A stretch of 56,278 nt of DNA from a virus: positions 1-56,278 of IMG/VR virus record IMGVR_UViG_3300006916_000005. The stretch is one strand, 5' to 3'. The notes below the pieces were generated by a model. It made no database searches, was not told the origin of the DNA, and saw nothing but the letters and a program-made list of their open reading frames with translations. Made by a program: the position numbers and the translations under genes. Every line of letters begins with the position of its first letter. Position 1 is the stretch's first letter. Of this stretch, positions 1 to 56,278 are shown piece after piece.

Positions 1-123
1 CCAGAGCTTCGTGGATGCTCGCGGCGTTGTGGATGGTCGTCTTGCGACCTGTGGCTTCGTCGTGGACGGTTGCCATCGGACCTTCGCCCGGGAAGACGGT
101 CAGGACGCCGATGTCCTTGTCAC
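1..123. repeat. Terminal direct repeat, left copy
   Basis: The first 123 bases are identical to the last 123 bases of the window. An open reading frame runs through the join without a break when the ends are merged. This indicates a circular assembly or a circularly permuted genome of about 56,155 bp. The short length is more like an assembler overlap than a biological terminal repeat, but a real short terminal repeat cannot be excluded from the sequence alone. Confidence 0.9.
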
Positions 124-184
124 CGTCTAACAGGTCCCAGATCGGGACGTCCTTGGCTGTGCGCTTTGCGATGAATTGTGTCAT
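1..184 (-). CDS. Hypothetical protein, N-terminal part (gene cut by contig ends)
   Basis: This is the 5' part of a gene that continues at the right end of the window (55968-56278). Joined across the 123-bp overlap, the gene is 372 bp and encodes 123 residues beginning MTQFIAKRTAKD. The start ATG at 184 follows the leader of a repeated promoter cassette and a GGAGAC ribosome site. The protein is hydrophilic and acidic, with no recognised domain. It sits between the tail tube gene and the tail assembly chaperones but has its own early-type promoter and a terminator on each side, so it is probably an independently transcribed small gene rather than a tail component. Function unknown. Confidence 0.85.
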   Translation of the reverse strand, partial: MTQFIAKRTAKDVPIWDLLDGDKDIGVLTVFPGEGPMATVHDEATGRKTTIHNAASIHEAL

Positions 185-211
185 GTGTCTGTCTCCGTTT
201 CTGATATCAGA

Positions 212-266
212 AAACTAGACGGCTTTTCGGCGGAAGTAAACCCCTTATTTCGAAACAGTCTGTTTC
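212..266 (-). promoter_or_regulatory. Repeated promoter-operator cassette, copy 1
   Basis: On the minus strand: -35 TTTACT (235-240), 17-bp spacer, -10 TAGTTT (212-217). A perfect 15-bp dyad GAAACAGTCTGTTTC (252-266) lies 11 bp upstream of the -35 box. The leader carries the ATCAGAAACGG motif shared by the other cassettes. It drives the gene starting at 184. The dyad is the best preserved of the series. Confidence 0.75.
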
Positions 267-296
267 CAAAAAGAAAGGGGCGACCGAAGCCGCCCC
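267..296 (-). terminator. Rho-independent terminator after tail tube gene
   Basis: An 8-bp stem closed by a UUCG tetraloop (277-296; GGGGCGGC and GTCGCCCC arms) is followed on the minus strand by a T-rich tract (TTTCTTTTT, 267-276). It lies just downstream of the tail tube stop codon and upstream of the next promoter, so it should end the head-connector-tail tube transcript. Confidence 0.85.
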
Positions 297-322
297 AGTT
301 GTTCACGAGGGACAGTGTGAAT

Positions 323-1945
323 TTAGGTGTCGGCGACGTCCGGAAGATAGTCGAACTCGCAGAGCATCAGCGTGTGACCGAAGTTCTCGTATTCAGCCGC
401 TTGGACATCGAGGGGAAGTGTGATTGCTTCGTCCTGTGCGACGTTCGCCCGACCATCGCCCAGAGCGATCAGTGGGACGTCCCAGACGAGGCCGGTCTTC
501 CGGGCTTCTGTGCCGGTCCCGAAGTCCTTGACCAGAGCGATGTCGAGGGTGACGTCGGCGTTATTCCGAACAGCGTCCACGCTCGCCACGTCGGCGAAGT
601 AGGCGGTGACGGAGCCGGAGACCTCGAAGTTCCCGAGGCTGACATCGAACGCTCCCAGAACGCCGACCGCTTTGTTCGGCGAGGCGTTGTTGTTCACGTT
701 CAGGGTCGTCTCCGTGACGTAGGCGAACAGAGGCGTCGGAGCGCCTTGGTTGCTTGGTCGAACTTGGGCCATCCTGATCCGGCTGAAGTCGGAGCTGGTG
801 TTGTAGGCGGTCGCGCTCTCGATCGTCGCGTCCGTCCCGCTCTCCGTGGGCTTCGTGTCGGTGTCGGCATAGTTGGTCTTGTCCGTGCCGATGAACGTGA
901 AGTCCGCCATCAGCTTGTCCGCTTGGGCGATGTTCAGGGAGAACTCGTTCAGGACAGAGCCTTCGAGGACTTCCGCCTGATAGTCGTTCGTCGAGCCGGG
1001 GTTCGGTATGCCCAGTTGGCGCTCGATCGCCCAAGTGTGGCGGTCGAAGAGAGGGTCGTTCGTCCCGACGTTGCGTGTCACGCCGCCGAAGAAGATTTGA
1101 ACCGTCTCGCCACCGGAGAGGCTTTCGGAAGACATCTCTGTCTCCCCATCAGCGCCGCCGCCGGTCTTGTCGAGCTGGATCACGCCGGTCGCGATGTTCG
1201 CGACAGAGCTGACACGACAGAAGCCAAGGTTCGAGGCCGTCGTGAACTTGGTCGCGGTGGTGTCGCCGCCGATGTAGATGAACTCGCCGATCTGGAGACC
1301 GAGGTTAGTCAGGTTCGTCGTCGCGTCGGAGGTGATCGTGGGAAGGTTGCCGCCACCGGCGACGACGTTGGCGTCGTCCGCTGGGAACTGGTAGCCCACA
1401 AGGACCATCTTGAAGTCGGCTCCCGGCGTCTCTGCGACGAACGTGGAACCGGCGAAGGTCAGGGTCGTGTCCGTGGTGAACCCCGAACCTGTGAGAATGT
1501 GGAGGCCGTTGTTCGAGCTGTTCGTCATGCCGGAGACGAAGAAGATCATCCCGTCGAGAAGCTCGCCTGTGATGTCCACGCCGGTCGCCGTCATGGTCGT
1601 CGCGGTCCCGCCGACGTCGTCGACAGAAGCGGTCGCGCCAAGATAGGACAGCTTCGCTTCCTTCGTGGACATGAATAGGCTGGGCCATAGGTGGGCGAGG
1701 TTCGTGAAGGTCACGTCCTGATTGAAGCCACCCGTTGCGTCCAGATCAGTGATCACGCCCTTCTTGCGTTGACGACCAGCATTGATCGGGTTTCGTGCCA
1801 CCAGAGCGAGCTGTGCGCCGAAGTCCGCGTAGGAGTTCGGCTCCATCTCATACCACGTCGGCGATCCCGGAAGGACGCCCAGCGTGGTCTCTTCGGCCAT
1901 TTTAAGACCGGTGGAATTACTGTCAATTTTGACTTCTTCAGCCAT
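323..1945 (-). CDS. Major tail protein (tail tube)
   Basis: This 540-residue protein probably polymerises into the siphophage tail tube. The assignment rests on its place directly after the tail terminator gene and before the chaperones and tape measure, and on the N-terminal half (TTLGVLPGSP, then RKKGVITDLDATGGF), which has the style of phage tail tube proteins. It is longer than a typical tube subunit, so the Thr/Gly-rich middle (about residues 100-260) is probably an inserted beta domain. I chose the ATG at 1945 (MAEEVKID) over an upstream ATG because GGAGAGG lies 8 bp before it and it falls one base after the preceding stop. A terminator follows the gene. Confidence 0.8.
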   Translation of the reverse strand: MAEEVKIDSNSTGLKMAEETTLGVLPGSPTWYEMEPNSYADFGAQLALVARNPINAGRQRKKGVITDLDATGGFNQDVTFTNLAHLWPSLFMSTKEAKLSYLGATASVDDVGGTATTMTATGVDITGELLDGMIFFVSGMTNSSNNGLHILTGSGFTTDTTLTFAGSTFVAETPGADFKMVLVGYQFPADDANVVAGGGNLPTITSDATTNLTNLGLQIGEFIYIGGDTTATKFTTASNLGFCRVSSVANIATGVIQLDKTGGGADGETEMSSESLSGGETVQIFFGGVTRNVGTNDPLFDRHTWAIERQLGIPNPGSTNDYQAEVLEGSVLNEFSLNIAQADKLMADFTFIGTDKTNYADTDTKPTESGTDATIESATAYNTSSDFSRIRMAQVRPSNQGAPTPLFAYVTETTLNVNNNASPNKAVGVLGAFDVSLGNFEVSGSVTAYFADVASVDAVRNNADVTLDIALVKDFGTGTEARKTGLVWDVPLIALGDGRANVAQDEAITLPLDVQAAEYENFGHTLMLCEFDYLPDVADT

Positions 1946-1946
1946 A

Positions 1947-2363
1947 TCAGAGCCTCTCCGTATATTCGAAGGTTGCCAGAACATTCGACTGGAACCAGTC
2001 TCCGTCCTGTCCGACCTCGTTCAATGTTACGTCCCGGAACCAAACTCCACCGGGGGTTGCCTGTCCTTGAAACGTATCCAATGCCACCTTAGCAGCGACA
2101 TCGTTGTTCGTCAAACCAGAACCATATCGTGTAAATATCTGGATTGTCACCGTTCCGGAACGACCGAAAATCTTGTTCCCGATCGCGTCGTTGAACCCCG
2201 CCGTGTGAAGGACTGTCGCCCGACACCATATGGGGTCGGTCGGGAGATCGTCGTCAGATGTCCGATCAGCCCACAGGATCGGAGCCGTCGGATAGGCGGC
2301 GACCCATCCGGTCCGGAACAGGGTCAGAATTTCGTCTCTTGCTTCTGCGATTGTCAAGCTCAT
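1947..2363 (-). CDS. Tail terminator-like protein
   Basis: 138 residues. Its position (head-tail connector genes upstream, tail tube immediately downstream) and its layout resemble the DUF4128 / lambda gpU-like tail terminator family: a N-terminal helix (IAEARDEILTLFRTGW), a central strand region with AGFNDAIGNKIFGRSGTVTIQIFT, and a C-terminal FQSNVLATFEY strand. Such proteins cap the finished tail tube and join it to the head. The gene is spaced one base from the tail tube start and is probably cotranscribed with it. Confidence 0.65.
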   Translation of the reverse strand: MSLTIAEARDEILTLFRTGWVAAYPTAPILWADRTSDDDLPTDPIWCRATVLHTAGFNDAIGNKIFGRSGTVTIQIFTRYGSGLTNNDVAAKVALDTFQGQATPGGVWFRDVTLNEVGQDGDWFQSNVLATFEYTERL

Positions 2364-2364
2364 A

Positions 2365-2763
2365 TTAGCGCCTCACTCCCACATAGTAGAGGATCGTCGG
2401 TCCGTCGTCGTAGCGGAGCGCCTGAACTGGACCGATCTTCCATGTCGTCAAGTCGGTGTCGATGACCTCGTCGAACTCTTCGAGCTTGTCGCTCGACGAT
2501 CCGCCGGGAGCCGCGATCATGATCTGTTCGGCTCGCTTGACCAGCTCGTTCGGCTCCATGCCGAAGCCAAGCGCTGTCACGCCGGTCGGAGGGACCACGA
2601 CGACAGGGACGGAGGCTGAAGCCTCTGGTGTCGTCCGTGGGTCAGCCGCGCCGCGCCACGGCTTCGCCGCGTCATCGGTCGCTCTGGAGAGCTTGATGAA
2701 CGTCACGGTCCGCCCCTTGGCGGCGACCAGCGTGTTCGCTTTATTAGCTTGGGCGATCGTCAC
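2365..2763 (-). CDS. Putative head-tail connector (head closure / minor structural protein)
   Basis: 132 residues. No motif gives a firm family, but the size, the beta-rich second half (LTTWKIGPVQALRYDDGPTI) and the slot between the head-tail adaptor and the tail terminator match the head closure (stopper) protein of siphophages. The gene overlaps the adaptor gene by four bases (ATGA) and ends one base before the next start, so the three connector genes are translationally linked. The assignment is by gene order. Confidence 0.5.
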   Translation of the reverse strand: MTIAQANKANTLVAAKGRTVTFIKLSRATDDAAKPWRGAADPRTTPEASASVPVVVVPPTGVTALGFGMEPNELVKRAEQIMIAAPGGSSSDKLEEFDEVIDTDLTTWKIGPVQALRYDDGPTILYYVGVRR

Positions 2764-3641
2764 CGATAGGACCCCGCTGGCTTCAGGTAAGACTTCAGGA
2801 GGTAGTCAGCCGCCGGATATGGTCGGATCAGGTTCTCGATCGTGGAGCCTTCCGTGAACCGGGTCTCGATCGGACCGATCTTCTCGAACGTGACAGTCCG
2901 ACCGGAGGCGTCGGTCGTCGGGTCTTGGAACAGCTGGGCGTTGTGCGCCCGGATCGCGTATTCGCAGACCGCCCACTTCAGGTTCCGGGGGAGGCCCACG
3001 ACGGTCAGCCCACGGCTGTCCTTGACGCCGGTCCGAGGCCACTGGAGGTTCTGGGAGCCGTAGTCGACGCCGTTGATCATGCCGGTGACGGTGACGTTCG
3101 TCGCCGCTGTCGACAGGGTGATGTCGTTCCCGCTCTCGCCCTCTTGGGCGGCTGTCAGATCGACCGTTGTGGCGTTGATCGCGGCGGTGATGTCTTGGTT
3201 CGCTTGGACGTTGGACGAGTGGAGTGTCGTGTCGGTCGCGCCGATCGCGGCGACAAGGTTCGTCGCCATGGCGGCGGCGTCGGCTCCGATCAGGACCTCG
3301 TTGACGGAGGTCAGGGTCGAGAGAGACGACTTGAATGTGTAAGTGGTCGCGCCGATGACGATCGTCTCGTCGGCGACAGGGAGACCAGCGAACTCGACGA
3401 TCCCTTCAGCGGACCGACCGTTGAAGGCGACAGCCTTCACTCCGAGAAAGCGACTTCCGAAGCGGTTGTCGAGATACTGGGTCGCGTTGATCGCGGCGGC
3501 TTCCTTCTGGGCGGAGGTGGCTGTGTCCCAGCTGTTCTCCGTCGAGCGGTTCCGGTTCGAGAGATAGTTGTCGATGTAGGCAGTCGTGACGTAGGCGTTC
3601 GCGTTCTGAACACCAGCGCCGGTTTCAAGAATGAGTGTCAT
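2760..3641 (-). CDS. Head-tail adaptor, DnaT-like family, with inserted beta domain
   Basis: 293 residues. The ends (ANAYVTTAYIDNYLSNRN at the N-terminus; LPRNLKWAVCEYAIRAHNAQLF near the C-terminus) match phage head-tail adaptor proteins often annotated as DnaT-like ssDNA-binding proteins. These are normally about 160-180 residues. Here roughly residues 75-195 form an extra Thr/Ala-rich module (TTYTFKSSLSTLTSVNEV, then IGADAAAMATNLVAAIGATD) of a kind seen in many virion proteins. I infer that the extra domain decorates the neck. It overlaps the next gene by an ATGA junction. Confidence 0.65.
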   Translation of the reverse strand: MTLILETGAGVQNANAYVTTAYIDNYLSNRNRSTENSWDTATSAQKEAAAINATQYLDNRFGSRFLGVKAVAFNGRSAEGIVEFAGLPVADETIVIGATTYTFKSSLSTLTSVNEVLIGADAAAMATNLVAAIGATDTTLHSSNVQANQDITAAINATTVDLTAAQEGESGNDITLSTAATNVTVTGMINGVDYGSQNLQWPRTGVKDSRGLTVVGLPRNLKWAVCEYAIRAHNAQLFQDPTTDASGRTVTFEKIGPIETRFTEGSTIENLIRPYPAADYLLKSYLKPAGSYR

Positions 3642-3682
3642 GTCGAGCCTCCAATCCCTTCTTGTTTATCGGTAGAAGTGGA

Positions 3683-4105
3683 TCATGTGAAGACCCCAGT
3701 CGCGATCGCGGTCGGACGGAACCAGTCATCGAAGACGTGGATCGTCACCGTCCCGGCGATCGCACAGGTCGGAGTGAGTTCCAGAGCGCGTCGGATGTTG
3801 CCCAGCCGGTGGACTTGGTTCGCCGCCAGAGCGGGCGTCCCGATCGTCCGGCTGTCGTTCGTGGCGACTGTCAGCTGACCAGCTGAAACGCCCACAGAGA
3901 AAGAGACGCCCAGCTGGGCGTCCTTCGGGACATCGTAGGCCGTCGTCAGAGGGTTCGTCGCCGCGACCGTCCCCATATTGGCAGGGGACGCGATGTCGGT
4001 GTCGAAGCTCTGGTGGTCTTGGGCGGAGCTTCTCCGTTCGCGGGCGTGAAATAGCGCCGCCTGTTCGGCTTCGGTCAGTTCCTTAAACGATTGAAGCTCC
4101 GCCAT
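3683..4105 (-). CDS. Hypothetical virion-region protein
   Basis: 140 residues, no recognised family. The N-terminus is charged and helical (LQSFKELTEAEQAALFHARERR). The rest is small-residue-rich and probably beta structure. It lies in the head operon three bases after the 234-residue upstream gene and 41 bp before the adaptor gene, so a minor head or head-completion role is likely but is an inference from position only. Confidence 0.6.
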   Translation of the reverse strand: MAELQSFKELTEAEQAALFHARERRSSAQDHQSFDTDIASPANMGTVAATNPLTTAYDVPKDAQLGVSFSVGVSAGQLTVATNDSRTIGTPALAANQVHRLGNIRRALELTPTCAIAGTVTIHVFDDWFRPTAIATGVFT

Positions 4106-4108
4106 CTG

Positions 4109-4813
4109 TTACTTCCTGACAGGGAGACCCATTGCGGGTCGGGTTGATCCAAGGGAGGCTTTACGCTGTCCCATTGCTTGGTCGATCGGTGCCTTGATCC
4201 CCAGCTCCTTCACCACGTCTTGCGCCGTGGTTCCGGCGGCGATGAAGGCCCGGGCGCGCTCCGCCTTTTCGGCACGAGCGGCGGCTTGCCGTTCAAGGAA
4301 CGTCTTGATCGAGGTTTTGTCCGTTTCGGGTCGAGACTTGCGAACCCGATCGCGGACCCGGACGATGATGTCCGAACGTCGCGCCCACAGGTTGATCTCG
4401 TTCGTCAGTTTGTTGTGGGCTTTCTGGAGGCCGTTCAGCTTCCGATCGGCGGCGGCGATCCAGCGCTCCAGAGCGTCGATGTCGTTCCCGAGATCGGAAG
4501 GTTCAGCAGCAAGGATTTCTTCGTCGTCGAATTCGTCCAAGTTCACTTCTTCGTCTTCTTTGACACTTTGAGCATCTGATGCTTTGGCGAGGATTTCCTG
4601 ATCTTCGAACTCTTCCTCGATTGTCTTGTCCGCCACGAAACTCGTCGGCTCCGGAGCGTCTGATCGTTTGATGTCGGAAGGAACGTCCTTCCGTGTGACC
4701 TTGTTCCCCGTCCATTCTGACAGAACAGCGAGAACTGGAAGTCCGTCGCCTGTCCAGTGGTCGTCGTTCGAGGGGTCGAGTTGCGCCAGAGCGGCGGCAA
4801 GTGGCATGTTCAT
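4109..4813 (-). CDS. Hypothetical head-region protein with HeH-like N-terminal motif
   Basis: 234 residues from the chosen ATG at 4813, which has GGAG seven bases upstream; ATGs at 4840 and 4825 lack this. The N-terminus (ALAQLDPSNDDHWTGDGLP) is a short motif common near phage capsid genes, resembling HeH/LEM-type helix-extended-helix segments. It is followed by an acidic linker (residues about 60-110) and a basic coiled-coil half (ALERWIAAADRKLNGLQKAH, then RVRDRVRKSRP). It sits between the decoration protein and connector genes. Nucleic-acid or scaffold contact is possible, function unproven. Confidence 0.6.
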   Translation of the reverse strand: MNMPLAAALAQLDPSNDDHWTGDGLPVLAVLSEWTGNKVTRKDVPSDIKRSDAPEPTSFVADKTIEEEFEDQEILAKASDAQSVKEDEEVNLDEFDDEEILAAEPSDLGNDIDALERWIAAADRKLNGLQKAHNKLTNEINLWARRSDIIVRVRDRVRKSRPETDKTSIKTFLERQAAARAEKAERARAFIAAGTTAQDVVKELGIKAPIDQAMGQRKASLGSTRPAMGLPVRK

Positions 4814-4895
4814 TTTGTTCTCCATGCGGTTCTGTTTCATATGCGAACGCCCGGAGCATAGCCCGGGCGCTCGTCTAGTTCAAGTCTGGTCGACG

Positions 4896-5420
4896 TTAGT
4901 CATCCAGAAGGGTGATGAACGTGAACTCGATCACGCCTTGCGCCTGAAGATCGACCGACGTGTCGTCGGTGATGTTGGCGGCGTCGATCAGGACGTTCAG
5001 GTTCAGTTCCAGATCGGCGGCTGTGTTGTCGAAGACAGCGTCCGTCCCGTTGATGACGTTTTTCAGCGGAGACACTTCAGCCGTAGCAGCGCCAAGAGCG
5101 GTCGATGCGATCACGTTGACGTCGGTCCCGGTGATGGTCGCGTCGCCAGCCGGGGTCGTTCCGACACCGAAGTCACCGTCGAAAGTGTCGGCGAGGTTGG
5201 CATCAGCACCAGAGCCGGAGAACGTGACGGCGATCGCCGCGCCCAGCATCTTGATTTGACCCTCCGGTAGACCGGAGAGAACGACGGAGCCGAAGCCGAT
5301 CGCCGCGCCTGTTGCCGTGACTGTGACGGTATGATCAATTCCGACCCGGAGCTTCGAGACGACTTGAGCTTGATACCCGCCGCGACCGCCTCCGAGGGAA
5401 CGTGGAAGTCCTTTTCCCAT
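4896..5420 (-). CDS. Probable head decoration or minor capsid protein
   Basis: 174 residues, Gly/Ala/Thr-rich and lacking Cys, consistent with a beta-rich capsid surface protein. The gene follows the major capsid gene and has the strongest ribosome site in the region (AAAGGAGGATAAA before the ATG at 5420), suggesting very high expression. Residues 40-170 repeat short hydrophobic strands (VVLSGLPEGQIKML, VIEFTFITLLDD). The decoration role is inferred from position and expression signals; no specific domain is recognised. Confidence 0.6.
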   Translation of the reverse strand: MGKGLPRSLGGGRGGYQAQVVSKLRVGIDHTVTVTATGAAIGFGSVVLSGLPEGQIKMLGAAIAVTFSGSGADANLADTFDGDFGVGTTPAGDATITGTDVNVIASTALGAATAEVSPLKNVINGTDAVFDNTAADLELNLNVLIDAANITDDTSVDLQAQGVIEFTFITLLDD

Positions 5421-5455
5421 TTTATCCTCCTTTAAGGATTTAGATGAAGGTTGAA

Positions 5456-5475
5456 GGGGCGACCGAAGCCGCCCC
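5456..5475 (-). terminator. UUCG-tetraloop hairpin after major capsid gene
   Basis: The same GGGGCGGC-UUCG-GTCGCCCC stem-loop seen at 277-296 lies ten bases after the capsid stop codon. Only a weak pyrimidine-rich stretch follows on the minus strand, so it may be a partial terminator or an mRNA-stabilising 3' hairpin. Confidence 0.6.
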
Positions 5476-5484
5476 TCTGGTCGA

Positions 5485-6588
5485 TTATGCCTCGCGGGTG
5501 ATCAGCTTGGCAAATTTGACTTGCTTCCGCTCGCCGTAGACACGGTTCCAGCTGGTCGCAATGTTCAGGTTGTTGGTCGTCGCAGCGTTGGACGGACCAC
5601 CGTTCGCCGGGGAGGCGGCGGTGAAGGCATGGCCCACCGGATGGATCGACCATTCCTGACGCGAGTGAAGCGTCTCGGAGCCGCCACCGTTACCGGCGGA
5701 AGCCTGACGTTCCACTTCGGTCGGAACCTTGGCGGAACCGACGCCCAGCTGGGTCGCGCCCGAACCGAACAACCACGTCTCGTAGGTGTTCGCCACGGAG
5801 GCGGTGCCATCGCCACGAACGGCGGAGGTGCCACTGGGCATCCCGTCGTCGACGATGACTTCAGCGCCAAGGAAGGTCGGGATTTGGGTTTCGCCACGGG
5901 CGTCCGGGATGAAGTCGATCAGGTTGTTCTTCTGCATCCGGTTGTAGACGACAGAGTGAACCATGACCATCGAAAGGTCTTCCATGCTGTCGCCCATCGT
6001 CACTTTCGCGTCGAGGTAGGCTTCAGCCGAGAAGTTGGTCACGCCATCGACGAAGCTCGCGCCGACGATGTCGTTCGCATAGTCGCCGCTGTCGTTGACA
6101 CCGTTGTCCTTGCAAACGCCCTGCCAAGTCGCGATGAAAGCCGCCTGAAGACGCCGCGCCCAGTAGGTGGCGACACGTTGGGCGATAGAGTTCATCGGGT
6201 CGTCGCCAGCCAGCGCAGCGGCAAGGTCTGCCGAGTTCCAGCTGTTGTTGCGCGACAGACGGACCGCGATCTCTTGGATCGCTGACGTGTCGTTCGGCGC
6301 GCTGTCGAGACCGGTTCCGGGCCATGCGTTGGCAATGGTCGCGGCGATGCGATCGGCGATGTCGTCTGTCGAGACATTGTCCGCGTCGTTGTCAAGGTCT
6401 AGCCATGAGGGAACGTTGAACGTCAGACCGCCACCAGCAAGCATCTGATCCATCAGAGCGTTGCGAGCTAGAGCGCCGGACTGGATCAGTCGGGACTTCT
6501 CTTCGGTCAGCTGTTGAACGTAACCGGTGAAGATTTCAGGGACGATGACGTCGTCGACCTGAGTGATATTGTCATTTGCGCCAGCCAT
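5485..6588 (-). CDS. Major capsid protein
   Basis: 367 residues. It forms the shell of the procapsid. Evidence: position directly after a coiled-coil scaffold and before a highly expressed small protein; a capsid-type N-terminus (VDDVIVPEIFTGYVQQLTEEKSRL); a central segment with MNSIAQRVATYWARRLQAA and a later VMVHSVVYNRMQKNNLIDF stretch, which are characteristic of non-HK97-named coat proteins in many siphophages. The start at 6588 is preceded by GGAGGA; an in-frame ATG at 6648 has no such site. A terminator-promoter pair lies upstream. Confidence 0.85.
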   Translation of the reverse strand: MAGANDNITQVDDVIVPEIFTGYVQQLTEEKSRLIQSGALARNALMDQMLAGGGLTFNVPSWLDLDNDADNVSTDDIADRIAATIANAWPGTGLDSAPNDTSAIQEIAVRLSRNNSWNSADLAAALAGDDPMNSIAQRVATYWARRLQAAFIATWQGVCKDNGVNDSGDYANDIVGASFVDGVTNFSAEAYLDAKVTMGDSMEDLSMVMVHSVVYNRMQKNNLIDFIPDARGETQIPTFLGAEVIVDDGMPSGTSAVRGDGTASVANTYETWLFGSGATQLGVGSAKVPTEVERQASAGNGGGSETLHSRQEWSIHPVGHAFTAASPANGGPSNAATTNNLNIATSWNRVYGERKQVKFAKLITREA

Positions 6589-6697
6589 GGGATAAATCCT
6601 CCGTTTTGAGTTAGGCTGTGAAAGGTTCAGAGCCTTCGGGAACCCCATGGTCCTTATTGGCTATCATGGTGTGTCCGAGACCCCATGGCCCCAGACG

Positions 6698-6729
6698 AAA
6701 AGAGCGACCGGACCCATGTCCGATCGCTC
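6698..6729 (-). terminator. Rho-independent terminator between scaffold and capsid genes
   Basis: A long stem (arms 6718-6729 and 6702-6713, GAGCGATCGGAC with GTCCGGTCGCTC) is followed by TTTT on the minus strand (6698-6701). It should stop part of the transcription coming from the scaffold gene before the capsid gene. Confidence 0.75.
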
Positions 6730-6732
6730 CCT

Positions 6733-6760
6733 AAGATAGCGTCTGTTTCGCGTTTGTAAA
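6733..6760 (-). promoter_or_regulatory. Possible promoter upstream of terminator and capsid gene
   Basis: Minus strand TTTACA (6755-6760), 16-bp spacer, TATCTT (6733-6738), embedded in an inverted repeat CTGTTT...AAACAG (about 6743-6763). The predicted transcript would start inside the terminator stem, so this may instead be a regulator site or a decayed cassette. Confidence 0.35.
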
Positions 6761-6766
6761 CAGCCT

Positions 6767-7606
6767 TTATTTCTTGCGAGGTTTCCCGCCGGTCAGAGTG
6801 GTCCCAGCGGCGGTCGCCATCTGAGCGCCGTATTCCCGGCCCTTCGACTTGACGACCTCCATCTGTTTCGTGACGTTCCAGCCGTCGGCGGACCACGGGT
6901 TCGACGATCCGGACATCGTTCCAGCTCCACGACCAGCACCAGCCGCGCCGCCACCTTGCGACGGAGGCCACCAGTGCGGGCGCTTATCTTGCATGTCCTG
7001 AAGCCAGACGCCAGCCTCGACGCCGGGGGTCACGCCCACGCCGTCACGGGTGACGATGGTTCCATCTTCAGTGACCTCGAAGACCCGTTCGGCGAGGAAT
7101 AGGGCGTCCTCGTGGGCTTCCGGGATCACCTTCTGTTCGACCAGAGCTTCGCGGACCGTGTCGTGGATCGCGCGGCGTGTGTTCTGGACTTTGAAGGTCT
7201 GGTTCTCTTCGCGGAGAGCGTTCAGCTCCTTCTCCGCTTGCGACAGCTGTCGCTGAAGGGGAGCTTCGCGGGACTTGATCGTCCCCTCGACCCGGCGGTT
7301 CACGATCTCGTCGATCGCAGCTTCGTCGAGCTTGCCAGCGGCGGCGGCTTCGAGTTCGGGGAGCTTGTCGAGCTTGGACTGGAGTTCCTCCAGATCGCCC
7401 AGCGCGCTCCATGGTTCGAGAGCTTGTTTCGCTTGCTGGTGGTCGTTGCGCTCCTTCAGGAGAGCCGACTGAACCCGCTCGAAGTCAGCTTGGGTCTTGA
7501 CCCCGGCGATGCCGGTCAGCTCGAACTTGCCACCTTTTTCGGTGTAGAGGTCGCGGTAGACCTCCGGGATGTCGTCGATTGTGTCATGAATTGCTTGGAG
7601 TGACAT
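6767..7606 (-). CDS. Capsid scaffolding protein
   Basis: 279 residues. It probably forms the internal scaffold on which the capsid assembles. The long central coiled coil (about residues 50-140, with KAKQAL, LQSKLDKLPELEAAAAGKLD and RQLSQAEKELNALREENQ), acidic/basic heptads, lack of a globular core and a basic Gly-rich C-terminus (TLTGGKPRKK) fit scaffold proteins, as does the position directly before the capsid gene. The start at 7606 has AAAGGA upstream; the in-frame ATG at 7639 does not. Confidence 0.8.
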   Translation of the reverse strand: MSLQAIHDTIDDIPEVYRDLYTEKGGKFELTGIAGVKTQADFERVQSALLKERNDHQQAKQALEPWSALGDLEELQSKLDKLPELEAAAAGKLDEAAIDEIVNRRVEGTIKSREAPLQRQLSQAEKELNALREENQTFKVQNTRRAIHDTVREALVEQKVIPEAHEDALFLAERVFEVTEDGTIVTRDGVGVTPGVEAGVWLQDMQDKRPHWWPPSQGGGAAGAGRGAGTMSGSSNPWSADGWNVTKQMEVVKSKGREYGAQMATAAGTTLTGGKPRKK

Positions 7607-7696
7607 GTCTGTCCTTTCTGTCTGCCCATGCAGTTGCATCAGTGGACCCCATGGCCCACTCGATGCGGGGACCTTACATGGGCAGACAGTAGAACG

Positions 7697-8107
7697 TCAA
7701 GCGTCCTCGCCCCGGAGGATCATCACGATGTCCAGACAGGCGGACAGCTGTTCCGGAATGGCGGTGAAGATCACCATCACCGGGAACGGTCGTTCACTGG
7801 TGACTGAGAAATAGAACCCTGTGACTGTAGCTCCATGAACTGGGTGGACGAAATTAATGCGGTTCAAGAAGGTCAGGGCGAAGTCGTCTTCGACTTTCGA
7901 GATCGAGCCGTAGCAAACGCCACGAGGGGACTTGATCAGATACCCGTCGACCATTCCATCGGGCGATCGGAAGGTGGTGAACTTCTCGACGTCGTGGTTC
8001 TGGAAGATGCCTTCGATCTCCGGCAAGGTCTCCGCGTTCGAGAATATGGGGACGAAGATCAGAAGCCCAGTGATCAGGGCGGCGAGGTAGTTGTTGCGGT
8101 TGAACAT
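7697..8107 (-). CDS. Secreted or periplasmic hypothetical protein
   Basis: 136 residues with a clear Sec signal peptide: basic start (MFNRNN), hydrophobic core (YLAALITGLLIFVPIF) and a cleavage-like SNA-E site near residue 25. The mature part has two cysteines (in GVCYGS and SACLDI) that could form a disulphide. No family recognised. It ends a string of small genes lying between the Mu-F-like head gene and the scaffold, downstream of promoter 9232-9285. An accessory envelope-acting role such as superinfection exclusion is possible but speculative. Confidence 0.7.
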   Translation of the reverse strand: MFNRNNYLAALITGLLIFVPIFSNAETLPEIEGIFQNHDVEKFTTFRSPDGMVDGYLIKSPRGVCYGSISKVEDDFALTFLNRINFVHPVHGATVTGFYFSVTSERPFPVMVIFTAIPEQLSACLDIVMILRGEDA

Positions 8108-8162
8108 AGTTCTCTCCTTGGGTTGTGGGTTGGGCGAGTGTGGAGGCTCGCCCCGGCAGCTG

Positions 8163-8414
8163 TCAAGCTCGACGATGTTCGGTCCACTCTTCCGAGGTCT
8201 GCCAGCCCATGGACGCCTCGTCGGTTGCCGCGTGGGTGTGGAGGATGACGCCGACGATGAAGTAGCTGTGGTCGGGGTCCATCTCTTCCCAGCATCGACA
8301 CATCAGGCTAGCTTGCGAGACAGCGTCCTCGATCGACAAGGTGTTCAGGAACTCCGTCCGGGAGCGGTTCCCGTGGATCGCGGAGTAGCGGTTGAATGTG
8401 ACGCGAAAGTCCAT
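8163..8414 (-). CDS. Hypothetical small protein
   Basis: 83 residues, mixed alpha/beta by eye, with a Cys-rich patch (LMCRCWEEMD) and a His-containing C-terminal region (ILHTHAATDE). Not recognised. Its ATG overlaps the TGA of the upstream gene (ATGA), so it is translated as part of the small-gene string starting at 9201. A role in early host takeover is plausible from the promoter type only. Confidence 0.65.
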   Translation of the reverse strand: MDFRVTFNRYSAIHGNRSRTEFLNTLSIEDAVSQASLMCRCWEEMDPDHSYFIVGVILHTHAATDEASMGWQTSEEWTEHRRA

Positions 8415-8584
8415 CAGTTGATCTCCTTCAGGCTGGAGGTTGCGACGACGCGGGTGGTGAAGCGTGTCCGCTCCCAGTAGGCGTTGTCCTTGACCCGGAC
8501 GACGGTCAGGACGCCGTCCGAGTTGATGATCTCACAGCGAACGTCTGTCGCTGTGAGGTGGGTCGGGTTGAAGGTGGCGTTCAT
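8414..8584 (-). CDS. Hypothetical small protein
   Basis: 56 residues from the ATG at 8584, which overlaps the stop of the preceding gene; an upstream in-frame ATG at 8641 lies deep inside that gene and is not favoured. Beta-rich sequence (DVRCEIINSDGVLTVVRVKD) with no recognised family. It overlaps its neighbours at both ends by four bases, typical of the tightly packed accessory string. Confidence 0.6.
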   Translation of the reverse strand: MNATFNPTHLTATDVRCEIINSDGVLTVVRVKDNAYWERTRFTTRVVATSSLKEIN

Positions 8585-8874
8585 GCCACCATCTCCCGGG
8601 TGATTCGCTTCTTCTCGAAGCCCAGTTCCGTCGACAGCCACTTCGTGACGGCGAAGACGTTGGGCGACAGGAAGGCGAGGCGAAGGGACTGGAGGTCCCC
8701 GTCGCTGTTCAGGTCGTAGACCCAGCCGTCGAAGGTCAGGTCCGGGTGATCCGCCGCCAGCTGTTCGCGGGTCTTCTGGATGTTCGTGGCTCCGTGCCAG
8801 TTCTCCCAGAGCTTACAGTGGACCGGGACTTCGATCCCGTCGGATGTCTTGCAAATTGCTGTTTTGATAGTCAT
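8581..8874 (-). CDS. Hypothetical small protein
   Basis: 97 residues, ATG at 8874 preceded by AAAGGAT. It begins MTIKTAICKTSDGIEVPVH and has hydrophobic segments near LRLAFLSPNVFAVTKWL. No family recognised. It is the second gene of the string under promoter 9232-9285 and overlaps the next gene by four bases. Confidence 0.65.
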   Translation of the reverse strand: MTIKTAICKTSDGIEVPVHCKLWENWHGATNIQKTREQLAADHPDLTFDGWVYDLNSDGDLQSLRLAFLSPNVFAVTKWLSTELGFEKKRITREMVA

Positions 8875-8886
8875 GGTCTTATCCTT

Positions 8887-9201
8887 TCAAGGAAGATCAT
8901 AGGCACGACGCCCACGGGTTTCCCATTTCTCGATCACAGGCTGGCCCAGCTCGTCCTCGTCGACCACGATGTAGGCGACCGTCTTCAGGACCCGGGCGTA
9001 GCGCTTGCCTTCGGTGGTGAAGATGACGTGGGGGAACTCGTCGATCGAGGCCCACGGGTTGGAACAGAAGTCGCAAGAGGGAGCCGACCAGCGATCGCCG
9101 AACTCGAAGGTGTGACCCTCGTCCGCCTCGCGGAAGTGACCAAGAATGATCGGGTCGAAGCCAATGTGGCGGCGGTCGTTGGTGTGAGATGCGAAGGCCA
9201 T
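8887..9201 (-). CDS. Hypothetical protein with CxxC motif
   Basis: 104 residues. A single CDFC pair (about residues 43-46) and several His residues near the N-terminus (ASHTNDRRHIGF, LGHF) could bind a metal, but no complete zinc-finger family is recognised. It is first in the minus-strand accessory string, with its ATG at 9201 preceded by GGAGCCTCCC and the repeated promoter cassette. Confidence 0.65.
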   Translation of the reverse strand: MAFASHTNDRRHIGFDPIILGHFREADEGHTFEFGDRWSAPSCDFCSNPWASIDEFPHVIFTTEGKRYARVLKTVAYIVVDEDELGQPVIEKWETRGRRAYDLP

Positions 9202-9231
9202 GGGAGGCTCCTTTCCGTTTCTGATGATCTC

Positions 9232-9285
9232 AATCTACACTATGAGCGGCAGATGTAAACCCCTTATTTCGAAACAGTCTGTTTT
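9232..9285 (-). promoter_or_regulatory. Repeated promoter-operator cassette, copy 2 (leftward, divergent)
   Basis: Minus strand: -35 TTTACA (9254-9259), 16-bp spacer, -10 TAGATT (9232-9237), leader with ATCATCAGAAACGG. The dyad GAAACAGTCTGTTTT (9271-9285) is 11 bp upstream of the -35 box and lies between this promoter and the rightward one at 9299-9327. Confidence 0.8.
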
Positions 9286-9298
9286 TCGCAAATTGTGC

Positions 9299-9327
9299 TT
9301 TACATCTGCCGGGAGATGGTCTATCTA
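9299..9327 (+). promoter_or_regulatory. Repeated promoter cassette, copy 3 (rightward)
   Basis: TTTACA (9299-9304), 17-bp spacer, TATCTA (9322-9327), then ATCATCAGAAACG leading into an AAAGGAA ribosome site. It is the mirror image of the leftward cassette and the only copy reading rightward; the two share the dyad at 9271-9285. Confidence 0.8.
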
Positions 9328-9356
9328 TAGATCATCAGAAACGAAAGGAACACGAC

Positions 9357-9608
9357 ATGATGACCATCGAACAGAAGAAAGCCAGACGCGCCGCGATCAT
9401 GGACCTGACCGCTGATCTCCGCGCCCAGTATGGTGAGACGCAGGACCAGCTTCGGGCGGTCGAGCTGGAGATGAACGAGATCGACTACCCTTGCGCTCGC
9501 CTCACCCGTCTGTCCGACAAGCGCTGGGACCTGTCCGCTCGCATGACTTCGATCGACGCGAACATAGAGCGCCGGGTCGAGGCTTATCTGAAGGAGATCG
9601 CAGCATGA
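9357..9608 (+). CDS. Hypothetical coiled-coil protein, plus strand
   Basis: 83 residues, one of only two plus-strand genes. Highly charged and helical throughout (QKKARRAAIMDLTADLRAQ, LRAVELEMNEID), suggesting a coiled coil or small helical bundle. It starts at ATG 9357 (a second ATG follows at once) after AAAGGAA and the rightward cassette. It overlaps the next gene by ATGA. No family recognised. The opposite orientation to the surrounding late genes is unusual. Confidence 0.8.
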   Translation: MMTIEQKKARRAAIMDLTADLRAQYGETQDQLRAVELEMNEIDYPCARLTRLSDKRWDLSARMTSIDANIERRVEAYLKEIAA

Positions 9609-9850
9609 CCGGGGACAACACTCTCCGCCTCGACGTCTGGTTCTCTCCGGAGTTCCAGTCGTGGGGCGTGACCGAATATCTTGGCGACGACCTGAACGAG
9701 ACCGGAACGGAGAGCGAATGGTTCTACTTGAAGATCGGCGCGATCGAGCGCGCGAACGAGCGGCTCCACAGCCTCGACGACGAGGTCCAGCGGGTGGACA
9801 TCTACTCGAAGGCGTGGAACCTGATGTCGTCGAAGACGATGCTATCGTGA
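9605..9850 (+). CDS. Hypothetical protein, plus strand
   Basis: 81 residues starting MTGDNTLRLDVWFSPEFQSW. The ATG at 9605 overlaps the stop of the upstream gene, indicating coupled translation. Acidic, mixed structure, no family recognised. Its end overlaps the end of the convergent minus gene at 9842 by nine bases, and no terminator is visible between them. Confidence 0.75.
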   Translation: MTGDNTLRLDVWFSPEFQSWGVTEYLGDDLNETGTESEWFYLKIGAIERANERLHSLDDEVQRVDIYSKAWNLMSSKTMLS

Positions 9851-10024
9851 CCGGAGCCAGATGATCTCGCACAGTCCGGCGGACGTTCCGTCGGACTGGC
9901 ACCGCTTCATGAAGTGGACGTAGGTTTCGCCCTTCCGTGGGCGCTTGTCGTTCGGATCGAGCTTCCGGAGGACGTCGATCGGCGCTGATCCGACAGAGCC
10001 TCGATCGTTCAAGAGGCCCAGCAT
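9842..10024 (-). CDS. Hypothetical protein, possibly the C-terminal part of a split gene
   Basis: 60 residues from ATG 10024, ending convergently with the plus-strand gene. The frame stays open upstream to about 10114 with protein-like codons (KSIWESRERTLFGTRQALRD) but has no ATG, GTG or TTG there and no ribosome site at 10024. The open stretch overlaps the end of the 38-residue gene at 10089-10205 in the +1 frame, so the two may be one frameshifted gene. Function unknown. Confidence 0.5.
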   Translation of the reverse strand: MLGLLNDRGSVGSAPIDVLRKLDPNDKRPRKGETYVHFMKRCQSDGTSAGLCEIIWLRSR

Positions 10025-10088
10025 GTCACGGAGAGCTTGGCGGGTCCCGAACAGGGTCCGCTCGCGGCTCTCCCAGATCGACTTCGCT

Positions 10089-10205
10089 TTAGACCGTGTC
10101 GAGAAACGTGTTCAGATCGGTCAGCTCTGTTTCGACTTGCGCCTTCAGGGAGATGATGTCGGACATCGCTGTCGCGATCGCTTGGAGCTTCTGTAAAAGT
10201 GTCAT
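10089..10205 (-). CDS. Short coiled-coil peptide
   Basis: 38 residues, wholly helical (MTLLQKLQAIATAMSDI and LKAQVETELTDLNTFLD), with an AAGGA site before the ATG at 10205. It lies 40 bp after the Mu-F-like head gene. It may stand alone, or be the N-terminal part of the following frame (see 9842-10024). Function unknown. Confidence 0.6.
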   Translation of the reverse strand: MTLLQKLQAIATAMSDIISLKAQVETELTDLNTFLDTV

Positions 10206-10244
10206 GTTGTGCGTCCTTGTGGGTTTGCGTGGGATAGCCCTATA

Positions 10245-11429
10245 TCACAAGAAGTTGTCCGGGTCGAGACCGGCGGCGATGAAGGCGTCCCGGTCGCGTC
10301 GAGCGAGCTGTGACAGGGTCAGCTCGTCGCCCCTACGGTTCACGAAGCGATCGAGCTTCAGGTTCCCGTCCCGGAAGAGCTTGGCCCGGGTTGGTCCGAG
10401 GATGTCGATCTGGAAGGACGTCGGCTGTCGGGTCAACCAATCCTGATAGCTGATCTTCGCGTCGATGACGCCGGTCCGCTTCCTGATCTCGCCCCGGGAG
10501 AACTGATCGAAGCTCCCCTTGTGACCACGGGGAAGGGAGGCCCGGTTGCCCACAGGCTTGATCCCCGCCTTCTTTGCATAGTCCCGGAGAAGGCCCTTCT
10601 CTGTCACCGCCTTCGCTGGACGCTTTCCAATGACCTCGCCGTCCAGTTCCGCGACACGAAGGGACCGACAGTTCCAATGTAGCGGCGGGATAGGTCCCTT
10701 TCCGACAGGGAACCGCTTTCCATCGTTTGCACGACAGACCGGAGTGGTTCGGCTGTCCAGTGTGGCGACGTAGACCTCCCGGTCGAAGACGTCGGCGTTC
10801 GCTTTGTAGAACTCTCGCTTCGCGGCGTTGCTGTAGGAATTGACGGCGGTCCGGGCGATCGCTTGGGCTTGTCTCCGCGTGATCTGTGTGACCCCATCCT
10901 TGCCTCTCTGGTTTACCGATCCGACCACCCTCCGGGCGATCTCTCGCGTGGGTTCACCTTGGACGACACCGATCCGGATCGCTTGCTCGATCCTCTGGAG
11001 GTCAGCCCGGGCGATCTGGTTCGACCAGTCCTTCAGGGTCCGGCCCTCGAAGGGGTGGTGTGTGACCAGCGCCTTCAGAGTGTCGACATTCGGGAGGACT
11101 GTGTCAAGGAGGACAGGGGCGACGGTCTGGAGAGCGGTCGCCAGAAGCGCCGGTTCAGCCTGAACCAGAGCGAGCATCTCGTCACGCCAGACTTGGGAAC
11201 TTTTTTTCCAGCTCTCCGAGCGTATAGCGGCGATCGCCTTGATCAGCCTCTCCTGACTTGCCACCGATCGGCTCTTGTCGAGCCTCTTGATGATCAGGTC
11301 CTTGATGTCCTTCTCCGTGGCGTCGAGAAGATCGAAGACATCGTTCCGAACCTTCCCGGAAAGCCGGAGAAGTCCGATCTGATGCCGGATCATCGCGTCC
11401 AGCCACTCGTCGTTGATGTCGTTCGCCAT
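10245..11429 (-). CDS. Head morphogenesis protein, Mu gpF / SPP1 gp7 family
   Basis: 394 residues. Proteins of this family are minor head proteins near the portal, needed for assembly and in some phages carried into the cell with the DNA. The diagnostic segment is at residues 219-259: EVYVATLDSRTTPVC, then GKGPIPPLHWNCRSLRV, with C232 and C254. The N-terminal 200 residues are helical and include a long portal-binding-type region. The gene follows portal and a putative virion protein, the usual order. The ATG at 11429 has GAGAG upstream. Confidence 0.85.
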   Translation of the reverse strand: MANDINDEWLDAMIRHQIGLLRLSGKVRNDVFDLLDATEKDIKDLIIKRLDKSRSVASQERLIKAIAAIRSESWKKSSQVWRDEMLALVQAEPALLATALQTVAPVLLDTVLPNVDTLKALVTHHPFEGRTLKDWSNQIARADLQRIEQAIRIGVVQGEPTREIARRVVGSVNQRGKDGVTQITRRQAQAIARTAVNSYSNAAKREFYKANADVFDREVYVATLDSRTTPVCRANDGKRFPVGKGPIPPLHWNCRSLRVAELDGEVIGKRPAKAVTEKGLLRDYAKKAGIKPVGNRASLPRGHKGSFDQFSRGEIRKRTGVIDAKISYQDWLTRQPTSFQIDILGPTRAKLFRDGNLKLDRFVNRRGDELTLSQLARRDRDAFIAAGLDPDNFL

Positions 11430-11458
11430 CTGGTTCTCTCATTCGCCGCCCGAAGGCG

Positions 11459-12259
11459 TTATACGTTCGTGTTCGTGTTCGACAAGATGATCGACAAGGA
11501 GATGCTAACCTCTCCGCCAGCCTGATCGACAGCCATCTCGACCCAGATGTCCGTCAAGGGAGGGAGTTCAAGATATGGTTCACGAACGATCGTGTTCGTT
11601 ACACTGTTCAGACCCTCGAAGTCCTTCTGTTTCACTTCAGGGGAAAAGGGAGGCGTGACCTGAAGTGCGTTCTCCCGTGTTAAGATATGCATGTCGGCGA
11701 CCTTGCCGCTGGACAGCGAGTAGTTGACCCTCGTCAAAAGTCCAGTCTGGTTGATGCCTGTTGTGTAGGCGGCTTTCAGGGTCGTCGAGGCCCCTATTCC
11801 TTGGAAGTCAACCTCCGCCAAGAGCTGGGCGCTCTCGTTCTCGATTTCAATGATCGCGGCGTTTGTGCCTCCATAGACCCCGACCTCGACGACACGGGTC
11901 CGGTCGATCCTCCAGAATGTCTTGGTCGTGTAAGCCGAAGCATTGGCTCCGGCGGTGACTATGACCTCGCTGTCACGATAGCCAGCCGCATTGATCCCGT
12001 AGACCTCGACCGAACGAGCGCCTGTTCCGTCTGCCGTGTCGGCGGCGTTGCCTCCCGCCCTGATCCGGACCCGTTCGTCTGCCGTTGGCCAGATCGCCGC
12101 GCCGCCTTGGGTTTGAACAGCTTGGAACGACGTGGTCAGGTTCCGAAGTGTGCCGTATTTATGCACCGGCTCGATCAGTTCACGGTTCGGACCGCGCGCC
12201 CGACCGAAGCCAAGCTCGACCAAGAAGTCACGCTCTGGTTGCTGAATAAAACTAGCCAT
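11459..12259 (-). CDS. Putative virion structural protein
   Basis: 266 residues, beta-rich, no cysteine, with an N-terminal segment FIQQPERDFLVELGFGRARG and a middle GTGARSVEVYGINAAGYRD of the kind found in virion proteins of marine and alphaproteobacterial phages. It lies between the portal/small gene and the Mu-F-like gene. A head fibre, decoration or minor capsid role is possible. No firm family assignment. Confidence 0.6.
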   Translation of the reverse strand: MASFIQQPERDFLVELGFGRARGPNRELIEPVHKYGTLRNLTTSFQAVQTQGGAAIWPTADERVRIRAGGNAADTADGTGARSVEVYGINAAGYRDSEVIVTAGANASAYTTKTFWRIDRTRVVEVGVYGGTNAAIIEIENESAQLLAEVDFQGIGASTTLKAAYTTGINQTGLLTRVNYSLSSGKVADMHILTRENALQVTPPFSPEVKQKDFEGLNSVTNTIVREPYLELPPLTDIWVEMAVDQAGGEVSISLSIILSNTNTNV

Positions 12260-12461
12260 CGTCCTCTTCCTCGTAGGGGATGCGATCAGCTCCGACCAAG
12301 AGGTTCAGCTTCGCGCGCTCCATGTCGTAGATCATTTCGTCGTCCCCTTGGCCCATCGCGTAGGTCGTCAGGGAGCCGTCTGGTGATCGACCGATGAAGA
12401 ACCCCTCTTCGACGATCCCGGCTTCAGCGTCACTCCTGACCGCCTCGATCATTGTCATCAT
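12252..12461 (-). CDS. Hypothetical small protein overlapping portal end
   Basis: About 69 residues, rich in acidic residues, with a FFIGRSPDGSLTTYAMGQGD core of a type often seen as a small gene beside portal genes. It overlaps the portal 3' end by about 32 bases. Alternative starts at 12527, 12458 and 12452 exist; 12461 is chosen as a compromise with a weak GAAGAAG upstream. It ends eight bases inside the next gene. Function unknown. Confidence 0.55.
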   Translation of the reverse strand: MMTMIEAVRSDAEAGIVEEGFFIGRSPDGSLTTYAMGQGDDEMIYDMERAKLNLLVGADRIPYEEEDDG

Positions 12462-14007
12462 CGTCTTCTTCGTCTGGGTCTCCGGGTTCTCGGTTTCCGC
12501 CACCAGCTTGATCATCGTCATCGACAAGGTCCTTCGAATTCATGGACCCCAGAACGAGGTCCTCTTCTTCCTCGATCTTAGCGATCTCTTCATCGAAGTC
12601 CAGTTCGGTGACGTCCTTGTTCTGGAGCCAGAGATGGATCGTCTCGTAGGACAACGGCGCTCCGCTGTTCTTGGCGGTGACCATCTTGACGAGATCGTCC
12701 GGCGTGAAGCTGTCGTCCACGAAGTCAAGGTTCGGGGTCACGACGACCTCTTCCGGGTTCGCGCCGATCCACTTGGCGATCTGGCGGAGCGATTGCTGGA
12801 GACCGTAGGCCCCGGTCAGGGCGATCTGGTTCAGCGTGGCAGTCCGGGCGGCGACCCTGATCTTCAGGGCGTCACCGCTCTCCCGTTCCCGGGAGACGCT
12901 GTCCATCAGCTGTCCGCCTTTCTGCATCGCGCGATTGTAGTCGTTCTCCAGAGAGGTCCGCTGTTCGGGGATGCCGTCGGAGCTTGGTCCAATGAACTCC
13001 GCCGTCCCGTTCTCCGGGAGGTGGATCGTCGCACCAGCGCCCAAACGGATCGCCTCGTCTGCCATGTTCCCGCCGGAGATGACCAGCGTGTCCTGTCCTT
13101 GCATGAAGAGCGCTTGACGATAGTCAGCCTCGCCACGATAGATCGCCATGATCGCGGACGCCAGTCCAAGGAGAGGCGGCTTGTCGGGATCAGGGACCAC
13201 GTCACAAGCGTTGATGATCACGAAGGGAATTTCGTCGAGCTTTGTCCCACGGTAGGACGGGTCGATCAGGTTCTCTTCGCTGAAGTCGAGGCTTTTGTCG
13301 TCACGAAAGACGCCGACCCGGTAGGTCCCGGTCCCTTTCGGTTCGTTCTCGTCGACAGCTCCGAGGATCAAGACGCGATACTTCTGGCGCTCGACCCAGT
13401 TGAAGCTGTCCCCCTTCTCGCGCTCGAAGCCTGTCTCGTCGAGGACGACAAGGTTCAAGTTCTGGACCTCGATCCCATCCCGGGAGCCTTGGTCCCAGTT
13501 GATGATCGCCTCCGTCTCATAGAGAGCGATGTAGGGGAGATCGTCGACGCGGACTGTCTTCCCAGCAGCGACCACGGTCGATCGGCTGGCTCTTGGGTCC
13601 ATCGTCATATCCGACAGGAGGCCGACGCGCCCGGTCAGGAGTTGCTGTTCGTTGATCCGGCGGAGCAACATCTGGAGGCTCTCGTTCCGGAGGGTGGCTT
13701 GCTCCCGGAGCGGCTCCATCGCCGCCGGAAGCTCGATCACGGCGGGCTTGTGATGCATCACGCCAAGCATCGCGGACACCGCGTCGTCGAGGATGTCAGG
13801 GAGGATCGCGCGGCTCTTGTAAGCCTCATAGGCTTGGAAGCCCGGGGAGAGAGCCGTGGTCATGCCGTCCTCGATCATCCCGGCGGTCGGCTTCAGGTAT
13901 ATCTGACCCTTCTCCTTGACCTGTCTCTCTCCGAGATAGATGTCGCGGAGCATGACCCAGTCCGGGAGGTGGGTTGAAAAGAGTGGATGCTTCTGTTCGA
14001 CGCCCAT
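12430..14007 (-). CDS. Portal protein, DUF4055-like
   Basis: 525 residues. It forms the dodecameric DNA channel at one capsid vertex. The layout matches DUF4055 portal-type proteins: N-terminal WVMLRDIYLGERQVKEKG, LPDILDDAVSAMLGVMHHKP, a middle with LDEIPFVIINACDVVPDPDKPPLLGLA, and a helical C-terminal half (LKIRVAARTATLNQIALTGAYG). The last 45 residues are an acidic, probably disordered tail. It follows TerL with no gap and precedes the minor head genes, as expected. Confidence 0.85.
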   Translation of the reverse strand: MGVEQKHPLFSTHLPDWVMLRDIYLGERQVKEKGQIYLKPTAGMIEDGMTTALSPGFQAYEAYKSRAILPDILDDAVSAMLGVMHHKPAVIELPAAMEPLREQATLRNESLQMLLRRINEQQLLTGRVGLLSDMTMDPRASRSTVVAAGKTVRVDDLPYIALYETEAIINWDQGSRDGIEVQNLNLVVLDETGFEREKGDSFNWVERQKYRVLILGAVDENEPKGTGTYRVGVFRDDKSLDFSEENLIDPSYRGTKLDEIPFVIINACDVVPDPDKPPLLGLASAIMAIYRGEADYRQALFMQGQDTLVISGGNMADEAIRLGAGATIHLPENGTAEFIGPSSDGIPEQRTSLENDYNRAMQKGGQLMDSVSRERESGDALKIRVAARTATLNQIALTGAYGLQQSLRQIAKWIGANPEEVVVTPNLDFVDDSFTPDDLVKMVTAKNSGAPLSYETIHLWLQNKDVTELDFDEEIAKIEEEEDLVLGSMNSKDLVDDDDQAGGGNREPGDPDEEDDDDNDRGGQE

Positions 14008-15555
14008 TTAGAACATTCCTGTCGTTTTGCCGGTTCCGCCCCGGTTCCCAGTAGAGCGAACCCGGTAGCGTGTCTCGTCGCCGATATGGTCTTCGGCGTC
14101 GGTGTCCACGTCATCCGGGTCCTTGTCCGATCGCGGAAGGACCGGAACGGTTCTTATGAATTGATCACAATTCTCGAAAATAAACAAGCCCGGGTCTTCG
14201 CGCATTTGGACTTGACCCGTTTCTTCGTCGATCAGGTTCTTCGCGTTGCGGATGTACTTGCGGAGGGTCTCCCAGCCAGCCTTCCTTGATCCGGGTCGCT
14301 TGTCAGCCTTCGTCCAGATGATCCCGGAGGGATACTTCTTCCCGTCCCGGGTGGTGAAAGGGAGGCCCATGTCCCGACCGATCGAGACCCCGTTCTCCGT
14401 GTTGTGGATCGCGTTGTCCGCCGGTCCCGGGTTGATCTTCATGTTCGGGAACATGGATCGCTCGCGCTCCGCGATGCCCTTGGCGACATCCACGGCGAGC
14501 ATCTTCTTGCCCTCGTTCGGCTTCCCGTTCCAGCCATACCATTCCGCGATCCGGAAGAGATCGCCGGGGACGGTACTATGCCAGCGACCATCGGCTCCCT
14601 TGTAGTCGGACCCATCACTCTCCGCCCACCAGCCCACGGAGAAGGGAGCGCTCGATCCCCAGTCGAAGGACCGATCGACCCTCCAGCTCGAAGGGACTGG
14701 GAAGCGCTGGACGATGTTGACCTTCTGGTCCCAGACGTCGTCGAACATGCCTCCGGCGACGATGTCCCAGCTCCCCTCCAGCCATGCGGCGAGCTTCGCC
14801 GGGTTGTCGGCTTGTTTCTTCAGCTGGGCGATGTAGTTGGGCTGGGCGGTCAGGAGGATCGTGTTCTCGTAGATCGTCCCCTTGATCGTCAGCCGTTCGA
14901 GGACGTGTGTCTCGACCTCCCCGGTCACGGGGTTCTCGATCTTGTAGGTCGCGCGCCTCCGGACCCCGTCCTTCTGTGGGAGTTCGAAGTAGAACTTCAC
15001 TTGGTTGTGTCCGACCCCGTAGGGGTTCGTCGTGGCCCGGACCCGGAGCGGGATTTCTCTCTCTGTCGATCGGAGACAGGACATCATCGACTTGTAGCCT
15101 TCGAGGCTCGCCCAGTTGGTCAGCTCGTCCCAGCCGATGAACTGGAACTCCTGTCCGTGGTACTTCCAATAATCGTCCGGCTTGTTGAACTGTCGGAAGA
15201 GAAGCTCTTCCCCATCAGGGAAGACCCACTTGTAGGCGGAGCCGTTCCATCGAGCGCCGGGGAACATTTTGGGGAACCAGCGCTTCGACTTCGTGATCAG
15301 GTCCTCCAGCTGTGGGAAGGTCTGGCGGAAGATGACGCCCTTGTATTGGAGGCCCCAGCCGCGTCCGATGAACTGGGCGAAGTCCATCAGGAGCGTGTCC
15401 GACTTCCCGGGTCCCCTCGTCCCGTGATAAAGTATCTCGAAGACATAGCTCCGCTTCATCAGCTCCGTTTGTGAGCCTTTGAGCGGTTCCCATGCCTTCT
15501 TCGTGCCTTCGGGAACGACGAAGGCCGGGGTGATGGTGTCAGCTGTCGTCGTCAT
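14008..15555 (-). CDS. terL: Terminase large subunit
   Basis: 515 residues. It is the ATPase-nuclease that pumps DNA into the capsid. A P-loop HGTRGPGKS is at residues 44-52, and Walker B FIGWDE is at 139-144, with the glutamate acting in ATP hydrolysis. The C-terminal nuclease half begins near FDDVWDQ (271-277), with a candidate metal-binding aspartate in RSFDWG (295-300) and later in LAVDVAKG. Length is in the normal range. It overlaps the small terminase end by 17 bases and abuts the portal start. Confidence 0.93.
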   Translation of the reverse strand: MTTTADTITPAFVVPEGTKKAWEPLKGSQTELMKRSYVFEILYHGTRGPGKSDTLLMDFAQFIGRGWGLQYKGVIFRQTFPQLEDLITKSKRWFPKMFPGARWNGSAYKWVFPDGEELLFRQFNKPDDYWKYHGQEFQFIGWDELTNWASLEGYKSMMSCLRSTEREIPLRVRATTNPYGVGHNQVKFYFELPQKDGVRRRATYKIENPVTGEVETHVLERLTIKGTIYENTILLTAQPNYIAQLKKQADNPAKLAAWLEGSWDIVAGGMFDDVWDQKVNIVQRFPVPSSWRVDRSFDWGSSAPFSVGWWAESDGSDYKGADGRWHSTVPGDLFRIAEWYGWNGKPNEGKKMLAVDVAKGIAERERSMFPNMKINPGPADNAIHNTENGVSIGRDMGLPFTTRDGKKYPSGIIWTKADKRPGSRKAGWETLRKYIRNAKNLIDEETGQVQMREDPGLFIFENCDQFIRTVPVLPRSDKDPDDVDTDAEDHIGDETRYRVRSTGNRGGTGKTTGMF

Positions 15556-16165
15556 CTGGTGGGATGTCCTCGACCGGGAGAGGATCGTTCTCCGATGTCA
15601 GCTGTTCAGGAGCGACGAGGACGCCGGTCTGGACGTTGACTGTCATTCCGTCCTTCTGGCCCCAGCCAGCCGGGTCGGCTTTCTTCAGGAGGCCCTCCAA
15701 GAGCTTGTCCGAGAAGACCCGCTTGTAGGTCACGATCTCCGGGTCCTTGCCAGCGACGATCGGCTCCAGAACGCCTTCGGCTCCCCGGCGGAGAGCTTCA
15801 GCTTCGAGCATGTTCAAATAAATCGCGTGAGCCTCTTGGACCAGCTCACGAAACAGTTGGTTCTCGTTCTCCCACTTGATGACCGTTCCGAGGGTGCATC
15901 CCGCATAGAGCGAGGCGTCCGCCTTCCGGCCCGATCGCGAATAAAATTCCAAGAACTTCGCGGCGGCTTCGTCGTCGAAGATACGGTCCCGCCGATCGAC
16001 GATCTGTCCGAACCATCGCCGGACGCCGCGATCATCTTCAGGCCCAAGGACCTCTCCCTCGTGGACGACGTTGTCCTGAAAGGTGGTGATCGCTCTGGTG
16101 TGGGACGGCTCGACGACGAGGTCCTCGTATTCTGCCTTTGTTTCCGGAGTGTTATCGGTCGCCAT
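15539..16165 (-). CDS. terS: Terminase small subunit
   Basis: 208 residues. It probably recognises the packaging site and recruits TerL. The central part has a helix-turn-helix-like stretch (AAAKFLEFYSRSGRKADASLYAGCTLGTVIKW, about residues 65-97, given here only as its key region) followed by a helical oligomerisation region (LFRELVQEAHAIYLNMLEAE) and an acidic tail. The place directly before terL supports this. Upstream lies the repeat-rich noncoding element at 16228-16480, which could carry the packaging or promoter signals. Confidence 0.8.
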   Translation of the reverse strand: MATDNTPETKAEYEDLVVEPSHTRAITTFQDNVVHEGEVLGPEDDRGVRRWFGQIVDRRDRIFDDEAAAKFLEFYSRSGRKADASLYAGCTLGTVIKWENENQLFRELVQEAHAIYLNMLEAEALRRGAEGVLEPIVAGKDPEIVTYKRVFSDKLLEGLLKKADPAGWGQKDGMTVNVQTGVLVAPEQLTSENDPLPVEDIPPDDDDS

Positions 16166-16227
16166 ATGCGCGCGAACCTCTTTTCTAAATGGTGCGTTGC
16201 AAGCAATCTAAGCCCAAAATACCACGA

Positions 16228-16480
16228 AAGCAACCGACCTTGGACAACCTCCGACCTCAAAAGCTCCAAGTTCTAAGAATATTATATATTTCTACTGATT
16301 TCAAAAAGGTTGGGGAGGTTGGGGAGGTTGTCTTTCATTAAGAAAATCAGGAACTTACTTCGGACGACCTTTGGACAACGGGTCGACCTTGGACGACCTT
16401 TGGACGACCTCGACCGCCCGAAGTCCCTTCTTTCGTGGGCTTTCGGGCGGTTTTGAAAGGTTGTCCAGAGGTTGGGTCGA
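16228..16480. other. Repeat-rich noncoding element E1 upstream of terminase
   Basis: The 324 bases between the small terminase and the MazG-like gene hold no gene. They contain an AT-rich core (16273-16303, TTATATATTTCT), three AGGTTGGGG/AGGTTGTC units in tandem (16307-16332), their inverted partner GACAACCTCC (16243-16252), and a set of GGACGACCTTT-type 11-bp units (16362-16412). A closely related element is at 40456-40600, with the same core and iterons in the same orientation relative to the downstream gene. It is a candidate late promoter, origin or packaging site. Confidence 0.7.
16414..16454 (+). terminator. Hairpin with T-tract on plus strand in E1
   Basis: CCGCCCGAAG and CTTTCGGGCGG arms around an inner GTCCC/GGGC stem, followed by TTTT on the plus strand. 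On the minus strand, where transcription is expected, no T-run follows. It may stop antisense transcription or act as an RNA structure after the MazG-like gene. Confidence 0.45.
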
Positions 16481-16489
16481 CCCGTTGTC

Positions 16490-16966
16490 CTACAGCTCGA
16501 TGTCGGAGAGGTCCGCCTTCTGATAGTTCGGCCCCTTGATGATCTTCCCGCCCGGTTCTCGGACCGGGTTCCCGTCATCGTCGAGCTTGGACATGTTCGC
16601 CTCGTGGATACGCTGGAAGGCTTCAGGGACCGCCCGATCGAGGCCCAAGGTCACAGCCAGCCCGGAGACGACATAGATCAGATCGCAGACCTCCCAGAGA
16701 ACTTGACGCGGATCGCCGTCCAGAAGCGCCTCCGACACTTCCGCCAGCTCTTCGACGATCAGGCGGAACCGGAGGAAGGTCACGTCGTTGTCGTGGATCG
16801 CTCCGAGGCTCTTCAGGCTTTCAGAGAGACCGGCGAGAGCTTCTGATAGGATCGCCTGTCCGACCCTTGCCTGCGCGCTCTGTTGCGGCTGTGTGTATCG
16901 CTCCGGAGCATCGAGGCCCATCGCAAGATGGAACTCCCTCAGAGCGTCGAGTGAAGATTGTGACAT
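16490..16966 (-). CDS. MazG-like nucleotide pyrophosphohydrolase
   Basis: 158 residues. All-alpha NTP pyrophosphohydrolase family (MazG / phosphoribosyl-ATP pyrophosphatase-like), which hydrolyses (d)NTPs to the monophosphate and PPi. The metal-binding signature is visible as EELAE (residues 72-76) and EVCD (92-95), and the C-terminus has GKIIKGPNYQKADL, common in phage members. In phages such enzymes reshape nucleotide pools or lower ppGpp. It is last in the early region, just before element E1. The start has GAGAGAT upstream. Confidence 0.8.
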   Translation of the reverse strand: MSQSSLDALREFHLAMGLDAPERYTQPQQSAQARVGQAILSEALAGLSESLKSLGAIHDNDVTFLRFRLIVEELAEVSEALLDGDPRQVLWEVCDLIYVVSGLAVTLGLDRAVPEAFQRIHEANMSKLDDDGNPVREPGGKIIKGPNYQKADLSDIEL

Positions 16967-16976
16967 GGTATCTCTC

Positions 16977-17369
16977 TTATGTTAGTTTTTCGTTGTTGCC
17001 TTCCCAGTCGAGATAGGCGTGTCGACCGTTCGGCTTGCGGAACGCGAAGGCCATGTGAGGGGTCAGGCGGGTCTTTTCGCCGTAGACCTCGACCTCGACC
17101 TCGACCTCCGCGATCGTTCCGACCTCCGGGATGTCATAGTGAACGACCCGGATGATCTCCCATCCGTCGCGGTATTCCATCACCGGCTCGCCGTCGCGCC
17201 CGATCATCTGGACGTTCGTCATCCACTGGTCGCGGTTGTGCTGCATCTTGTAGAGGGTCTCCGGGTCGACCATCAGGCGCTTCTCCGTGATCCCTTCCCG
17301 GCCCAGCGTGGCTTCCCAGAGCTTGTCCGCGAGGGACCACGGGTCTCCGATCTCAATTCTGTTCATCAT
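16977..17369 (-). CDS. Hypothetical protein
   Basis: 130 residues, no recognised family. It has an N-terminal helical part (WSLADKLWEATLGREG) and a beta-rich second half with an acidic repeat (EVEVEVEV) and PHMAFAFRKPNGRHAYLDW. It overlaps the upstream 50-residue membrane gene by an ATGA junction and precedes the MazG-like gene by ten bases, so these three form one operon. Confidence 0.7.
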   Translation of the reverse strand: MMNRIEIGDPWSLADKLWEATLGREGITEKRLMVDPETLYKMQHNRDQWMTNVQMIGRDGEPVMEYRDGWEIIRVVHYDIPEVGTIAEVEVEVEVYGEKTRLTPHMAFAFRKPNGRHAYLDWEGNNEKLT

Positions 17370-17518
17370 TTCCCGACCTTGATAGTGGACAAATCGTGGA
17401 CGATCCCGGCGGTGACGTTCTCGACGCCAGAGCTGACGAAGTCAACAGCGAAGGTCGCGCCGATCGCGACCAGACCGAAGATGACGAGGACCTCGAAGGC
17501 TGTTGTTGATTTGATCAT
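17366..17518 (-). CDS. Small single-pass membrane protein
   Basis: 50 residues with one hydrophobic segment (FEVLVIFGLVAIGATFAVDF, residues about 8-27), preceded by AAGGAG and an ATG at 17518. Its stop overlaps the next start (ATGA). The short basic N-terminus suggests N-in topology. It lies after a GC-rich hairpin. Function unknown; too short for family recognition. Confidence 0.7.
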   Translation of the reverse strand: MIKSTTAFEVLVIFGLVAIGATFAVDFVSSGVENVTAGIVHDLSTIKVGK

Positions 17519-17542
17519 GTTCTTTCTCCTTGGATTGTGGGC

Positions 17543-17559
17543 GGGGGTGGTCCCCTCCC
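17543..17559 (-). repeat. GC-rich intercistronic hairpin, copy a
   Basis: An imperfect GGGAGGGG / CCCC stem directly after a stop codon and the sequence AATCAACCCGG. The same stop-AATCAACC-hairpin arrangement is found at 18242-18261 and 25043-25062. No T-run follows, so it is not a normal terminator. Confidence 0.5.
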
Positions 17560-17566
17560 GGGTTGA

Positions 17567-17800
17567 TTAAGCTGCGACCGCGTCGGCTTCGATGAAGAGG
17601 ATCAGGTTCCGGAGAGCCTTCGAACGCTTCAGCATCTCGTCGCGGGTGTGGACATTCAGCGTAGGGAAGCGGAGGCTCTTGCGGTGGCTGATCACGGTGA
17701 AGCGATCGTCGCTGTCGGCGATCACGGTGTATTCCGTGGCGTTCGCGGTGAAGCTGTAGGCGGTGCGGTCGTTCGTGGTGATGTCGGTCTTGATGATCAT
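17567..17800 (-). CDS. Hypothetical small protein
   Basis: 77 residues, MIIKTDITTNDRTAYSFTAN start, a beta-rich N-terminal half and a helical C-terminal half (LKRSKALRNLILFIEADAVA). ATG 17800 follows the cassette leader and GGAACCAAGAC. No family recognised. First gene of the 17800-16490 group and driven by promoter 17831-17885. Confidence 0.75.
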   Translation of the reverse strand: MIIKTDITTNDRTAYSFTANATEYTVIADSDDRFTVISHRKSLRFPTLNVHTRDEMLKRSKALRNLILFIEADAVAA

Positions 17801-17830
17801 GTCTTGGTTCCTTCCGTTTCTGATACATTA

Positions 17831-17885
17831 TAGATAGCAACAGGACCGGCAGATGTAAACCCCTTATTTCGAAACAGTCGCGAAT
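17831..17885 (-). promoter_or_regulatory. Repeated promoter-operator cassette, copy 4
   Basis: Minus strand: -35 TTTACA (17854-17859), 17-bp spacer, -10 TATCTA (17831-17836). The upstream dyad position (17871-17885) keeps only the GAAAC half perfectly; the other half is degenerate and overlaps the end of the gene at 17864. Confidence 0.75.
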
Positions 17886-18022
17886 ATCATCGAGAACGGC
17901 TTCGAGTTGATGCCCAGCGCCACGCGATCGGCTTCCTCCTTCGTGGCGTGGGAGCTGTGGACCTTGGGACCCCGGTCGAGACCGAGGTCGCCATGGTAGG
18001 TCGTGACGACGTCCCAGCTCAC
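17864..18022 (-). CDS. Hypothetical small protein, GTG start
   Basis: 52 residues (VSWDVVTTYHGDLGLDRG...). It begins at GTG 18022, which overlaps the TGA of the upstream gene (GTGA). Its stop codon TAA lies inside the promoter cassette of the next gene, so coding and regulatory sequence overlap. It has the look of short phage proteins with KVHSSHATKEEADRVA, a phrase typical of small cell-surface or DUF-type proteins. Function unknown. Confidence 0.6.
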   Translation of the reverse strand: MSWDVVTTYHGDLGLDRGPKVHSSHATKEEADRVALGINSKPFSMIFATVSK

Positions 18023-18219
18023 GCCACGCGCTCCACGAGCTTCGGGTCGACGGACATGTAGAGACCGCCGAAGTCGCCGTCCTTGCGGATCGCGATCACG
18101 TCGACGGAGCCGTCGTCGTTGAACCGCGCCCAGTGGGGGCGAATGGTGTTCCAATGGTGGTGACGGACGTCGACGCGGGTGTCGAAGCCGTTGCCGGGTG
18201 TGTCGGTGATGGTGGTCAT
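18019..18219 (-). CDS. Hypothetical small protein
   Basis: 66 residues, His-rich centre (VRHHHWNTIRPHWARF) followed by a predicted beta hairpin (GSVDVIAIRKDGDFGGLYM). The ATG at 18219 is preceded by GGAGCGACTG. It is coupled to the next gene by GTGA overlap. The His cluster could bind metal but no family is recognised. Confidence 0.65.
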   Translation of the reverse strand: MTTITDTPGNGFDTRVDVRHHHWNTIRPHWARFNDDGSVDVIAIRKDGDFGGLYMSVDPKLVERVA

Positions 18220-18241
18220 GTCAGTCGCTCCTTGCGGCTGT

Positions 18242-18261
18242 GGGGAGGGTCGCCCCTCCCC
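18242..18261 (-). repeat. GC-rich intercistronic hairpin, copy b
   Basis: Perfect 8-bp stem GGGGAGGG/CCCTCCCC with a GCGA (GNRA-type) tetraloop on the minus strand, just after the stop at 18269 and the phrase AATCAACCC. It is nearly identical to 25043-25062. Confidence 0.6.
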
Positions 18262-18268
18262 GGGTTGA

Positions 18269-18520
18269 TTAGAGGTGTCCGTAGAACTGGCGACCGTCGA
18301 TCCGTCCGATTTCGCTGAAGCCAGCCGGGACGATCGAGGTCCCCATCAGTTCATGAAGCTCCAGCTCGTCGGCGTCGATCTCGACCTCGACCCAGTTGTC
18401 GCTCTCCGCGCCGGTTCCCCAGTCGATCGGGTTCTTGCCAGCTGGGATCATCTGGTAGACGACGTTCGTGACGTCGTAGCGGCGTTCGGTCCAGTTCTTG
18501 TTCTTGAAGAGGCGGTCCAT
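18269..18520 (-). CDS. Hypothetical small protein
   Basis: 83 residues, basic N-terminus (LFKNKNWTERRYDV), acidic centre (EVEIDADELELHELMG) and a Gly-rich C-terminus. No family recognised. ATG 18520 is preceded by AAAGGAACACAAC and promoter cassette 18551-18605, so it should be strongly and early expressed. Confidence 0.75.
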   Translation of the reverse strand: MDRLFKNKNWTERRYDVTNVVYQMIPAGKNPIDWGTGAESDNWVEVEIDADELELHELMGTSIVPAGFSEIGRIDGRQFYGHL

Positions 18521-18550
18521 GTTGTGTTCCTTTCCGTTTCTGATGACCTA

Positions 18551-18605
18551 TAGATAGATCATCTCCCGGCAGATGTAAACCCCTATATTCGAAATAATAG
18601 GTTCT
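18551..18605 (-). promoter_or_regulatory. Repeated promoter-operator cassette, copy 5
   Basis: Minus strand: -35 TTTACA (18574-18579), 17-bp spacer, -10 TATCTA (18551-18556). A degenerate dyad (18591-18605, GAAATAATAGGTTCT) lies 11 bp upstream of the -35 box. The leader keeps TCATCAGAAACGGAAAGGAA. Confidence 0.8.
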
Positions 18606-18817
18606 CAACCCGAGAACAATCGGTTCCAGACCATCTCCCACCTGTCCTCGTCCGGGAGAGCCATGAACGCCTCCTTCCGCTCATGTCGATCGAGGACCTC
18701 CTGTTCCGCTCTCCAGTCTTGGCGCTTCTGGTAGCAGGGTTCGCATAAGGCGGCTTGTGGGAAGAGGTCGCGGATGTCCGCGCCACACTCCCGACAGGTC
18801 TTGTCGTGGACGCCCAT
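18605..18817 (-). CDS. Small zinc-ribbon-like protein
   Basis: 70 residues with two CxxC pairs: CRECGAD near residues 8-14 and CEPCYQ near 25-30, the spacing of a small zinc ribbon. The rest is charged and helical (WRAEQEVLDRHERKEAFM). The start MGVHDKTC (18817) is four bases after the upstream stop. A DNA- or protein-binding role is likely for such proteins, but the target is unknown. Confidence 0.7.
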   Translation of the reverse strand: MGVHDKTCRECGADIRDLFPQAALCEPCYQKRQDWRAEQEVLDRHERKEAFMALPDEDRWEMVWNRLFSG

Positions 18818-18821
18818 GGGA

Positions 18822-19082
18822 TCAGCGAGCGGGTCCGAAGACCCACTCCACGATGACGCCGCCACGAGGACCGATCGAGACCAGCTGGACCTCGTCATCG
18901 GCACGGAGGACGATCGACCAGACCCGGATGATCCCCTTGACATTGGCGAACGTCTCACGAGCCGCCACACGAGCGTCAGAGATCGTCATCCACGGCTTCT
19001 CGCCTGTCGTCATGGCGACGAGGTCACGGACGTCGAAGGTCTCGCGGAGAGCGGAACCAGAGAGGGGAAGAGAGTGGGCCAT
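18822..19082 (-). CDS. Hypothetical protein
   Basis: 86 residues (MAHSLPLSGSALRETFDV...). Mixed alpha/beta with hydrophobic strands (IIRVWSIVLRADDEVQLVSI). ATG 19082 is preceded by AAAGGAGCCTCCC, the same leader as the gene at 9201. No family recognised. It is cotranscribed with the 45-residue gene upstream and the zinc-ribbon gene downstream. Confidence 0.7.
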   Translation of the reverse strand: MAHSLPLSGSALRETFDVRDLVAMTTGEKPWMTISDARVAARETFANVKGIIRVWSIVLRADDEVQLVSIGPRGGVIVEWVFGPAR

Positions 19083-19133
19083 GGGAGGCTCCTTTCGGGA
19101 GGTGGGAGGGGACCATCCCCTCCCTTGTTTCTG

Positions 19134-19271
19134 TTAGTCGATCAGGACGATGTTGATCGGGCGATCGTTCGGAGCCATGATCCACTCCGCGCGGGCTTTG
19201 GCTTGGGAGTAGTCATCGCCCCGGACCCGGAGCTTCGCGCCTTTGAGTGTTTCGATCTGCCAGAGTTTCAT
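19134..19271 (-). CDS. Hypothetical 45-residue protein
   Basis: A very short gene (MKLWQIETLKGAKLRVRG start, INIVLID end) directly behind the cassette at 19302-19356, with AAAGGAACACGAC before the ATG at 19271. The sequence alternates like a small beta-alpha-beta unit, with a helix DDYSQAKARAEWIM. Its own full promoter and ribosome site support it being real. Function unknown. Confidence 0.75.
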   Translation of the reverse strand: MKLWQIETLKGAKLRVRGDDYSQAKARAEWIMAPNDRPINIVLID

Positions 19272-19301
19272 GTCGTGTTCCTTTCCGTTTCTGATGATCT
19301 A

Positions 19302-19356
19302 TAGATAGACCATCTCCCGGCAGATGTAAACCCTCCACCGGGAAACAATTTGTCAT
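19302..19356 (-). promoter_or_regulatory. Repeated promoter-operator cassette, copy 6
   Basis: Minus strand: -35 TTTACA (19325-19330), 17-bp spacer, -10 TATCTA (19302-19307). Degenerate dyad GAAACAATTTGTCAT at 19342-19356, overlapping the stop codon of the upstream gene. Leader identical to copies 3 and 7. Confidence 0.82.
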
Positions 19357-19736
19357 CCCTTCGGATACAATCCCCAGACGCCCAAGAGCTTCCGGCGGTC
19401 CGCCTTGCGGGGAGCGGTGTCGACGATGGTCTTCCCGTCGGCGGACATCAGGAGGACGTGGCCCGGGACCCAGACGATGAAGGCCACAGCGCCGATCGAC
19501 GGCATCGCCTTGCGAGCGCCTCCGGCGGTGTTGCTTTTGACGTAGCTCTTCACGGAGCGGACCGAGAACCGACGACCAGCGGCGCGCTTGACGTCCTCGA
19601 TCGTGTGGAAGTAACGCTGGGTATGATCCACGCCCAGAGCTTGAGCGACCTTCAGGGCGCAGATGTTCTTGTTCGGGTCTTCGGCGTTGTTGCTGGTCTC
19701 GCGTTGTTGCTGGCGCATGGTCTTTATGTGTCTCAT
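19353..19736 (-). CDS. Hypothetical protein, possible papain-like fold
   Basis: 127 residues. A cysteine near the start of a predicted helix (NICALKVAQALG, about residue 26), a GHV motif in a strand-rich half (VAFIVWVPGHVLLMSADG) and a following aspartate (IVDTAP) are in the order Cys-His-Asp used by papain-like cysteine peptidases and NlpC-like folds. This is suggestive only; the protein is short and no family is recognised. It starts at ATG 19736 behind its own cassette. Confidence 0.7.
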   Translation of the reverse strand: MRHIKTMRQQQRETSNNAEDPNKNICALKVAQALGVDHTQRYFHTIEDVKRAAGRRFSVRSVKSYVKSNTAGGARKAMPSIGAVAFIVWVPGHVLLMSADGKTIVDTAPRKADRRKLLGVWGLYPKG

Positions 19737-19763
19737 GATCTCGTCTCCGTTTCTGATGATCTA

Positions 19764-19818
19764 TAGATAGACCATCTCCCGGCAGATGTAAACCCCCAGC
19801 CGGGAAACAATTTGTTCC
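19764..19818 (-). promoter_or_regulatory. Repeated promoter-operator cassette, copy 7
   Basis: Minus strand: -35 TTTACA (19787-19792), 17-bp spacer, -10 TATCTA (19764-19769). The upstream dyad GAAACAATTTGTTCC (19804-19818) sits 11 bp from the -35 box. The leader has ATCATCAGAAACGGAGACGAG. Confidence 0.82.
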
Positions 19819-20319
19819 TTATTCGTTGACCTCGCTCCACGTCGCCCAGCCGTTGGTCTCGTAGTAGTCCGCCTCGTGGTTCATCCACTCTTCGATGACC
19901 TTCATGTCGGCGCGTCCCAGCTCCACGTCGTCGCGGTAGCCGCGATCGTGGTGGAGGACCTCTTCGTGGTAGGCACAGGACAGGCTGGAGCTGTAGCCCA
20001 AGCGGGAGACGAACAGGTCGCCGTGGGAGTAGGAGAGGCATAGGCCACGCTGGCGGCGGCTTGGGAGCTTCTTCGGGGCGGGGCGGGCTTCCTTGCGGGT
20101 CACGATCTCTTCGACCTTGTCCGAGGTCAGGTCGGCTCCGGTGTAGAAGAAGTTCGACATCCCGTTCTTGCCGTGAAGCTCGATCGCCACCAGCTCGCCG
20201 CGATCTTCTTCGGTCATGTCTTGGGCGATGATCTCCGCCGCTTTCATGACAGCCATGTCCGTGTCGGTGGCTTCGACGTGTTCGTGGGCGAATTTGAAGT
20301 GGATTGTATAGGCGTTCAT
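19819..20319 (-). CDS. Hypothetical protein
   Basis: 166 residues. The N-terminal 70 residues (MNAYTIHFKFAHEHVEATD, then AVMKAAEIIAQDMTEEDRGE) look like a small alpha/beta domain. A basic linker (KEARPAPKKLPSRRQR) follows, then a C-terminal domain rich in Tyr, His and Trp. No family recognised. Driven by cassette 20347-20402; ATG at 20319 after GGAGATAGACAA. Confidence 0.72.
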   Translation of the reverse strand: MNAYTIHFKFAHEHVEATDTDMAVMKAAEIIAQDMTEEDRGELVAIELHGKNGMSNFFYTGADLTSDKVEEIVTRKEARPAPKKLPSRRQRGLCLSYSHGDLFVSRLGYSSSLSCAYHEEVLHHDRGYRDDVELGRADMKVIEEWMNHEADYYETNGWATWSEVNE

Positions 20320-20346
20320 TTGTCTATCTCCGTTTCTGATGATCTA

Positions 20347-20402
20347 CATATAGACCATCTCCCGGCAGATGTAAAGTGTCCACGGGGGAAACAATACGTT
20401 TC
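20347..20402 (-). promoter_or_regulatory. Repeated promoter-operator cassette, copy 8
   Basis: Minus strand: -35 TTTACA (20370-20375), 17-bp spacer, -10 TATATG (20347-20352). Good dyad GAAACAATACGTTTC (20388-20402) 12 bp upstream. Leader ATCATCAGAAACGGAGATAG. Confidence 0.82.
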
Positions 20403-20692
20403 GACCCCGTGGACAACCGCGCTTCGAGATTATCAGAAACGGCGCGCGGTGTTCTCTCCTTCAGCCCAGTCGATCAGGGCGTCCAGCTCCCGGATGATCC
20501 AGCTCTCGCGCCAGACCCGGGTTTGGTTATGGCTTCAAGCGCCGAAGGACTGCGACGCTTATTCTCATTAGTGAGAATGTCGCTTTGCACAGTAAAATAA
20601 TGAACCTCGGGAGCAAGAACAGCACCAGCAACAGAAGCAATAAAGTCAGCATTAGCGGCAAGCCTCACATTGATATCGGTGGGAGGGGTGGC
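20403..20692 (-). other. Compositionally unusual interval with possible ORF remnant and hairpin
   Basis: About 290 bases lacking a convincing gene. A minus-strand frame (20474 to 20692) continues in frame directly after the TGA of the gene at 20693 and uses A/T-ending codons (GCT, AAT, GTT, ATT) unlike the rest of the genome. It includes DFIASVAGAVLAPEV and a perfect dyad ATTCTCA-TTAG-TGAGAAT (20561-20578) with outer GCGAC/GTCGC arms. A start codon (GTG 20668) exists but has no ribosome site. It could be a stop-interrupted 3' extension of the upstream gene or foreign DNA. Confidence 0.4.
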
Positions 20693-21043
20693 TCACGCCA
20701 CCTCCTCGAATTTGATGTTCTTGTTCGCGGCTTCGCGGATGATGTAGTCCACGCCCTCGATCCGGATAGTGTCGCCGATCGAGGCTCCGAAGTGGTACTC
20801 CTTGGCGCGGCGTTCGGCGGTCAGCATCGAGCCGCGACCATATGCCCAGACGCCGCTCTTGTCGTCCGCGCCGATCGCGAAGCCGGAGAGGTATTCGTGA
20901 CCGGACTTCTCGTTCTTGAAGCCAGCGATCCGAAGGACGATCGGAGAGGTCCGGCAGTAGCCCTTGTCTTCGGTCAGGGGAATGTCGTGACCTTCGGGGA
21001 GGCTTGTGACCATGAAGGCTGGGTAGTCTGCGAGGATGTTCAT
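20693..21043 (-). CDS. Hypothetical protein
   Basis: 116 residues (MNILADYPAFMVTSLPEG...). Mostly predicted beta strands with a final helix; one cysteine (GYCRTSP). No family recognised. ATG 21043 follows the cassette and GGAACCAAGAC. The frame downstream of the TGA stays open for a further 73 codons (see 20403-20692), so readthrough or a recent nonsense change is possible. Confidence 0.72.
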   Translation of the reverse strand: MNILADYPAFMVTSLPEGHDIPLTEDKGYCRTSPIVLRIAGFKNEKSGHEYLSGFAIGADDKSGVWAYGRGSMLTAERRAKEYHFGASIGDTIRIEGVDYIIREAANKNIKFEEVA

Positions 21044-21073
21044 GTCTTGGTTCCTTTCGTTTCTGATAATTAG

Positions 21074-21129
21074 AACTTATCAACCATCCCCGCAGATGTA
21101 AACCCCTATTCGACGAAATTCTCCGTTTC
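21074..21129 (-). promoter_or_regulatory. Repeated promoter-operator cassette, copy 9
   Basis: Minus strand: -35 TTTACA (21097-21102), 17-bp spacer, -10 TAAGTT (21074-21079). Dyad GAAATTCTCCGTTTC (21115-21129) 12 bp upstream. Leader ATTATCAGAAACG. Confidence 0.75.
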
Positions 21130-21143
21130 CGTTTTCGAGACAA

Positions 21144-21383
21144 TCATTCCAAGCTCGCGCAATCGCGACAGGTCCACTCGTCGAGGTCGTATTCCTCCGA
21201 CGCTTCTTCGTCCTGTTCGCACCACCAGCCGCACGATGCGCAACAGAAGATCGCCTCGTCGACCGCTCCTGTGACCGCCTCGTCCAAGTCATCCAGATCG
21301 AGGTCCTCCGCTTTGGTTGTCATGCTGTCACACGTTCCCCGGAGGCTCTCGATCAGCTTCTCGATCCGTTCTTCCTTAGTCAT
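21144..21383 (-). CDS. Small acidic protein with Cys pairs
   Basis: 79 residues. Cysteines occur as CCASCGWWC (about residues 47-55) and CRDC (72-75), consistent with a zinc-binding unit within a very acidic sequence (DLDLDDLDEA, EQDEEASEEYDLDE). The negative charge suggests protein rather than DNA binding, perhaps a DNA mimic. ATG 21383 shares a base with the upstream stop. End of the operon that begins at 25312. Confidence 0.7.
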   Translation of the reverse strand: MTKEERIEKLIESLRGTCDSMTTKAEDLDLDDLDEAVTGAVDEAIFCCASCGWWCEQDEEASEEYDLDEWTCRDCASLE

Positions 21384-21589
21384 CAGAACCGGCTCCCGCT
21401 GTAGAGGCGGAGCTGTTGCCCAAGCCCGGAGGCGGGGTCATGTCCGTGATCCCACTGGGCGCTCGTCACAAGCTGCCAGCCGACCACGGGGACCGCTTTC
21501 CCCTGTCCGTTGATCCAAACGACCTCCGCGTCACCGTTGCCCTTGTCGGCGGCTTTCTGGAGCGCCTCCATCATGTCCTTGACCTTCAT
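21383..21589 (-). CDS. Hypothetical small protein
   Basis: 68 residues: N-terminal helix (MKVKDMMEALQKAADKGNGD) then beta strands (AEVVWINGQGKAVPVVGWQL). This resembles small phage proteins of the 'helix then substrate-sheet' type but no name is assigned. ATG 21589 has GGAGG seven bases upstream and overlaps the exonuclease stop by ATGA. Confidence 0.7.
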   Translation of the reverse strand: MKVKDMMEALQKAADKGNGDAEVVWINGQGKAVPVVGWQLVTSAQWDHGHDPASGLGQQLRLYSGSRF

Positions 21590-22122
21590 CTCATCCTCCA
21601 AATCTCGAACAGCTCTTCGGTCTGGGCGACCGCGTCGTGAACCGCGTCGTGTTCGATCAGGTCCGGTCGGCGTTCGAAGCCGGTGCCGGGACCCATGGCC
21701 CGGATCGTCCGGAAGCATCGGTCGAGCTTGTAGCTCCACGGGATCGACTTCCCGGCGCGGCGGTAGGTCTGGGCAAGGAGAGCGTTGTCGAACGCCGCTC
21801 CGTTGCCCCAGACGCCATCCAGAGGTCCGGCGTTCTCCAAGAACCCGGCGAACTGGTCGAGGCTCTCGTGGAGCGTCCATAAGCCTTCCGGAAGCGAGGC
21901 TCTCGCCTCGTCCTCCTGTTGAAGCCAGAACTCGACCGTGTCCGGGTCGATCACAGCTCCGTCGACGACCGCCTCCTTCAGCGGGATCGTCGCCCGGAAG
22001 GTGTCCTCGATCGCCCCGTCTTTCGTCCGGTGGTTCCAGTAGAACGAACAGGCTCCGATCGCCACGATCGGCGCGTCCATCCCGAGACCGAACGTCTCCA
22101 GATCAATCATCACATGGTTCAT
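21586..22122 (-). CDS. DEDDh-type 3'-5' exonuclease
   Basis: 178 residues. It begins with the DEDD motif I MIDLETFG (D7, E9). Downstream are a WGNGAAFDNALL segment (motif II aspartate) and EHDAVHDAVAQTEELF, giving the motif III His and Asp of the DEDDh class. Such exonuclease VIII-like or oligoribonuclease-like proteins trim DNA or RNA 3' ends. It overlaps thyX by four bases and lies in the early operon with nucleotide enzymes. Confidence 0.82.
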   Translation of the reverse strand: MNHVMIDLETFGLGMDAPIVAIGACSFYWNHRTKDGAIEDTFRATIPLKEAVVDGAVIDPDTVEFWLQQEDEARASLPEGLWTLHESLDQFAGFLENAGPLDGVWGNGAAFDNALLAQTYRRAGKSIPWSYKLDRCFRTIRAMGPGTGFERRPDLIEHDAVHDAVAQTEELFEIWRMR

Positions 22123-22952
22123 TTAAACTTCTCCTCGAATTCGCGAAGCTCGCGCTCCGTCATCTTGCCAGTCATGTCCGCCGGGAGGATGTCGTAGGTC
22201 GAACGGCTGTACTCCTCCGCCATCCCGTGGACGAAAGCCACGATCCGCTCCCACTCCATCGCCGACAGCTGGACCGCGTTCAGGCGGTAGTCCTCGAACG
22301 CCTCCCACGCCCACGGACACAGCTCTTGCACCACGTCGGCGATCGGCTGGGTGAAGTCTCTGATCTCCTTCTGGGCGTGGCTGTCCATCCGGAGCCGGAG
22401 GAAGTGAAGAAGGTTGTGGAGGTCGATCTTCCAATAGAACTCCGTATAGGTGGCGAGCGGGAGGACGATCCGGGACTGTTCCTTCGAGACGCCCGATCGG
22501 ATCATCGCGTTGTAGAGGTCCGAGGTCCCGCTGTAGTGCTGATCGAGATCAGCCATCCAAGCTCGCGCGACATCCGGGTCGAGGTCCTCGCCGGAGCCTT
22601 GCTTGTTCAGCTGGCTCTGGTGGCGAAGCTCTGGGAAGTGGAACTCGTCCTTCATGATCGAGTAGCGCCCGGAATACTCGTTGATCGAGGCCGTCCGATG
22701 CCTGATCCATTGGCGAGCCACGAAGATCGGCATCTTCAGGTGGAACTTGAATTCGACCATCTCGAAGGGTGTCGTATGATAGTGGCGCATCAGGTAGCGG
22801 ATCAGACCGCGATCCTCGTTCACGCTCTTCGTCCCCTCGCCATAGGAGACCCTCGCCGCCTGACAGATCGCGGCGTCGTCCCCCATGCTGTCGACCAGAC
22901 GGACGAACCCGTGAGAGCCGACAGGCTGTTCGGTGTAGGTTGCTTTTGTCAT
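22119..22952 (-). CDS. thyX: Flavin-dependent thymidylate synthase ThyX
   Basis: 277 residues. It makes dTMP from dUMP using FAD and methylene-tetrahydrofolate. The diagnostic RHRx7S motif is at residues 84-94 (RHRTASINEYS), preceded by a typical HTTPFEMVEFKFHLKMPIFV stretch and followed by LATYTEFYWKIDLHNLLHFL. ATG 22952 overlaps the previous stop (ATGA); an in-frame ATG at 22994 is less likely. It supplies thymidylate for phage DNA synthesis along with the ribonucleotide reductase. Confidence 0.95.
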   Translation of the reverse strand: MTKATYTEQPVGSHGFVRLVDSMGDDAAICQAARVSYGEGTKSVNEDRGLIRYLMRHYHTTPFEMVEFKFHLKMPIFVARQWIRHRTASINEYSGRYSIMKDEFHFPELRHQSQLNKQGSGEDLDPDVARAWMADLDQHYSGTSDLYNAMIRSGVSKEQSRIVLPLATYTEFYWKIDLHNLLHFLRLRMDSHAQKEIRDFTQPIADVVQELCPWAWEAFEDYRLNAVQLSAMEWERIVAFVHGMAEEYSRSTYDILPADMTGKMTERELREFEEKFK

Positions 22953-23134
22953 CAGTTCATCCTGTTCGCTTTTCCGTCGGTGTTTCGAACCCACTCCGAG
23001 ATGAAGTCTTCGGATTCGGAGGTCGGATAGATCGCGATCATCTCGAACCCGTCGCGGCGTTGCTGTTCAATGTGTCCATGCAAGTCATCGAGCGAGACCC
23101 GGAACTTGCAGTGTTCTCCCATCTTCTCGATCAC
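22952..23134 (-). CDS. Hypothetical small protein
   Basis: 60 residues (MIEKMGEHCKFRVSLDD...), predicted strand-helix-strand. It overlaps thyX and the upstream gene by four bases each, so it is part of a coupled series. No family recognised. Confidence 0.65.
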   Translation of the reverse strand: MIEKMGEHCKFRVSLDDLHGHIEQQRRDGFEMIAIYPTSESEDFISEWVRNTDGKANRMN

Positions 23135-23469
23135 GGCTTCGCCTCCGCCTCTGCCACGGCTTGATTGTAGGCCGGGAGAAGCTCGTGGAGCGCTCGCTTC
23201 GCCTTCTCATGGAGGACAGCAAGTCCCCGGAACTGGGCGTCGAATTGCGCCTTCTGTGCGAGAAGGACCTTCCCGGATTTGTCAGCGGTTTGCATCTGGG
23301 CGAGCGTCATCCCGACGGCGTTCATGATCCATTCAGCCTCCGGAGCGTTAAGCTGGACGATGCCCATCGAATTCGCGTTGATGATCTTCATCGCGTTCGC
23401 CTTCACGTCTTCCGGGAGAGTGGCCCCAGACGCCAGTCTTCCGGGTGTGTCTTCGGTATTGTCGGGCAT
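23131..23469 (-). CDS. Hypothetical helical protein
   Basis: 112 residues, mainly helical. It contains PEAEWIMNAVGMTLAQMQ and a coiled region AQKAQFDAQFRGLAVLHEKAKRA. The ATG at 23469 has AAGGAAAG upstream and lies within the end of the neighbouring gene (67-bp overlap), an unusually long overlap for this phage. No family recognised. Confidence 0.65.
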   Translation of the reverse strand: MPDNTEDTPGRLASGATLPEDVKANAMKIINANSMGIVQLNAPEAEWIMNAVGMTLAQMQTADKSGKVLLAQKAQFDAQFRGLAVLHEKAKRALHELLPAYNQAVAEAEAKP

Positions 23470-23696
23470 CTTGTCTTTCCTTCTTTCAAGGTGAAAAATT
23501 TGTTGTTTGTGACGTCGAGGTAGACGTCGACGTTCTTCGGGTCGCTCTGTAGCCGATCGACCCACTCGCGGAGCGGGACGCCACAAATGGTCGGAGGGTC
23601 GCCCAGCTCGTAGACGTAGCTTGCGAAGTGGTGGCGCTGTTCGAGGACGTCCATGTAGGAGACGAACCGACCGCCGATCAGGAAGCCGTCAGACAT
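23403..23696 (-). CDS. Hypothetical protein
   Basis: 97 residues (MSDGFLIGGRFVSYMDVLEQ...), with PTICGVPLREWVDRLQSDPK and a VDVYLDVTNNKFFTLK strand pair. The ATG at 23696 overlaps the upstream stop region by eight bases. It runs 67 bp into the next gene in a different frame; both frames look protein-like. Function unknown. Confidence 0.6.
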   Translation of the reverse strand: MSDGFLIGGRFVSYMDVLEQRHHFASYVYELGDPPTICGVPLREWVDRLQSDPKNVDVYLDVTNNKFFTLKEGKTRCPTIPKTHPEDWRLGPLSRKT

Positions 23697-23970
23697 CCCC
23701 CAGCTCCCTCTCCCGGAAGACCTCTTCGATGTTGCCAAGAGGGACGACGCGACCGCGCCACATGGCCCAGCCCCACTCGGCGGCGTCTTCCTCGAACGAG
23801 GGGATCAGCTCGATCTGGCCCAGATCGTTGACCTCCGAGACGATGCCTTGACAGACGCGGGTCTCCACCGTCGCGATGTGGGCAATCTTCAGCTGGATCA
23901 GAGCGCCCAGGGGGGGAAGGTCCCCCTCTTCTGTGTGCCACTCCCTCTCCCACTCTATCGGGTCCATCAT
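23689..23970 (-). CDS. Hypothetical protein
   Basis: 93 residues starting MMDPIEWEREWHTEEGDLP. The centre reads as an SH3-like or KOW-like barrel (LIQLKIAHIATVETRVCQGIVSE is the strand-rich part). ATG 23970 has GGAG upstream and overlaps the stop of the membrane gene before it. A longer in-frame extension to 24363 is a shadow of the repeat region. Function unknown. Confidence 0.65.
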   Translation of the reverse strand: MMDPIEWEREWHTEEGDLPPLGALIQLKIAHIATVETRVCQGIVSEVNDLGQIELIPSFEEDAAEWGWAMWRGRVVPLGNIEEVFRERELGDV

Positions 23971-24131
23971 ATGCTCCAGAGATAGAGAAGGATCGAGATC
24001 AAGACGGCGCTCTCGATCGCTTGGGCGACCGCGATCCGACCTTCGCTTCCGCCCTCTTTGAAGTAGGCGAAGTTCACGACGATCTTGATCGCGTTCCAGA
24101 CGATCAGCGCCCAGAGAAGGAACGTCAGCAT
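23967..24131 (-). CDS. Small two-helix membrane protein
   Basis: 54 residues with two hydrophobic segments (FLLWALIVWNAIKIVVNF and AVLISILLYLWSI) separated by a charged loop (KEGGSEGR). It overlaps the lipoprotein gene and the next gene by ATGA-type junctions. Coexpression with an envelope lipoprotein suggests a joint membrane role, for example superinfection exclusion, but this is inference only. Confidence 0.65.
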   Translation of the reverse strand: MLTFLLWALIVWNAIKIVVNFAYFKEGGSEGRIAVAQAIESAVLISILLYLWSI

Positions 24132-24640
24132 CAGAGGCCCTTCCCTTTGCCAGCGGGACCATCAGCGTCGGTTCCGTCGGGGTTGCCGTTCGGACCGCCA
24201 CCACCGCGCCCGGGGTTCGAGCTGTCGTGACCGTCGGGATCGTTCCCGTGTCCGTTGTTCCCGTTCCCGTTCCCGTTGCCGGGTCCATCATCACCGGGTC
24301 CATCATCGCCGGGTCCATCATCGCCGGGTCCATCATCGCCGGGTCCATCATCACCAGGTCCACCGGGATCGCCGGGATCGCCCGGATCGCCGGGATCGCC
24401 GGGATCGCCGGGATCGCCGGGATCGCCCGGATCGCCCGGACCGCCCGGACCGCCGTCCGGTTCCCATGCCACAGGACGCGCCACGGGGCGCGGAGAGCAA
24501 GCTGGAGCCAGTTCGACCTTGCCGCCCTTCCCGATGGTCACGGGAGCGCTTCGATCGCACAGTGGAGGCGGAGAGCCAGCGCAAGCCGCCAGCAATGCCA
24601 GACCGCCGATCGCGGTCGTCAGTTTCAGGAAGTTCTTCAT
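24131..24640 (-). CDS. Lipoprotein with collagen-like repeats
   Basis: 169 residues. The N-terminus is a lipoprotein signal (LALLAAC, C20 as the lipidated residue). Residues about 63-120 are collagen-like Gly-X-Y repeats, first GDP triplets then GPGDD units, followed by a Gly/Asn-rich stretch to the end. The mature protein should be an acidic, rod-like or disordered chain anchored to the membrane. It could alter the host surface or form part of a lysis/exclusion function. Encoded by 15-bp and 9-bp tandem DNA repeats (24281-24442). Confidence 0.8.
   Translation of the reverse strand: MKNFLKLTTAIGGLALLAACAGSPPPLCDRSAPVTIGKGGKVELAPACSPRPVARPVAWEPDGGPGGPGDPGDPGDPGDPGDPGDPGDPGDPGGPGDDGPGDDGPGDDGPGDDGPGDDGPGNGNGNGNNGHGNDPDGHDSSNPGRGGGGPNGNPDGTDADGPAGKGKGL
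24281..24442. repeat. Tandem repeats in the collagen-like lipoprotein gene
   Basis: Five 15-bp units (GGGTCCATCATCGCC type, 24281-24355) are followed by about eight 9-bp units (GGGATCGCC type). Such arrays are prone to slipped-strand length change in frame, so the protein length is probably variable between isolates. Confidence 0.85.
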
Positions 24641-24771
24641 TTGATCCGTTTCCCTTTTTGATCAATGCGCCCAGTCCGGCGCAAGTAGGAGACCCAGTCC
24701 TCGACGGGTGGGTCGGTGAACTCCGACGCGGGATAGTTGCGCCGGAGCATGAATTGGACGAACGCCGCCAT
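24637..24771 (-). CDS. Hypothetical 44-residue protein
   Basis: A short ORF (MAAFVQFMLRRNYPASEF...; ends basic KGKRIK) between two well-supported genes. It overlaps both by ATGA junctions, which is the main evidence that it is translated. No family recognised. Confidence 0.6.
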   Translation of the reverse strand: MAAFVQFMLRRNYPASEFTDPPVEDWVSYLRRTGRIDQKGKRIK

Positions 24772-25022
24772 CAGTCAATCTCCTTCCAGCCGTTGTCGAC
24801 GCCGTCGAAGTGTCGACGCTGGACGTCTCGAAGGGTCACGATCAGTCGATCGAGCTGGTCGGAGCTGTGGACCATGACGGAGTTGTCATGGTTGTCGGCG
24901 AAGATCATCGCGACCCGGGAGCCGTCGATCTCGTTGTCGAATGTGATCTTCATGATCTCCAGAACCGACTGTTCGCCGTTGCTGTGGGTGTGTTCCACCG
25001 TGCGGAGTAGGTCGAGGGACAT
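24771..25022 (-). CDS. Hypothetical small protein
   Basis: 83 residues (MSLDLLRTVEHTHSNGEQ...), mixed alpha/beta, ending with RRHFDGVDNGWKEID. ATG 25022 has AAGGAAGCCTGACC upstream, a leader shared by several other genes. It follows the GC-rich hairpin at 25043-25062. No family recognised. Confidence 0.7.
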   Translation of the reverse strand: MSLDLLRTVEHTHSNGEQSVLEIMKITFDNEIDGSRVAMIFADNHDNSVMVHSSDQLDRLIVTLRDVQRRHFDGVDNGWKEID

Positions 25023-25042
25023 GGTCAGGCTTCCTTGTGTGC

Positions 25043-25062
25043 GGGGAGGGTCGCCCCTCCCC
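25043..25062 (-). repeat. GC-rich intercistronic hairpin, copy c
   Basis: Perfect GGGGAGGG/CCCTCCCC stem with GCGA loop after the stop at 25070 and AATCAACCC, almost identical to 18242-18261. No T-run follows on the minus strand. Confidence 0.6.
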
Positions 25063-25069
25063 GGGTTGA

Positions 25070-25312
25070 TTAGATCGCCAGCGCTTTCGCGAGGTGGCGG
25101 ATGAAGTGGAGGACGTCGCCGTTCGCGAAGTCGATCTTCACGAGGATCGTCTTGATCTGGGCGCGTTCCTGTTGCGGAGCGGCTTTGATCGCGTTGAGAA
25201 CGATCGCGACCGGGATCATGTTGACGCCGAAGTCGCCGTCGACCTCGATGATCTGGTCGGTGTTGATGTTCTTCTCTTCGATCAGGGTGTCGAGCCACTT
25301 GTTGAAGTTCAT
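25070..25312 (-). CDS. Hypothetical small protein
   Basis: 80 residues, helical (MNFNKWLDTLIEEKNINTDQ, VAIVLNAIKAAPQQERAQ). ATG 25312 follows AAAGGAACCAAGAC and the cassette at 25344-25397. It heads a long series of small genes down to 21144, including thyX and the exonuclease. No family recognised. Confidence 0.75.
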   Translation of the reverse strand: MNFNKWLDTLIEEKNINTDQIIEVDGDFGVNMIPVAIVLNAIKAAPQQERAQIKTILVKIDFANGDVLHFIRHLAKALAI

Positions 25313-25343
25313 GTCTTGGTTCCTTTCCGTTTCTGATGACCTC

Positions 25344-25397
25344 AATCTACAGCATCGGCGGCATATGTAAACCCCAAAAATGGAAATAATCCGTTTC
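25344..25397 (-). promoter_or_regulatory. Repeated promoter-operator cassette, copy 10
   Basis: Minus strand: -35 TTTACA (25366-25371), 16-bp spacer, -10 TAGATT (25344-25349). Dyad GAAATAATCCGTTTC (25383-25397) 11 bp upstream, touching the stop codon of the primase-helicase gene. Confidence 0.8.
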
Positions 25398-27682
25398 TAA
25401 ATCGGAATTTCTTGTTGAGGGTCGTTCTCCGCGTCGTCCCAGTCGAACGGTCCGCCATAGAGATCATCGAAGGTCGATCGACAAGTCTCGACTTTTGGCA
25501 TCTGCCAGCCTCGCCGACCATCCCGCTTGATCCCGATCGCTCCCATCTTCTTCATCTCTTCGGCGATGCCCATCTCCGTCTGACGGCGGCTGACCTTCGC
25601 TTGATCGGCGAAGTGGACGTAGGAGTTCGTCAGCTGTTGCGTCGTGATGTATCCGGGCCAGTCATCGCCCTCGACGAAGCCAGCTCGATCGAGGCTGATG
25701 AAGAGCCACTCCCGGAGGCTGTCGAACGTCCGCTTCTTCTGATCCTGAAGCGCCTCTGTCTTGGGCGCGTTCCGGACGTGCCATCCCTTCAGGTCGACCG
25801 ACAGGAGGAAGTGGAGAAGGTTCGCTTTCCCCTCGCCCTTGTAGAACCTGTCCTTGATCCGGGCGAAGTAGCTCTCGTCCTGTTTCCGTTCGTCGGAGAC
25901 GTCGAGGACGAAGTAGCGGCGAGCGTCCGCCCCAGCCGGGACGACCCAGTCCGAGTTCGAGGACATCACGAGGTGGACATAGTTCGAGCCTTGGACGATG
26001 TCGACGCCCTTCGCTTCGAACGCCCGGTTCGCGTCGGTGATCAGCGCCTTCAGGTCCGCTTCGTGTTTCTTGTCCCCGGCGAAGAACGCCTCGTTCGCGT
26101 GGACGAAGACCTTGTCCCGGAGGTGTCCGTTGAACTTCCCGACGACCTGTTCGGAGGCGGCTGTCTCAAAATAGTGGTGCTTCATCAGAGAGCCGATCGC
26201 CTCGACGAAGGTGTTCTTCCCGGTCCCCTCTCGCCCACGGAGGACGAGCGCGACTTCCGACTGGGTCGCCGGGTGCTGGACCAGACGAGCGCACCATTTG
26301 ACGACATAGTCGAAATGTTCCTCGTTGCCTGAACAGATGACATCCCGGATGTGATCGAGGATCAGCTGGTGATCTGTCCCAGCCTTCGGAGCGACGGAGA
26401 AGCCGCGCCAGAGGTTGTAATGATCGTTCGGGACCTCGCCTCCCGGAGCGAAGACGACCTTCTTGTAGGACCGCCTCTGTGGGTGGCTGAACCACCACTT
26501 ACCCCTCGACTTATAGATAGGCATCCCGTTTTGATCGTCGCCGACGTGGACTTGGATGTTCGAGAAGTAGTTCACGAACGCCCCTTGATCCATGAAGGAC
26601 AGCTCCCCGTTGGGTTCCTCTTCGACGACCCGGAGCTTCCCGCCGACCAGCGTCACGAAGTATTGATCGTTCATATCTGGGAGGTCCTCGTGGACCGCTG
26701 TCTCCTTGGCTCTCTGGATTTGCCGGACGACGTAGCCTTCCGGGTTCCCTTGGTCGAGGGTGTGGCCCGATATGCCCAAGGTGCTGTCGAGCAACACGGC
26801 GGCGATGTAGTCGTCCGGGACGCCAGCTCTGACCAGCTCACAAACGACATAGAAGGTCGCTCTCGATCGGTCTCCGTTCCAGCGGTTGCCGTCCTCGACG
26901 TCGGAGCCGTTGACGATCAGCATGGGGACGGAGGGGTGGAACTCTCCTTCCGTGGCGACAGCCTCCAGCTCCGGCCCCACGTCGTCGAGCCGAGGGAGGT
27001 TGCCTGACAGAGACACGGTGACGCGACCTCCGTCAGCCTTTGTTCCGCCGTCGATCTTGGGAGCCTTCTGGAAGTTCGAGAGGTCATAGCGGAGCTTGTG
27101 ATCAAAGTGGACGACATCCGTCGGAGCTTCGGCCCGACCCTTCGATCGCTTCTTGGCGTTCGGGATGTTGATCGTCCCGGGGAGCCTCATGATCCGGTCG
27201 ATGTTGTGGCAATGGTCGCCCTTGTATTCCAGCTCCAGCCAGCGGTTGAAGCTCTCGTGATCCGTCCAGTCTCCGCTGTCTGGGGTCGACGGCTTGTCGA
27301 GATGCCAGAACGCTTGATAGCCTCCGCCGCTGTCGATGATCAGGGTCGGCGTTGGGTTCGCCTCCTTCAGCGTCTTCAGGATGTTCGCGCGCTCCGCCGG
27401 GACGAGGTTCGGGTCCGTGGTCTGTGGGTCGACGTCGACGTGAAGCCACTCCGCCTCGACGATGTCCTCCTTCTTCGCCTTCTTGGTCAGGTTCTTGTCG
27501 CCGGAGCTGTTGACCTGAAAATAGATGTTCTCGTGACCTGATCGCTGGGAGATCGCGGTCTCCATCTGGTCGATCCGATCCTCGAAGAAGGTCGTCGTCG
27601 TGACACGACCGTCCGGGACGATGAACGTCAAGGTCCATGGCCCACCGGGGCGGAATTTTTGCAAGAATTCAATGCTGTTCAT
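25397..27682 (-). CDS. Primase-helicase (RepB-like primase domain plus superfamily 3 helicase)
   Basis: 761 residues. The N-terminal third resembles RepB/prim-pol type primases: WLHVDVDP (residues 79-86), a SGGGYQAFWHLD stretch (about 118-129) and HNIDRIMRLPGT (about 160-171). The C-terminal half is a D5/DUF5906-type SF3 helicase with P-loop GREGTGKN (483-490), a Walker B-like VFVHANEAFF (525-534) and SSNSDWVVP (about 574-582). It should load at the origin and prime and unwind phage DNA. It lies between the tandem-HTH regulator and cassette 10. The upstream TTTACA at 27708 has no good -10 box. Confidence 0.88.
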   Translation of the reverse strand: MNSIEFLQKFRPGGPWTLTFIVPDGRVTTTTFFEDRIDQMETAISQRSGHENIYFQVNSSGDKNLTKKAKKEDIVEAEWLHVDVDPQTTDPNLVPAERANILKTLKEANPTPTLIIDSGGGYQAFWHLDKPSTPDSGDWTDHESFNRWLELEYKGDHCHNIDRIMRLPGTINIPNAKKRSKGRAEAPTDVVHFDHKLRYDLSNFQKAPKIDGGTKADGGRVTVSLSGNLPRLDDVGPELEAVATEGEFHPSVPMLIVNGSDVEDGNRWNGDRSRATFYVVCELVRAGVPDDYIAAVLLDSTLGISGHTLDQGNPEGYVVRQIQRAKETAVHEDLPDMNDQYFVTLVGGKLRVVEEEPNGELSFMDQGAFVNYFSNIQVHVGDDQNGMPIYKSRGKWWFSHPQRRSYKKVVFAPGGEVPNDHYNLWRGFSVAPKAGTDHQLILDHIRDVICSGNEEHFDYVVKWCARLVQHPATQSEVALVLRGREGTGKNTFVEAIGSLMKHHYFETAASEQVVGKFNGHLRDKVFVHANEAFFAGDKKHEADLKALITDANRAFEAKGVDIVQGSNYVHLVMSSNSDWVVPAGADARRYFVLDVSDERKQDESYFARIKDRFYKGEGKANLLHFLLSVDLKGWHVRNAPKTEALQDQKKRTFDSLREWLFISLDRAGFVEGDDWPGYITTQQLTNSYVHFADQAKVSRRQTEMGIAEEMKKMGAIGIKRDGRRGWQMPKVETCRSTFDDLYGGPFDWDDAENDPQQEIPI

Positions 27683-27720
27683 AAGGCGGCTTTCTTGGTC
27701 AGGCGGATGTAAAGGGGAGC

Positions 27721-28038
27721 TTACTTCTGGAGCTTCCAGAAGTCAATGAGGTGTTGACAATCCTCGTGTCCTTTTTCCATCCGGTTGACCCAGAGGCGGG
27801 ACAAACCCAGCTCCTTCGCGAGCGCTCCCTGTGACATCTTCGATCGGTTGCGCATGATCACGCAAGCCTCGAAGTCCGACAGACGCCGCTTCAGCTTGCC
27901 GTTCTGGTTGCCTTCTTTCGCTTGATACTGGTGGCGGGTCAGACCCAGCCGATCAGCCATCTCGACCTGATCGAGACCGTCCCTGTGACGCTTGACCGCC
28001 AGCCATTCACCTTGATTAATTTCGAGCAAGTATCGCAT
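27721..28038 (-). CDS. Tandem helix-turn-helix regulator
   Basis: 105 residues containing two HTH motifs of the Cro/CI type: QVEMADRLGLTRHQYQAKEG near residues 24-43 and SQGALAKELGLSRLWVNRME near 69-88. Two HTHs in so short a chain suggests a compact dyad-binding protein that could act without dimerising. It is the only recognisable transcription regulator in the early region and therefore a candidate ligand of the repeated 15-bp dyad. The ATG lies 23 bp inside the nuclease gene. Confidence 0.78.
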   Translation of the reverse strand: MRYLLEINQGEWLAVKRHRDGLDQVEMADRLGLTRHQYQAKEGNQNGKLKRRLSDFEACVIMRNRSKMSQGALAKELGLSRLWVNRMEKGHEDCQHLIDFWKLQK

Positions 28039-28429
28039 CGCGAAGCTCTCCTTTCATATCCTTGAAGCTCTCCCAGTGGCCGTCCGCCAGCATGATCAGC
28101 TCCATTCTTGTCACTCGCCCCAGATGATCGGCGGCGGTGTCTCCCCAGATCAGGAGATGTTCCTTCCCGACACCTATCAGGACGAAACACAATCCGCCAG
28201 CCTTACATCTGCGCTTGTGCCACACCCTTTGCTGTGGGCTGTAGTGATCGAGCCGGAGCGGGGTGTCCGGACGCTTGGGCCACTCCCGCACATATTTCAG
28301 TTCGACGTCGCAGACCGTGCAATTCACGTCAGGGACACCATCGGCGTCCGGGGTCTCGATCCGTTGCGGGTCCCAGCCCGAGAAGGCTGGTTTCACCGTC
28401 CGCCAGTATTGGCCCTCTCTAGTTCCCAT
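28016..28429 (-). CDS. PD-(D/E)xK nuclease (VRR-NUC / Holliday junction resolvase-like)
   Basis: 137 residues. The catalytic pattern is visible as GVPDVN (P33-D34) followed by VELKYV (E43-x-K45), then a region with SPQQRVWHKRRCKAGGLCFVL and IGVGKEHLLIWG, typical of VRR-NUC/Hjc-like phage nucleases that resolve branched DNA. It lies three bases after the polymerase stop codon and overlaps the regulator gene, placing it in the replication operon. Confidence 0.78.
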   Translation of the reverse strand: MGTREGQYWRTVKPAFSGWDPQRIETPDADGVPDVNCTVCDVELKYVREWPKRPDTPLRLDHYSPQQRVWHKRRCKAGGLCFVLIGVGKEHLLIWGDTAADHLGRVTRMELIMLADGHWESFKDMKGELRDAILARN

Positions 28430-28432
28430 CGT

Positions 28433-30391
28433 TCATCCCATACTATCTCCCCAGTTCTTCCCGATCTCCACGTCGACCTTCGAGGGGACACGGAGCTGGA
28501 CACAGTTCGACATGATGTCCGCGAGGATGTGGGCGTCGGATGGAGAAGCGACCGACAGGTCGATCTCGTCATGGACCTGAAGCTGGAGCTGGATGTTCTC
28601 CCGATCGGCGGCGACGACCGCCATCTTCGTCTGATCGGCGGCGGAGCCTTGGATCAGCCTGTTCAGCGCCTTCTGGGTCCAGTCGTAGTTCGGCGACCCC
28701 AGCTGACGAGGGAAGCGACACTTCCGCCCAGAGAGCGTCCGGATGAAGCCGTTCTGGTTCGCGCGCTCTTTCAGGAGGTTCTCCATGTCCCGGAGGAACG
28801 GGAGCTTCCGGTAGAACCGGGAGAGGATTTGTTCCGCCTCATATCCAGCGACGACGCGCTTCGCTCCCTTGTTTGGGCCACGCCTGATCGTGATGATCTT
28901 CGTGTCCAGTCCGAGATCGTTGCAGAGCTTCTCCTGTCCCATCCCGTAGGTCAGCCCGAGGAAGAGCGTCTTCGCCTCCTTCCGGCTGACACCGGCGAGT
29001 TCAGCCATCATCTGATGGTTGTCCGCGTCCGGGTCGGTGCGATACTTCTCCGCCATGGTGTCCGCGCCGTTCATTGGATATTCGCCCAGACCGGCGACCC
29101 CGTTCTTGTGCAGCTGTTGCATCACCTCCGCCCAGTGGACGAGAAGCCGTGGCTCCTGTTGCGAGTAGTCACAAGCCGCCCACAGAGCGCCTTCTTCCGG
29201 CTCGTAGATCGACCGCCAGAGGGGACCGATCTCTTCGTCCCGTGCCGGTTGCTGTTGCATGTTCACATGCTCGCAAGAGAGGCGACCGTAGCGAGCGCCC
29301 TTGGTCTTCCCGTTGCCGCCTTCCTTCTCCATAGCGAGCTGGTTGAAATTGCAATGAATTCGACCGTTGACCAGATGCTCCTTGACAGGGTCGATCGAGA
29401 GCTTCCGGAGGGTGTCCCACTTCCGGAGATCAGACAGCGCCGCGACAGCCGGGTTCTCGATGTTGTTCGCGATGAAGACCTTGTCCATGCTGTCCTCGAC
29501 GTCGATGTCGATCCCGGTCGCCCGGAAACACTTGGCGAGGACCTCCTTCTGGAGAGCGTCTTCCGGTCCTACCCGAACTCCGGAGGCTTCGGTCATGATC
29601 TTCGCCGCCTCGACCCGACGCTGGAAACAGAGGTTCTCGATGTCCCGGAGCTTCTCTTCGTTGACCCGGACGCCGCGTCTCTTCATCCGGACCAGCGCCG
29701 GGAGAAGATCGCTTTCGAGGTCCCAGACATTGCGGATGTCCTGTCGATCGATCTCCGCCTCTTGCTTTCGGAGGACTTTCAGCGGGAGGGTCGCGTCGAC
29801 CTCCCCATAGACGCCCACGAAGCGAGCCGGAAGGATGTGTATCCACTCGCCAAGCGATCGCTTTTTGCCGTTCCAGCCGTAGGATCGAGCGGCTTCCTCC
29901 ATCATTGTCTTGTCCTTGCGGTGGCCGACCCAAGCCGCTCCGACGCTGTCGAGGCCGTAGGCGAACTTATTCTCGTCGATCAGAGGCTCCGCGACCAGAA
30001 CGTCCCGGAACCGCGCGACGTTTGGCATCAGGACGTCCTCTTCCCAGAGCCAGTCGAGGTCGTAGGACAGGTTCGCGCCGACGATCTCCCCGTCGAAGAA
30101 GTTGCACTGGTCCTTGATGTAGCGCATGACATTCTCCTTCGGGAGATTGTCGCCTTCCTGATGCTGGAACGGGAGATAGAACCCCTTCTCCTTGCCCTCG
30201 CCATAATCGAGGCCCACAGCGATCCCCGCCAGATGTCCGCCGGTCCGGACGGAGGGTCCGGTCTCGAACAGGAAGGGATCGAAGGTCTCGACGTCGAGAC
30301 AGACGCGCTTCAGGCCCTTCCACGATGGAAGGTCAGACAGCGAGGGGAGCGTCCAGTCACACGGCGGAGCAAAGAGAGGGAGCTGTCTCAT
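28433..30391 (-). CDS. DNA polymerase, family A (with 3'-5' exonuclease domain)
   Basis: 652 residues from ATG 30391 (overlaps the previous stop; a start at 30415 is less likely). The N-terminal 3'-5' exonuclease domain shows DVETFDP (Exo I) and NLSYDLDWLW (Exo II). The polymerase domain shows motif A DYSQQEPR (about 408), motif B RKEAKTLFLGLTYG (about 470-483) and motif C VHDEIDLS (about 606). No 5' nuclease domain is present, as in T7-like phage polymerases. It is the replicative polymerase. Confidence 0.93.
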   Translation of the reverse strand: MRQLPLFAPPCDWTLPSLSDLPSWKGLKRVCLDVETFDPFLFETGPSVRTGGHLAGIAVGLDYGEGKEKGFYLPFQHQEGDNLPKENVMRYIKDQCNFFDGEIVGANLSYDLDWLWEEDVLMPNVARFRDVLVAEPLIDENKFAYGLDSVGAAWVGHRKDKTMMEEAARSYGWNGKKRSLGEWIHILPARFVGVYGEVDATLPLKVLRKQEAEIDRQDIRNVWDLESDLLPALVRMKRRGVRVNEEKLRDIENLCFQRRVEAAKIMTEASGVRVGPEDALQKEVLAKCFRATGIDIDVEDSMDKVFIANNIENPAVAALSDLRKWDTLRKLSIDPVKEHLVNGRIHCNFNQLAMEKEGGNGKTKGARYGRLSCEHVNMQQQPARDEEIGPLWRSIYEPEEGALWAACDYSQQEPRLLVHWAEVMQQLHKNGVAGLGEYPMNGADTMAEKYRTDPDADNHQMMAELAGVSRKEAKTLFLGLTYGMGQEKLCNDLGLDTKIITIRRGPNKGAKRVVAGYEAEQILSRFYRKLPFLRDMENLLKERANQNGFIRTLSGRKCRFPRQLGSPNYDWTQKALNRLIQGSAADQTKMAVVAADRENIQLQLQVHDEIDLSVASPSDAHILADIMSNCVQLRVPSKVDVEIGKNWGDSMG

Positions 30392-30948
30392 ATTGCGAAA
30401 AGTTCCTTCTTCCATGGGTGGCTGTCGCTGATAGTCGTCGACAAGACGTCCAGAACGTCAGCTCGTATCCCCGTTTCTTGCATCTGTGGGAAGGTCATCA
30501 GAACGCGAACACAGTTCTCCGCCTTCACCTCCATGAACCTGTTCCCCATCTTGACTTCGTCCAGAGCGTAGAACGTCGGCTCCAAGAGATCAAGGAACGC
30601 CAGATCGGAGGCTTCCTGATCGGTCAGCTCGACCACGATCCGGAGCTTCTCGCGGACCATCTCCGCCAGCTCGTGTTCCAGATCGCGCGCCCGGTTGTTC
30701 GAGAGCGGCTTCTTCGCGCCCCAAGGCCAGTCGCCCACGAGACCCTCGTGTCCGGCGTCGTGGAACGTCACAGCCTTAGCCAGAGCGGGCGTCATGCGGT
30801 CTTCGAGGATCGTGTAGCCGAGGACGAGCATCTGGTGGGAGTGTTGCCCCACGAGGTCCTCTTGGATTATCCGGTCGGCATGCCAGCGCTTGACAAACCC
30901 TCCTTCTCGGAGGGTCACGATCCGTTCAGCTTTTGTCGGTTCGGTCAT
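30388..30948 (-). CDS. HD-domain phosphohydrolase
   Basis: 186 residues. The HD motif is seen as QHSHQ (about 35-39) and FHDAGHE (62-68), with a later conserved aspartate region (ELTDQEASDLAF), matching YfbR-like 5'-nucleotidases or related HD hydrolases acting on dNMPs. ATG 30948 is chosen (GAGAG upstream) over an ATG at 31041. It overlaps the neighbour by 23 bp and the polymerase by four. Role in nucleotide salvage is likely. Confidence 0.8.
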   Translation of the reverse strand: MTEPTKAERIVTLREGGFVKRWHADRIIQEDLVGQHSHQMLVLGYTILEDRMTPALAKAVTFHDAGHEGLVGDWPWGAKKPLSNNRARDLEHELAEMVREKLRIVVELTDQEASDLAFLDLLEPTFYALDEVKMGNRFMEVKAENCVRVLMTFPQMQETGIRADVLDVLSTTISDSHPWKKELFAI

Positions 30949-31675
30949 TTTTCTCTCTTTCCATGTTGACGAAGTGTTCAGCGGCGGCTCTCCAGTCATC
31001 GCCCTTGGGCATCTGGTGGAGTATCTCCAGAGCGGTGTCAAAGTTCCGATCCTCGACGGACATCCCAGCCGCCGCCATCGGGGTCGCGATCTTCCGGAAC
31101 CAGCTCTCGCGGAAGCCCACGGTCATCGGGTTCTCCCGGTAGATCGAGGCGTCCTGATCCCATATCTTCGGCGTGGTCGAGAACTGGTGTCTCGTATGGA
31201 GTTGCGTGTAGATCGTCGCGAGGTCGGGGTTGTCAGGCTCCGGGATGGGATCGAGGAAGAAGAACGGCTGGGTCAGGATAAGGCGGAGGGGTCCGGGACG
31301 TTTTCCGAGATGGTGACAGAGCCGAAGCCACATAAAGCAAGCCTCGACGATCATCCCATCGAGGAAGAATTCCTCGACCGACTTGTTCTCGTTCAGCGTG
31401 GTCAGTCCGTGCGAGACGTCGTCGCCCTCCCATTGCTCGAACTCCCAGTGGTTCTCCCGGAAGAGCGCCTTGAACTTCTTGAACGGGTTCCCGAAGACCC
31501 GGGGGTGGAACTCGACCAGCTGGGTCGGGTTGCGGATCGTCAGACAGACGGGAGACGTGAACGCCCACCGGGCGGGAGCCTCTCCCACCGTGGGGATCAT
31601 TCTGGTGTGATCGAGCGCCGCATTGCAGAGCCATGGATATGCTTGATTGATGTTCTCACAGTTGATGTTGATCAC
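30926..31675 (-). CDS. Hypothetical protein, weak thymidylate synthase-like N-terminal half
   Basis: 249 residues starting at GTG 31675, overlapping the preceding TGA. The N-terminal half (a helix NINQAYPWLCNAAL, then VCLTIRNPTQLVEFHPR, then FKALFRENHWEFEQWEGDDV) has the order of elements in the thymidylate synthase / hydroxymethylase fold, but no PCH active-site motif is present. Its cysteines are scattered (LCNAA, ACFMWLRLCHH). I place it as a protein of unknown function in the nucleotide block; TS-superfamily membership is a guess. Confidence 0.6.
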   Translation of the reverse strand: MININCENINQAYPWLCNAALDHTRMIPTVGEAPARWAFTSPVCLTIRNPTQLVEFHPRVFGNPFKKFKALFRENHWEFEQWEGDDVSHGLTTLNENKSVEEFFLDGMIVEACFMWLRLCHHLGKRPGPLRLILTQPFFFLDPIPEPDNPDLATIYTQLHTRHQFSTTPKIWDQDASIYRENPMTVGFRESWFRKIATPMAAAGMSVEDRNFDTALEILHQMPKGDDWRAAAEHFVNMEREKNDRTDKS

Positions 31676-32148
31676 GGTGTATCCTTGAATTTGAGGTCGT
31701 AGGCGTGTTCGATGATGTCGTCGCGTTTATACATCATCCGATAAATCATCCCGCGAGACATCCCGCGCTCCTTCAGCTTCGCGAGCGTGTCCCCGGTCTT
31801 AGGCTCCACGATCTCCCAGACGTCGAACCAGCGGCTCCCCGGGAGGAACGGGTTCCCCTTGCATATGACCCGGATCGGAGTGTCCGGCGGGTGGTAGGCT
31901 TTATGTCTGATCCGTCCAGTGTCCGGTCGACCCATGCCGCGATAGCCGTCCTCCCGGACGGACGACAGGATCGCCTCGATCAGCTCGTCCCGATCTTCCG
32001 GGACGGGGTCCTCCGCTTCGTCCGCCAGCTGTTGCTTGTAAACGGGGACGATGTCCTCGTAGCTGATCGGCTCCCCGTTGTGAGGATAGACGAAGTCTGA
32101 AGGCCACCAGACGTTCTTGAAGTGTGTTCCGAATTTCCAGACAGGCAA
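31672..32148 (-). CDS. Hypothetical protein, TTG start
   Basis: 158 residues. The start is TTG at 32148, preceded by AAAGGAGCCTGACCG. The protein has WKFGTHFKNVWWPSDFVYPH at the N-terminus, an acidic middle and a C-terminus with IRVICKGNPFLPGSRWFDVWE followed by a helical basic segment (ERGMSRGMIYRMMYKRDD) that looks DNA-binding. No family recognised. A weak promoter lies upstream within the previous gene end. Confidence 0.68.
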   Translation of the reverse strand: MPVWKFGTHFKNVWWPSDFVYPHNGEPISYEDIVPVYKQQLADEAEDPVPEDRDELIEAILSSVREDGYRGMGRPDTGRIRHKAYHPPDTPIRVICKGNPFLPGSRWFDVWEIVEPKTGDTLAKLKERGMSRGMIYRMMYKRDDIIEHAYDLKFKDTP

Positions 32149-32172
32149 CGGTCAGGCTCCTTTCTCCTCGAT

Positions 32173-32224
32173 CCTTATCACAGGACTGGGGCGAGTGTAA
32201 ATATCATTTATCGGCGGGTGTAAA
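32173..32224 (-). promoter_or_regulatory. Possible weak promoter with doubled TTTACA
   Basis: TTTACA occurs twice on the minus strand (32219-32224 and 32196-32201). The inner copy is followed after 16 bp by GATAAG (32174-32179). The arrangement resembles a degraded relative of the repeated cassette but lacks the dyad and leader. It would serve the gene at 32148. Confidence 0.35.
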
Positions 32225-32605
32225 TCCGAGACAGCGTTGGAGACGACTGATCGCCAGCTTATTGTCTCCCCTGCGGATCGCGTCGATCGCCCATCTGATC
32301 TCGCTCTCGAGGGTCGCGCCGCCTTCAGCCACCTTCGCCAGCATCCGGCGATCGACCTCCGCGAAGCCGGTGTCGCGCATCGGCGGCTCTTGGATCACTC
32401 CGGTCCACTTGGGCGCGTTGAACGGCTCCATCGCCTCCTTGACGCCATCCCGGAAGTCCCGGAGCTTCGCCGGGTCCGGGTCCATGTGGCTCTTCAGGCA
32501 ATGCGAAGCCACGCGGATCGCATCGAGGACCTTTTCGCCCCGGGGTGGGAAGAGCCGATCGAAGTCGGCTCTCTTTTTGTTCCTTTCCATCAGCGGTTCT
32601 CCCAT
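32204..32605 (-). CDS. Hypothetical protein
   Basis: 133 residues from ATG 32605, which overlaps the preceding TAA (TAATG); an alternative ATG at 32590 has a better GGGAG site. Helical and charged (FPPRGEKVLDAIRVASHCLK, LESEIRWAIDAIRRGD). No family recognised. It ends with LGFTPADK near the doubled TTTACA region. Confidence 0.65.
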   Translation of the reverse strand: MGEPLMERNKKRADFDRLFPPRGEKVLDAIRVASHCLKSHMDPDPAKLRDFRDGVKEAMEPFNAPKWTGVIQEPPMRDTGFAEVDRRMLAKVAEGGATLESEIRWAIDAIRRGDNKLAISRLQRCLGFTPADK

Positions 32606-32913
32606 TAGAAAAGGTTCGCGATGACCATCCCGGCGAGGACCCGGGCGTCGGCGTGTTGACGGGAGATGCCACAGCCCAGAAGCTCCCAGACCTTGTCGCC
32701 GCCGAACTTCGACATCGAACCGATCTTGGTTCCGTCGCTGTTGCGGAGGACGATCAGGTAGAAGTCCCACTTTGTGTTGCCTTCTTCGTCATACTGGACC
32801 GGCTGGACGTCGAGGGTCAGGGTCTCGCCATTCACGGTCACGGTGTCGTCGGTGGCGACCAGCTCCAGCTCGTCGTTGATCCAGTTTTCGGGGTTGAATG
32901 TCATAGTGGTCAT
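32605..32913 (-). CDS. Hypothetical protein
   Basis: 102 residues. Beta-rich N-terminal two thirds (LELVATDDTVTVNGETLTLD, YLIVLRNSDGTKIG) then a helical end. No family recognised. ATG 32913 is behind the cassette at 32941-32995, so it is an early gene like the 17-25 kb set although it lies inside the replication block. Confidence 0.72.
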   Translation of the reverse strand: MTTMTFNPENWINDELELVATDDTVTVNGETLTLDVQPVQYDEEGNTKWDFYLIVLRNSDGTKIGSMSKFGGDKVWELLGCGISRQHADARVLAGMVIANLF

Positions 32914-32940
32914 TGGTCTATCTCCGTTTCTGATGATCCA

Positions 32941-32995
32941 GAGATAGTCTATCTCCCGGCAGATGTAAACCCCCCGCCGGGAAATAATTTGTTCA
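32941..32995 (-). promoter_or_regulatory. Repeated promoter-operator cassette, copy 11
   Basis: Minus strand: -35 TTTACA (32964-32969), 17-bp spacer, -10 TATCTC (32941-32946). Half-degenerate dyad GAAATAATTTGTTCA (32981-32995) 11 bp upstream. Leader GATCATCAGAAACGGAGATAG. Confidence 0.78.
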
Positions 32996-33490
32996 GAGAA
33001 TGGAAACGAGTTTCCGGACGTTGTCCCGGAGCGTGTCCAGCGATCCGTTGTTGAAGACGATCCAGTCCGGGTTCGCGCTCTCTTCGGTGATGTCCATCGA
33101 CCCGGTCTCCGGCGGATGACGTAAGGAGGCGTCGACCCAGATGACCCGATCGAACAGCTCCCGGGCCACGTCCAGCTCGTCCTGTCGCCTCATTCCGACA
33201 TACATGTCGAACCCACGCTCCAGCATCGTCCGGGCTGTCTTCGCCTTGTCTGGCGTGTTGTAGGCGCTGATCATCTGCATCCAGAGGACGCGGTGGTTCA
33301 CTCGGTCCGCGAACATGTCCTCGAAGCTGTCGTAGACCGCGCATCCCCAGTTGTCCCACATGACCTCCCGGGCCACAAACTCCGAAGAGCTGGTGAACCG
33401 GAAGCCGAACTCGTCGCGAAGTATCTCGCCGACCGTGTCCTTCCCGTGTCGGGCGTAGCCCAAGATCAGGAGCTTCGGGCGGTCAGACAT
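32993..33490 (-). CDS. Deoxynucleoside monophosphate kinase
   Basis: 165 residues. The P-loop GYARHGKDT is at residues 11-19, followed by a lid-type helical region (TPDKAKTARTMLERGFDMYV) and a C-terminal strand (RVIWVDASLRHPPE), matching phage dNMP kinases (T4 gp1-like) that convert dNMPs to dNDPs. With ThyX, the reductase and the HD enzyme it makes a full precursor pathway. It overlaps the membrane gene upstream by eight bases. Confidence 0.85.
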   Translation of the reverse strand: MSDRPKLLILGYARHGKDTVGEILRDEFGFRFTSSSEFVAREVMWDNWGCAVYDSFEDMFADRVNHRVLWMQMISAYNTPDKAKTARTMLERGFDMYVGMRRQDELDVARELFDRVIWVDASLRHPPETGSMDITEESANPDWIVFNNGSLDTLRDNVRKLVSIL

Positions 33491-33671
33491 CCTTCGCTCC
33501 GACGTTCCAATAGACGTAGGCCATCAGAGCGACGTCGATCGCGGCTCCGATCAGGTTCAGGGTGGCGAGGTCCAAGACAAGGAACAAAACAGCCGCTCCG
33601 AAGATGATCTTGTCGATCTGTGCGGCGATTGCCATCCGAAGTCGGATGTCGGTGATGATTTTCTTCCACAT
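33483..33671 (-). CDS. Small membrane protein
   Basis: 62 residues: a basic N-terminus (MWKKIITDIRLRM) then hydrophobic segments IIFGAAVLFLVLDLATLNL and IGAAIDVALMAYVYW. ATG 33671 overlaps the reductase stop (TAATG). Two membrane passes are likely. Function unknown. Confidence 0.7.
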   Translation of the reverse strand: MWKKIITDIRLRMAIAAQIDKIIFGAAVLFLVLDLATLNLIGAAIDVALMAYVYWNVGAKDV

Positions 33672-35422
33672 TATGAACAGTCCTTTTTGCCGGTTGCGGG
33701 GTCCCAGACGCACTTCGTCGGGTCCCATGCTTCAGCCTCTTCGTCGAGGCTCTCGATCACACTTCCCCTTCCCTCGCCTTCCGGCTTCGGAGTGTAGGTT
33801 GTGCATCCCTTCGCGCCGCCTTCCCATGCTTGGATGTATAGGCTCTTGAAGTCCTCCCATTCGATGTCCGGGGAGACGTTGCAAGTCTTCGAGACGGAGC
33901 TGTCGATGTAGCGGGCGGCGGTGGTCAGGACGTCGACGTGTTCCCGGGCTGTCAGGTCGTTCGCGCGGCGTCCCTTGACGCCGAAGTATTCCACGCCATA
34001 GTCCCGGAGGATCACCTTCTCGTCACCCTCGATGGTCTTCACCTTGCGCTCTTGGCTGTAGGAGAAGACAGGCTCGATCCCGGAGCTGACGTTGTCCGCC
34101 CCGAAGCTGATCGACCCCGTGGGCGCGATCGAGGTCAGGAGACCGTTCCTGATGCCGTGCTTCGCGATCATCTCCTTGACGCCTGTCCCAGCGAGCGCTG
34201 GACCGTTCAAGAAGGCGCTGTTGAGGAACCGTTCGTCGTAGAGTGGGAAGGCTCCCTTCATCATCGCCGCCTCGACGCTCGCCTCGTAGGCTTTCACGTT
34301 CAGCGTCTTCAGAATTCGAGCCTCGAATTCGAGGAACTCTTGGGTCCCGTAGGGGAAGCCACAGGCTTCGGCGGCGTTCGCGAGACCGGTGATCCCGATC
34401 CCCATCCGGCGCTTCGACTTGGCTTCCTTCTCCTGTTCATAGAGAGGGAAGATCGCGACGTCCGGGACCATGTCCATCGCCCACACGATCGGCGCTATGT
34501 CTTCCTCGAACTCGCTCCAGTTGAAGCTCCACTCGATCTCGCCGACGGTGGAGACCACGCGGCGGGAGACATACTTCGGGAGGTTGACCGACCCAAGGAG
34601 ACAAGCGCCATATGGTGGGAGCGGCTGTTCCCCGCATGGGTTCGTCGCGGCGATCGTCTCGATATAGGAGAGGTTATTCATCCGGTTGATCTGGTCGATG
34701 AACAGGACGCCGGGTTCGGCCCAGTCCCACGTCGATCGCATGATCAGCTCCCAGAGCGCCGCCGGGTCGACTTCCCGGTAGGTTCGGCCCTCGAACTGAA
34801 GAGGGAACGGTCGCCCAAGGGAGAGACATTCCATGAAGTGGTCCGTGATCGCGATCGACAGATTGAACCCTGTCAGCTGGTCGTGGTTGTGCTTCGCCCG
34901 GACGAATTCCTCGATGTCCGGATGATCGACGCGGAGGACGCCCATCTGAGCGCCCCGGCGGTTCCCGGAGCTGGCTGTGTTCGCACAGACGGCGTCGAAA
35001 ATCTTCAGGAAGCCCACAGGACCGCCGGTCTGGCTCTGGAGCTTGCGTATCATGTCGCCGCGTGGGCGGAGGGTGCTGAAGTCGTATCCGATCCCGCCTC
35101 CCATCCGCATCGTCTGGGCGGCTTCCGTTGCGCGAGCCATGATCGAGCCATGTCCATCGACGAAGCTGTCCTCGATCGTGCCTGACACGAAACAGTTGTA
35201 TGGGGTGACGGACTTGGTCGAGCCGATCGCAGCTTGGATGCGCCCAGCCGGGAGGAACTTCATCTGGAGAAGGATGTCCCGGAAGGTGTGGAACTGGTTC
35301 GAGTTGTCTGTCAGGCCAGCCGCGATCCGGGTCATCGCTTCCTTGTAGCTCTCCCCGATCTGGCGGTGTTTCGTTCGGTGAATTTCGTCACAGGCTGGGT
35401 TTATTGGTCCGATATGGTCCAT
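33671..35422 (-). CDS. nrdJ: Class II (B12-dependent) ribonucleotide reductase
   Basis: 583 residues. It reduces ribonucleotides to deoxyribonucleotides using adenosylcobalamin. The signature NPCGEQPLPPYGACLLGSVN starts near residue 261, giving the catalytic Cys-x-Glu (C263, E265). An upstream redox Cys is near 77 (NCFVSG) and SGNRRGAQMGVLRVDHPDIE is near 152-171. The single-chain layout, PTGSISFGAD segment and Cys at the C-terminus (KKDCS) fit class II. ATG 35422 has AGAGGAAAA upstream. The host or medium must supply B12. Confidence 0.93.
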   Translation of the reverse strand: MDHIGPINPACDEIHRTKHRQIGESYKEAMTRIAAGLTDNSNQFHTFRDILLQMKFLPAGRIQAAIGSTKSVTPYNCFVSGTIEDSFVDGHGSIMARATEAAQTMRMGGGIGYDFSTLRPRGDMIRKLQSQTGGPVGFLKIFDAVCANTASSGNRRGAQMGVLRVDHPDIEEFVRAKHNHDQLTGFNLSIAITDHFMECLSLGRPFPLQFEGRTYREVDPAALWELIMRSTWDWAEPGVLFIDQINRMNNLSYIETIAATNPCGEQPLPPYGACLLGSVNLPKYVSRRVVSTVGEIEWSFNWSEFEEDIAPIVWAMDMVPDVAIFPLYEQEKEAKSKRRMGIGITGLANAAEACGFPYGTQEFLEFEARILKTLNVKAYEASVEAAMMKGAFPLYDERFLNSAFLNGPALAGTGVKEMIAKHGIRNGLLTSIAPTGSISFGADNVSSGIEPVFSYSQERKVKTIEGDEKVILRDYGVEYFGVKGRRANDLTAREHVDVLTTAARYIDSSVSKTCNVSPDIEWEDFKSLYIQAWEGGAKGCTTYTPKPEGEGRGSVIESLDEEAEAWDPTKCVWDPATGKKDCS

Positions 35423-35508
35423 CGTTTTCCTCTTGGTTTTGATTGTCGCAGACCTTCGATCATACATGTCAGGCGTCTCCGTTCAATTCATCTTTGCTAT
35501 TGACAACA

Positions 35509-35829
35509 CTATTCGTCAGGCTCGCGCTCGTGATCTCCAGACCCTTGTGTGTCTTTTCCATATTTCATCCCCTTCAGAGCGAGCGCCACGAGGTCCCAGA
35601 TCGGACGAGAGAGGCGACTGTAGTCCTTGATCTCTGTCTTCCTGATCACGTCGGGAGAGCCGTGGGAGACGGACACCGCCAGCGGGCGTCTCCGACCTTT
35701 CTTGACAGCGACCGCCCGGTAGTTGCCCTTCCGGTTGGTCCCTGTCCCGTCGTTCGCGATCACCAGCTCGCCAAGGGTGGTGACGCTGCCAGTGATCGCG
35801 GAGTGAAGTTCGACCTTGACGACGATCAT
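35509..35829 (-). CDS. Conserved hypothetical phage protein
   Basis: 106 residues starting MIVVKVELHSAITGSVTTLG, a phrase found in a widespread family of small phage proteins of unknown function, usually followed by INDGTG and R-G-Y motifs as here (IANDGTGTNRKGNYRAVAVK). It overlaps the upstream gene by ATGA and lies 86 bp before the reductase gene. Confidence 0.72.
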   Translation of the reverse strand: MIVVKVELHSAITGSVTTLGELVIANDGTGTNRKGNYRAVAVKKGRRRPLAVSVSHGSPDVIRKTEIKDYSRLSRPIWDLVALALKGMKYGKDTQGSGDHEREPDE

Positions 35830-36041
35830 TCGACCAGACCGTCGAGGCCCTTCGCCTCCAGTATCCAGTCGGCGGCGTCGGCGTTCAGAAGGTTCCCGTT
35901 GCGCTCGACGTTGCGGAGCTGGGACTTCGGGAGCCAGTCGGCGTCGTCCTTGGACCCACCGGGACCGGTGACGAGATACGCCTTCGCGGTCTCGTGATGG
36001 ACCTCCAGAGTGATCGGGGTGAAGCTGTCGTTCTTGGTCAT
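35826..36041 (-). CDS. Hypothetical small protein
   Basis: 71 residues (MTKNDSFTPITLEVHHETAK...). Short strands followed by WLPKSQLRNVERNGNLLNAD, a style seen in small phage proteins of the DUF class. Overlaps both neighbours by four bases. Function unknown. Confidence 0.68.
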   Translation of the reverse strand: MTKNDSFTPITLEVHHETAKAYLVTGPGGSKDDADWLPKSQLRNVERNGNLLNADAADWILEAKGLDGLVE

Positions 36042-36445
36042 GTTGCGATCTCCTTCATCTTGTAGAACATCGCGGCTTCCTTGGGCGTGGCGATCTCCAG
36101 CTCGTCGAGCCGTTGCAGCTCGTCCATGTCGAGGACGCCCAGACGCCGACGCTTGCGGAAGCTCGCGCTCTCCATCCCGGCGGCTTGCTGGGCGGCGACG
36201 TTCTTCTGGTGGAGCTTGCTGGAGTTGTTCTTCCGACGCCCACGGGCGGACCGCGTCTTCTTCCGATCCTCCGGGTCGAGGAACCGGTCGCCCCAGTTCG
36301 TGCTGAAGCCCTTCGGGTTCACCGTCGAGGCGTCCATCATGAACACCATCTGTTCGTCCTTCGTGCGCTTCTTGCCGAAGACGAGGTTCGGGACTTTTGT
36401 CAGGTCATCGACGAACAGTCCCGTAAGAAAATTTCCGAATTTCAT
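36038..36445 (-). CDS. Hypothetical basic protein
   Basis: 135 residues. Strongly basic centre (RKKTRSARGRRKNNSSKLHQ, then FRKRRRLGVLDMDEL) flanked by hydrophobic termini; probably nucleic-acid binding. It is between the single-strand binding protein and small genes upstream of the reductase. No family recognised. Its ATG is preceded by AAAGACCTGACAC. Confidence 0.65.
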   Translation of the reverse strand: MKFGNFLTGLFVDDLTKVPNLVFGKKRTKDEQMVFMMDASTVNPKGFSTNWGDRFLDPEDRKKTRSARGRRKNNSSKLHQKNVAAQQAAGMESASFRKRRRLGVLDMDELQRLDELEIATPKEAAMFYKMKEIAT

Positions 36446-36481
36446 GTGTCAGGTCTTTCTGTTGTTGTGTCAGGCTGTTGT

Positions 36482-36509
36482 CCCCCGAGGCGACCGAAGC
36501 CGCCCCGGG
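36482..36509 (-). repeat. UUCG-tetraloop hairpin between genes
   Basis: CCCGGGGCGGC-UUCG-GTCGCCTCGGGG, a third copy of the GGCGGCTTCGGTCGCC stem-loop also at 277-296 and 5456-5475. It lies downstream of the single-strand binding protein gene. No T-run follows, so it may be an mRNA 3' stabiliser or a weak terminator. Confidence 0.55.
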
Positions 36510-36538
36510 TTCTCTCCGCGATCTAAGCGCCTGACTTC

Positions 36539-37378
36539 TCAGATCGGGATGTCGTCGTCGAGGTCCGGCGTGGGGTTGCCGCCTCCGTTCTCTTCGCCGC
36601 CAGCCTGATCGGTCCGGTCGGCGGTCCCAAGGTCAGCCTTTGCAGCGCCTTCCGAGACCATGTCATGGAAAGCGAGACCAGCTTGGAACAGATCGTCGTT
36701 GGGTGCCAAGCGACAGTCCTTCGCGCTGCCTCCGTCAAAGGACAGCGAGATGTTCTGGAACTTCTTCCCGTTCGACTTGGCGATCTCCTGTTCGGTGGTC
36801 ACGCGCCAGACATGCGCCCACAAGGGGAGCTTGATCCGGCGATCGCCGACGACGAGCGTCTGAGCTGTCGCCTTCGTGATGAATTGGCGATACTTCTTCA
36901 GCTTCATCGACGAGAAGCCAAGGACGACCCGTTCATAGTCCCCATCGTCGTCGAGGACGAGGCCGTAGAGATAGATCGTCTCGACAAGGTCATGAACCTC
37001 GCCGGTCTCCGCGTCGTGACACTGGAGCTTGATCGGGGAGTTCCCGTTCTTGCGGATCGCGTCCTGAACGAACTGGCTGTCCGGATCATGAACGCCGACG
37101 AAGCCGCCGCCGCTGTCCACCGGAACCCATTCCACGAAAACGCGCTGACGATAACAGGGGATGAAGCGGAAGTCGTCCATCACCGTTTCCATGACGTTGT
37201 TGTAGAATTGGCCCTGTTTCGCCTTTCCATCTTCCACCAGCTCCGAGTTGGACTGGAGGACGTTGACGAACGGGATCGCAAGTTCAGAGCGATCGACGTT
37301 CTCGAAGCCTGTGGCCCCAGCATAGTCGCCCCATTCGGCGACATCTGTGGCTTGCTTCTTGGTGACTGCGTTTGCCAT
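36539..37378 (-). CDS. Putative single-stranded DNA-binding protein
   Basis: 279 residues. The C-terminus is an acidic tail ending DLDDDIPI, the type of tip with which SSB proteins contact replication partners. The core is beta-rich with FRFIPCYRQRVFVEWVP and a C-terminal linker of Gly/Asn. It lies next to the helicase and polymerase genes, and its AAAGGAACAACAC ribosome site predicts high output. This is not the bacterial SSB family by sequence, so the call rests on tail, size and position. Confidence 0.65.
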   Translation of the reverse strand: MANAVTKKQATDVAEWGDYAGATGFENVDRSELAIPFVNVLQSNSELVEDGKAKQGQFYNNVMETVMDDFRFIPCYRQRVFVEWVPVDSGGGFVGVHDPDSQFVQDAIRKNGNSPIKLQCHDAETGEVHDLVETIYLYGLVLDDDGDYERVVLGFSSMKLKKYRQFITKATAQTLVVGDRRIKLPLWAHVWRVTTEQEIAKSNGKKFQNISLSFDGGSAKDCRLAPNDDLFQAGLAFHDMVSEGAAKADLGTADRTDQAGGEENGGGNPTPDLDDDIPI

Positions 37379-37412
37379 GTGTTGTTCCTTTCACAAGTTG
37401 GCTTTTCGGTTC

Positions 37413-37432
37413 GGGAGGCTCCATTGCCTCCC
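37413..37432 (-). repeat. Intercistronic hairpin before SSB gene
   Basis: GGGAGGC/GCCTCCC stem with a 6-base loop, four bases after the stop of the upstream gene, no T-run. May shape relative expression of the two genes. Confidence 0.45.
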
Positions 37433-37435
37433 TGT

Positions 37436-38008
37436 TTATCCCGTGACCTTCGCGACGCGCTTAGTGTAAGCGCCGAACAGGTCCATCGGAATTTCGGTTC
37501 CCGCCTTCAGCTGTTCGTTGACGAACGCCTTCAGGGTGGTGGGTTCAACCTTGCGACTGAACGTCCCGGGATATGTCTTGATGCTGTCGATCCAGCTCTT
37601 GAACTTCTTCTCGTTGTCCCGACCGGTCTGGAAGATGCCGGTCCGCTTGATCAGTCCGCCGTGACCATGCTCTTCAAGCCAGTCATAAACCTTTTCGCGA
37701 TCGGCGGCTTTCGGGGAGGCGAAGGTGGACGTGATGATCGTCACAGCCTTCCCGTCGACCTTGATGACGCTGTCGTCATCGAGGCCCATGTCCTCGAAGG
37801 TTGCCGGGATCGTCAGCTCCACGAGCTTCGTCCGGCGCTCCTTGGCGGTCTTCAGTTCAGCTTCGAGGCGGTCGATCTCTTCGTCCTCCAGCTTCAGCTG
37901 TCGAATTTGATCTTCGAGGACCGCCTTCGTGTTGTTCCCCATCTTGGGAGGGGTTGCTTCCTGTTCGTCCGCGTAGGCTTCCCAGTCTTGGGTTGATTGA
38001 TCTGTCAT
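37436..38008 (-). CDS. Hypothetical coiled-coil protein, possible SSB partner
   Basis: 190 residues. Residues about 25-75 form a coiled coil (LEDQIRQLKLEDEEIDRLEA), followed by a globular part (DDDSVIKVDGKAVTIITSTF, WLEEHGHGGLIKRTGIFQTG). It lies directly upstream of the putative SSB. In many phages a coiled-coil protein of this kind accompanies the SSB or recombination genes, but no family is recognised. ATG 38008 has AAGGAGCCTGAC upstream. Confidence 0.65.
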   Translation of the reverse strand: MTDQSTQDWEAYADEQEATPPKMGNNTKAVLEDQIRQLKLEDEEIDRLEAELKTAKERRTKLVELTIPATFEDMGLDDDSVIKVDGKAVTIITSTFASPKAADREKVYDWLEEHGHGGLIKRTGIFQTGRDNEKKFKSWIDSIKTYPGTFSRKVEPTTLKAFVNEQLKAGTEIPMDLFGAYTKRVAKVTG

Positions 38009-38019
38009 GTCAGGCTCCT

Positions 38020-38298
38020 TTATCCGAACTCGCCGGTCTCTTCGGCGGCTGTCCTTGCGTTGTTGACGACGCCGTCCCATGCCTCTTCACTGAAGATCGC
38101 GACGAAGGACTTCTTGTCCAGCGCGATCCCGTTGACGAGGACACTGTCGACATCGAACTCTGGACCCCATCCCGGCTCGCCGGGGAAGTTCATCGAAGGC
38201 ATCGCCGCCGGTTCACCTCTCTCCGTGCAAACGAGGACGACGTCCACATTGAACGCGAATTCCATGTCTTCCAGTTCGGTGTTGAATGTGTAGTTCAT
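38020..38298 (-). CDS. Hypothetical acidic protein
   Basis: 92 residues, acidic (MNYTFNTELEDMEFAFNVDV...), one cysteine (VLVCTERG). No family recognised. ATG 38298 follows GAAAGCCTGACC and promoter 38326-38387. Confidence 0.7.
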   Translation of the reverse strand: MNYTFNTELEDMEFAFNVDVVLVCTERGEPAAMPSMNFPGEPGWGPEFDVDSVLVNGIALDKKSFVAIFSEEAWDGVVNNARTAAEETGEFG

Positions 38299-38325
38299 GG
38301 TCAGGCTTTCGTTCGTGTAGGCAAA

Positions 38326-38387
38326 TGTCTAGCGGGTCAGTCCGCGTCTGTAAAGCCCAAATCTGCGGAAACTGGAACATATGTTCC
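38326..38387 (-). promoter_or_regulatory. Variant promoter with perfect upstream palindrome
   Basis: Minus strand: -35 TTTACA (38349-38354), 17-bp spacer, -10 TAGACA (38326-38331). A perfect 14-bp palindrome GGAACATATGTTCC (38374-38387) lies 19 bp upstream of the -35 box, inside the end of the upstream gene. It is related to, but distinct from, the main cassette (different dyad, spacing and leader). Confidence 0.7.
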
Positions 38388-38681
38388 CCGGCGTCCGTTC
38401 CACTGAAGGAGCTGGACCCGTCCGTCGTTGATGTCCAGAGCGATCGAGACAGCCAGCGACAGGAGGATCGGGTTCCCGATGCAAATCATGTAGTCGTCGT
38501 CCCCGAAGTCTTCGAGGCGACTGTAGAGAGCATCGATCACGGGTTCGAGGTTGAAGGGTCTCGTGTCGGCGTCCAGAAGCTCGACCAGCTCCCCAAACTC
38601 TTCAGCCGGGGAGAGATCGTATTTGTCCTTCAGGACACCTCCCTCGCGGTAGGTTGCTCGCTGGACGACGAAGACTGTCAT
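38337..38681 (-). CDS. Hypothetical protein
   Basis: 114 residues (MTVFVVQRATYREGGVLKDK...), with acidic helices (PAEEFGELVELLDADTRPFN) and ILLSLAVSIALDI. Its 3' end contains the palindrome and -35 box of the promoter for the next gene. ATGA overlap with the upstream gene. Function unknown. Confidence 0.68.
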   Translation of the reverse strand: MTVFVVQRATYREGGVLKDKYDLSPAEEFGELVELLDADTRPFNLEPVIDALYSRLEDFGDDDYMICIGNPILLSLAVSIALDINDGRVQLLQWNGRRGTYVPVSADLGFTDAD

Positions 38682-38875
38682 TCGACCTTCACGATCATCG
38701 GTTCGGAGGTCTCGATCTCGATCTCGTGGGCGTAGACGTCCAAGCGGACGACGGTTGGCATCCCCGGCGCGGTCTGCATCGCCACGGACTTGATCGAAAG
38801 GGTCTCCGAGATGTCCCTTCCTTCGTTGTCAAAAATCTGGAGGGTTTCGGCGGTCTCTCCGATGACGATCTTCAT
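38678..38875 (-). CDS. Hypothetical small protein
   Basis: 65 residues, beta-rich (MKIVIGETAETLQIFDNEGR...). Its ATG overlaps the helicase stop (ATGA), and its end overlaps the next start, so all three are coupled. No family recognised. Confidence 0.68.
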   Translation of the reverse strand: MKIVIGETAETLQIFDNEGRDISETLSIKSVAMQTAPGMPTVVRLDVYAHEIEIETSEPMIVKVE

Positions 38876-40410
38876 CTGTTGTCTCCCATGATAGTTTCAG
38901 CGACTTGGAGCTTCTCCCGGAGCTTGCGGACGCGCTTCTCGTCGACCGTGTCGGTCGCCATCATGTCGCCGTAGAGAACCGAAAAGTCCATTTTGCCTCT
39001 GTGCGTTCTGTCTTCAGATTGCCTCCGGAGGCGGAGGCGGCTGTCGTTCGTGTAGTAAAGGACATAAGGGGCGATGTTCAAAGTGTGTCCACGATACATC
39101 GCTTGCGTCTGAGCCGCAAGGAATTGTGGACCGGTCTGGGCGAGCCAGCGCCGCTTGTTTTCTTCCCGGACATCCTGATCGGTCTTCCCGTCGTAGCGGA
39201 CCAGTCGATCGCCCAGAGCGTCCTGAAGGAGTTCGAGGTCCCGGGTGAAGCGACACCAGATCAGGACCGGGTGGGTCTGTTTGTTCAGCTGGGCGAGCGC
39301 TGTTTCGAGGCGTGGGTTCTCCTTGAACGTCACCACCTTCTGGACAGCCTCCCCGTTCTCGTCCTCCATGAACGGGAGATATCCGGCTGTGATCTGGTAG
39401 AGCTTCAGGATGTTGACGATCGGAAGCTCCGCTGTGATCAGGCTCTCGATGTCAGCTCCGTCCGCTTGGGTTTCGATCATAAGATCGTCCCTGATCTTCT
39501 CATAGGCGTCCCATTGCTCCTTCGACATGTCGAAGCGGTGCTGGGTGTATTGCTTCTCCGGGAGATCGAGACAGTCCCGCTTCAGTAGCCGGGAGCTGTG
39601 CGGCTTCAGGATGTCGTGAAGCTCTTCGAGGTTCTGGTAGCGGAGCAACATCGGGAAGTGGCGACCGTCGTTCCGCTCGACATCCTTCCAGATGCCGAAG
39701 TAGGTCTTGAAGCTCTGGAACGACGCGAAGCCGCGATCGCGCCAGAAGTCCGGGTCGAGGAATTGCATCTGTGGATAGACATTGAAGGGACCCTCGTCGA
39801 CCGGCGTTCCCTCCATGATCCGGCGATAGAGAGCGAACCGACTGATCCCGCCACGCCCACCATGGCCCACAAGGGTCTTCGTGATCTTCGTCCCGGGCGT
39901 CTGGATTTCAGCCGCCTCGTCGATCAGGAAGGCGGTCCGCCGATCGCGGACCATCTTGGCACAGAACAGCTTCCCGCCGATCCAGCCGGAGGTCTTCGAC
40001 TTCTCCGTCTTCACCGCGTCATAGGACATCGACAGGACGACGAACTTCTTCGAGTAGAACGCCTCCTTCATCTTTTGCTGGTGCCACTTGGTCCCCGCCT
40101 TCTTCGTGTCGTAGGCCACGAAGTCGATCTGGTCATGCCACATCGGAGGGACGAGCGGCTGGTCGTAGGGATTCGTCTTGGACGGCTCCTTGATCGCCTC
40201 CTTGATCCATTCGAGATGGACGCCGTTCGGGGAGACGACGACGAGCGTGTCAATCTTCCCGGCTTGCCAGAGGGTCAAGGCCCAGTCGTAGCCAGCCTTC
40301 ATTTTTCCCAAGCCTTGCTCCCAGAAGATCGCGCGGTTCGGTGTGTTCCAGTGGTCTTTCTGTTCGACGTCTTGATGGTCGAACGGTGGCATCGTGTGAG
40401 GGTAGTTCAT
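38872..40410 (-). CDS. SNF2-type DNA helicase
   Basis: 512 residues. Superfamily 2 helicase. Walker A appears as EQGLGKMKAG (residues 31-40), with Met in place of the usual Thr after GLGK. Motif II is LIDEAAE (162-168). Motif VI is RQSEDRTHRG near residue 470. The Q-motif region GAGKT-like and DEAH variants of phage SNF2 proteins fit. It should remodel or unwind replicating DNA. Element E2 lies upstream, so its transcription may be specially controlled. ATG 40410 has GGAGAGCCTGACA upstream. Confidence 0.85.
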   Translation of the reverse strand: MNYPHTMPPFDHQDVEQKDHWNTPNRAIFWEQGLGKMKAGYDWALTLWQAGKIDTLVVVSPNGVHLEWIKEAIKEPSKTNPYDQPLVPPMWHDQIDFVAYDTKKAGTKWHQQKMKEAFYSKKFVVLSMSYDAVKTEKSKTSGWIGGKLFCAKMVRDRRTAFLIDEAAEIQTPGTKITKTLVGHGGRGGISRFALYRRIMEGTPVDEGPFNVYPQMQFLDPDFWRDRGFASFQSFKTYFGIWKDVERNDGRHFPMLLRYQNLEELHDILKPHSSRLLKRDCLDLPEKQYTQHRFDMSKEQWDAYEKIRDDLMIETQADGADIESLITAELPIVNILKLYQITAGYLPFMEDENGEAVQKVVTFKENPRLETALAQLNKQTHPVLIWCRFTRDLELLQDALGDRLVRYDGKTDQDVREENKRRWLAQTGPQFLAAQTQAMYRGHTLNIAPYVLYYTNDSRLRLRRQSEDRTHRGKMDFSVLYGDMMATDTVDEKRVRKLREKLQVAETIMGDNR

Positions 40411-40455
40411 TGTCAGGCTCTCCGTGTTCTCCGGATACCTTACAAGCGCCCAAAC

Positions 40456-40600
40456 GAGAAAGCAACCGGGACGACCTTGGACAACCTCCCGACCTTCCCA
40501 TCCCTAAAATTGCTGGGAATTCTTATATATTTCTATTACTTCTTGAAAGGTTGGGGAGGTTGGGGAGGTTGTCTTCAGTATTAAAAATCAAAGGCTTACA
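40456..40600. other. Repeat-rich noncoding element E2 upstream of helicase
   Basis: Homologue of E1: GACGACCTTGGACAACCTCCC (40471-40490 region), AT-rich core TTATATATTTCTA (40522-40534), then AGGTTGGGG twice and AGGTTGTC (40548-40573). Both elements lie on the same side of, and in the same orientation to, their downstream gene. The minus strand carries CCAACCTTT-N16-TATATAA in both, which could be an activator-dependent promoter. The remaining part of the 40411-40836 gap holds the terminator at 40747-40777 and nothing else I recognise. Confidence 0.68.
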
Positions 40601-40746
40601 GCTGCCGACCTCTGTTTGAAGGTTGTCCGAGGTTGGGCTGTTTTGGGATCAATCGTCCCGGAGCCGCGACCAGAAGGCGTTCGAGGTGTCGGTGTGGTTG
40701 GGGAGGATGGAATTGATCAGACGACCGATCAGATGGTCGGTCCTAT

Positions 40747-40777
40747 GAAAACGGGCGCAGAGACTTTCCCTGCGCCC
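40747..40777 (-). terminator. Rho-independent terminator after phosphoesterase gene
   Basis: GGGCGCAG/CTGCGCCC stem (40753-40777) followed by GTTTTC on the minus strand. It should end transcripts from the metallophosphoesterase gene before element E2 and the helicase. Confidence 0.85.
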
Positions 40778-40836
40778 TCCGAGGATCACGTTTATCAGGA
40801 CCGACAGAGCCGATCCCACGCGGTGAAAATATCGCC

Positions 40837-41172
40837 CTACGCTCTCCATTTCCCTTCCCAAACTGTGATCATGGTTCTGGTCCCTCCGGGGAATGTTACA
40901 ACGTGCGAGACGCTATGGGAAGACGGTCCCGTCATGTAGCAGAAACGGAGCTGACAGGCTCCAGCTGACCAGACGTCCCCCATGATCGTCGCCGTGTGAT
41001 CGTGGCCCTTGTTGACCTTCCGACCCAGCTTGGTCAGGTTCGCGGTTGATCCCCGCGCCCCGTTTGGACCCTCGTCGCCGTGCATCGCCATTTCAATCCC
41101 GGCGATCACATAGCTGTCATCTTGCTTCAGGAGAGGACTTCCGATCCGACCCCGGCCCGGAGAAGCGACCAC
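40837..41172 (-). pseudogene. C-terminal part of frameshifted metallophosphoesterase
   Basis: About 111 codons in the -1 frame relative to the upstream 444-residue ORF, which it overlaps by 46 bp. It has the C-terminal catalytic motifs expected for that protein: AMHGDEGPNGARGS and GHDHTATIMGDVW (the GHxH motif), then VVTFPGGTRTMITVWEGKW. The upstream ORF lacks these, so the two were one gene. No canonical slippery heptamer is visible in the overlap, so a mutation or sequence error is more likely than programmed frameshifting. Confidence 0.75.
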
Positions 41173-42461
41173 TCGTTCCCATCCCAGTCGTCTCCAGCCT
41201 TCATCGCCTTGACCCGGGCGAGCTGGGCTTCCAGATAGAACTCCGCGTTCAATAGGTCCTTCTTGAAGTCCGCCTCGTCTAGCCAGCGATCGAGGTGGCG
41301 ATCGTGGTTCGAGCTGACGATGATCATCTCCGTCTCGTCCCGTCGGGCTTCCATGATCAGACCCGCCGTCTCCCGGACCTCGTCTTCGACGCTGTCGATC
41401 CCATCGAGGAACTTCTGATACATCCTCCCGAACTTCTTCATCTCGTGGTGTGATCTCGATCGGAAGCTCTGGACATCGTGCATCAGCTGATGACGAGGCC
41501 GGAGAGCGTCGATGATGCCATCAGCGCCCCAGTTGACCCGTCGGATGTCATCGTCGATCTCGGAGCTGTGGATGTCGCCCCAGTTGATCGCCTCGACCAC
41601 CCCTTCGGTGATCTGCCCGCCGGAGACCTTGTGGATGTTGATGTTCGCCAGATCGAAGGCGTCCGGGACGTCGTAGAACGTGCCGTCCTCTTCCGCCTCC
41701 AGTTGCCGGACCCACCAGCTCCCGGAGCTGTCGACCTCGACGATCAAAGCGCCGTATCCGTGGCGCGAGCTGGCTCGCTGTCCTTCCTTCTTGGCGATGT
41801 AGTTCCGGACGGTGACTGTCCCGGTCGTGTAGTTGAACTTCGTCGGCTCCTTTGGAGCGCTTGCGATAGACTGGAGAGCGAACTGGACGTGGGGGAAGAT
41901 CGCGCTCTCCCGTCCTGTGTAGTTCTCCAGACCGGTCAGAGGCTTCACGGCTGTCGGGATGATGTTCATCTCCGCGCAGAGCTGGAGACCCGGAGCGATC
42001 TGATAGCGGCTCCTGTCTGGGTCCGTGTCCGCCGCGTAAGGCATGACCTCCGGGACCCACCACGCCTCGTCCTTGTCGGCGGCTGTGGCTTCCCGTCCGG
42101 GCTTCACGGCGCGCTTGCCATAGCTCGCTTTGTCGTAGGTGAACCGGGAGACCATGATCTCCGCGTCGAGGAAGTCCGCGTAGGCTGTGAGGTTGTCCCA
42201 GAGCCGTGTGTGGAGCTTCGTGTTGTTCTGGGCGCTCGTGATGATGTAGCGCTTGATGTCCCCCTCTTCGGGGAGCTGGAGGGTGACAGGAGCGATGTCC
42301 GTCTTCCGTCCTTGGACGAGGCTTCCCTTGAAGCCGAGCTGGTGAAGGTATTTCTTGACGGTGGTTCGGGAGACGCCCATCTCGTGGGCCACTTGAGCCT
42401 TCGATCCGTATTTATCGAAGAGACGAACCATATCGTCCCGTTGTGCTTCGGTCAATGCCAT
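41127..42461 (-). CDS. HTH-metallophosphoesterase, N-terminal part
   Basis: 444 residues. The N-terminus is a homeodomain-like HTH (KYGSKAQVAHEMGVSRTTVK). After a long middle region, calcineurin-type phosphoesterase motifs appear: WGDIHSSEID (D-x-H type), QLMHDVQSF and SSNHDRHLDRWL (GNHD type). The last motif (GHxH) lies in the -1 frame in the fragment 40837-41172. Related proteins occur in T5-like and other phages as DNA-injection or DNA-metabolism factors. Promoter 42493-42520 and GGAGAAAAA precede ATG 42461. Confidence 0.8.
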   Translation of the reverse strand: MALTEAQRDDMVRLFDKYGSKAQVAHEMGVSRTTVKKYLHQLGFKGSLVQGRKTDIAPVTLQLPEEGDIKRYIITSAQNNTKLHTRLWDNLTAYADFLDAEIMVSRFTYDKASYGKRAVKPGREATAADKDEAWWVPEVMPYAADTDPDRSRYQIAPGLQLCAEMNIIPTAVKPLTGLENYTGRESAIFPHVQFALQSIASAPKEPTKFNYTTGTVTVRNYIAKKEGQRASSRHGYGALIVEVDSSGSWWVRQLEAEEDGTFYDVPDAFDLANINIHKVSGGQITEGVVEAINWGDIHSSEIDDDIRRVNWGADGIIDALRPRHQLMHDVQSFRSRSHHEMKKFGRMYQKFLDGIDSVEDEVRETAGLIMEARRDETEMIIVSSNHDRHLDRWLDEADFKKDLLNAEFYLEAQLARVKAMKAGDDWDGNEWSLLRAGVGSEVLS

Positions 42462-42492
42462 GACTTTTTCTCCGGCTGTATCAGGTGGCCGA

Positions 42493-42520
42493 AGTATAGA
42501 GGCTTATTGTGTAATGTGAA
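42493..42520 (-). promoter_or_regulatory. Sigma70-like promoter of phosphoesterase gene
   Basis: Minus strand: TTCACA (42515-42520), 16-bp spacer, TATACT (42493-42498). It lies in the short gap after the lysis cluster. No cassette dyad or leader is present. Confidence 0.6.
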
Positions 42521-42524
42521 GGAT

Positions 42525-42806
42525 TTACTGTTGCTTCGCAAGAAAGCGGTCGAACCTGTCCGCGAGATTGTTAATCGCCGCGAGGGTTCTTTCTTCGGAC
42601 CGGATCAAATCCTCTTTCATTCCGTTCAGGTGGGTGTTTGACACGAAGTCCCGGGCGACGTGTAGCTTGAATTCATCCAGCTCTGTCTTGTTCTGGCGGA
42701 TTTGCTTATAGAGCGCGACAAATAGACCAGACACGAGACCGATCCCGGAGATCATGACGCCGATCATGGCTATAACATTGCCCCAGCTAAGAACTATTTG
42801 ATCCAT
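42525..42806 (-). CDS. Membrane protein with coiled-coil tail, lysis cluster
   Basis: 93 residues. One or two hydrophobic segments (VIAMIGVMISGIGLVSGLFV) precede a charged coiled coil (KQIRQNKTELDEFKLHVARD, LNGMKEDLIRSEERTLAAIN). Its ATG follows the outer spanin stop directly (TGAATG). Position and layout suggest a lysis accessory, for example a second holin or anti-holin. No specific family recognised. Confidence 0.65.
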   Translation of the reverse strand: MDQIVLSWGNVIAMIGVMISGIGLVSGLFVALYKQIRQNKTELDEFKLHVARDFVSNTHLNGMKEDLIRSEERTLAAINNLADRFDRFLAKQQ

Positions 42807-43187
42807 TCAGAGTTGCTCCCGGTAGTATTCGATCTGTGCGTTCGCCTCTCGGATGTAGCGAACGACGTCAGCTTGGTTCAGCTGAAACCTCTCGAAGTCC
42901 TCCGGGCTGAGAGCAAGATAGCGTCCATTCTCCGTCATGACAACCGCCCACTGGACATCCGCCGGGACAATCTGGTCCGGTTTCGGCAGTTTTGAAGCTG
43001 TGGGTCGTTCAATCCTCTCCGGGACAGTTGCGATCTCCACCGCTTGCGGCTTCGAGCAAGCAACGGGCGCGAGCATCGATACCATTGACAACACGACCCA
43101 AAGTCTCGTCGTCGATCGTTTCGTAGTCGATCCCTGACAGCTCCCGTCGCGTTTCTGCGACATTTTGTCTCGCTTCGCGTGATACAT
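42807..43187 (-). CDS. Outer-membrane spanin (Rz1-like lipoprotein)
   Basis: 126 residues from ATG 43187, which has GGAGGA seven to eight bases upstream. A hydrophobic stretch (LWVVLSMVSMLAPVAC) ends in a lipobox-like PVAC with C45 as the probable lipidation site. The mature protein is Pro-containing then helical. It overlaps the 3' part of the inner spanin gene in another frame by about 180 bp, the classic Rz/Rz1 arrangement. Together they fuse the two membranes in the last step of lysis. Confidence 0.75.
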   Translation of the reverse strand: MYHAKRDKMSQKRDGSCQGSTTKRSTTRLWVVLSMVSMLAPVACSKPQAVEIATVPERIERPTASKLPKPDQIVPADVQWAVVMTENGRYLALSPEDFERFQLNQADVVRYIREANAQIEYYREQL

Positions 43188-43419
43188 CCGACAATTCCTC
43201 CAGTCGCGCCTCTTGGGCTTCTCGCCATTCTCGCCACTCGTCCAGAGCTTGGCGCTGTGCTGTGATCGTGGCGTTCTGAACCTCCACGGCGGTCTCCATG
43301 ACCCCAAGCCTCTCCTTGGTCGAGGCGTAGTCCCGAACAGCCGCGACGATCGTGACCCCGAGGCTGACAATGGCCAGAGCGACGATCGCCCACATGATCT
43401 TCTTCCAGTGCCAGATCAT
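43009..43419 (-). CDS. Inner-membrane spanin (Rz-like)
   Basis: 136 residues: an N-terminal membrane anchor (IMWAIVALAIVSLGVTIVAA, residues about 8-27) followed by a long coiled coil (RLGVMETAVEVQNATITAQR, EWREAQEARLEELSDVSREA). This is the typical inner spanin layout. Two C-terminal cysteines (RCLLEAASGGDRNC) could form disulphides. ATG 43419 overlaps the holin stop (ATGA). Partner: the overlapping lipoprotein at 42807-43187. Confidence 0.75.
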   Translation of the reverse strand: MIWHWKKIMWAIVALAIVSLGVTIVAAVRDYASTKERLGVMETAVEVQNATITAQRQALDEWREWREAQEARLEELSDVSREARQNVAETRRELSGIDYETIDDETLGRVVNGIDARARCLLEAASGGDRNCPGED

Positions 43420-43655
43420 CGCTTCACCACTTCGTTCGCGTAGCTGTCGATCCCACGGAGCGCGGCGGCGTAGCCCAGACAGACGAGGAAGATCGTCGAT
43501 CCGAATCCAGTCAAGGCGGACATCGTCGCGCTGTCCATGTCTCCACGGATCATCCGGTCGATGATGATCGCCGCGATCAGGGTCGCGAATATTTCAAAGC
43601 GAAGCGCCGATCGACGCTTGCCTCTCTCGACCTTCTCTTCGGTGGTCTGTTCCAT
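43416..43655 (-). CDS. Holin-like protein
   Basis: 79 residues with two hydrophobic segments (RFEIFATLIAAIIID and SALTGFGSTIFLVCLGYAAA) and charged ends (MEQTTEEKVERGKRRS; EVVKR), the class II/III holin layout. It sits between endolysin and spanins. It would permeabilise the inner membrane and release the endolysin. Spaced one base from the endolysin stop. Confidence 0.72.
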   Translation of the reverse strand: MEQTTEEKVERGKRRSALRFEIFATLIAAIIIDRMIRGDMDSATMSALTGFGSTIFLVCLGYAAALRGIDSYANEVVKR

Positions 43656-43656
43656 G

Positions 43657-44391
43657 TCATGCCTCGTTCGTTGAGATCACTTCTCCGTGACTGTTCATCA
43701 GCGGGATTGGCGGGAGGGGTTTCGTGTAGGTCTTGGGCTTCCTGATTGCAAGGACGCGCCCACCAGATGAGACCGACCGACCGTCGATCCATGTGTCGTT
43801 GATCGAGTTCGACTGGTTCCCACCCCGTAGCCTGATCCTCTTCGCCTTCTTGTCGAAGCCGACGGCGGTTCCTATGTGTCCACCCTTGCCGCGAACCAGC
43901 GTGATCATCGCGCCGTAGGCGAGCGGACTTTCTTCTCCGAAGAGCGCCCAGTTCCTCGCCCAGTATGGGTTCCTTCCCAGATCGCCGGGGAACGGCTCGT
44001 CCGGGAGCGTGAGGCGGATTGCGGTCTGCATTGCGTCACCACACCACGGATAGACCGCCGGGTCTCCCAGCGTTGCTCCGTCGCTCTTGAGCCACTCCCT
44101 GAGCTTGGCGTTGTCCCGTTCCTCGTGCCAATGCATATGACGCGCCAGCTCGTTGACCCACGGGACGCCGTCTGTCAGGCTGATCTTCGGATCATCTGGA
44201 TCGGCTTCTCCCGGGAACAGGAGCGAGAGGGTGATCGGACCGATCAGCGGACGCCGCTGGAGACCACGCTTCCCCTTGAAGACGGAGATCGCCGCCTCTG
44301 TCTCTGGCCCCATGATCCCGTCCTCCGCGATCGCGAAGCTGGGTTCGTGCCGGTTCAAGGCTCTCTGGATGTCGATAGTTTTATATTGCAT
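43657..44391 (-). CDS. Endolysin: peptidoglycan-binding domain plus CHAP-like peptidase
   Basis: 244 residues. Residues about 3-60 form a peptidoglycan-binding domain type 1 (TIDIQRALNRHEPSFAIAED, GPETEAAISVFKG). The C-terminal domain is an NlpC/P60-CHAP type (TIGR02594 family): YPWCGDAMQTAI with C117 and GGHIGTAVGFD with H172 as the catalytic pair. No signal peptide, so release depends on the holin. It cleaves the peptide bridges of peptidoglycan. It follows the fibre genes with a TAATG junction. Confidence 0.85.
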   Translation of the reverse strand: MQYKTIDIQRALNRHEPSFAIAEDGIMGPETEAAISVFKGKRGLQRRPLIGPITLSLLFPGEADPDDPKISLTDGVPWVNELARHMHWHEERDNAKLREWLKSDGATLGDPAVYPWCGDAMQTAIRLTLPDEPFPGDLGRNPYWARNWALFGEESPLAYGAMITLVRGKGGHIGTAVGFDKKAKRIRLRGGNQSNSINDTWIDGRSVSSGGRVLAIRKPKTYTKPLPPIPLMNSHGEVISTNEA

Positions 44392-45233
44392 TAGTAAAAC
44401 TCCACGCTGTGGGCAAAGTTGCCAGTTCGGACGCCACCGGCGTCGATCATCTTCACGACGACCTCGTCTCCGCCCGAGACTGCGATCATCCCGAACGTCC
44501 CCGGCCCGAACCCACGGAGCGATCCGTCATGTCTGAAGCGAGCCTTTTCGACGCCTTCGATTTCGAGGACATATTGAACATCGCTCGTTGACGTCCCGGA
44601 CGTAACATATCCGCTACAATTCACGATCGCCAATGTGGCGCTCGCCGGTGCTGTGTAGACCCCTGTCGCTGGGTTGTAGATGTCGCCGAAGTCGACATCT
44701 TCAGTCAAGGCCATCGCGGTCAGGCTTGTCGGGGTCGAATATCCGACAGTTCGACCGCTCGCCATGGCGCGCGGGACCGGGTTCCCGGCGAGGACACCGA
44801 AGCGACACTTCGAGGATTTGAAGCTCATGGTGTCGGCTTGGAATTCTCTGGCTTGGGTGTACCAGTCAGCTCCGGAAGCGTCCGCCGGGACAATTCCAGA
44901 CCTTGTTCCAAACGCCGGTCTCCCGATGTCTTGCATGATGCCCCAGTCGTCGAAGGTCGTCGACGCAAGACCACTAGACAAAAGACCAAAATATCCACCG
45001 CTGCCAGCGCCCCAGTCGTTCACGTCGTCTTCGACCCACAGGAAGACCTCGTAGAGTATCCCATCCATCGAGGTCGGGATGTTCAGGTTCCGGGTCGAGG
45101 TTCCAGCATCGAAGAAGTCGAAGTCGGCGTCGAGATATTTCGTCTCTGTCTGCCAAGTCACGTCGACGGTGGTGGTTGAACCAGAGCTGACCGTCTGGTC
45201 GCTTGTTTTTGTCAGGATGGAAGCTGTAGGCAT
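44391..45233 (-). CDS. Tail fibre protein with C1q-like C-terminal domain
   Basis: 280 residues. The C-terminal 110 residues (YNPATGVYTAPASATLAIVN, then DVQYVLEIEGVEKARFRHDG, MIAVSGGDEVVVKMID) have the strand pattern of a C1q/TNF-like jelly roll, which usually forms trimers and binds receptors. The N-terminal half is Ser/Thr-rich. The last of three neighbouring C1q-like proteins. TAATG junctions link it to its neighbours. Confidence 0.75.
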   Translation of the reverse strand: MPTASILTKTSDQTVSSGSTTTVDVTWQTETKYLDADFDFFDAGTSTRNLNIPTSMDGILYEVFLWVEDDVNDWGAGSGGYFGLLSSGLASTTFDDWGIMQDIGRPAFGTRSGIVPADASGADWYTQAREFQADTMSFKSSKCRFGVLAGNPVPRAMASGRTVGYSTPTSLTAMALTEDVDFGDIYNPATGVYTAPASATLAIVNCSGYVTSGTSTSDVQYVLEIEGVEKARFRHDGSLRGFGPGTFGMIAVSGGDEVVVKMIDAGGVRTGNFAHSVEFY

Positions 45234-45697
45234 TACTTATAAAACCTCGCTGAGAACCACGATCCGGACGAAAGAGCGGTGTCCGCGTTCGCATTGAACC
45301 ATGCCGCGACCGTGTCGGTGTCGGTGATCGGGAACAGGTGGGTGGTGTGGAACTTGTTATAGTCCCCATTATCGTTTGTGTTTCGAACCTTGATAGTTGA
45401 GCCGTTCAGCCAAAACCCACCTTCATAGAAGTCTGCCCCTATAGTGTCTCTCCGAGCTGACACCGTCGCGAGACAGTAGAGCGCCCCGGACGGAGCGGTG
45501 ACTGTCGTGACGGGTGTCGACAGGCTGAAGCCGCTGTCCCAGACGATCTCGTTCCATGAGATCGTCGTGTTCCCGGAAGCCGTCGTGTAAGACCAGTCCG
45601 AGTTCCTCATGACTGTGAAGCCTCCAAGAAACTCGATCACGGGCGTCGCCTTGTGGACCGAAGGCATCATGACGGCGGGGGCGATTGCTCTGTGCAT
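45233..45697 (-). CDS. Short fibre protein with C1q-like domain
   Basis: 154 residues. After a short N-terminal part, residues about 30-154 fit a C1q-like jelly roll (TAPSGALYCLATVSARRDTI, WLNGSTIKVRNTNDNGDYNK, ending FSARFYK). It lies between two larger fibre genes with similar domains, suggesting duplication. Probably part of the receptor-binding tip. Confidence 0.72.
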   Translation of the reverse strand: MHRAIAPAVMMPSVHKATPVIEFLGGFTVMRNSDWSYTTASGNTTISWNEIVWDSGFSLSTPVTTVTAPSGALYCLATVSARRDTIGADFYEGGFWLNGSTIKVRNTNDNGDYNKFHTTHLFPITDTDTVAAWFNANADTALSSGSWFSARFYK

Positions 45698-47205
45698 TAG
45701 GCCAGTGTCCCGATCAGCTTGTAAGTGTCAGTCGTGTTCGACGGGATCAGGGTCATCGCGGTGTTCTGCCCACCAGACGAGACCAGCGATCCGTTGCTCT
45801 CGATCGTGGCTGTCCCGGAGATCGTGATGACCCCAGCGCCGCCTTGAATGATCGTCAACGGACCGGGAGCATCGAGACCGGTGTTCAGTGTCACGGTGAT
45901 CGCGGAGGCGTTGTTCAGCTCCACCGTCCGGTTGCCCTTGAAGTCTGCCCCGGTCAGGGTCCGGCTCGTGCCTGTGTCCTCGACATAGTCGAAGGCGTCT
46001 TCGGAGGTTTCGATGACGTATCCGGAGAACCACGTTATCCGGCTGTCTTGAAGTGTGTGGGCGGTCGTGCAATCGTACTGAGCGCGAATGACCATGCCAG
46101 CGGTCAACAGGATTGGTCCGGTCGTGCAATGCCATGTGAAGCTGTCATCGTACCAAGTTTCCGCCGCGAGCGATCCATCGACCGCGATCATCGCCTTACC
46201 ATCTTCGACTGTCCCACTGAACGCGAGCTGAAGATCGAAAACCGCATATTTCCCGTCCCATGATGACGGAACCACGATCTGACCTGATCCATTGATAACG
46301 CTGTCGGGATCGAAGGCGTTAAAGCTCGATACATCATTAAAGGTCAAGATGCTGTTCGACACGCCACTGCCAGAGACGACGTTTCCTGTCAATCCGGCGC
46401 GAACGCCCTTGAACGCGACAGGGAGCGCCCCGCCGCCGGTCTTGGCTTCGGCTTGTGGACCGTCGTCATATCCGACGACGCGAAGGAACTGTGGGTTCGT
46501 GTCCGTGCCGTTGTCTGTGTTCATGAAGACACCGACCTCCAAAACGGAGGACATGCTGTTCGCTGTGTCTGTGCTGGTGAAGATCGTGTCCCAGTCGAAG
46601 CCGTTGTGGGAGACGTAGAACGTGATCGCCGACGTGACCCTCGTCACACGGAACCAGATCAGGGTGTCGAAAGGCAACGGACCGGAGCCGTCCATCGTCA
46701 CGTTCGCGTTGTTCGAGCCGAATGTGAACCGATCGGTCCCGCGATAGTTTTCCTCCCAAGTGGGAGCGATCACGTCTGTCAGTTCCCACGTGATGCTGTC
46801 GACACCATCCGAGACCATCACGCCGATCGTGTTCTTCGCCGATGCCGTGTCATCTTGGAACGTCTTCGCAGAGACGGCGAAGACCTTGTCGAAGTCGCCA
46901 GCCGCGACTGTCGCCAGAGCGGCGGACATCTCGTCGTCCGGGAGGTGTTCGATCAGCCAGTGTCCCGTCGCCGCGTCGAAGGCGTTCGAGACTGGCGTCC
47001 CGCTGTTGTAGGCTGTGAAGACGTTCCCCGGCTGGGTGAACTTGGCATGGCCCAGACCTTGGGCCAGTGGACCCTTCCCGATGAAGTCTCTGATCTCCGA
47101 CAGGTTGATCTCGCGGCTGTTCGCGCCCTGTTTAAAGTGGGCTTGCTCTGTCCCATCGAGCGGCAAGGTCGCCGTCGTGAGGTCGCTGATTTGTTTGTTT
47201 GCCAT
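45697..47205 (-). CDS. Tail fibre protein with C1q-like domain
   Basis: 502 residues. The N-terminus ISDLTTATLPLDGTEQAHFK is typical of phage fibre proteins that attach to the tail tip. The middle has a lectin/laminin-like beta region (DGVDSITWELTDVIAPTWEE). Residues about 265-395 form a C1q-like jelly roll (GSGQIVVPSSWDGKYAVFDL, LLTAGMVIRAQYDCTTAHTL). The final 100 residues are a beta-helix-like repeat. Likely receptor-binding, downstream of the tail tip gene. Confidence 0.75.
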   Translation of the reverse strand: MANKQISDLTTATLPLDGTEQAHFKQGANSREINLSEIRDFIGKGPLAQGLGHAKFTQPGNVFTAYNSGTPVSNAFDAATGHWLIEHLPDDEMSAALATVAAGDFDKVFAVSAKTFQDDTASAKNTIGVMVSDGVDSITWELTDVIAPTWEENYRGTDRFTFGSNNANVTMDGSGPLPFDTLIWFRVTRVTSAITFYVSHNGFDWDTIFTSTDTANSMSSVLEVGVFMNTDNGTDTNPQFLRVVGYDDGPQAEAKTGGGALPVAFKGVRAGLTGNVVSGSGVSNSILTFNDVSSFNAFDPDSVINGSGQIVVPSSWDGKYAVFDLQLAFSGTVEDGKAMIAVDGSLAAETWYDDSFTWHCTTGPILLTAGMVIRAQYDCTTAHTLQDSRITWFSGYVIETSEDAFDYVEDTGTSRTLTGADFKGNRTVELNNASAITVTLNTGLDAPGPLTIIQGGAGVITISGTATIESNGSLVSSGGQNTAMTLIPSNTTDTYKLIGTLA

Positions 47206-47206
47206 G

Positions 47207-50200
47207 TTAAGCCTCGTCTCCGCTCATTTTGATGCCGTCGGTCCCGGACTGTTCGTCGCCGGAGGTTAGAAGGTAGTCGCCAGCCGTGTCGACCATGTCG
47301 CCGGACACGAGTTCGAGAGTGTCAAGTTTTCCTCGCGCAAACGCATAATAGGCCGAAGTCGCCAAGTTGCCAACAGTTCTCCGGCTGTAGACCCTGATCT
47401 CGACGGTCGAGCCAGTCACGCCGGTCACATCGACGACCTGTGGAGACGAAGCGCCTGTGACACCATATGTCACACTCTCGTCCACTCCGTCGATCCAGAC
47501 CTCGATGTCGTAGGTCTCCGTCTGGTCAGGCGTCTCCGTCGCGTCGTCCTCGTCTGGGATGGATGTCGCCGCCCGATTTGAGCTGACCCAGCTGACCGAC
47601 ACCGACGGATCGGAGGCGAAGTCGTGGTCCAATGTCCGGACGCTGTCCAGCTGGAGATCGCGAGGTCGAAGCGGGCGATCCGCCAGCTCGTTCAAGGTCG
47701 TCTCCGCCGCTGTCTCCGCCTCCGGGGATCGACGGACAGCGCCGGTCCGGTCGAGCATGACCGACCAGATCGAGCCGCTGTCCAAGATAGCGTCAGCCGA
47801 AGCTCCAGCGCCCAAGAGGTCAGGGTTCAGGAACCAGAGCGAACTGTCGACCGTGTGGGCGACAGGCTGGGTCCCGAGAAGGCCCCTGTGGATGTTCCCG
47901 ATGGTGTAGGTCCCGTCGAGGTTGTCGGTGACTGTCTCGTAGCCCATCCACTCGCCGTTCGCGTAGATCAGACCGGCTCCGCCGGTAGCGATCTCCGCCG
48001 CTGTTGCTGCGACAGGGATGTCGTCTGCCTGACCGATCACGTTCTGGATGACGATCCCGGTCGTGGTGTCCGTCCCGGTCGAGTAGCCTTCCTCATCGCT
48101 GTAGGCTGTGACGATGTCGCCTTGGAGTGGATAGACGATGTCGACAGGGTCCACGAAGCCAAGCTCCGAGGCGTCGACGACAGGGACCGTCGCGTCGTGG
48201 ACGAACGTGTAGGACCCGGAGGCCGTCTGCGGCTTCTCCGCGAACGGGATCGCGACGGCGTAGCCGTCGGAGACCGGTTCCTCCAGCGTCGAGCTGAAGA
48301 AGTAGGGCATCTCGACGACCTCTTGGTTCGGGATCGTGACCGGTGTCGGACGACTGTCGACCCAGCCGGTGTCGACCGGTGTCGAGAAGACCGCCGTGTT
48401 CACCGCATAGATGTCCTGAACGAGTTCCAGCGTGATGATGTTGTTGTCCAGCAATCCGAGGCTTGTCTTCTGGACCCGCATGATCAGCTCCGTGATCCCC
48501 ATCTCTGGGAAGGTGATCTTGATCACGTCTCCGACGAGAATTCCGTAGGCGTTGCGGTTCATCTTGACCGACATCCGGATCAGAGGGACCGACAGGCGGG
48601 ACAATTCACGCGCCGCCAGCTCTTGGGCTGTTTCGGAGCGATAGCAGAATGGGAACGACAGCTCCACCGTCTTCCGGCCCACCATGGAAAGGGTCGCCGG
48701 GTTCTGTTCGACCGCAACCTTCGAGCTTTCCTGATCGCGCTGGCTGTAGGAGACCTTGACCTCTGAGATCACATCCGCCCAAGAGGTCCGCTGATAGCTC
48801 ACGATCTCTTCGATGTCGTCCTCGTCGTAGACCGGAAGGGAGGCGGCGACATAGTCGTCACGGATCAAGCGAAGCTCGATCTCTCCGCTTGCGTTCTCTG
48901 CGAGGACCCCGTCGATCTGGCGGAGGATTTCCCGAAGCGTCTTCTTGCCTTCCTGTGGGGAAGAGACGACCCCGGAGACGCCATGGTTCTCACTTTGGAG
49001 CGTTATGTCCGCGTCGGTGAAGGTCGTCAAGTTCAGCTTCGTCGGGTCGATGTCCATCCCTGTCCAGTCGTCGACGATCGCCCGATAGAGCGTCTCCGCT
49101 GCGGAGGCGTCTTCCTCGTTCAACGCGGAACACTGTCCGGCGTTCCCGTTGGTCAAATAATCGGTATAGGACCCCATCAGGAATTCAGTCTTTCGGAGAC
49201 TTGGCGTCTCTCCGATGTAGTTGTTGGGGAACACGACGTGGGAGACCCCGTTGTAGGCTGGGACCAGACCGGCTCCGATGCTCGCTTCGACGTCCGGATC
49301 GACAGGCTGGGTCTCGATGCCAGCATAGAACGACACGTCCCCGATCCAGCCGCCGCCGCTCTCGTTCCCGCCGAACAGCTCCGGCTCGTTTATGTCAAAA
49401 TACTGTTCATCGTATTGAATAGCTTTTCCGGTGACACGGAAAACGTGGTTCTTGATCAGTTGCTCGTCGGTCACAGGGTATTGCATGTTTGTGAAGCTGA
49501 TGATGCCGATGGACCGCGTCCCGGCTGGGATTTGCGTCTTCGTCAGCTCTTGAAGCGCTCCGTCCACGAACGATCCGGAGGAAGTGACGAGGATTTCATA
49601 CGAATTCAGCTGAAGACGTTCAGAGACGAATTCTCCCCCTGTTCCGTTGTCTCCAGCATAGAAACGCATCTGGAACCAGAACGTCCCGGTCGTAGGGAGA
49701 AACAGGCCGCTTCCTGTCCCGTGGGCTGGCTGTTGCGCGGCGTATGCCCCATAAAGTCCATTGTCGATCGCTTCAGCTGCGAAACCGAGGTCCGTGACGA
49801 GGTTGTAATATTCCGGACTACTATCTGACACGGCGTCGAAGCTCGTGATCCAAGGATAGGTCCCCGGCCCTGTCTCCGGTGGCGTCTGCGTCGAGTTTAT
49901 GCCTCCCGTGACGGGGTCACCATAGAGTTCAATGTCTTCGTCGACGACCGACGTGATCCCGGGAGCGACCGGCTCGCTGTCGATGTAGATTTGCTTGATG
50001 AACGCCGGTCCGAGACACAAGCCCATATCGAGGGTTAGATAGTATTTATGCCCGATGATGACGTTCGTCGACGAGAACAGACCCGTCTTCTGTTTCTTCG
50101 TGATCGGGTCGGCGACATAATCCCCATACCACAGGGTGTTCGGTCCCTTGATCCGTGCGCAACCGAATAGTAACGGGACAGGCGCGTCTTCCGTCGCCCG

Positions 50201-50317
50201 GGGAAAGTTCTCCGGGTCCAGCTCGTCCGGACGTGCGTTCTCGAACTCCGGCTTCGGAGCCAGAAGAGCGGTCAGGATGAAGGAGACTGCGAATAGAGCT
50301 AGTTGCGTCCAGATCAT
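47207..50317 (-). CDS. Tail tip protein, J-like (putative phage tail protein domain)
   Basis: 1036 residues, the largest gene. It begins with a hydrophobic segment (LALFAVSFILTALLA), then PENFPRATEDAPVPLLFGCA, a start seen in J-like tip proteins of many siphophages. A J/phage-tail_3-type central region spans about residues 450-650 (TLREILRQIDGVLAENASGE, VKVSYSQRDQESSKVAVEQN, AQELAARELSRLSVPLIRMS). The C-terminal third holds fibronectin-like strands. It forms the central tip and attaches fibres. It follows the Cys-rich hub gene, the usual order. Confidence 0.82.
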   Translation of the reverse strand: MIWTQLALFAVSFILTALLAPKPEFENARPDELDPENFPRATEDAPVPLLFGCARIKGPNTLWYGDYVADPITKKQKTGLFSSTNVIIGHKYYLTLDMGLCLGPAFIKQIYIDSEPVAPGITSVVDEDIELYGDPVTGGINSTQTPPETGPGTYPWITSFDAVSDSSPEYYNLVTDLGFAAEAIDNGLYGAYAAQQPAHGTGSGLFLPTTGTFWFQMRFYAGDNGTGGEFVSERLQLNSYEILVTSSGSFVDGALQELTKTQIPAGTRSIGIISFTNMQYPVTDEQLIKNHVFRVTGKAIQYDEQYFDINEPELFGGNESGGGWIGDVSFYAGIETQPVDPDVEASIGAGLVPAYNGVSHVVFPNNYIGETPSLRKTEFLMGSYTDYLTNGNAGQCSALNEEDASAAETLYRAIVDDWTGMDIDPTKLNLTTFTDADITLQSENHGVSGVVSSPQEGKKTLREILRQIDGVLAENASGEIELRLIRDDYVAASLPVYDEDDIEEIVSYQRTSWADVISEVKVSYSQRDQESSKVAVEQNPATLSMVGRKTVELSFPFCYRSETAQELAARELSRLSVPLIRMSVKMNRNAYGILVGDVIKITFPEMGITELIMRVQKTSLGLLDNNIITLELVQDIYAVNTAVFSTPVDTGWVDSRPTPVTIPNQEVVEMPYFFSSTLEEPVSDGYAVAIPFAEKPQTASGSYTFVHDATVPVVDASELGFVDPVDIVYPLQGDIVTAYSDEEGYSTGTDTTTGIVIQNVIGQADDIPVAATAAEIATGGAGLIYANGEWMGYETVTDNLDGTYTIGNIHRGLLGTQPVAHTVDSSLWFLNPDLLGAGASADAILDSGSIWSVMLDRTGAVRRSPEAETAAETTLNELADRPLRPRDLQLDSVRTLDHDFASDPSVSVSWVSSNRAATSIPDEDDATETPDQTETYDIEVWIDGVDESVTYGVTGASSPQVVDVTGVTGSTVEIRVYSRRTVGNLATSAYYAFARGKLDTLELVSGDMVDTAGDYLLTSGDEQSGTDGIKMSGDEA

Positions 50318-51136
50318 TTAGAGCCTCGTTTGGAATGGGTTTCTGGTCGGGACGTATGGGAAGCCGCCGTAGTTGCTCCCGTTTGAATAGCGGTCGATGC
50401 AATGCCCGCCGTTTGTCAGCTGGTGGTTGCATCCACGACGGACGGAGACGGCGTCCAGCGCCGCGACGTTGGGTGAGAACGGGGACGCAAGGGTGAAGGA
50501 GGTCCCGGTGTTCGAAACGATCATCCGCTGTTCGCTTGCGGCGATCATGCTTCCGCCCACACACTCGTCATCGGCGAAGACAGAGGTGTCGGCGATCGTG
50601 ACCACGTTGTCGACGATCGTGGAGATCGTCGTGTCCTGATTGTTGTCGACCGTCGTCATGTCAACCTTGCAAAACCTATCCCCGAGGACATGATTGCAAG
50701 GTCCCTGATACTTGATCCGAGGGAGCGGCTTATTGAAGATGTAGGAGAAGAGCGACGGGACGCGACACTTCGCGGTCCGGCCCTTGATCGTCCACGACAC
50801 GACCTCCCCGTCCCACAGGGTCAGGGCGTCGTTCATGTCGTTGCGGTGAACCCGGAGTATCTGGAGAGCCAGACCCGGCGGAGGGACGTTGATGCAATAG
50901 TCCGTGACCATCTGGTCCGACGCTGGCATCTCGATGTCGATCGTCAGATCGTCGTCCTCTTGGGTTCCCTCTTCGAACTCGGACCGCTTGATCGCATTGG
51001 CGACCCATGTCGCCTCCGTGTTCGTGATGCTTTCGGGAGCGCTCGTCCGGTAGTATGTCGTATAAGTCCCCACGAACCGGAACAGCTCGATCGGAGCGCC
51101 GTCCTGTGTTGATTGTTCTGTCGTCAGAACCGCCAT
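50318..51136 (-). CDS. Tail hub-like protein, BR0599/DUF2163-like, four-cysteine
   Basis: 272 residues. The C-terminal part matches phage BR0599-type proteins: CNHVLGDRFC (C147, C156) and CNHQLTNGGHC (C236, C246) followed by SNYGGFPYVPTRNPF. In lambda gpL and in the gene transfer agent hub, four cysteines bind a [4Fe-4S] cluster, so the same is likely here. Placed between the distal tail protein and the J-like tip, as in those systems. Confidence 0.78.
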   Translation of the reverse strand: MAVLTTEQSTQDGAPIELFRFVGTYTTYYRTSAPESITNTEATWVANAIKRSEFEEGTQEDDDLTIDIEMPASDQMVTDYCINVPPPGLALQILRVHRNDMNDALTLWDGEVVSWTIKGRTAKCRVPSLFSYIFNKPLPRIKYQGPCNHVLGDRFCKVDMTTVDNNQDTTISTIVDNVVTIADTSVFADDECVGGSMIAASEQRMIVSNTGTSFTLASPFSPNVAALDAVSVRRGCNHQLTNGGHCIDRYSNGSNYGGFPYVPTRNPFQTRL

Positions 51137-51151
51137 CGGTTCGCCTCCTTT

Positions 51152-52285
51152 CTATCCGTCGTTCGTCGTCATCACCGTGAACGACAGGATCGACTTGGTC
51201 CCGTTGTGCTTCCACTCGCATCGGTCAGCCATTCTTCGCTTCAAGAGGTAGCTTATCCGGTCCACATTCGCAACCTTGGGATCGGAGGGGATCGCCGGGG
51301 AGACAGTCAACGTCCCTCCCGCGATGTTCGTGATCTGGTGGTTCGACGACGTCCCGTCGCTGTAGACGATCTCGATGTAGTGGTAGGTCGCGAAGTCCAG
51401 AGGAGCCTCGTTGACTATGAAGGTCGACGAGCCTTGGGTCAGGCTCCCGGAGACGGTCAGGTCCTCCAGCTGGGTCGACAGGAGAAACGCCTTCCAGTTC
51501 CCCTTGACGGTGTCAAGGAAGAGCCTCCAGTAGTCGATGTCGTCGCTGTCAGCCCGATCGACAAGGAAGGCGGCTCGCGATCCTCGTCTGATGTTGCTGT
51601 ATCTGGTCGCGATGACCCTCGCGCCGCCGTAGTCGATGACGTCCCGAGGGAACTCCGGTTCCTCCCCAGCTCCAGCCAGAACGGTCCGTTCGAGGATCGG
51701 GAGGCTGTTCAGGGTGTTCAGGGCGGCGGCTGTGCCGGTCCGCTGGACGATCGGATCGACCCAGCTGTCGAGCTGGAATTCATAGTCGCCGGTGACGGTC
51801 GACCATCCCAGCGTCCGCTTGTTCTCCCAGAGACCCACCATCGCCTTGATCGCGAACCAGCCGGTCGTGACGTTCTGGGTCAGGACGGTGTCGAGATCGA
51901 AGCCGGTGTCTGTCACGTTCGAGACGGTGTTCGTCTCTGTTGCCCTTGTTGCTGGGTTCACGAGGACGACGTAGTCGCCGTTCGCCAGCGACATCAGCGT
52001 CGTGTCGGCGGAGATCGCCGTGTTCCCTGCGGTCTGATCGGCTGTCAGCTTGGAACTCCAAGCCCACAGGGGGACGGTGTTCGGGTTCACCAGATCAGTC
52101 GCCAGAAGCGCCAAGATGTCCCGGCGCTCGTCTTGCTCCAGAGCGGCGAACTTACCCCTCTGTTGAACGCGCGGCTTGGGTCGGAGAGACATCCGGCTCT
52201 CCGTTCCGTTCCAAGTGGATATGACATCAGTCTGAAAGAGCCAGACTTCGACCAGTCCGAGGTCCGGGATTATGCCGATGCTCAT
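51152..52285 (-). CDS. Putative distal tail protein
   Basis: 377 residues, beta-rich. The C-terminal half (YWRLFLDTVKGNWKAFLLST, ITNIAGGTLTVSPAIPSDPK, ending CEWKHNGTKSILSFTVM) has the layout of distal tail or TIGR02217/DUF2460-type proteins that join the tube to the hub. ATG 52285 overlaps the tape measure stop (ATGA). Assignment rests mostly on position between tape measure and hub. Confidence 0.62.
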   Translation of the reverse strand: MSIGIIPDLGLVEVWLFQTDVISTWNGTESRMSLRPKPRVQQRGKFAALEQDERRDILALLATDLVNPNTVPLWAWSSKLTADQTAGNTAISADTTLMSLANGDYVVLVNPATRATETNTVSNVTDTGFDLDTVLTQNVTTGWFAIKAMVGLWENKRTLGWSTVTGDYEFQLDSWVDPIVQRTGTAAALNTLNSLPILERTVLAGAGEEPEFPRDVIDYGGARVIATRYSNIRRGSRAAFLVDRADSDDIDYWRLFLDTVKGNWKAFLLSTQLEDLTVSGSLTQGSSTFIVNEAPLDFATYHYIEIVYSDGTSSNHQITNIAGGTLTVSPAIPSDPKVANVDRISYLLKRRMADRCEWKHNGTKSILSFTVMTTNDG

Positions 52286-54666
52286 GATCCAAGAATTCCC
52301 TTGACCGCTTTCTTGTTGCGTTCAGCGGCGGAGGTGAAGAACACGTCGCCCTCCGCTCCAGACAGAGCGTCCGCGATCTCCTGTCCGCCGACGTTGACGA
52401 CGACGTTCGGGGGAGCTTGCTGGACGATAATAGGCTGGGAGCCGCCGCCGTTCGCTCGTTGTTGGGCTGGTGTCTCCACGTTGACCCGCTCGCCGGGGGT
52501 TGCCTTGAAGGCGACGAGCTGGCTGTCCGTGCCACCGTTACCGCCGACCATGGCGGTGCCGCCGGTCGCGAAGCCTAAAAGACCTCCGATACCACCGCCG
52601 CCGCCACCGAAGAGACCACCAGCGCCACCGCCGGGGAAGAGACCTCCAAGGAGTGACGCGAAGAGCTGATCCGTGGCGAGCTTCAGGAGTTGGGCGAAGA
52701 GGTCCGAGAAGAATTCCCGGACGTTGAACTTGCCGGTCTTGGCGAACTCGACAATAGCGTCGGAGGCTTTGTCGAACGCTCCGACGACGAAGTCTGACAT
52801 CGTGGACCCGAGGTCGTTCGCCCGGGCGATGATCTGGTCGATCCCGTTGGCGATCCCACCGGAGAAGGTGTTGTCGAGAGCTGACACTTCGACGTTGATG
52901 TTCCGCATGGCGGCGGCGAATTGTTCAGCGCTGATCGCGCCACTCTCGAAGAGGGTGTTCAGGTCCGCCTGTTTTTGGATAAGCCCATCGAGGTCGCCGG
53001 TGACTTCAGTGTAGAGCGCCTTCAGTCGGTTGACAGTTTCGCTCGCGCTGCCAGAACCACCACCAGCTCCGGTCGGAGCCTTCTCGCCGATCCGGTTCAG
53101 GAGTTCCTCCAGCTTCGCGGCTTGCTCCGCCGACGCGGCGGCTTGCTCGACACGTTTCGCGGCGATCTCCCCGCTCCGGGTCTCGATCCGATCAAGGAGG
53201 TCGTTCGCTTGGGTCGCAGCGCTGAAGCCAGCGTTGAAGCCTTCGCCGACCGTCGCGCCGAACTTGGTCCCTTGGGTTTCTGCGACCCGTTCGTCGAAAA
53301 GCTCGATGCTATCGCCTCCGAAGACGGACGCGACGGCGTTGTAGCCTTTGATGAATAGGTTCAGGAAGTCGCGCCACTTGTTCGCGAGGAACGAGATCAG
53401 CTTCTCCCAGACGTTGGCGACCCCGGTCGTGAAGTTGTCCCATGCGACAGCCGCCGCGAGGATACCGCCAGCGATGATCCCGACGAAGCCGTCCCAGATC
53501 GTGGCGATGATACGGAGAAGACCACCGAAGCCTTTGACCATGCCTTCGACAGCTTGGTCGGAACTTCCGAGAATAGAGCTGAAGGCTTCACCGGCGATCG
53601 CTGCCAGCTGGGCGAAGATCATCCCGACCTCGACGAAGGTCGCACGGATCACATCCGCGACGGTGACGACGCCGGAGCCGAAGATGTTGATCTTGTCCCC
53701 GAAGGAGACCAGAATTCCGATCGCGGCGGAGATCGCGGCGATGAACGCGCCGAAGGGGTTGGCGATCATCAGCGCCGTCAGTGTCTTGATCCCGATGATC
53801 ACGCGACCGATCACGGCTGGCCCAGAGAGAAGGGTCAGAGCGATGACCAGAGACGAGATTGTCCGGAGGATGGTGTCCATGTTCTCTCCGAGGAAGATCA
53901 GCGTCCGGGCGAAGGCTTCAGCCACGCCGGAGCCTGTCGCGAACTCGCCGATCGCCAGCGTCGTCGCGTTCCGGAGAACTTGGAAGCCTTGGGCGATCGT
54001 CGGGATAGTCTTCCCGAACCGCTCTTCCAGCTCTTCCCGGGCGTTCGCGAAGGCTTTGAGGATGATGTCAGAGGTGATCTTGCCTTGGAAGCCCATCTCG
54101 CGGAGTTCTCCGCGAGTGACGTTCAGTTCCTTCGCGATGACATCGGCGACGACCGGGAGCTGTTCGAGGACGGAGCGGAGTTCGTCGCCACGGAGCGCCC
54201 CAGAGGCGAGACCCTGAGACAGCTGGATCATGGCGTTCGTCGCTTCAGCCGCCGTCGAGCCGCCGATGACGACCGCTTGGTTCAGGCTCTTCGTGAAGTC
54301 GAGGACTTGCCTTTGGGAGACGCCCAGCTCCTTCGCCGCCAGCGCGGTCCGGGCGTAGACGTCAGCCGTCCCCTCAAAACTGGTTCGGGTCGACTGTGAT
54401 ATGTCGAACAGCTCTTTCGTCACGCCCACAAGCTCGATCTCTGTGTCGACGAGGACCCTGATCCTGTTCTGGATGGTGGTGAAGGCGTCCGCCATGGAGA
54501 CGATCCCACGAAGGACTTGCGCCCCTGCGAAGATGCCGATCGCGGCGTTCATAAGCCGGACACCTTTCGCGGCGGCTGTCGCGGAAGTTCCGACGCCGAC
54601 GATGTCCTTTCGGGCTTTTCCGGCTCCCACAGTCCGGATCGAGATCACGATGTCTTCACGAGCCAT
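52282..54666 (-). CDS. Tape measure protein
   Basis: 794 residues. The N-terminal 230 residues match tape-measure N-terminal domains: ADAFTTIQNRIRVLVDTEIE, then SQGLASGALRGDELRSVLEQ. Several hydrophobic stretches follow (TISSLVIALTLLSGPAVIG, FGGLLRIIATIWDGFVGII), then a coiled-coil region and a Gly-rich hydrophobic C-terminus (LLGGLFPGGGAGGLFGGGGG). At about 1.5 Angstrom per residue, 794 residues would give a tail near 120 nm. It starts with TAATG overlap. Confidence 0.9.
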   Translation of the reverse strand: MAREDIVISIRTVGAGKARKDIVGVGTSATAAAKGVRLMNAAIGIFAGAQVLRGIVSMADAFTTIQNRIRVLVDTEIELVGVTKELFDISQSTRTSFEGTADVYARTALAAKELGVSQRQVLDFTKSLNQAVVIGGSTAAEATNAMIQLSQGLASGALRGDELRSVLEQLPVVADVIAKELNVTRGELREMGFQGKITSDIILKAFANAREELEERFGKTIPTIAQGFQVLRNATTLAIGEFATGSGVAEAFARTLIFLGENMDTILRTISSLVIALTLLSGPAVIGRVIIGIKTLTALMIANPFGAFIAAISAAIGILVSFGDKINIFGSGVVTVADVIRATFVEVGMIFAQLAAIAGEAFSSILGSSDQAVEGMVKGFGGLLRIIATIWDGFVGIIAGGILAAAVAWDNFTTGVANVWEKLISFLANKWRDFLNLFIKGYNAVASVFGGDSIELFDERVAETQGTKFGATVGEGFNAGFSAATQANDLLDRIETRSGEIAAKRVEQAAASAEQAAKLEELLNRIGEKAPTGAGGGSGSASETVNRLKALYTEVTGDLDGLIQKQADLNTLFESGAISAEQFAAAMRNINVEVSALDNTFSGGIANGIDQIIARANDLGSTMSDFVVGAFDKASDAIVEFAKTGKFNVREFFSDLFAQLLKLATDQLFASLLGGLFPGGGAGGLFGGGGGGIGGLLGFATGGTAMVGGNGGTDSQLVAFKATPGERVNVETPAQQRANGGGSQPIIVQQAPPNVVVNVGGQEIADALSGAEGDVFFTSAAERNKKAVKGILGS

Positions 54667-55109
54667 TAGCGGAAGCTCCGTTCTAGTAGTTTCGCGACCC
54701 TCGTGACGTTCGTTGCTGCCCCTATTGCGCTTTCAACGTATCCAGCTGGAGCTTGTGCAGAGTATCCGTCGTTCAGCCTCCCTATATAGGGGAGGTTATT
54801 TGAAATGTAGATGACATCGCGCGAACTGTCCACCCGGGAGACAGCTTCCTTCGCTTGGGCGATCGCCGCCCCGGTATTCTGCCCAGTCGTTGAACCCTTT
54901 TCCCCGAGGACGTAGGCGTTCGTCGTGTCCCGGAGTGGAGCGTTCACGGAGACCCGCCAGTTCGATCGAGCGCGACCGGTGTCGACAGGTGTCGCCACGA
55001 CCACCGTCTGGTCCACAACCAGCGCCAGCTTGCGCATGAACTTAGGGACGTTCCGATCCAGTCGGCGTCCCAGTTCATTCATTCGCTTATTGAACGTGGA
55101 AAGGCTCAT
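54666..55109 (-). CDS. HK97 gp10-like tail or neck protein
   Basis: 147 residues. It has the family hallmark of a helix, VVVATPVDTGRARSNWRVS, and a C-terminal NLPYIGRLNDGYSAQAPAGY as in HK97 gp10 / DUF646-type tail components. Such genes usually sit before the tail tube; here it lies after the chaperones and before the tape measure. ATGA overlap with the upstream frame. Confidence 0.68.
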   Translation of the reverse strand: MSLSTFNKRMNELGRRLDRNVPKFMRKLALVVDQTVVVATPVDTGRARSNWRVSVNAPLRDTTNAYVLGEKGSTTGQNTGAAIAQAKEAVSRVDSSRDVIYISNNLPYIGRLNDGYSAQAPAGYVESAIGAATNVTRVAKLLERSFR

Positions 55110-55450
55110 TTTTTAATCGGCTCCTTCGTCTTCTCCGCTGCCTGTTTCAGATAGTGGGCGTCCATCTTTCGGATGACGTCCTTGAACACTTCCAGATTGA
55201 CCCCAGAATAGCCATAATGTCTCCCGAAGTCGATGATCTTCGACCATGGAATCGGCCCCGGCCCAAAGGAGGCCGGACGCTCCGTCGACAGCTCATAGAA
55301 AGCGGAGATGAAGAACGCCATCCACGGCTTTGTCTTCTCTTCGATCTCGAAGAACTTAGGCGGCGGAGGTCGCCCAGCGTTCCGCGCCGCCTTCATTACC
55401 GCTTTAGCGCTGTCCCCGTTCTTCGTCCAGAAGTCGAGGACCTCGATCAG
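55106..55450 (-). CDS. Tail assembly chaperone, frameshift extension (GT-like)
   Basis: The 114 codons after the slippery site in the -1 frame. The product is made as an extension of the 55447-55863 protein (total about 252 residues), not as a separate protein; an internal ATG at 55396 exists but the open frame reaches exactly the slip site. Contains PKFFEIEEKTKPWMAFFISA and YSGVNLEVFKDVIRKM. The longer form bridges the tape measure and tube subunits during tail assembly. Confidence 0.72.
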   Translation of the reverse strand: MIEVLDFWTKNGDSAKAVMKAARNAGRPPPPKFFEIEEKTKPWMAFFISAFYELSTERPASFGPGPIPWSKIIDFGRHYGYSGVNLEVFKDVIRKMDAHYLKQAAEKTKEPIKK

Positions 55451-55863
55451 TTTCCCATGTCTTCCTCGCTCAGAGCGAACAGGCCGTCGTCGACCGCCGC
55501 CATCTGGAGCTTGCTGAAGAGATAGACGCCGTTCTTCCCGGTCGTGGTGAACAGAGCGACGAGGTTCTCCGGGGTCGCCTTGACCTCTTTCCCGTCGTCA
55601 TCGACGAGCGGCTTCTTGCCCCAGCCTTCGATGATGTTCTCGACGAACAGCTTGACGTCTTCCTCGTAGGAGCCGGTCATCGTGTTCTGGTCCGGGACGG
55701 CGGACTTCTTCTTCGCAGCGAGCGAGCGCTTCGTGACCGCCGCCTTGAATTCTTCGTTGTGAAGCGCCGCCTGTCTGATCCGGAGATCGAACAGTCCGCA
55801 ATCGAGGGTGATGGTGTCCGCCATGTCGAAGGTCGACATCGCCTTGGAGATGTTGAGGTTCAT
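55447..55863 (-). CDS. Tail assembly chaperone (G-like)
   Basis: 138 residues. Position (after the tail tube, before the tape measure), a frame-shifted partner ORF directly downstream and the slippery heptamer just before its stop identify it as the G-type chaperone that coats the tape measure protein. Helical C-terminal part (ENLVALFTTTGKNGVYLFSK). Terminator 55906-55942 lies upstream of its start region. Confidence 0.78.
   Translation of the reverse strand: MNLNISKAMSTFDMADTITLDCGLFDLRIRQAALHNEEFKAAVTKRSLAAKKKSAVPDQNTMTGSYEEDVKLFVENIIEGWGKKPLVDDDGKEVKATPENLVALFTTTGKNGVYLFSKLQMAAVDDGLFALSEEDMGN
55450..55456 (-). other. Programmed -1 frameshift site GGGAAAC
   Basis: Minus strand reads ATG GGA AAC TGA in frame 0. 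The G-GGA-AAC heptamer is of the X-XXY-YYZ type and sits directly before the stop codon. Slipping back by one leads into the open frame of the downstream chaperone extension. Lambda uses GGGAAAG for the same purpose. Confidence 0.8.
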
Positions 55864-55905
55864 GTTGTTTTCGCTTTCTGAACAGTTCGTTTTCTAGGTG
55901 TGAAC

Positions 55906-55942
55906 AAAAATAGGGCGGAAGACCGATCAGGTCAACCGCCCT
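55906..55942 (-). terminator. Rho-independent terminator after junction gene
   Basis: AGGGCGG/CCGCCCT stem (55912-55942) with an A-T rich tail; minus-strand TTTTT at 55906-55910. It ends the transcript of the gene that crosses the contig junction, just before the chaperone gene. Confidence 0.85.
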
Positions 55943-55967
55943 TTAGTTGGGGAGGGGAGGGAATGGG

Positions 55968-56278
55968 TCAGTGTGGCTCGTCGCCGTAGTGGTAGTCGTA
56001 GAACGCCGCCGCCTTGTTCTCCAGATGACGCATCCGGGCGATCTCGCCGTCCTCGTCTTCGATCTGATCTTCGTCTTGATACTTCTCCATCTGTTCAGCT
56101 TCCCAAGCCAGAAAGATCGGATTGAAGAAATCCAAGTAGGCTTCCTTCGCGCGAACCAGAGCTTCGTGGATGCTCGCGGCGTTGTGGATGGTCGTCTTGC
56201 GACCTGTGGCTTCGTCGTGGACGGTTGCCATCGGACCTTCGCCCGGGAAGACGGTCAGGACGCCGATGTCCTTGTCAC
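55968..56278 (-). CDS. Hypothetical protein, C-terminal part (gene cut by contig ends)
   Basis: The 3' part of the 123-residue protein that begins at 184. In this end of the contig the frame is open to the edge. An internal ATG at 56231 would give 87 residues, but the full start across the join has the promoter and ribosome site. The C-terminal part is acidic and helical (WEAEQMEKYQDEDQIEDEDG) with a His/Tyr-rich end (FYDYHYGDEPH). Function unknown. Confidence 0.8.
   Translation of the reverse strand, partial: DKDIGVLTVFPGEGPMATVHDEATGRKTTIHNAASIHEALVRAKEAYLDFFNPIFLAWEAEQMEKYQDEDQIEDEDGEIARMRHLENKAAAFYDYHYGDEPH
56156..56278. repeat. Terminal direct repeat, right copy
   Basis: Identical to bases 1-123. 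Merging the two copies restores one open reading frame and gives a circular map of 56,155 bp. Confidence 0.9.

Follow-up and report, generated by a model that had tools for sequence, protein, structure and literature searches.

Does a palindrome flanked by two promoters that point away from each other act as a switch between two directions of transcription, or do two ordinary promoters of this phage stand back to back? The locus lies in IMGVR_UViG_3300006916_000005, a 56-kb virus record with a 123-bp direct terminal repeat whose protein matches are to Nipunavirus (Queuovirinae) and to relatives of YuA and Pam3; the window analysed here is the whole record of 56,278 nucleotides. A host search via genome contigs returned distant relatives only. 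The contig IMGVR_UViG_3300025759_000186 (L020, L023, L053) is of the same phage (99.99% identical), and no copy of window positions 7500-10300 was found in it apart from the cassettes themselves; the divergent-pair region lies outside the coverage of the near-identical contig G001. A preliminary description of the window had proposed that a single dyad could control two mirror-image promoters as a natural switch, and that the rightward promoter drives the only plus-strand genes of the genome. The features of the locus are the following:

7697-9850, no strand: inserted accessory island, between a frameshifted small gene and the scaffold gene, absent in the closest relative
8887-9201, minus strand: first leftward gene, 104 aa, PHROG 23785 (unknown function)
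9208-9228, minus strand: leftward start-associated box ATCATCAGAAACGGAAAGGAG with the ribosome-binding site of the leftward gene
9232-9237, minus strand: -10 element TAGATT of the leftward promoter, 16-bp spacer
9254-9259, minus strand: -35 element TTTACA of the leftward promoter, then TCTGCCG
9271-9285, no strand: dyad GAAACAGTCTGTTTT, upstream element of the leftward cassette and possibly common to the rightward one
9299-9304, plus strand: -35 element TTTACA of the rightward promoter, then TCTGCCGG
9322-9327, plus strand: -10 element TATCTA of the rightward promoter, 17-bp spacer
9331-9349, plus strand: rightward start-associated box ATCATCAGAAACGAAAGGA with a ribosome-binding site
9357-9608, plus strand: plus-strand gene 1, 83 aa, predicted helical coiled coil, orphan
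9605-9850, plus strand: plus-strand gene 2, 81 aa, orphan
9872-9898, plus strand: 12-pair hairpin 3' of the plus operon, no U tract

The divergent arrangement itself was borne out. A -35 and a -10 element are present on both sides of the dyad, and the two halves of the pair form inverted repeats with 28-nt arms at 9247-9274 and 9284-9311 (79%) and, in a second stretch, 31-nt arms at 9213-9243 and 9316-9346 (77%). The dyad stands at nearly the same distance from the two promoters, 19 bp on the leftward and 21 bp on the rightward side. No near copy of the 161-bp region of the pair was found in GenBank phages, and an exact scan of viral contigs returned no other divergent cassette pair.

As had been described, the rightward promoter stands ahead of two small genes that overlap (by ATGA), and AAAGGA precedes the first ATG of the upstream one. 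By codon statistics, no other plus-strand gene is supported: codon scoring across the record indicated minus-strand genes throughout, save for these two, which are the best-scoring plus-strand ORFs (19.2 and 23.8; runner-up 7.1), and the antisense ORF at 9321-9902 scored -70. Searches of PHROGs and Pfam, tblastn of GenBank phages and pattern scans of IMG/VR returned no homologue of either plus-strand protein, nor did GTDB genomes yield one of the second protein. Single-sequence structure prediction gave one long helix for the first (pLDDT 86) and an unreliable model for the second (pLDDT 56). Beginning 22 nt past the stop codon of this operon is the top-scoring plus-strand hairpin of the window, the 80-nt context of which reached -38.7 kcal/mol as plus-strand RNA (z -3.9 versus shuffles). 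As minus-strand RNA the hairpin gave a z of -0.3 and is unstable, because G-U pairs turn into A-C mismatches. This structure is a hint that the rightward direction is indeed transcribed. Lacking a U tract, it is no canonical terminator, and it may block or stabilise the 3' end rather than serve classical termination. A search for Rfam families gave none.

Across the whole genome, the dyad turned out not to be confined to this site. The record holds ten leftward copies and a single rightward copy of a promoter cassette whose parts are an upstream dyad, TTTACATCTGCCG at the -35, a TAnnnT-type -10 and a ATCAGAAACGGAAAGGA start box:

240, 9259, 17859, 18579, 19330, 19792, 20375, 21102, 25371 and 32969, minus strand: -35 starts of the leftward cassettes
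9299, plus strand: -35 start of the rightward cassette
252-266, minus strand: perfect dyad copy upstream of the leftward cassette with its -35 at 240
19268-19330, minus strand: leftward cassette closest to the rightward one by sequence identity

Eleven copies of TTTACATCTGCCG occur in the window, some with one or two changes. The GAAAC-N5-GTTTC dyad is present, more or less intact, at nine of the ten leftward cassettes, with its centre 19-20 bp upstream of the -35; in the order of the -35 starts listed above (240 to 32969), the leftward copies have 0, 1, 5, 3, 3, 1, 0, 1, 1 and 3 mismatches in ten positions. Four cassettes match poorly, namely 17859, which has the near half only, and 18579, 19330 and 32969, with three mismatches each. 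Over all eleven cassettes the mismatches total 19, versus 50 ± 2.8 in shuffles (none of 2000 was as low), and dyad matches with three mismatches allowed numbered 5, versus 0.8 ± 1.0 in shuffles. Since the 5-bp spacer of the dyad is variable (AGACT, AAATT, GTATT, GGATT, GGAGA, CTATT) while the arms are conserved, this pattern argues for selection on the arms, even though the cassette copies are related; because the cassettes are copies of one another, the sequence common to them is partly a matter of descent rather than selection. The palindrome alone does not imply two-way control, since the same dyad accompanies one-way cassettes and is perfect at 252-266, near which no opposing cassette is present.

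The rightward promoter conforms closely to this consensus. When the ten leftward cassettes served as the model, its core reached 46.1 bits, a value equalled or exceeded at 3 of 112,496 positions, which makes it the best-scoring cassette in the genome. From the -35 to the ATG it is identical to the 19330 leftward cassette at 61 of 62 aligned positions; the nearest kin of its leftward partner are cassettes 25371 and 17859. Because the two halves have different nearest kin, the pair is a composite of two different cassette subtypes. A simple inverted duplication of one cassette was ruled out, as the halves resemble different leftward cassettes.

The island that holds the pair lies between the head-morphogenesis and scaffold genes. 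In PaMx25, Quinobequin-P09 and YuA, scaffold-region genes directly follow the head-morphogenesis gene. The closest relative found, L125 (major capsid protein 83%, large terminase 71%), has only small same-strand genes between the two, one of them common to the window, and has neither the plus genes nor the five leftward ones at 7697-9201. In 52 related contigs this gap is between 7 and 4458 bp long, and nine of them (L010-L012, L172, L174, L182, L185, L193 and L194) carry opposite-strand ORFs with ribosome-binding sites there. Two of these ORFs are conserved between L182 and L185 at 54% and 58% identity, with dN of 0.32-0.33 and dS of 1.1 or saturated, pointing to purifying selection, and two are likewise conserved between L011 and L012. 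Reversed accessory genes therefore recur at the junction in this group, and the junction is an insertion hot spot. A candidate programmed +1 frameshift was also noted at 10205-9842 (minus strand) of the window, at 5484-5892 of L125 and at 3957-4353 of L137: a 38-aa ORF ends after FLDTV at GTC-TAA, GTC-TAG or GTA-TAA, and the conserved frame carries on in +1 in all three phages.

On the basis of this anatomy, we think it probable that the pair consists of two standard early/middle cassettes placed back to back in the accessory island and co-activated in the same phase of infection. Co-regulation is predicted because both promoters are of one class and stand at a near-symmetric distance from the dyad. 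Both promoters would then be used at the same time by host RNA polymerase, with the help of a DNA-binding protein of phage or host origin. The one dyad would act on the leftward promoter and probably, with less effect, on its rightward partner; the leftward promoter would drive the small genes from 9201 to 7697, and the rightward promoter would give rise to both orphan proteins. In the late phase, transcription that proceeds leftward from the terminase, portal and head genes would pass through the plus genes in antisense, unless it is stopped. Weighing against this reading are the 2-bp offset and weakened near half of the dyad on the rightward side, the four poorly matching leftward dyads, the part of descent in the likeness of the cassettes, the YuA repeats, in which no dyad was seen, and the missing U tract of the hairpin. 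A less probable reading, which we nonetheless regard as a serious one, assigns the dyad to the leftward promoter alone, with the rightward promoter working from its consensus core and merely adjoining it. Such an arrangement would suit the position of the dyad centre 2 bp beyond the usual 19 bp from the rightward -35, the weakened near half (GTTTT in place of RTTTC), the loss of GGGG before the -35, the core score that is highest of all cassettes and the different upstream region of the closest kin at 19330. Against it, the rightward dyad at its shifted register still ranks within the top 17 of 112,526 genome positions, and a TTTTC near half-site (four of five) lies at the usual register. It is plausible that the rightward promoter uses the dyad more weakly than the leftward promoter does.

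That the rightward half is a passive relic, with a silent promoter and plus ORFs that are not made, would agree with the orphan status of both proteins in the collections searched, but we judge it improbable in the light of the strong codon bias in the plus frames and none in the antisense frame, the intact core and ribosome-binding site, the plus-specific hairpin and the recurrence of opposite-strand genes at the same junction in relatives. Still harder to credit is a true bidirectional switch, in which one dyad-bound regulator would activate one direction while shutting down the other. A palindrome with promoters pointing away on both sides invites this reading, but the geometry is symmetric, the promoter class is the same on both sides, the same dyad stands at one-way cassettes, no repressor gene adjoins the site and a lysis-lysogeny circuit is not evident. 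From the interpretation in the preliminary description, we thus retain the divergent pair around one dyad and a rightward promoter that fits the phage's cassette consensus, but find no support for the switch. We hold it doubtful, if slightly less so than the relic, that reversed accessory operons at the junction embody a recurring design in which a divergent promoter would fire early, antisense to the late operon, and be silenced by late read-through, giving automatic early-only expression.

With co-activated back-to-back cassettes as the preferred reading, an apparent one-off switch becomes a testable rule, namely that almost every cassette of this phage carries an upstream dyad. Most small genes of the phage could then be timed by a single binding protein, for which the divergent pair would constitute a built-in two-way reporter. 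The junction, which accumulates reversed accessory genes in YuA- and Nipunavirus-related phages, is also a place to seek small host-takeover or anti-defence proteins.

Repeated promoters comparable to the cassette occur in the YuA/M6 type of Pseudomonas phages. The YuA record (NC_010116) has five repeats, CTTTACTTCTTCGG-N-CACTATA, annotated as 'putative sigma70 promoter requiring phage-encoded cofactor', and, as with the cassette, the element (TTTACTTCTTCGG-N-CACTATA in the five YuA copies) is repeated and intergenic. The -10 spacing is alike (17 bp in YuA, 16-17 bp in both promoters of the pair), some YuA copies carry a CAGAAATGGAG start box after the repeat as the cassette carries its own, and in both phages homologous HTH genes lie just upstream of the primase. 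By contrast, no GAAAC-N5-GTTTC dyad was seen among the copies in YuA, all of those annotated face one direction, and the sequence differs from that of the cassette beyond the -35 region. Elements of the TTTACTTCTGCCG type are present in L054, the primase of which is 54% identical to that of the window. In the window, a repeated -35 block (TTTAC(A/T)TCT..CGG-like) lies in gaps before putative early/middle genes, with a -10 hexamer about 17 bp downstream in both promoters of the pair, and the phage encodes a double-HTH protein of the YuA gp25 type upstream of the primase:

27721-28038, minus strand: 105-aa helix-turn-helix protein, homologue of the YuA gp25 'putative repressor', candidate cassette regulator

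This protein is 30% identical to YuA gp25 (E 1e-15), its homologues adjoin the primase in most related contigs, and it is a natural candidate for the regulator of the cassettes. Since no such dyad was seen in YuA, the protein's target may be the -35 block instead of the dyad. We regard the divergent pair as genuine, yet as a modest variation on the repeated promoters known from YuA-like phages. In two related phages (L066 and L088), repeated promoter boxes of their own, with inverted repeats on the flanks of some copies, precede CAGAAAAGGA start boxes.

Other phage systems offer partial parallels. The promoter early stem-loops (PeSLs) of T4-like phages are mobile promoter cassettes that shuffle small early genes; they differ from the window's cassette in sequence, host and hairpin architecture. 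A lambda-type bistable operator switch was considered and rejected: its operator adjoins a repressor gene and separates the repressor from the lytic genes, whereas here the genes on both sides are without a regulator match, and the one HTH gene found in the window lies 18 kb from the divergent pair; nor is the dyad a site-specific operator, since nine of the ten leftward cassettes have it and only one of these nine belongs to a divergent pair. Cluster K mycobacteriophages have start-associated sequences (SAS/ESAS), a box at the start codon that recurs in many gaps between small genes and is preceded by an inverted repeat in about half of the cases, and in four genomes the SAS copies share one orientation except for one (PMC3203893). 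The start box in small-gene gaps, the upstream inverted repeat and the lone inverse copy resemble the cassette; however, the inverse SAS copy is not tied to a gene start, the proposed role is in translation, there is no -35/-10 cassette and the sequence is unrelated (PMC3203893), with a 13-bp GGGATAGGAGCCC at start codons as against the ATCAGAAACGGAAAGGA start box of the window.

The genome carries further repeats. A 92-nt repeat (75%) containing AAGGTTGGGGAGGTTGGGGAGGTTGTC occurs at 16282-16373 and 40523-40614 of the window, and a hairpin-like element, GGGGAGGGTCGCCCCTCCCCGGGTTGATTAGA, is repeated at 18239-18273 and 25040-25074 and also at 17537-17571, two of the copies being 97% identical.
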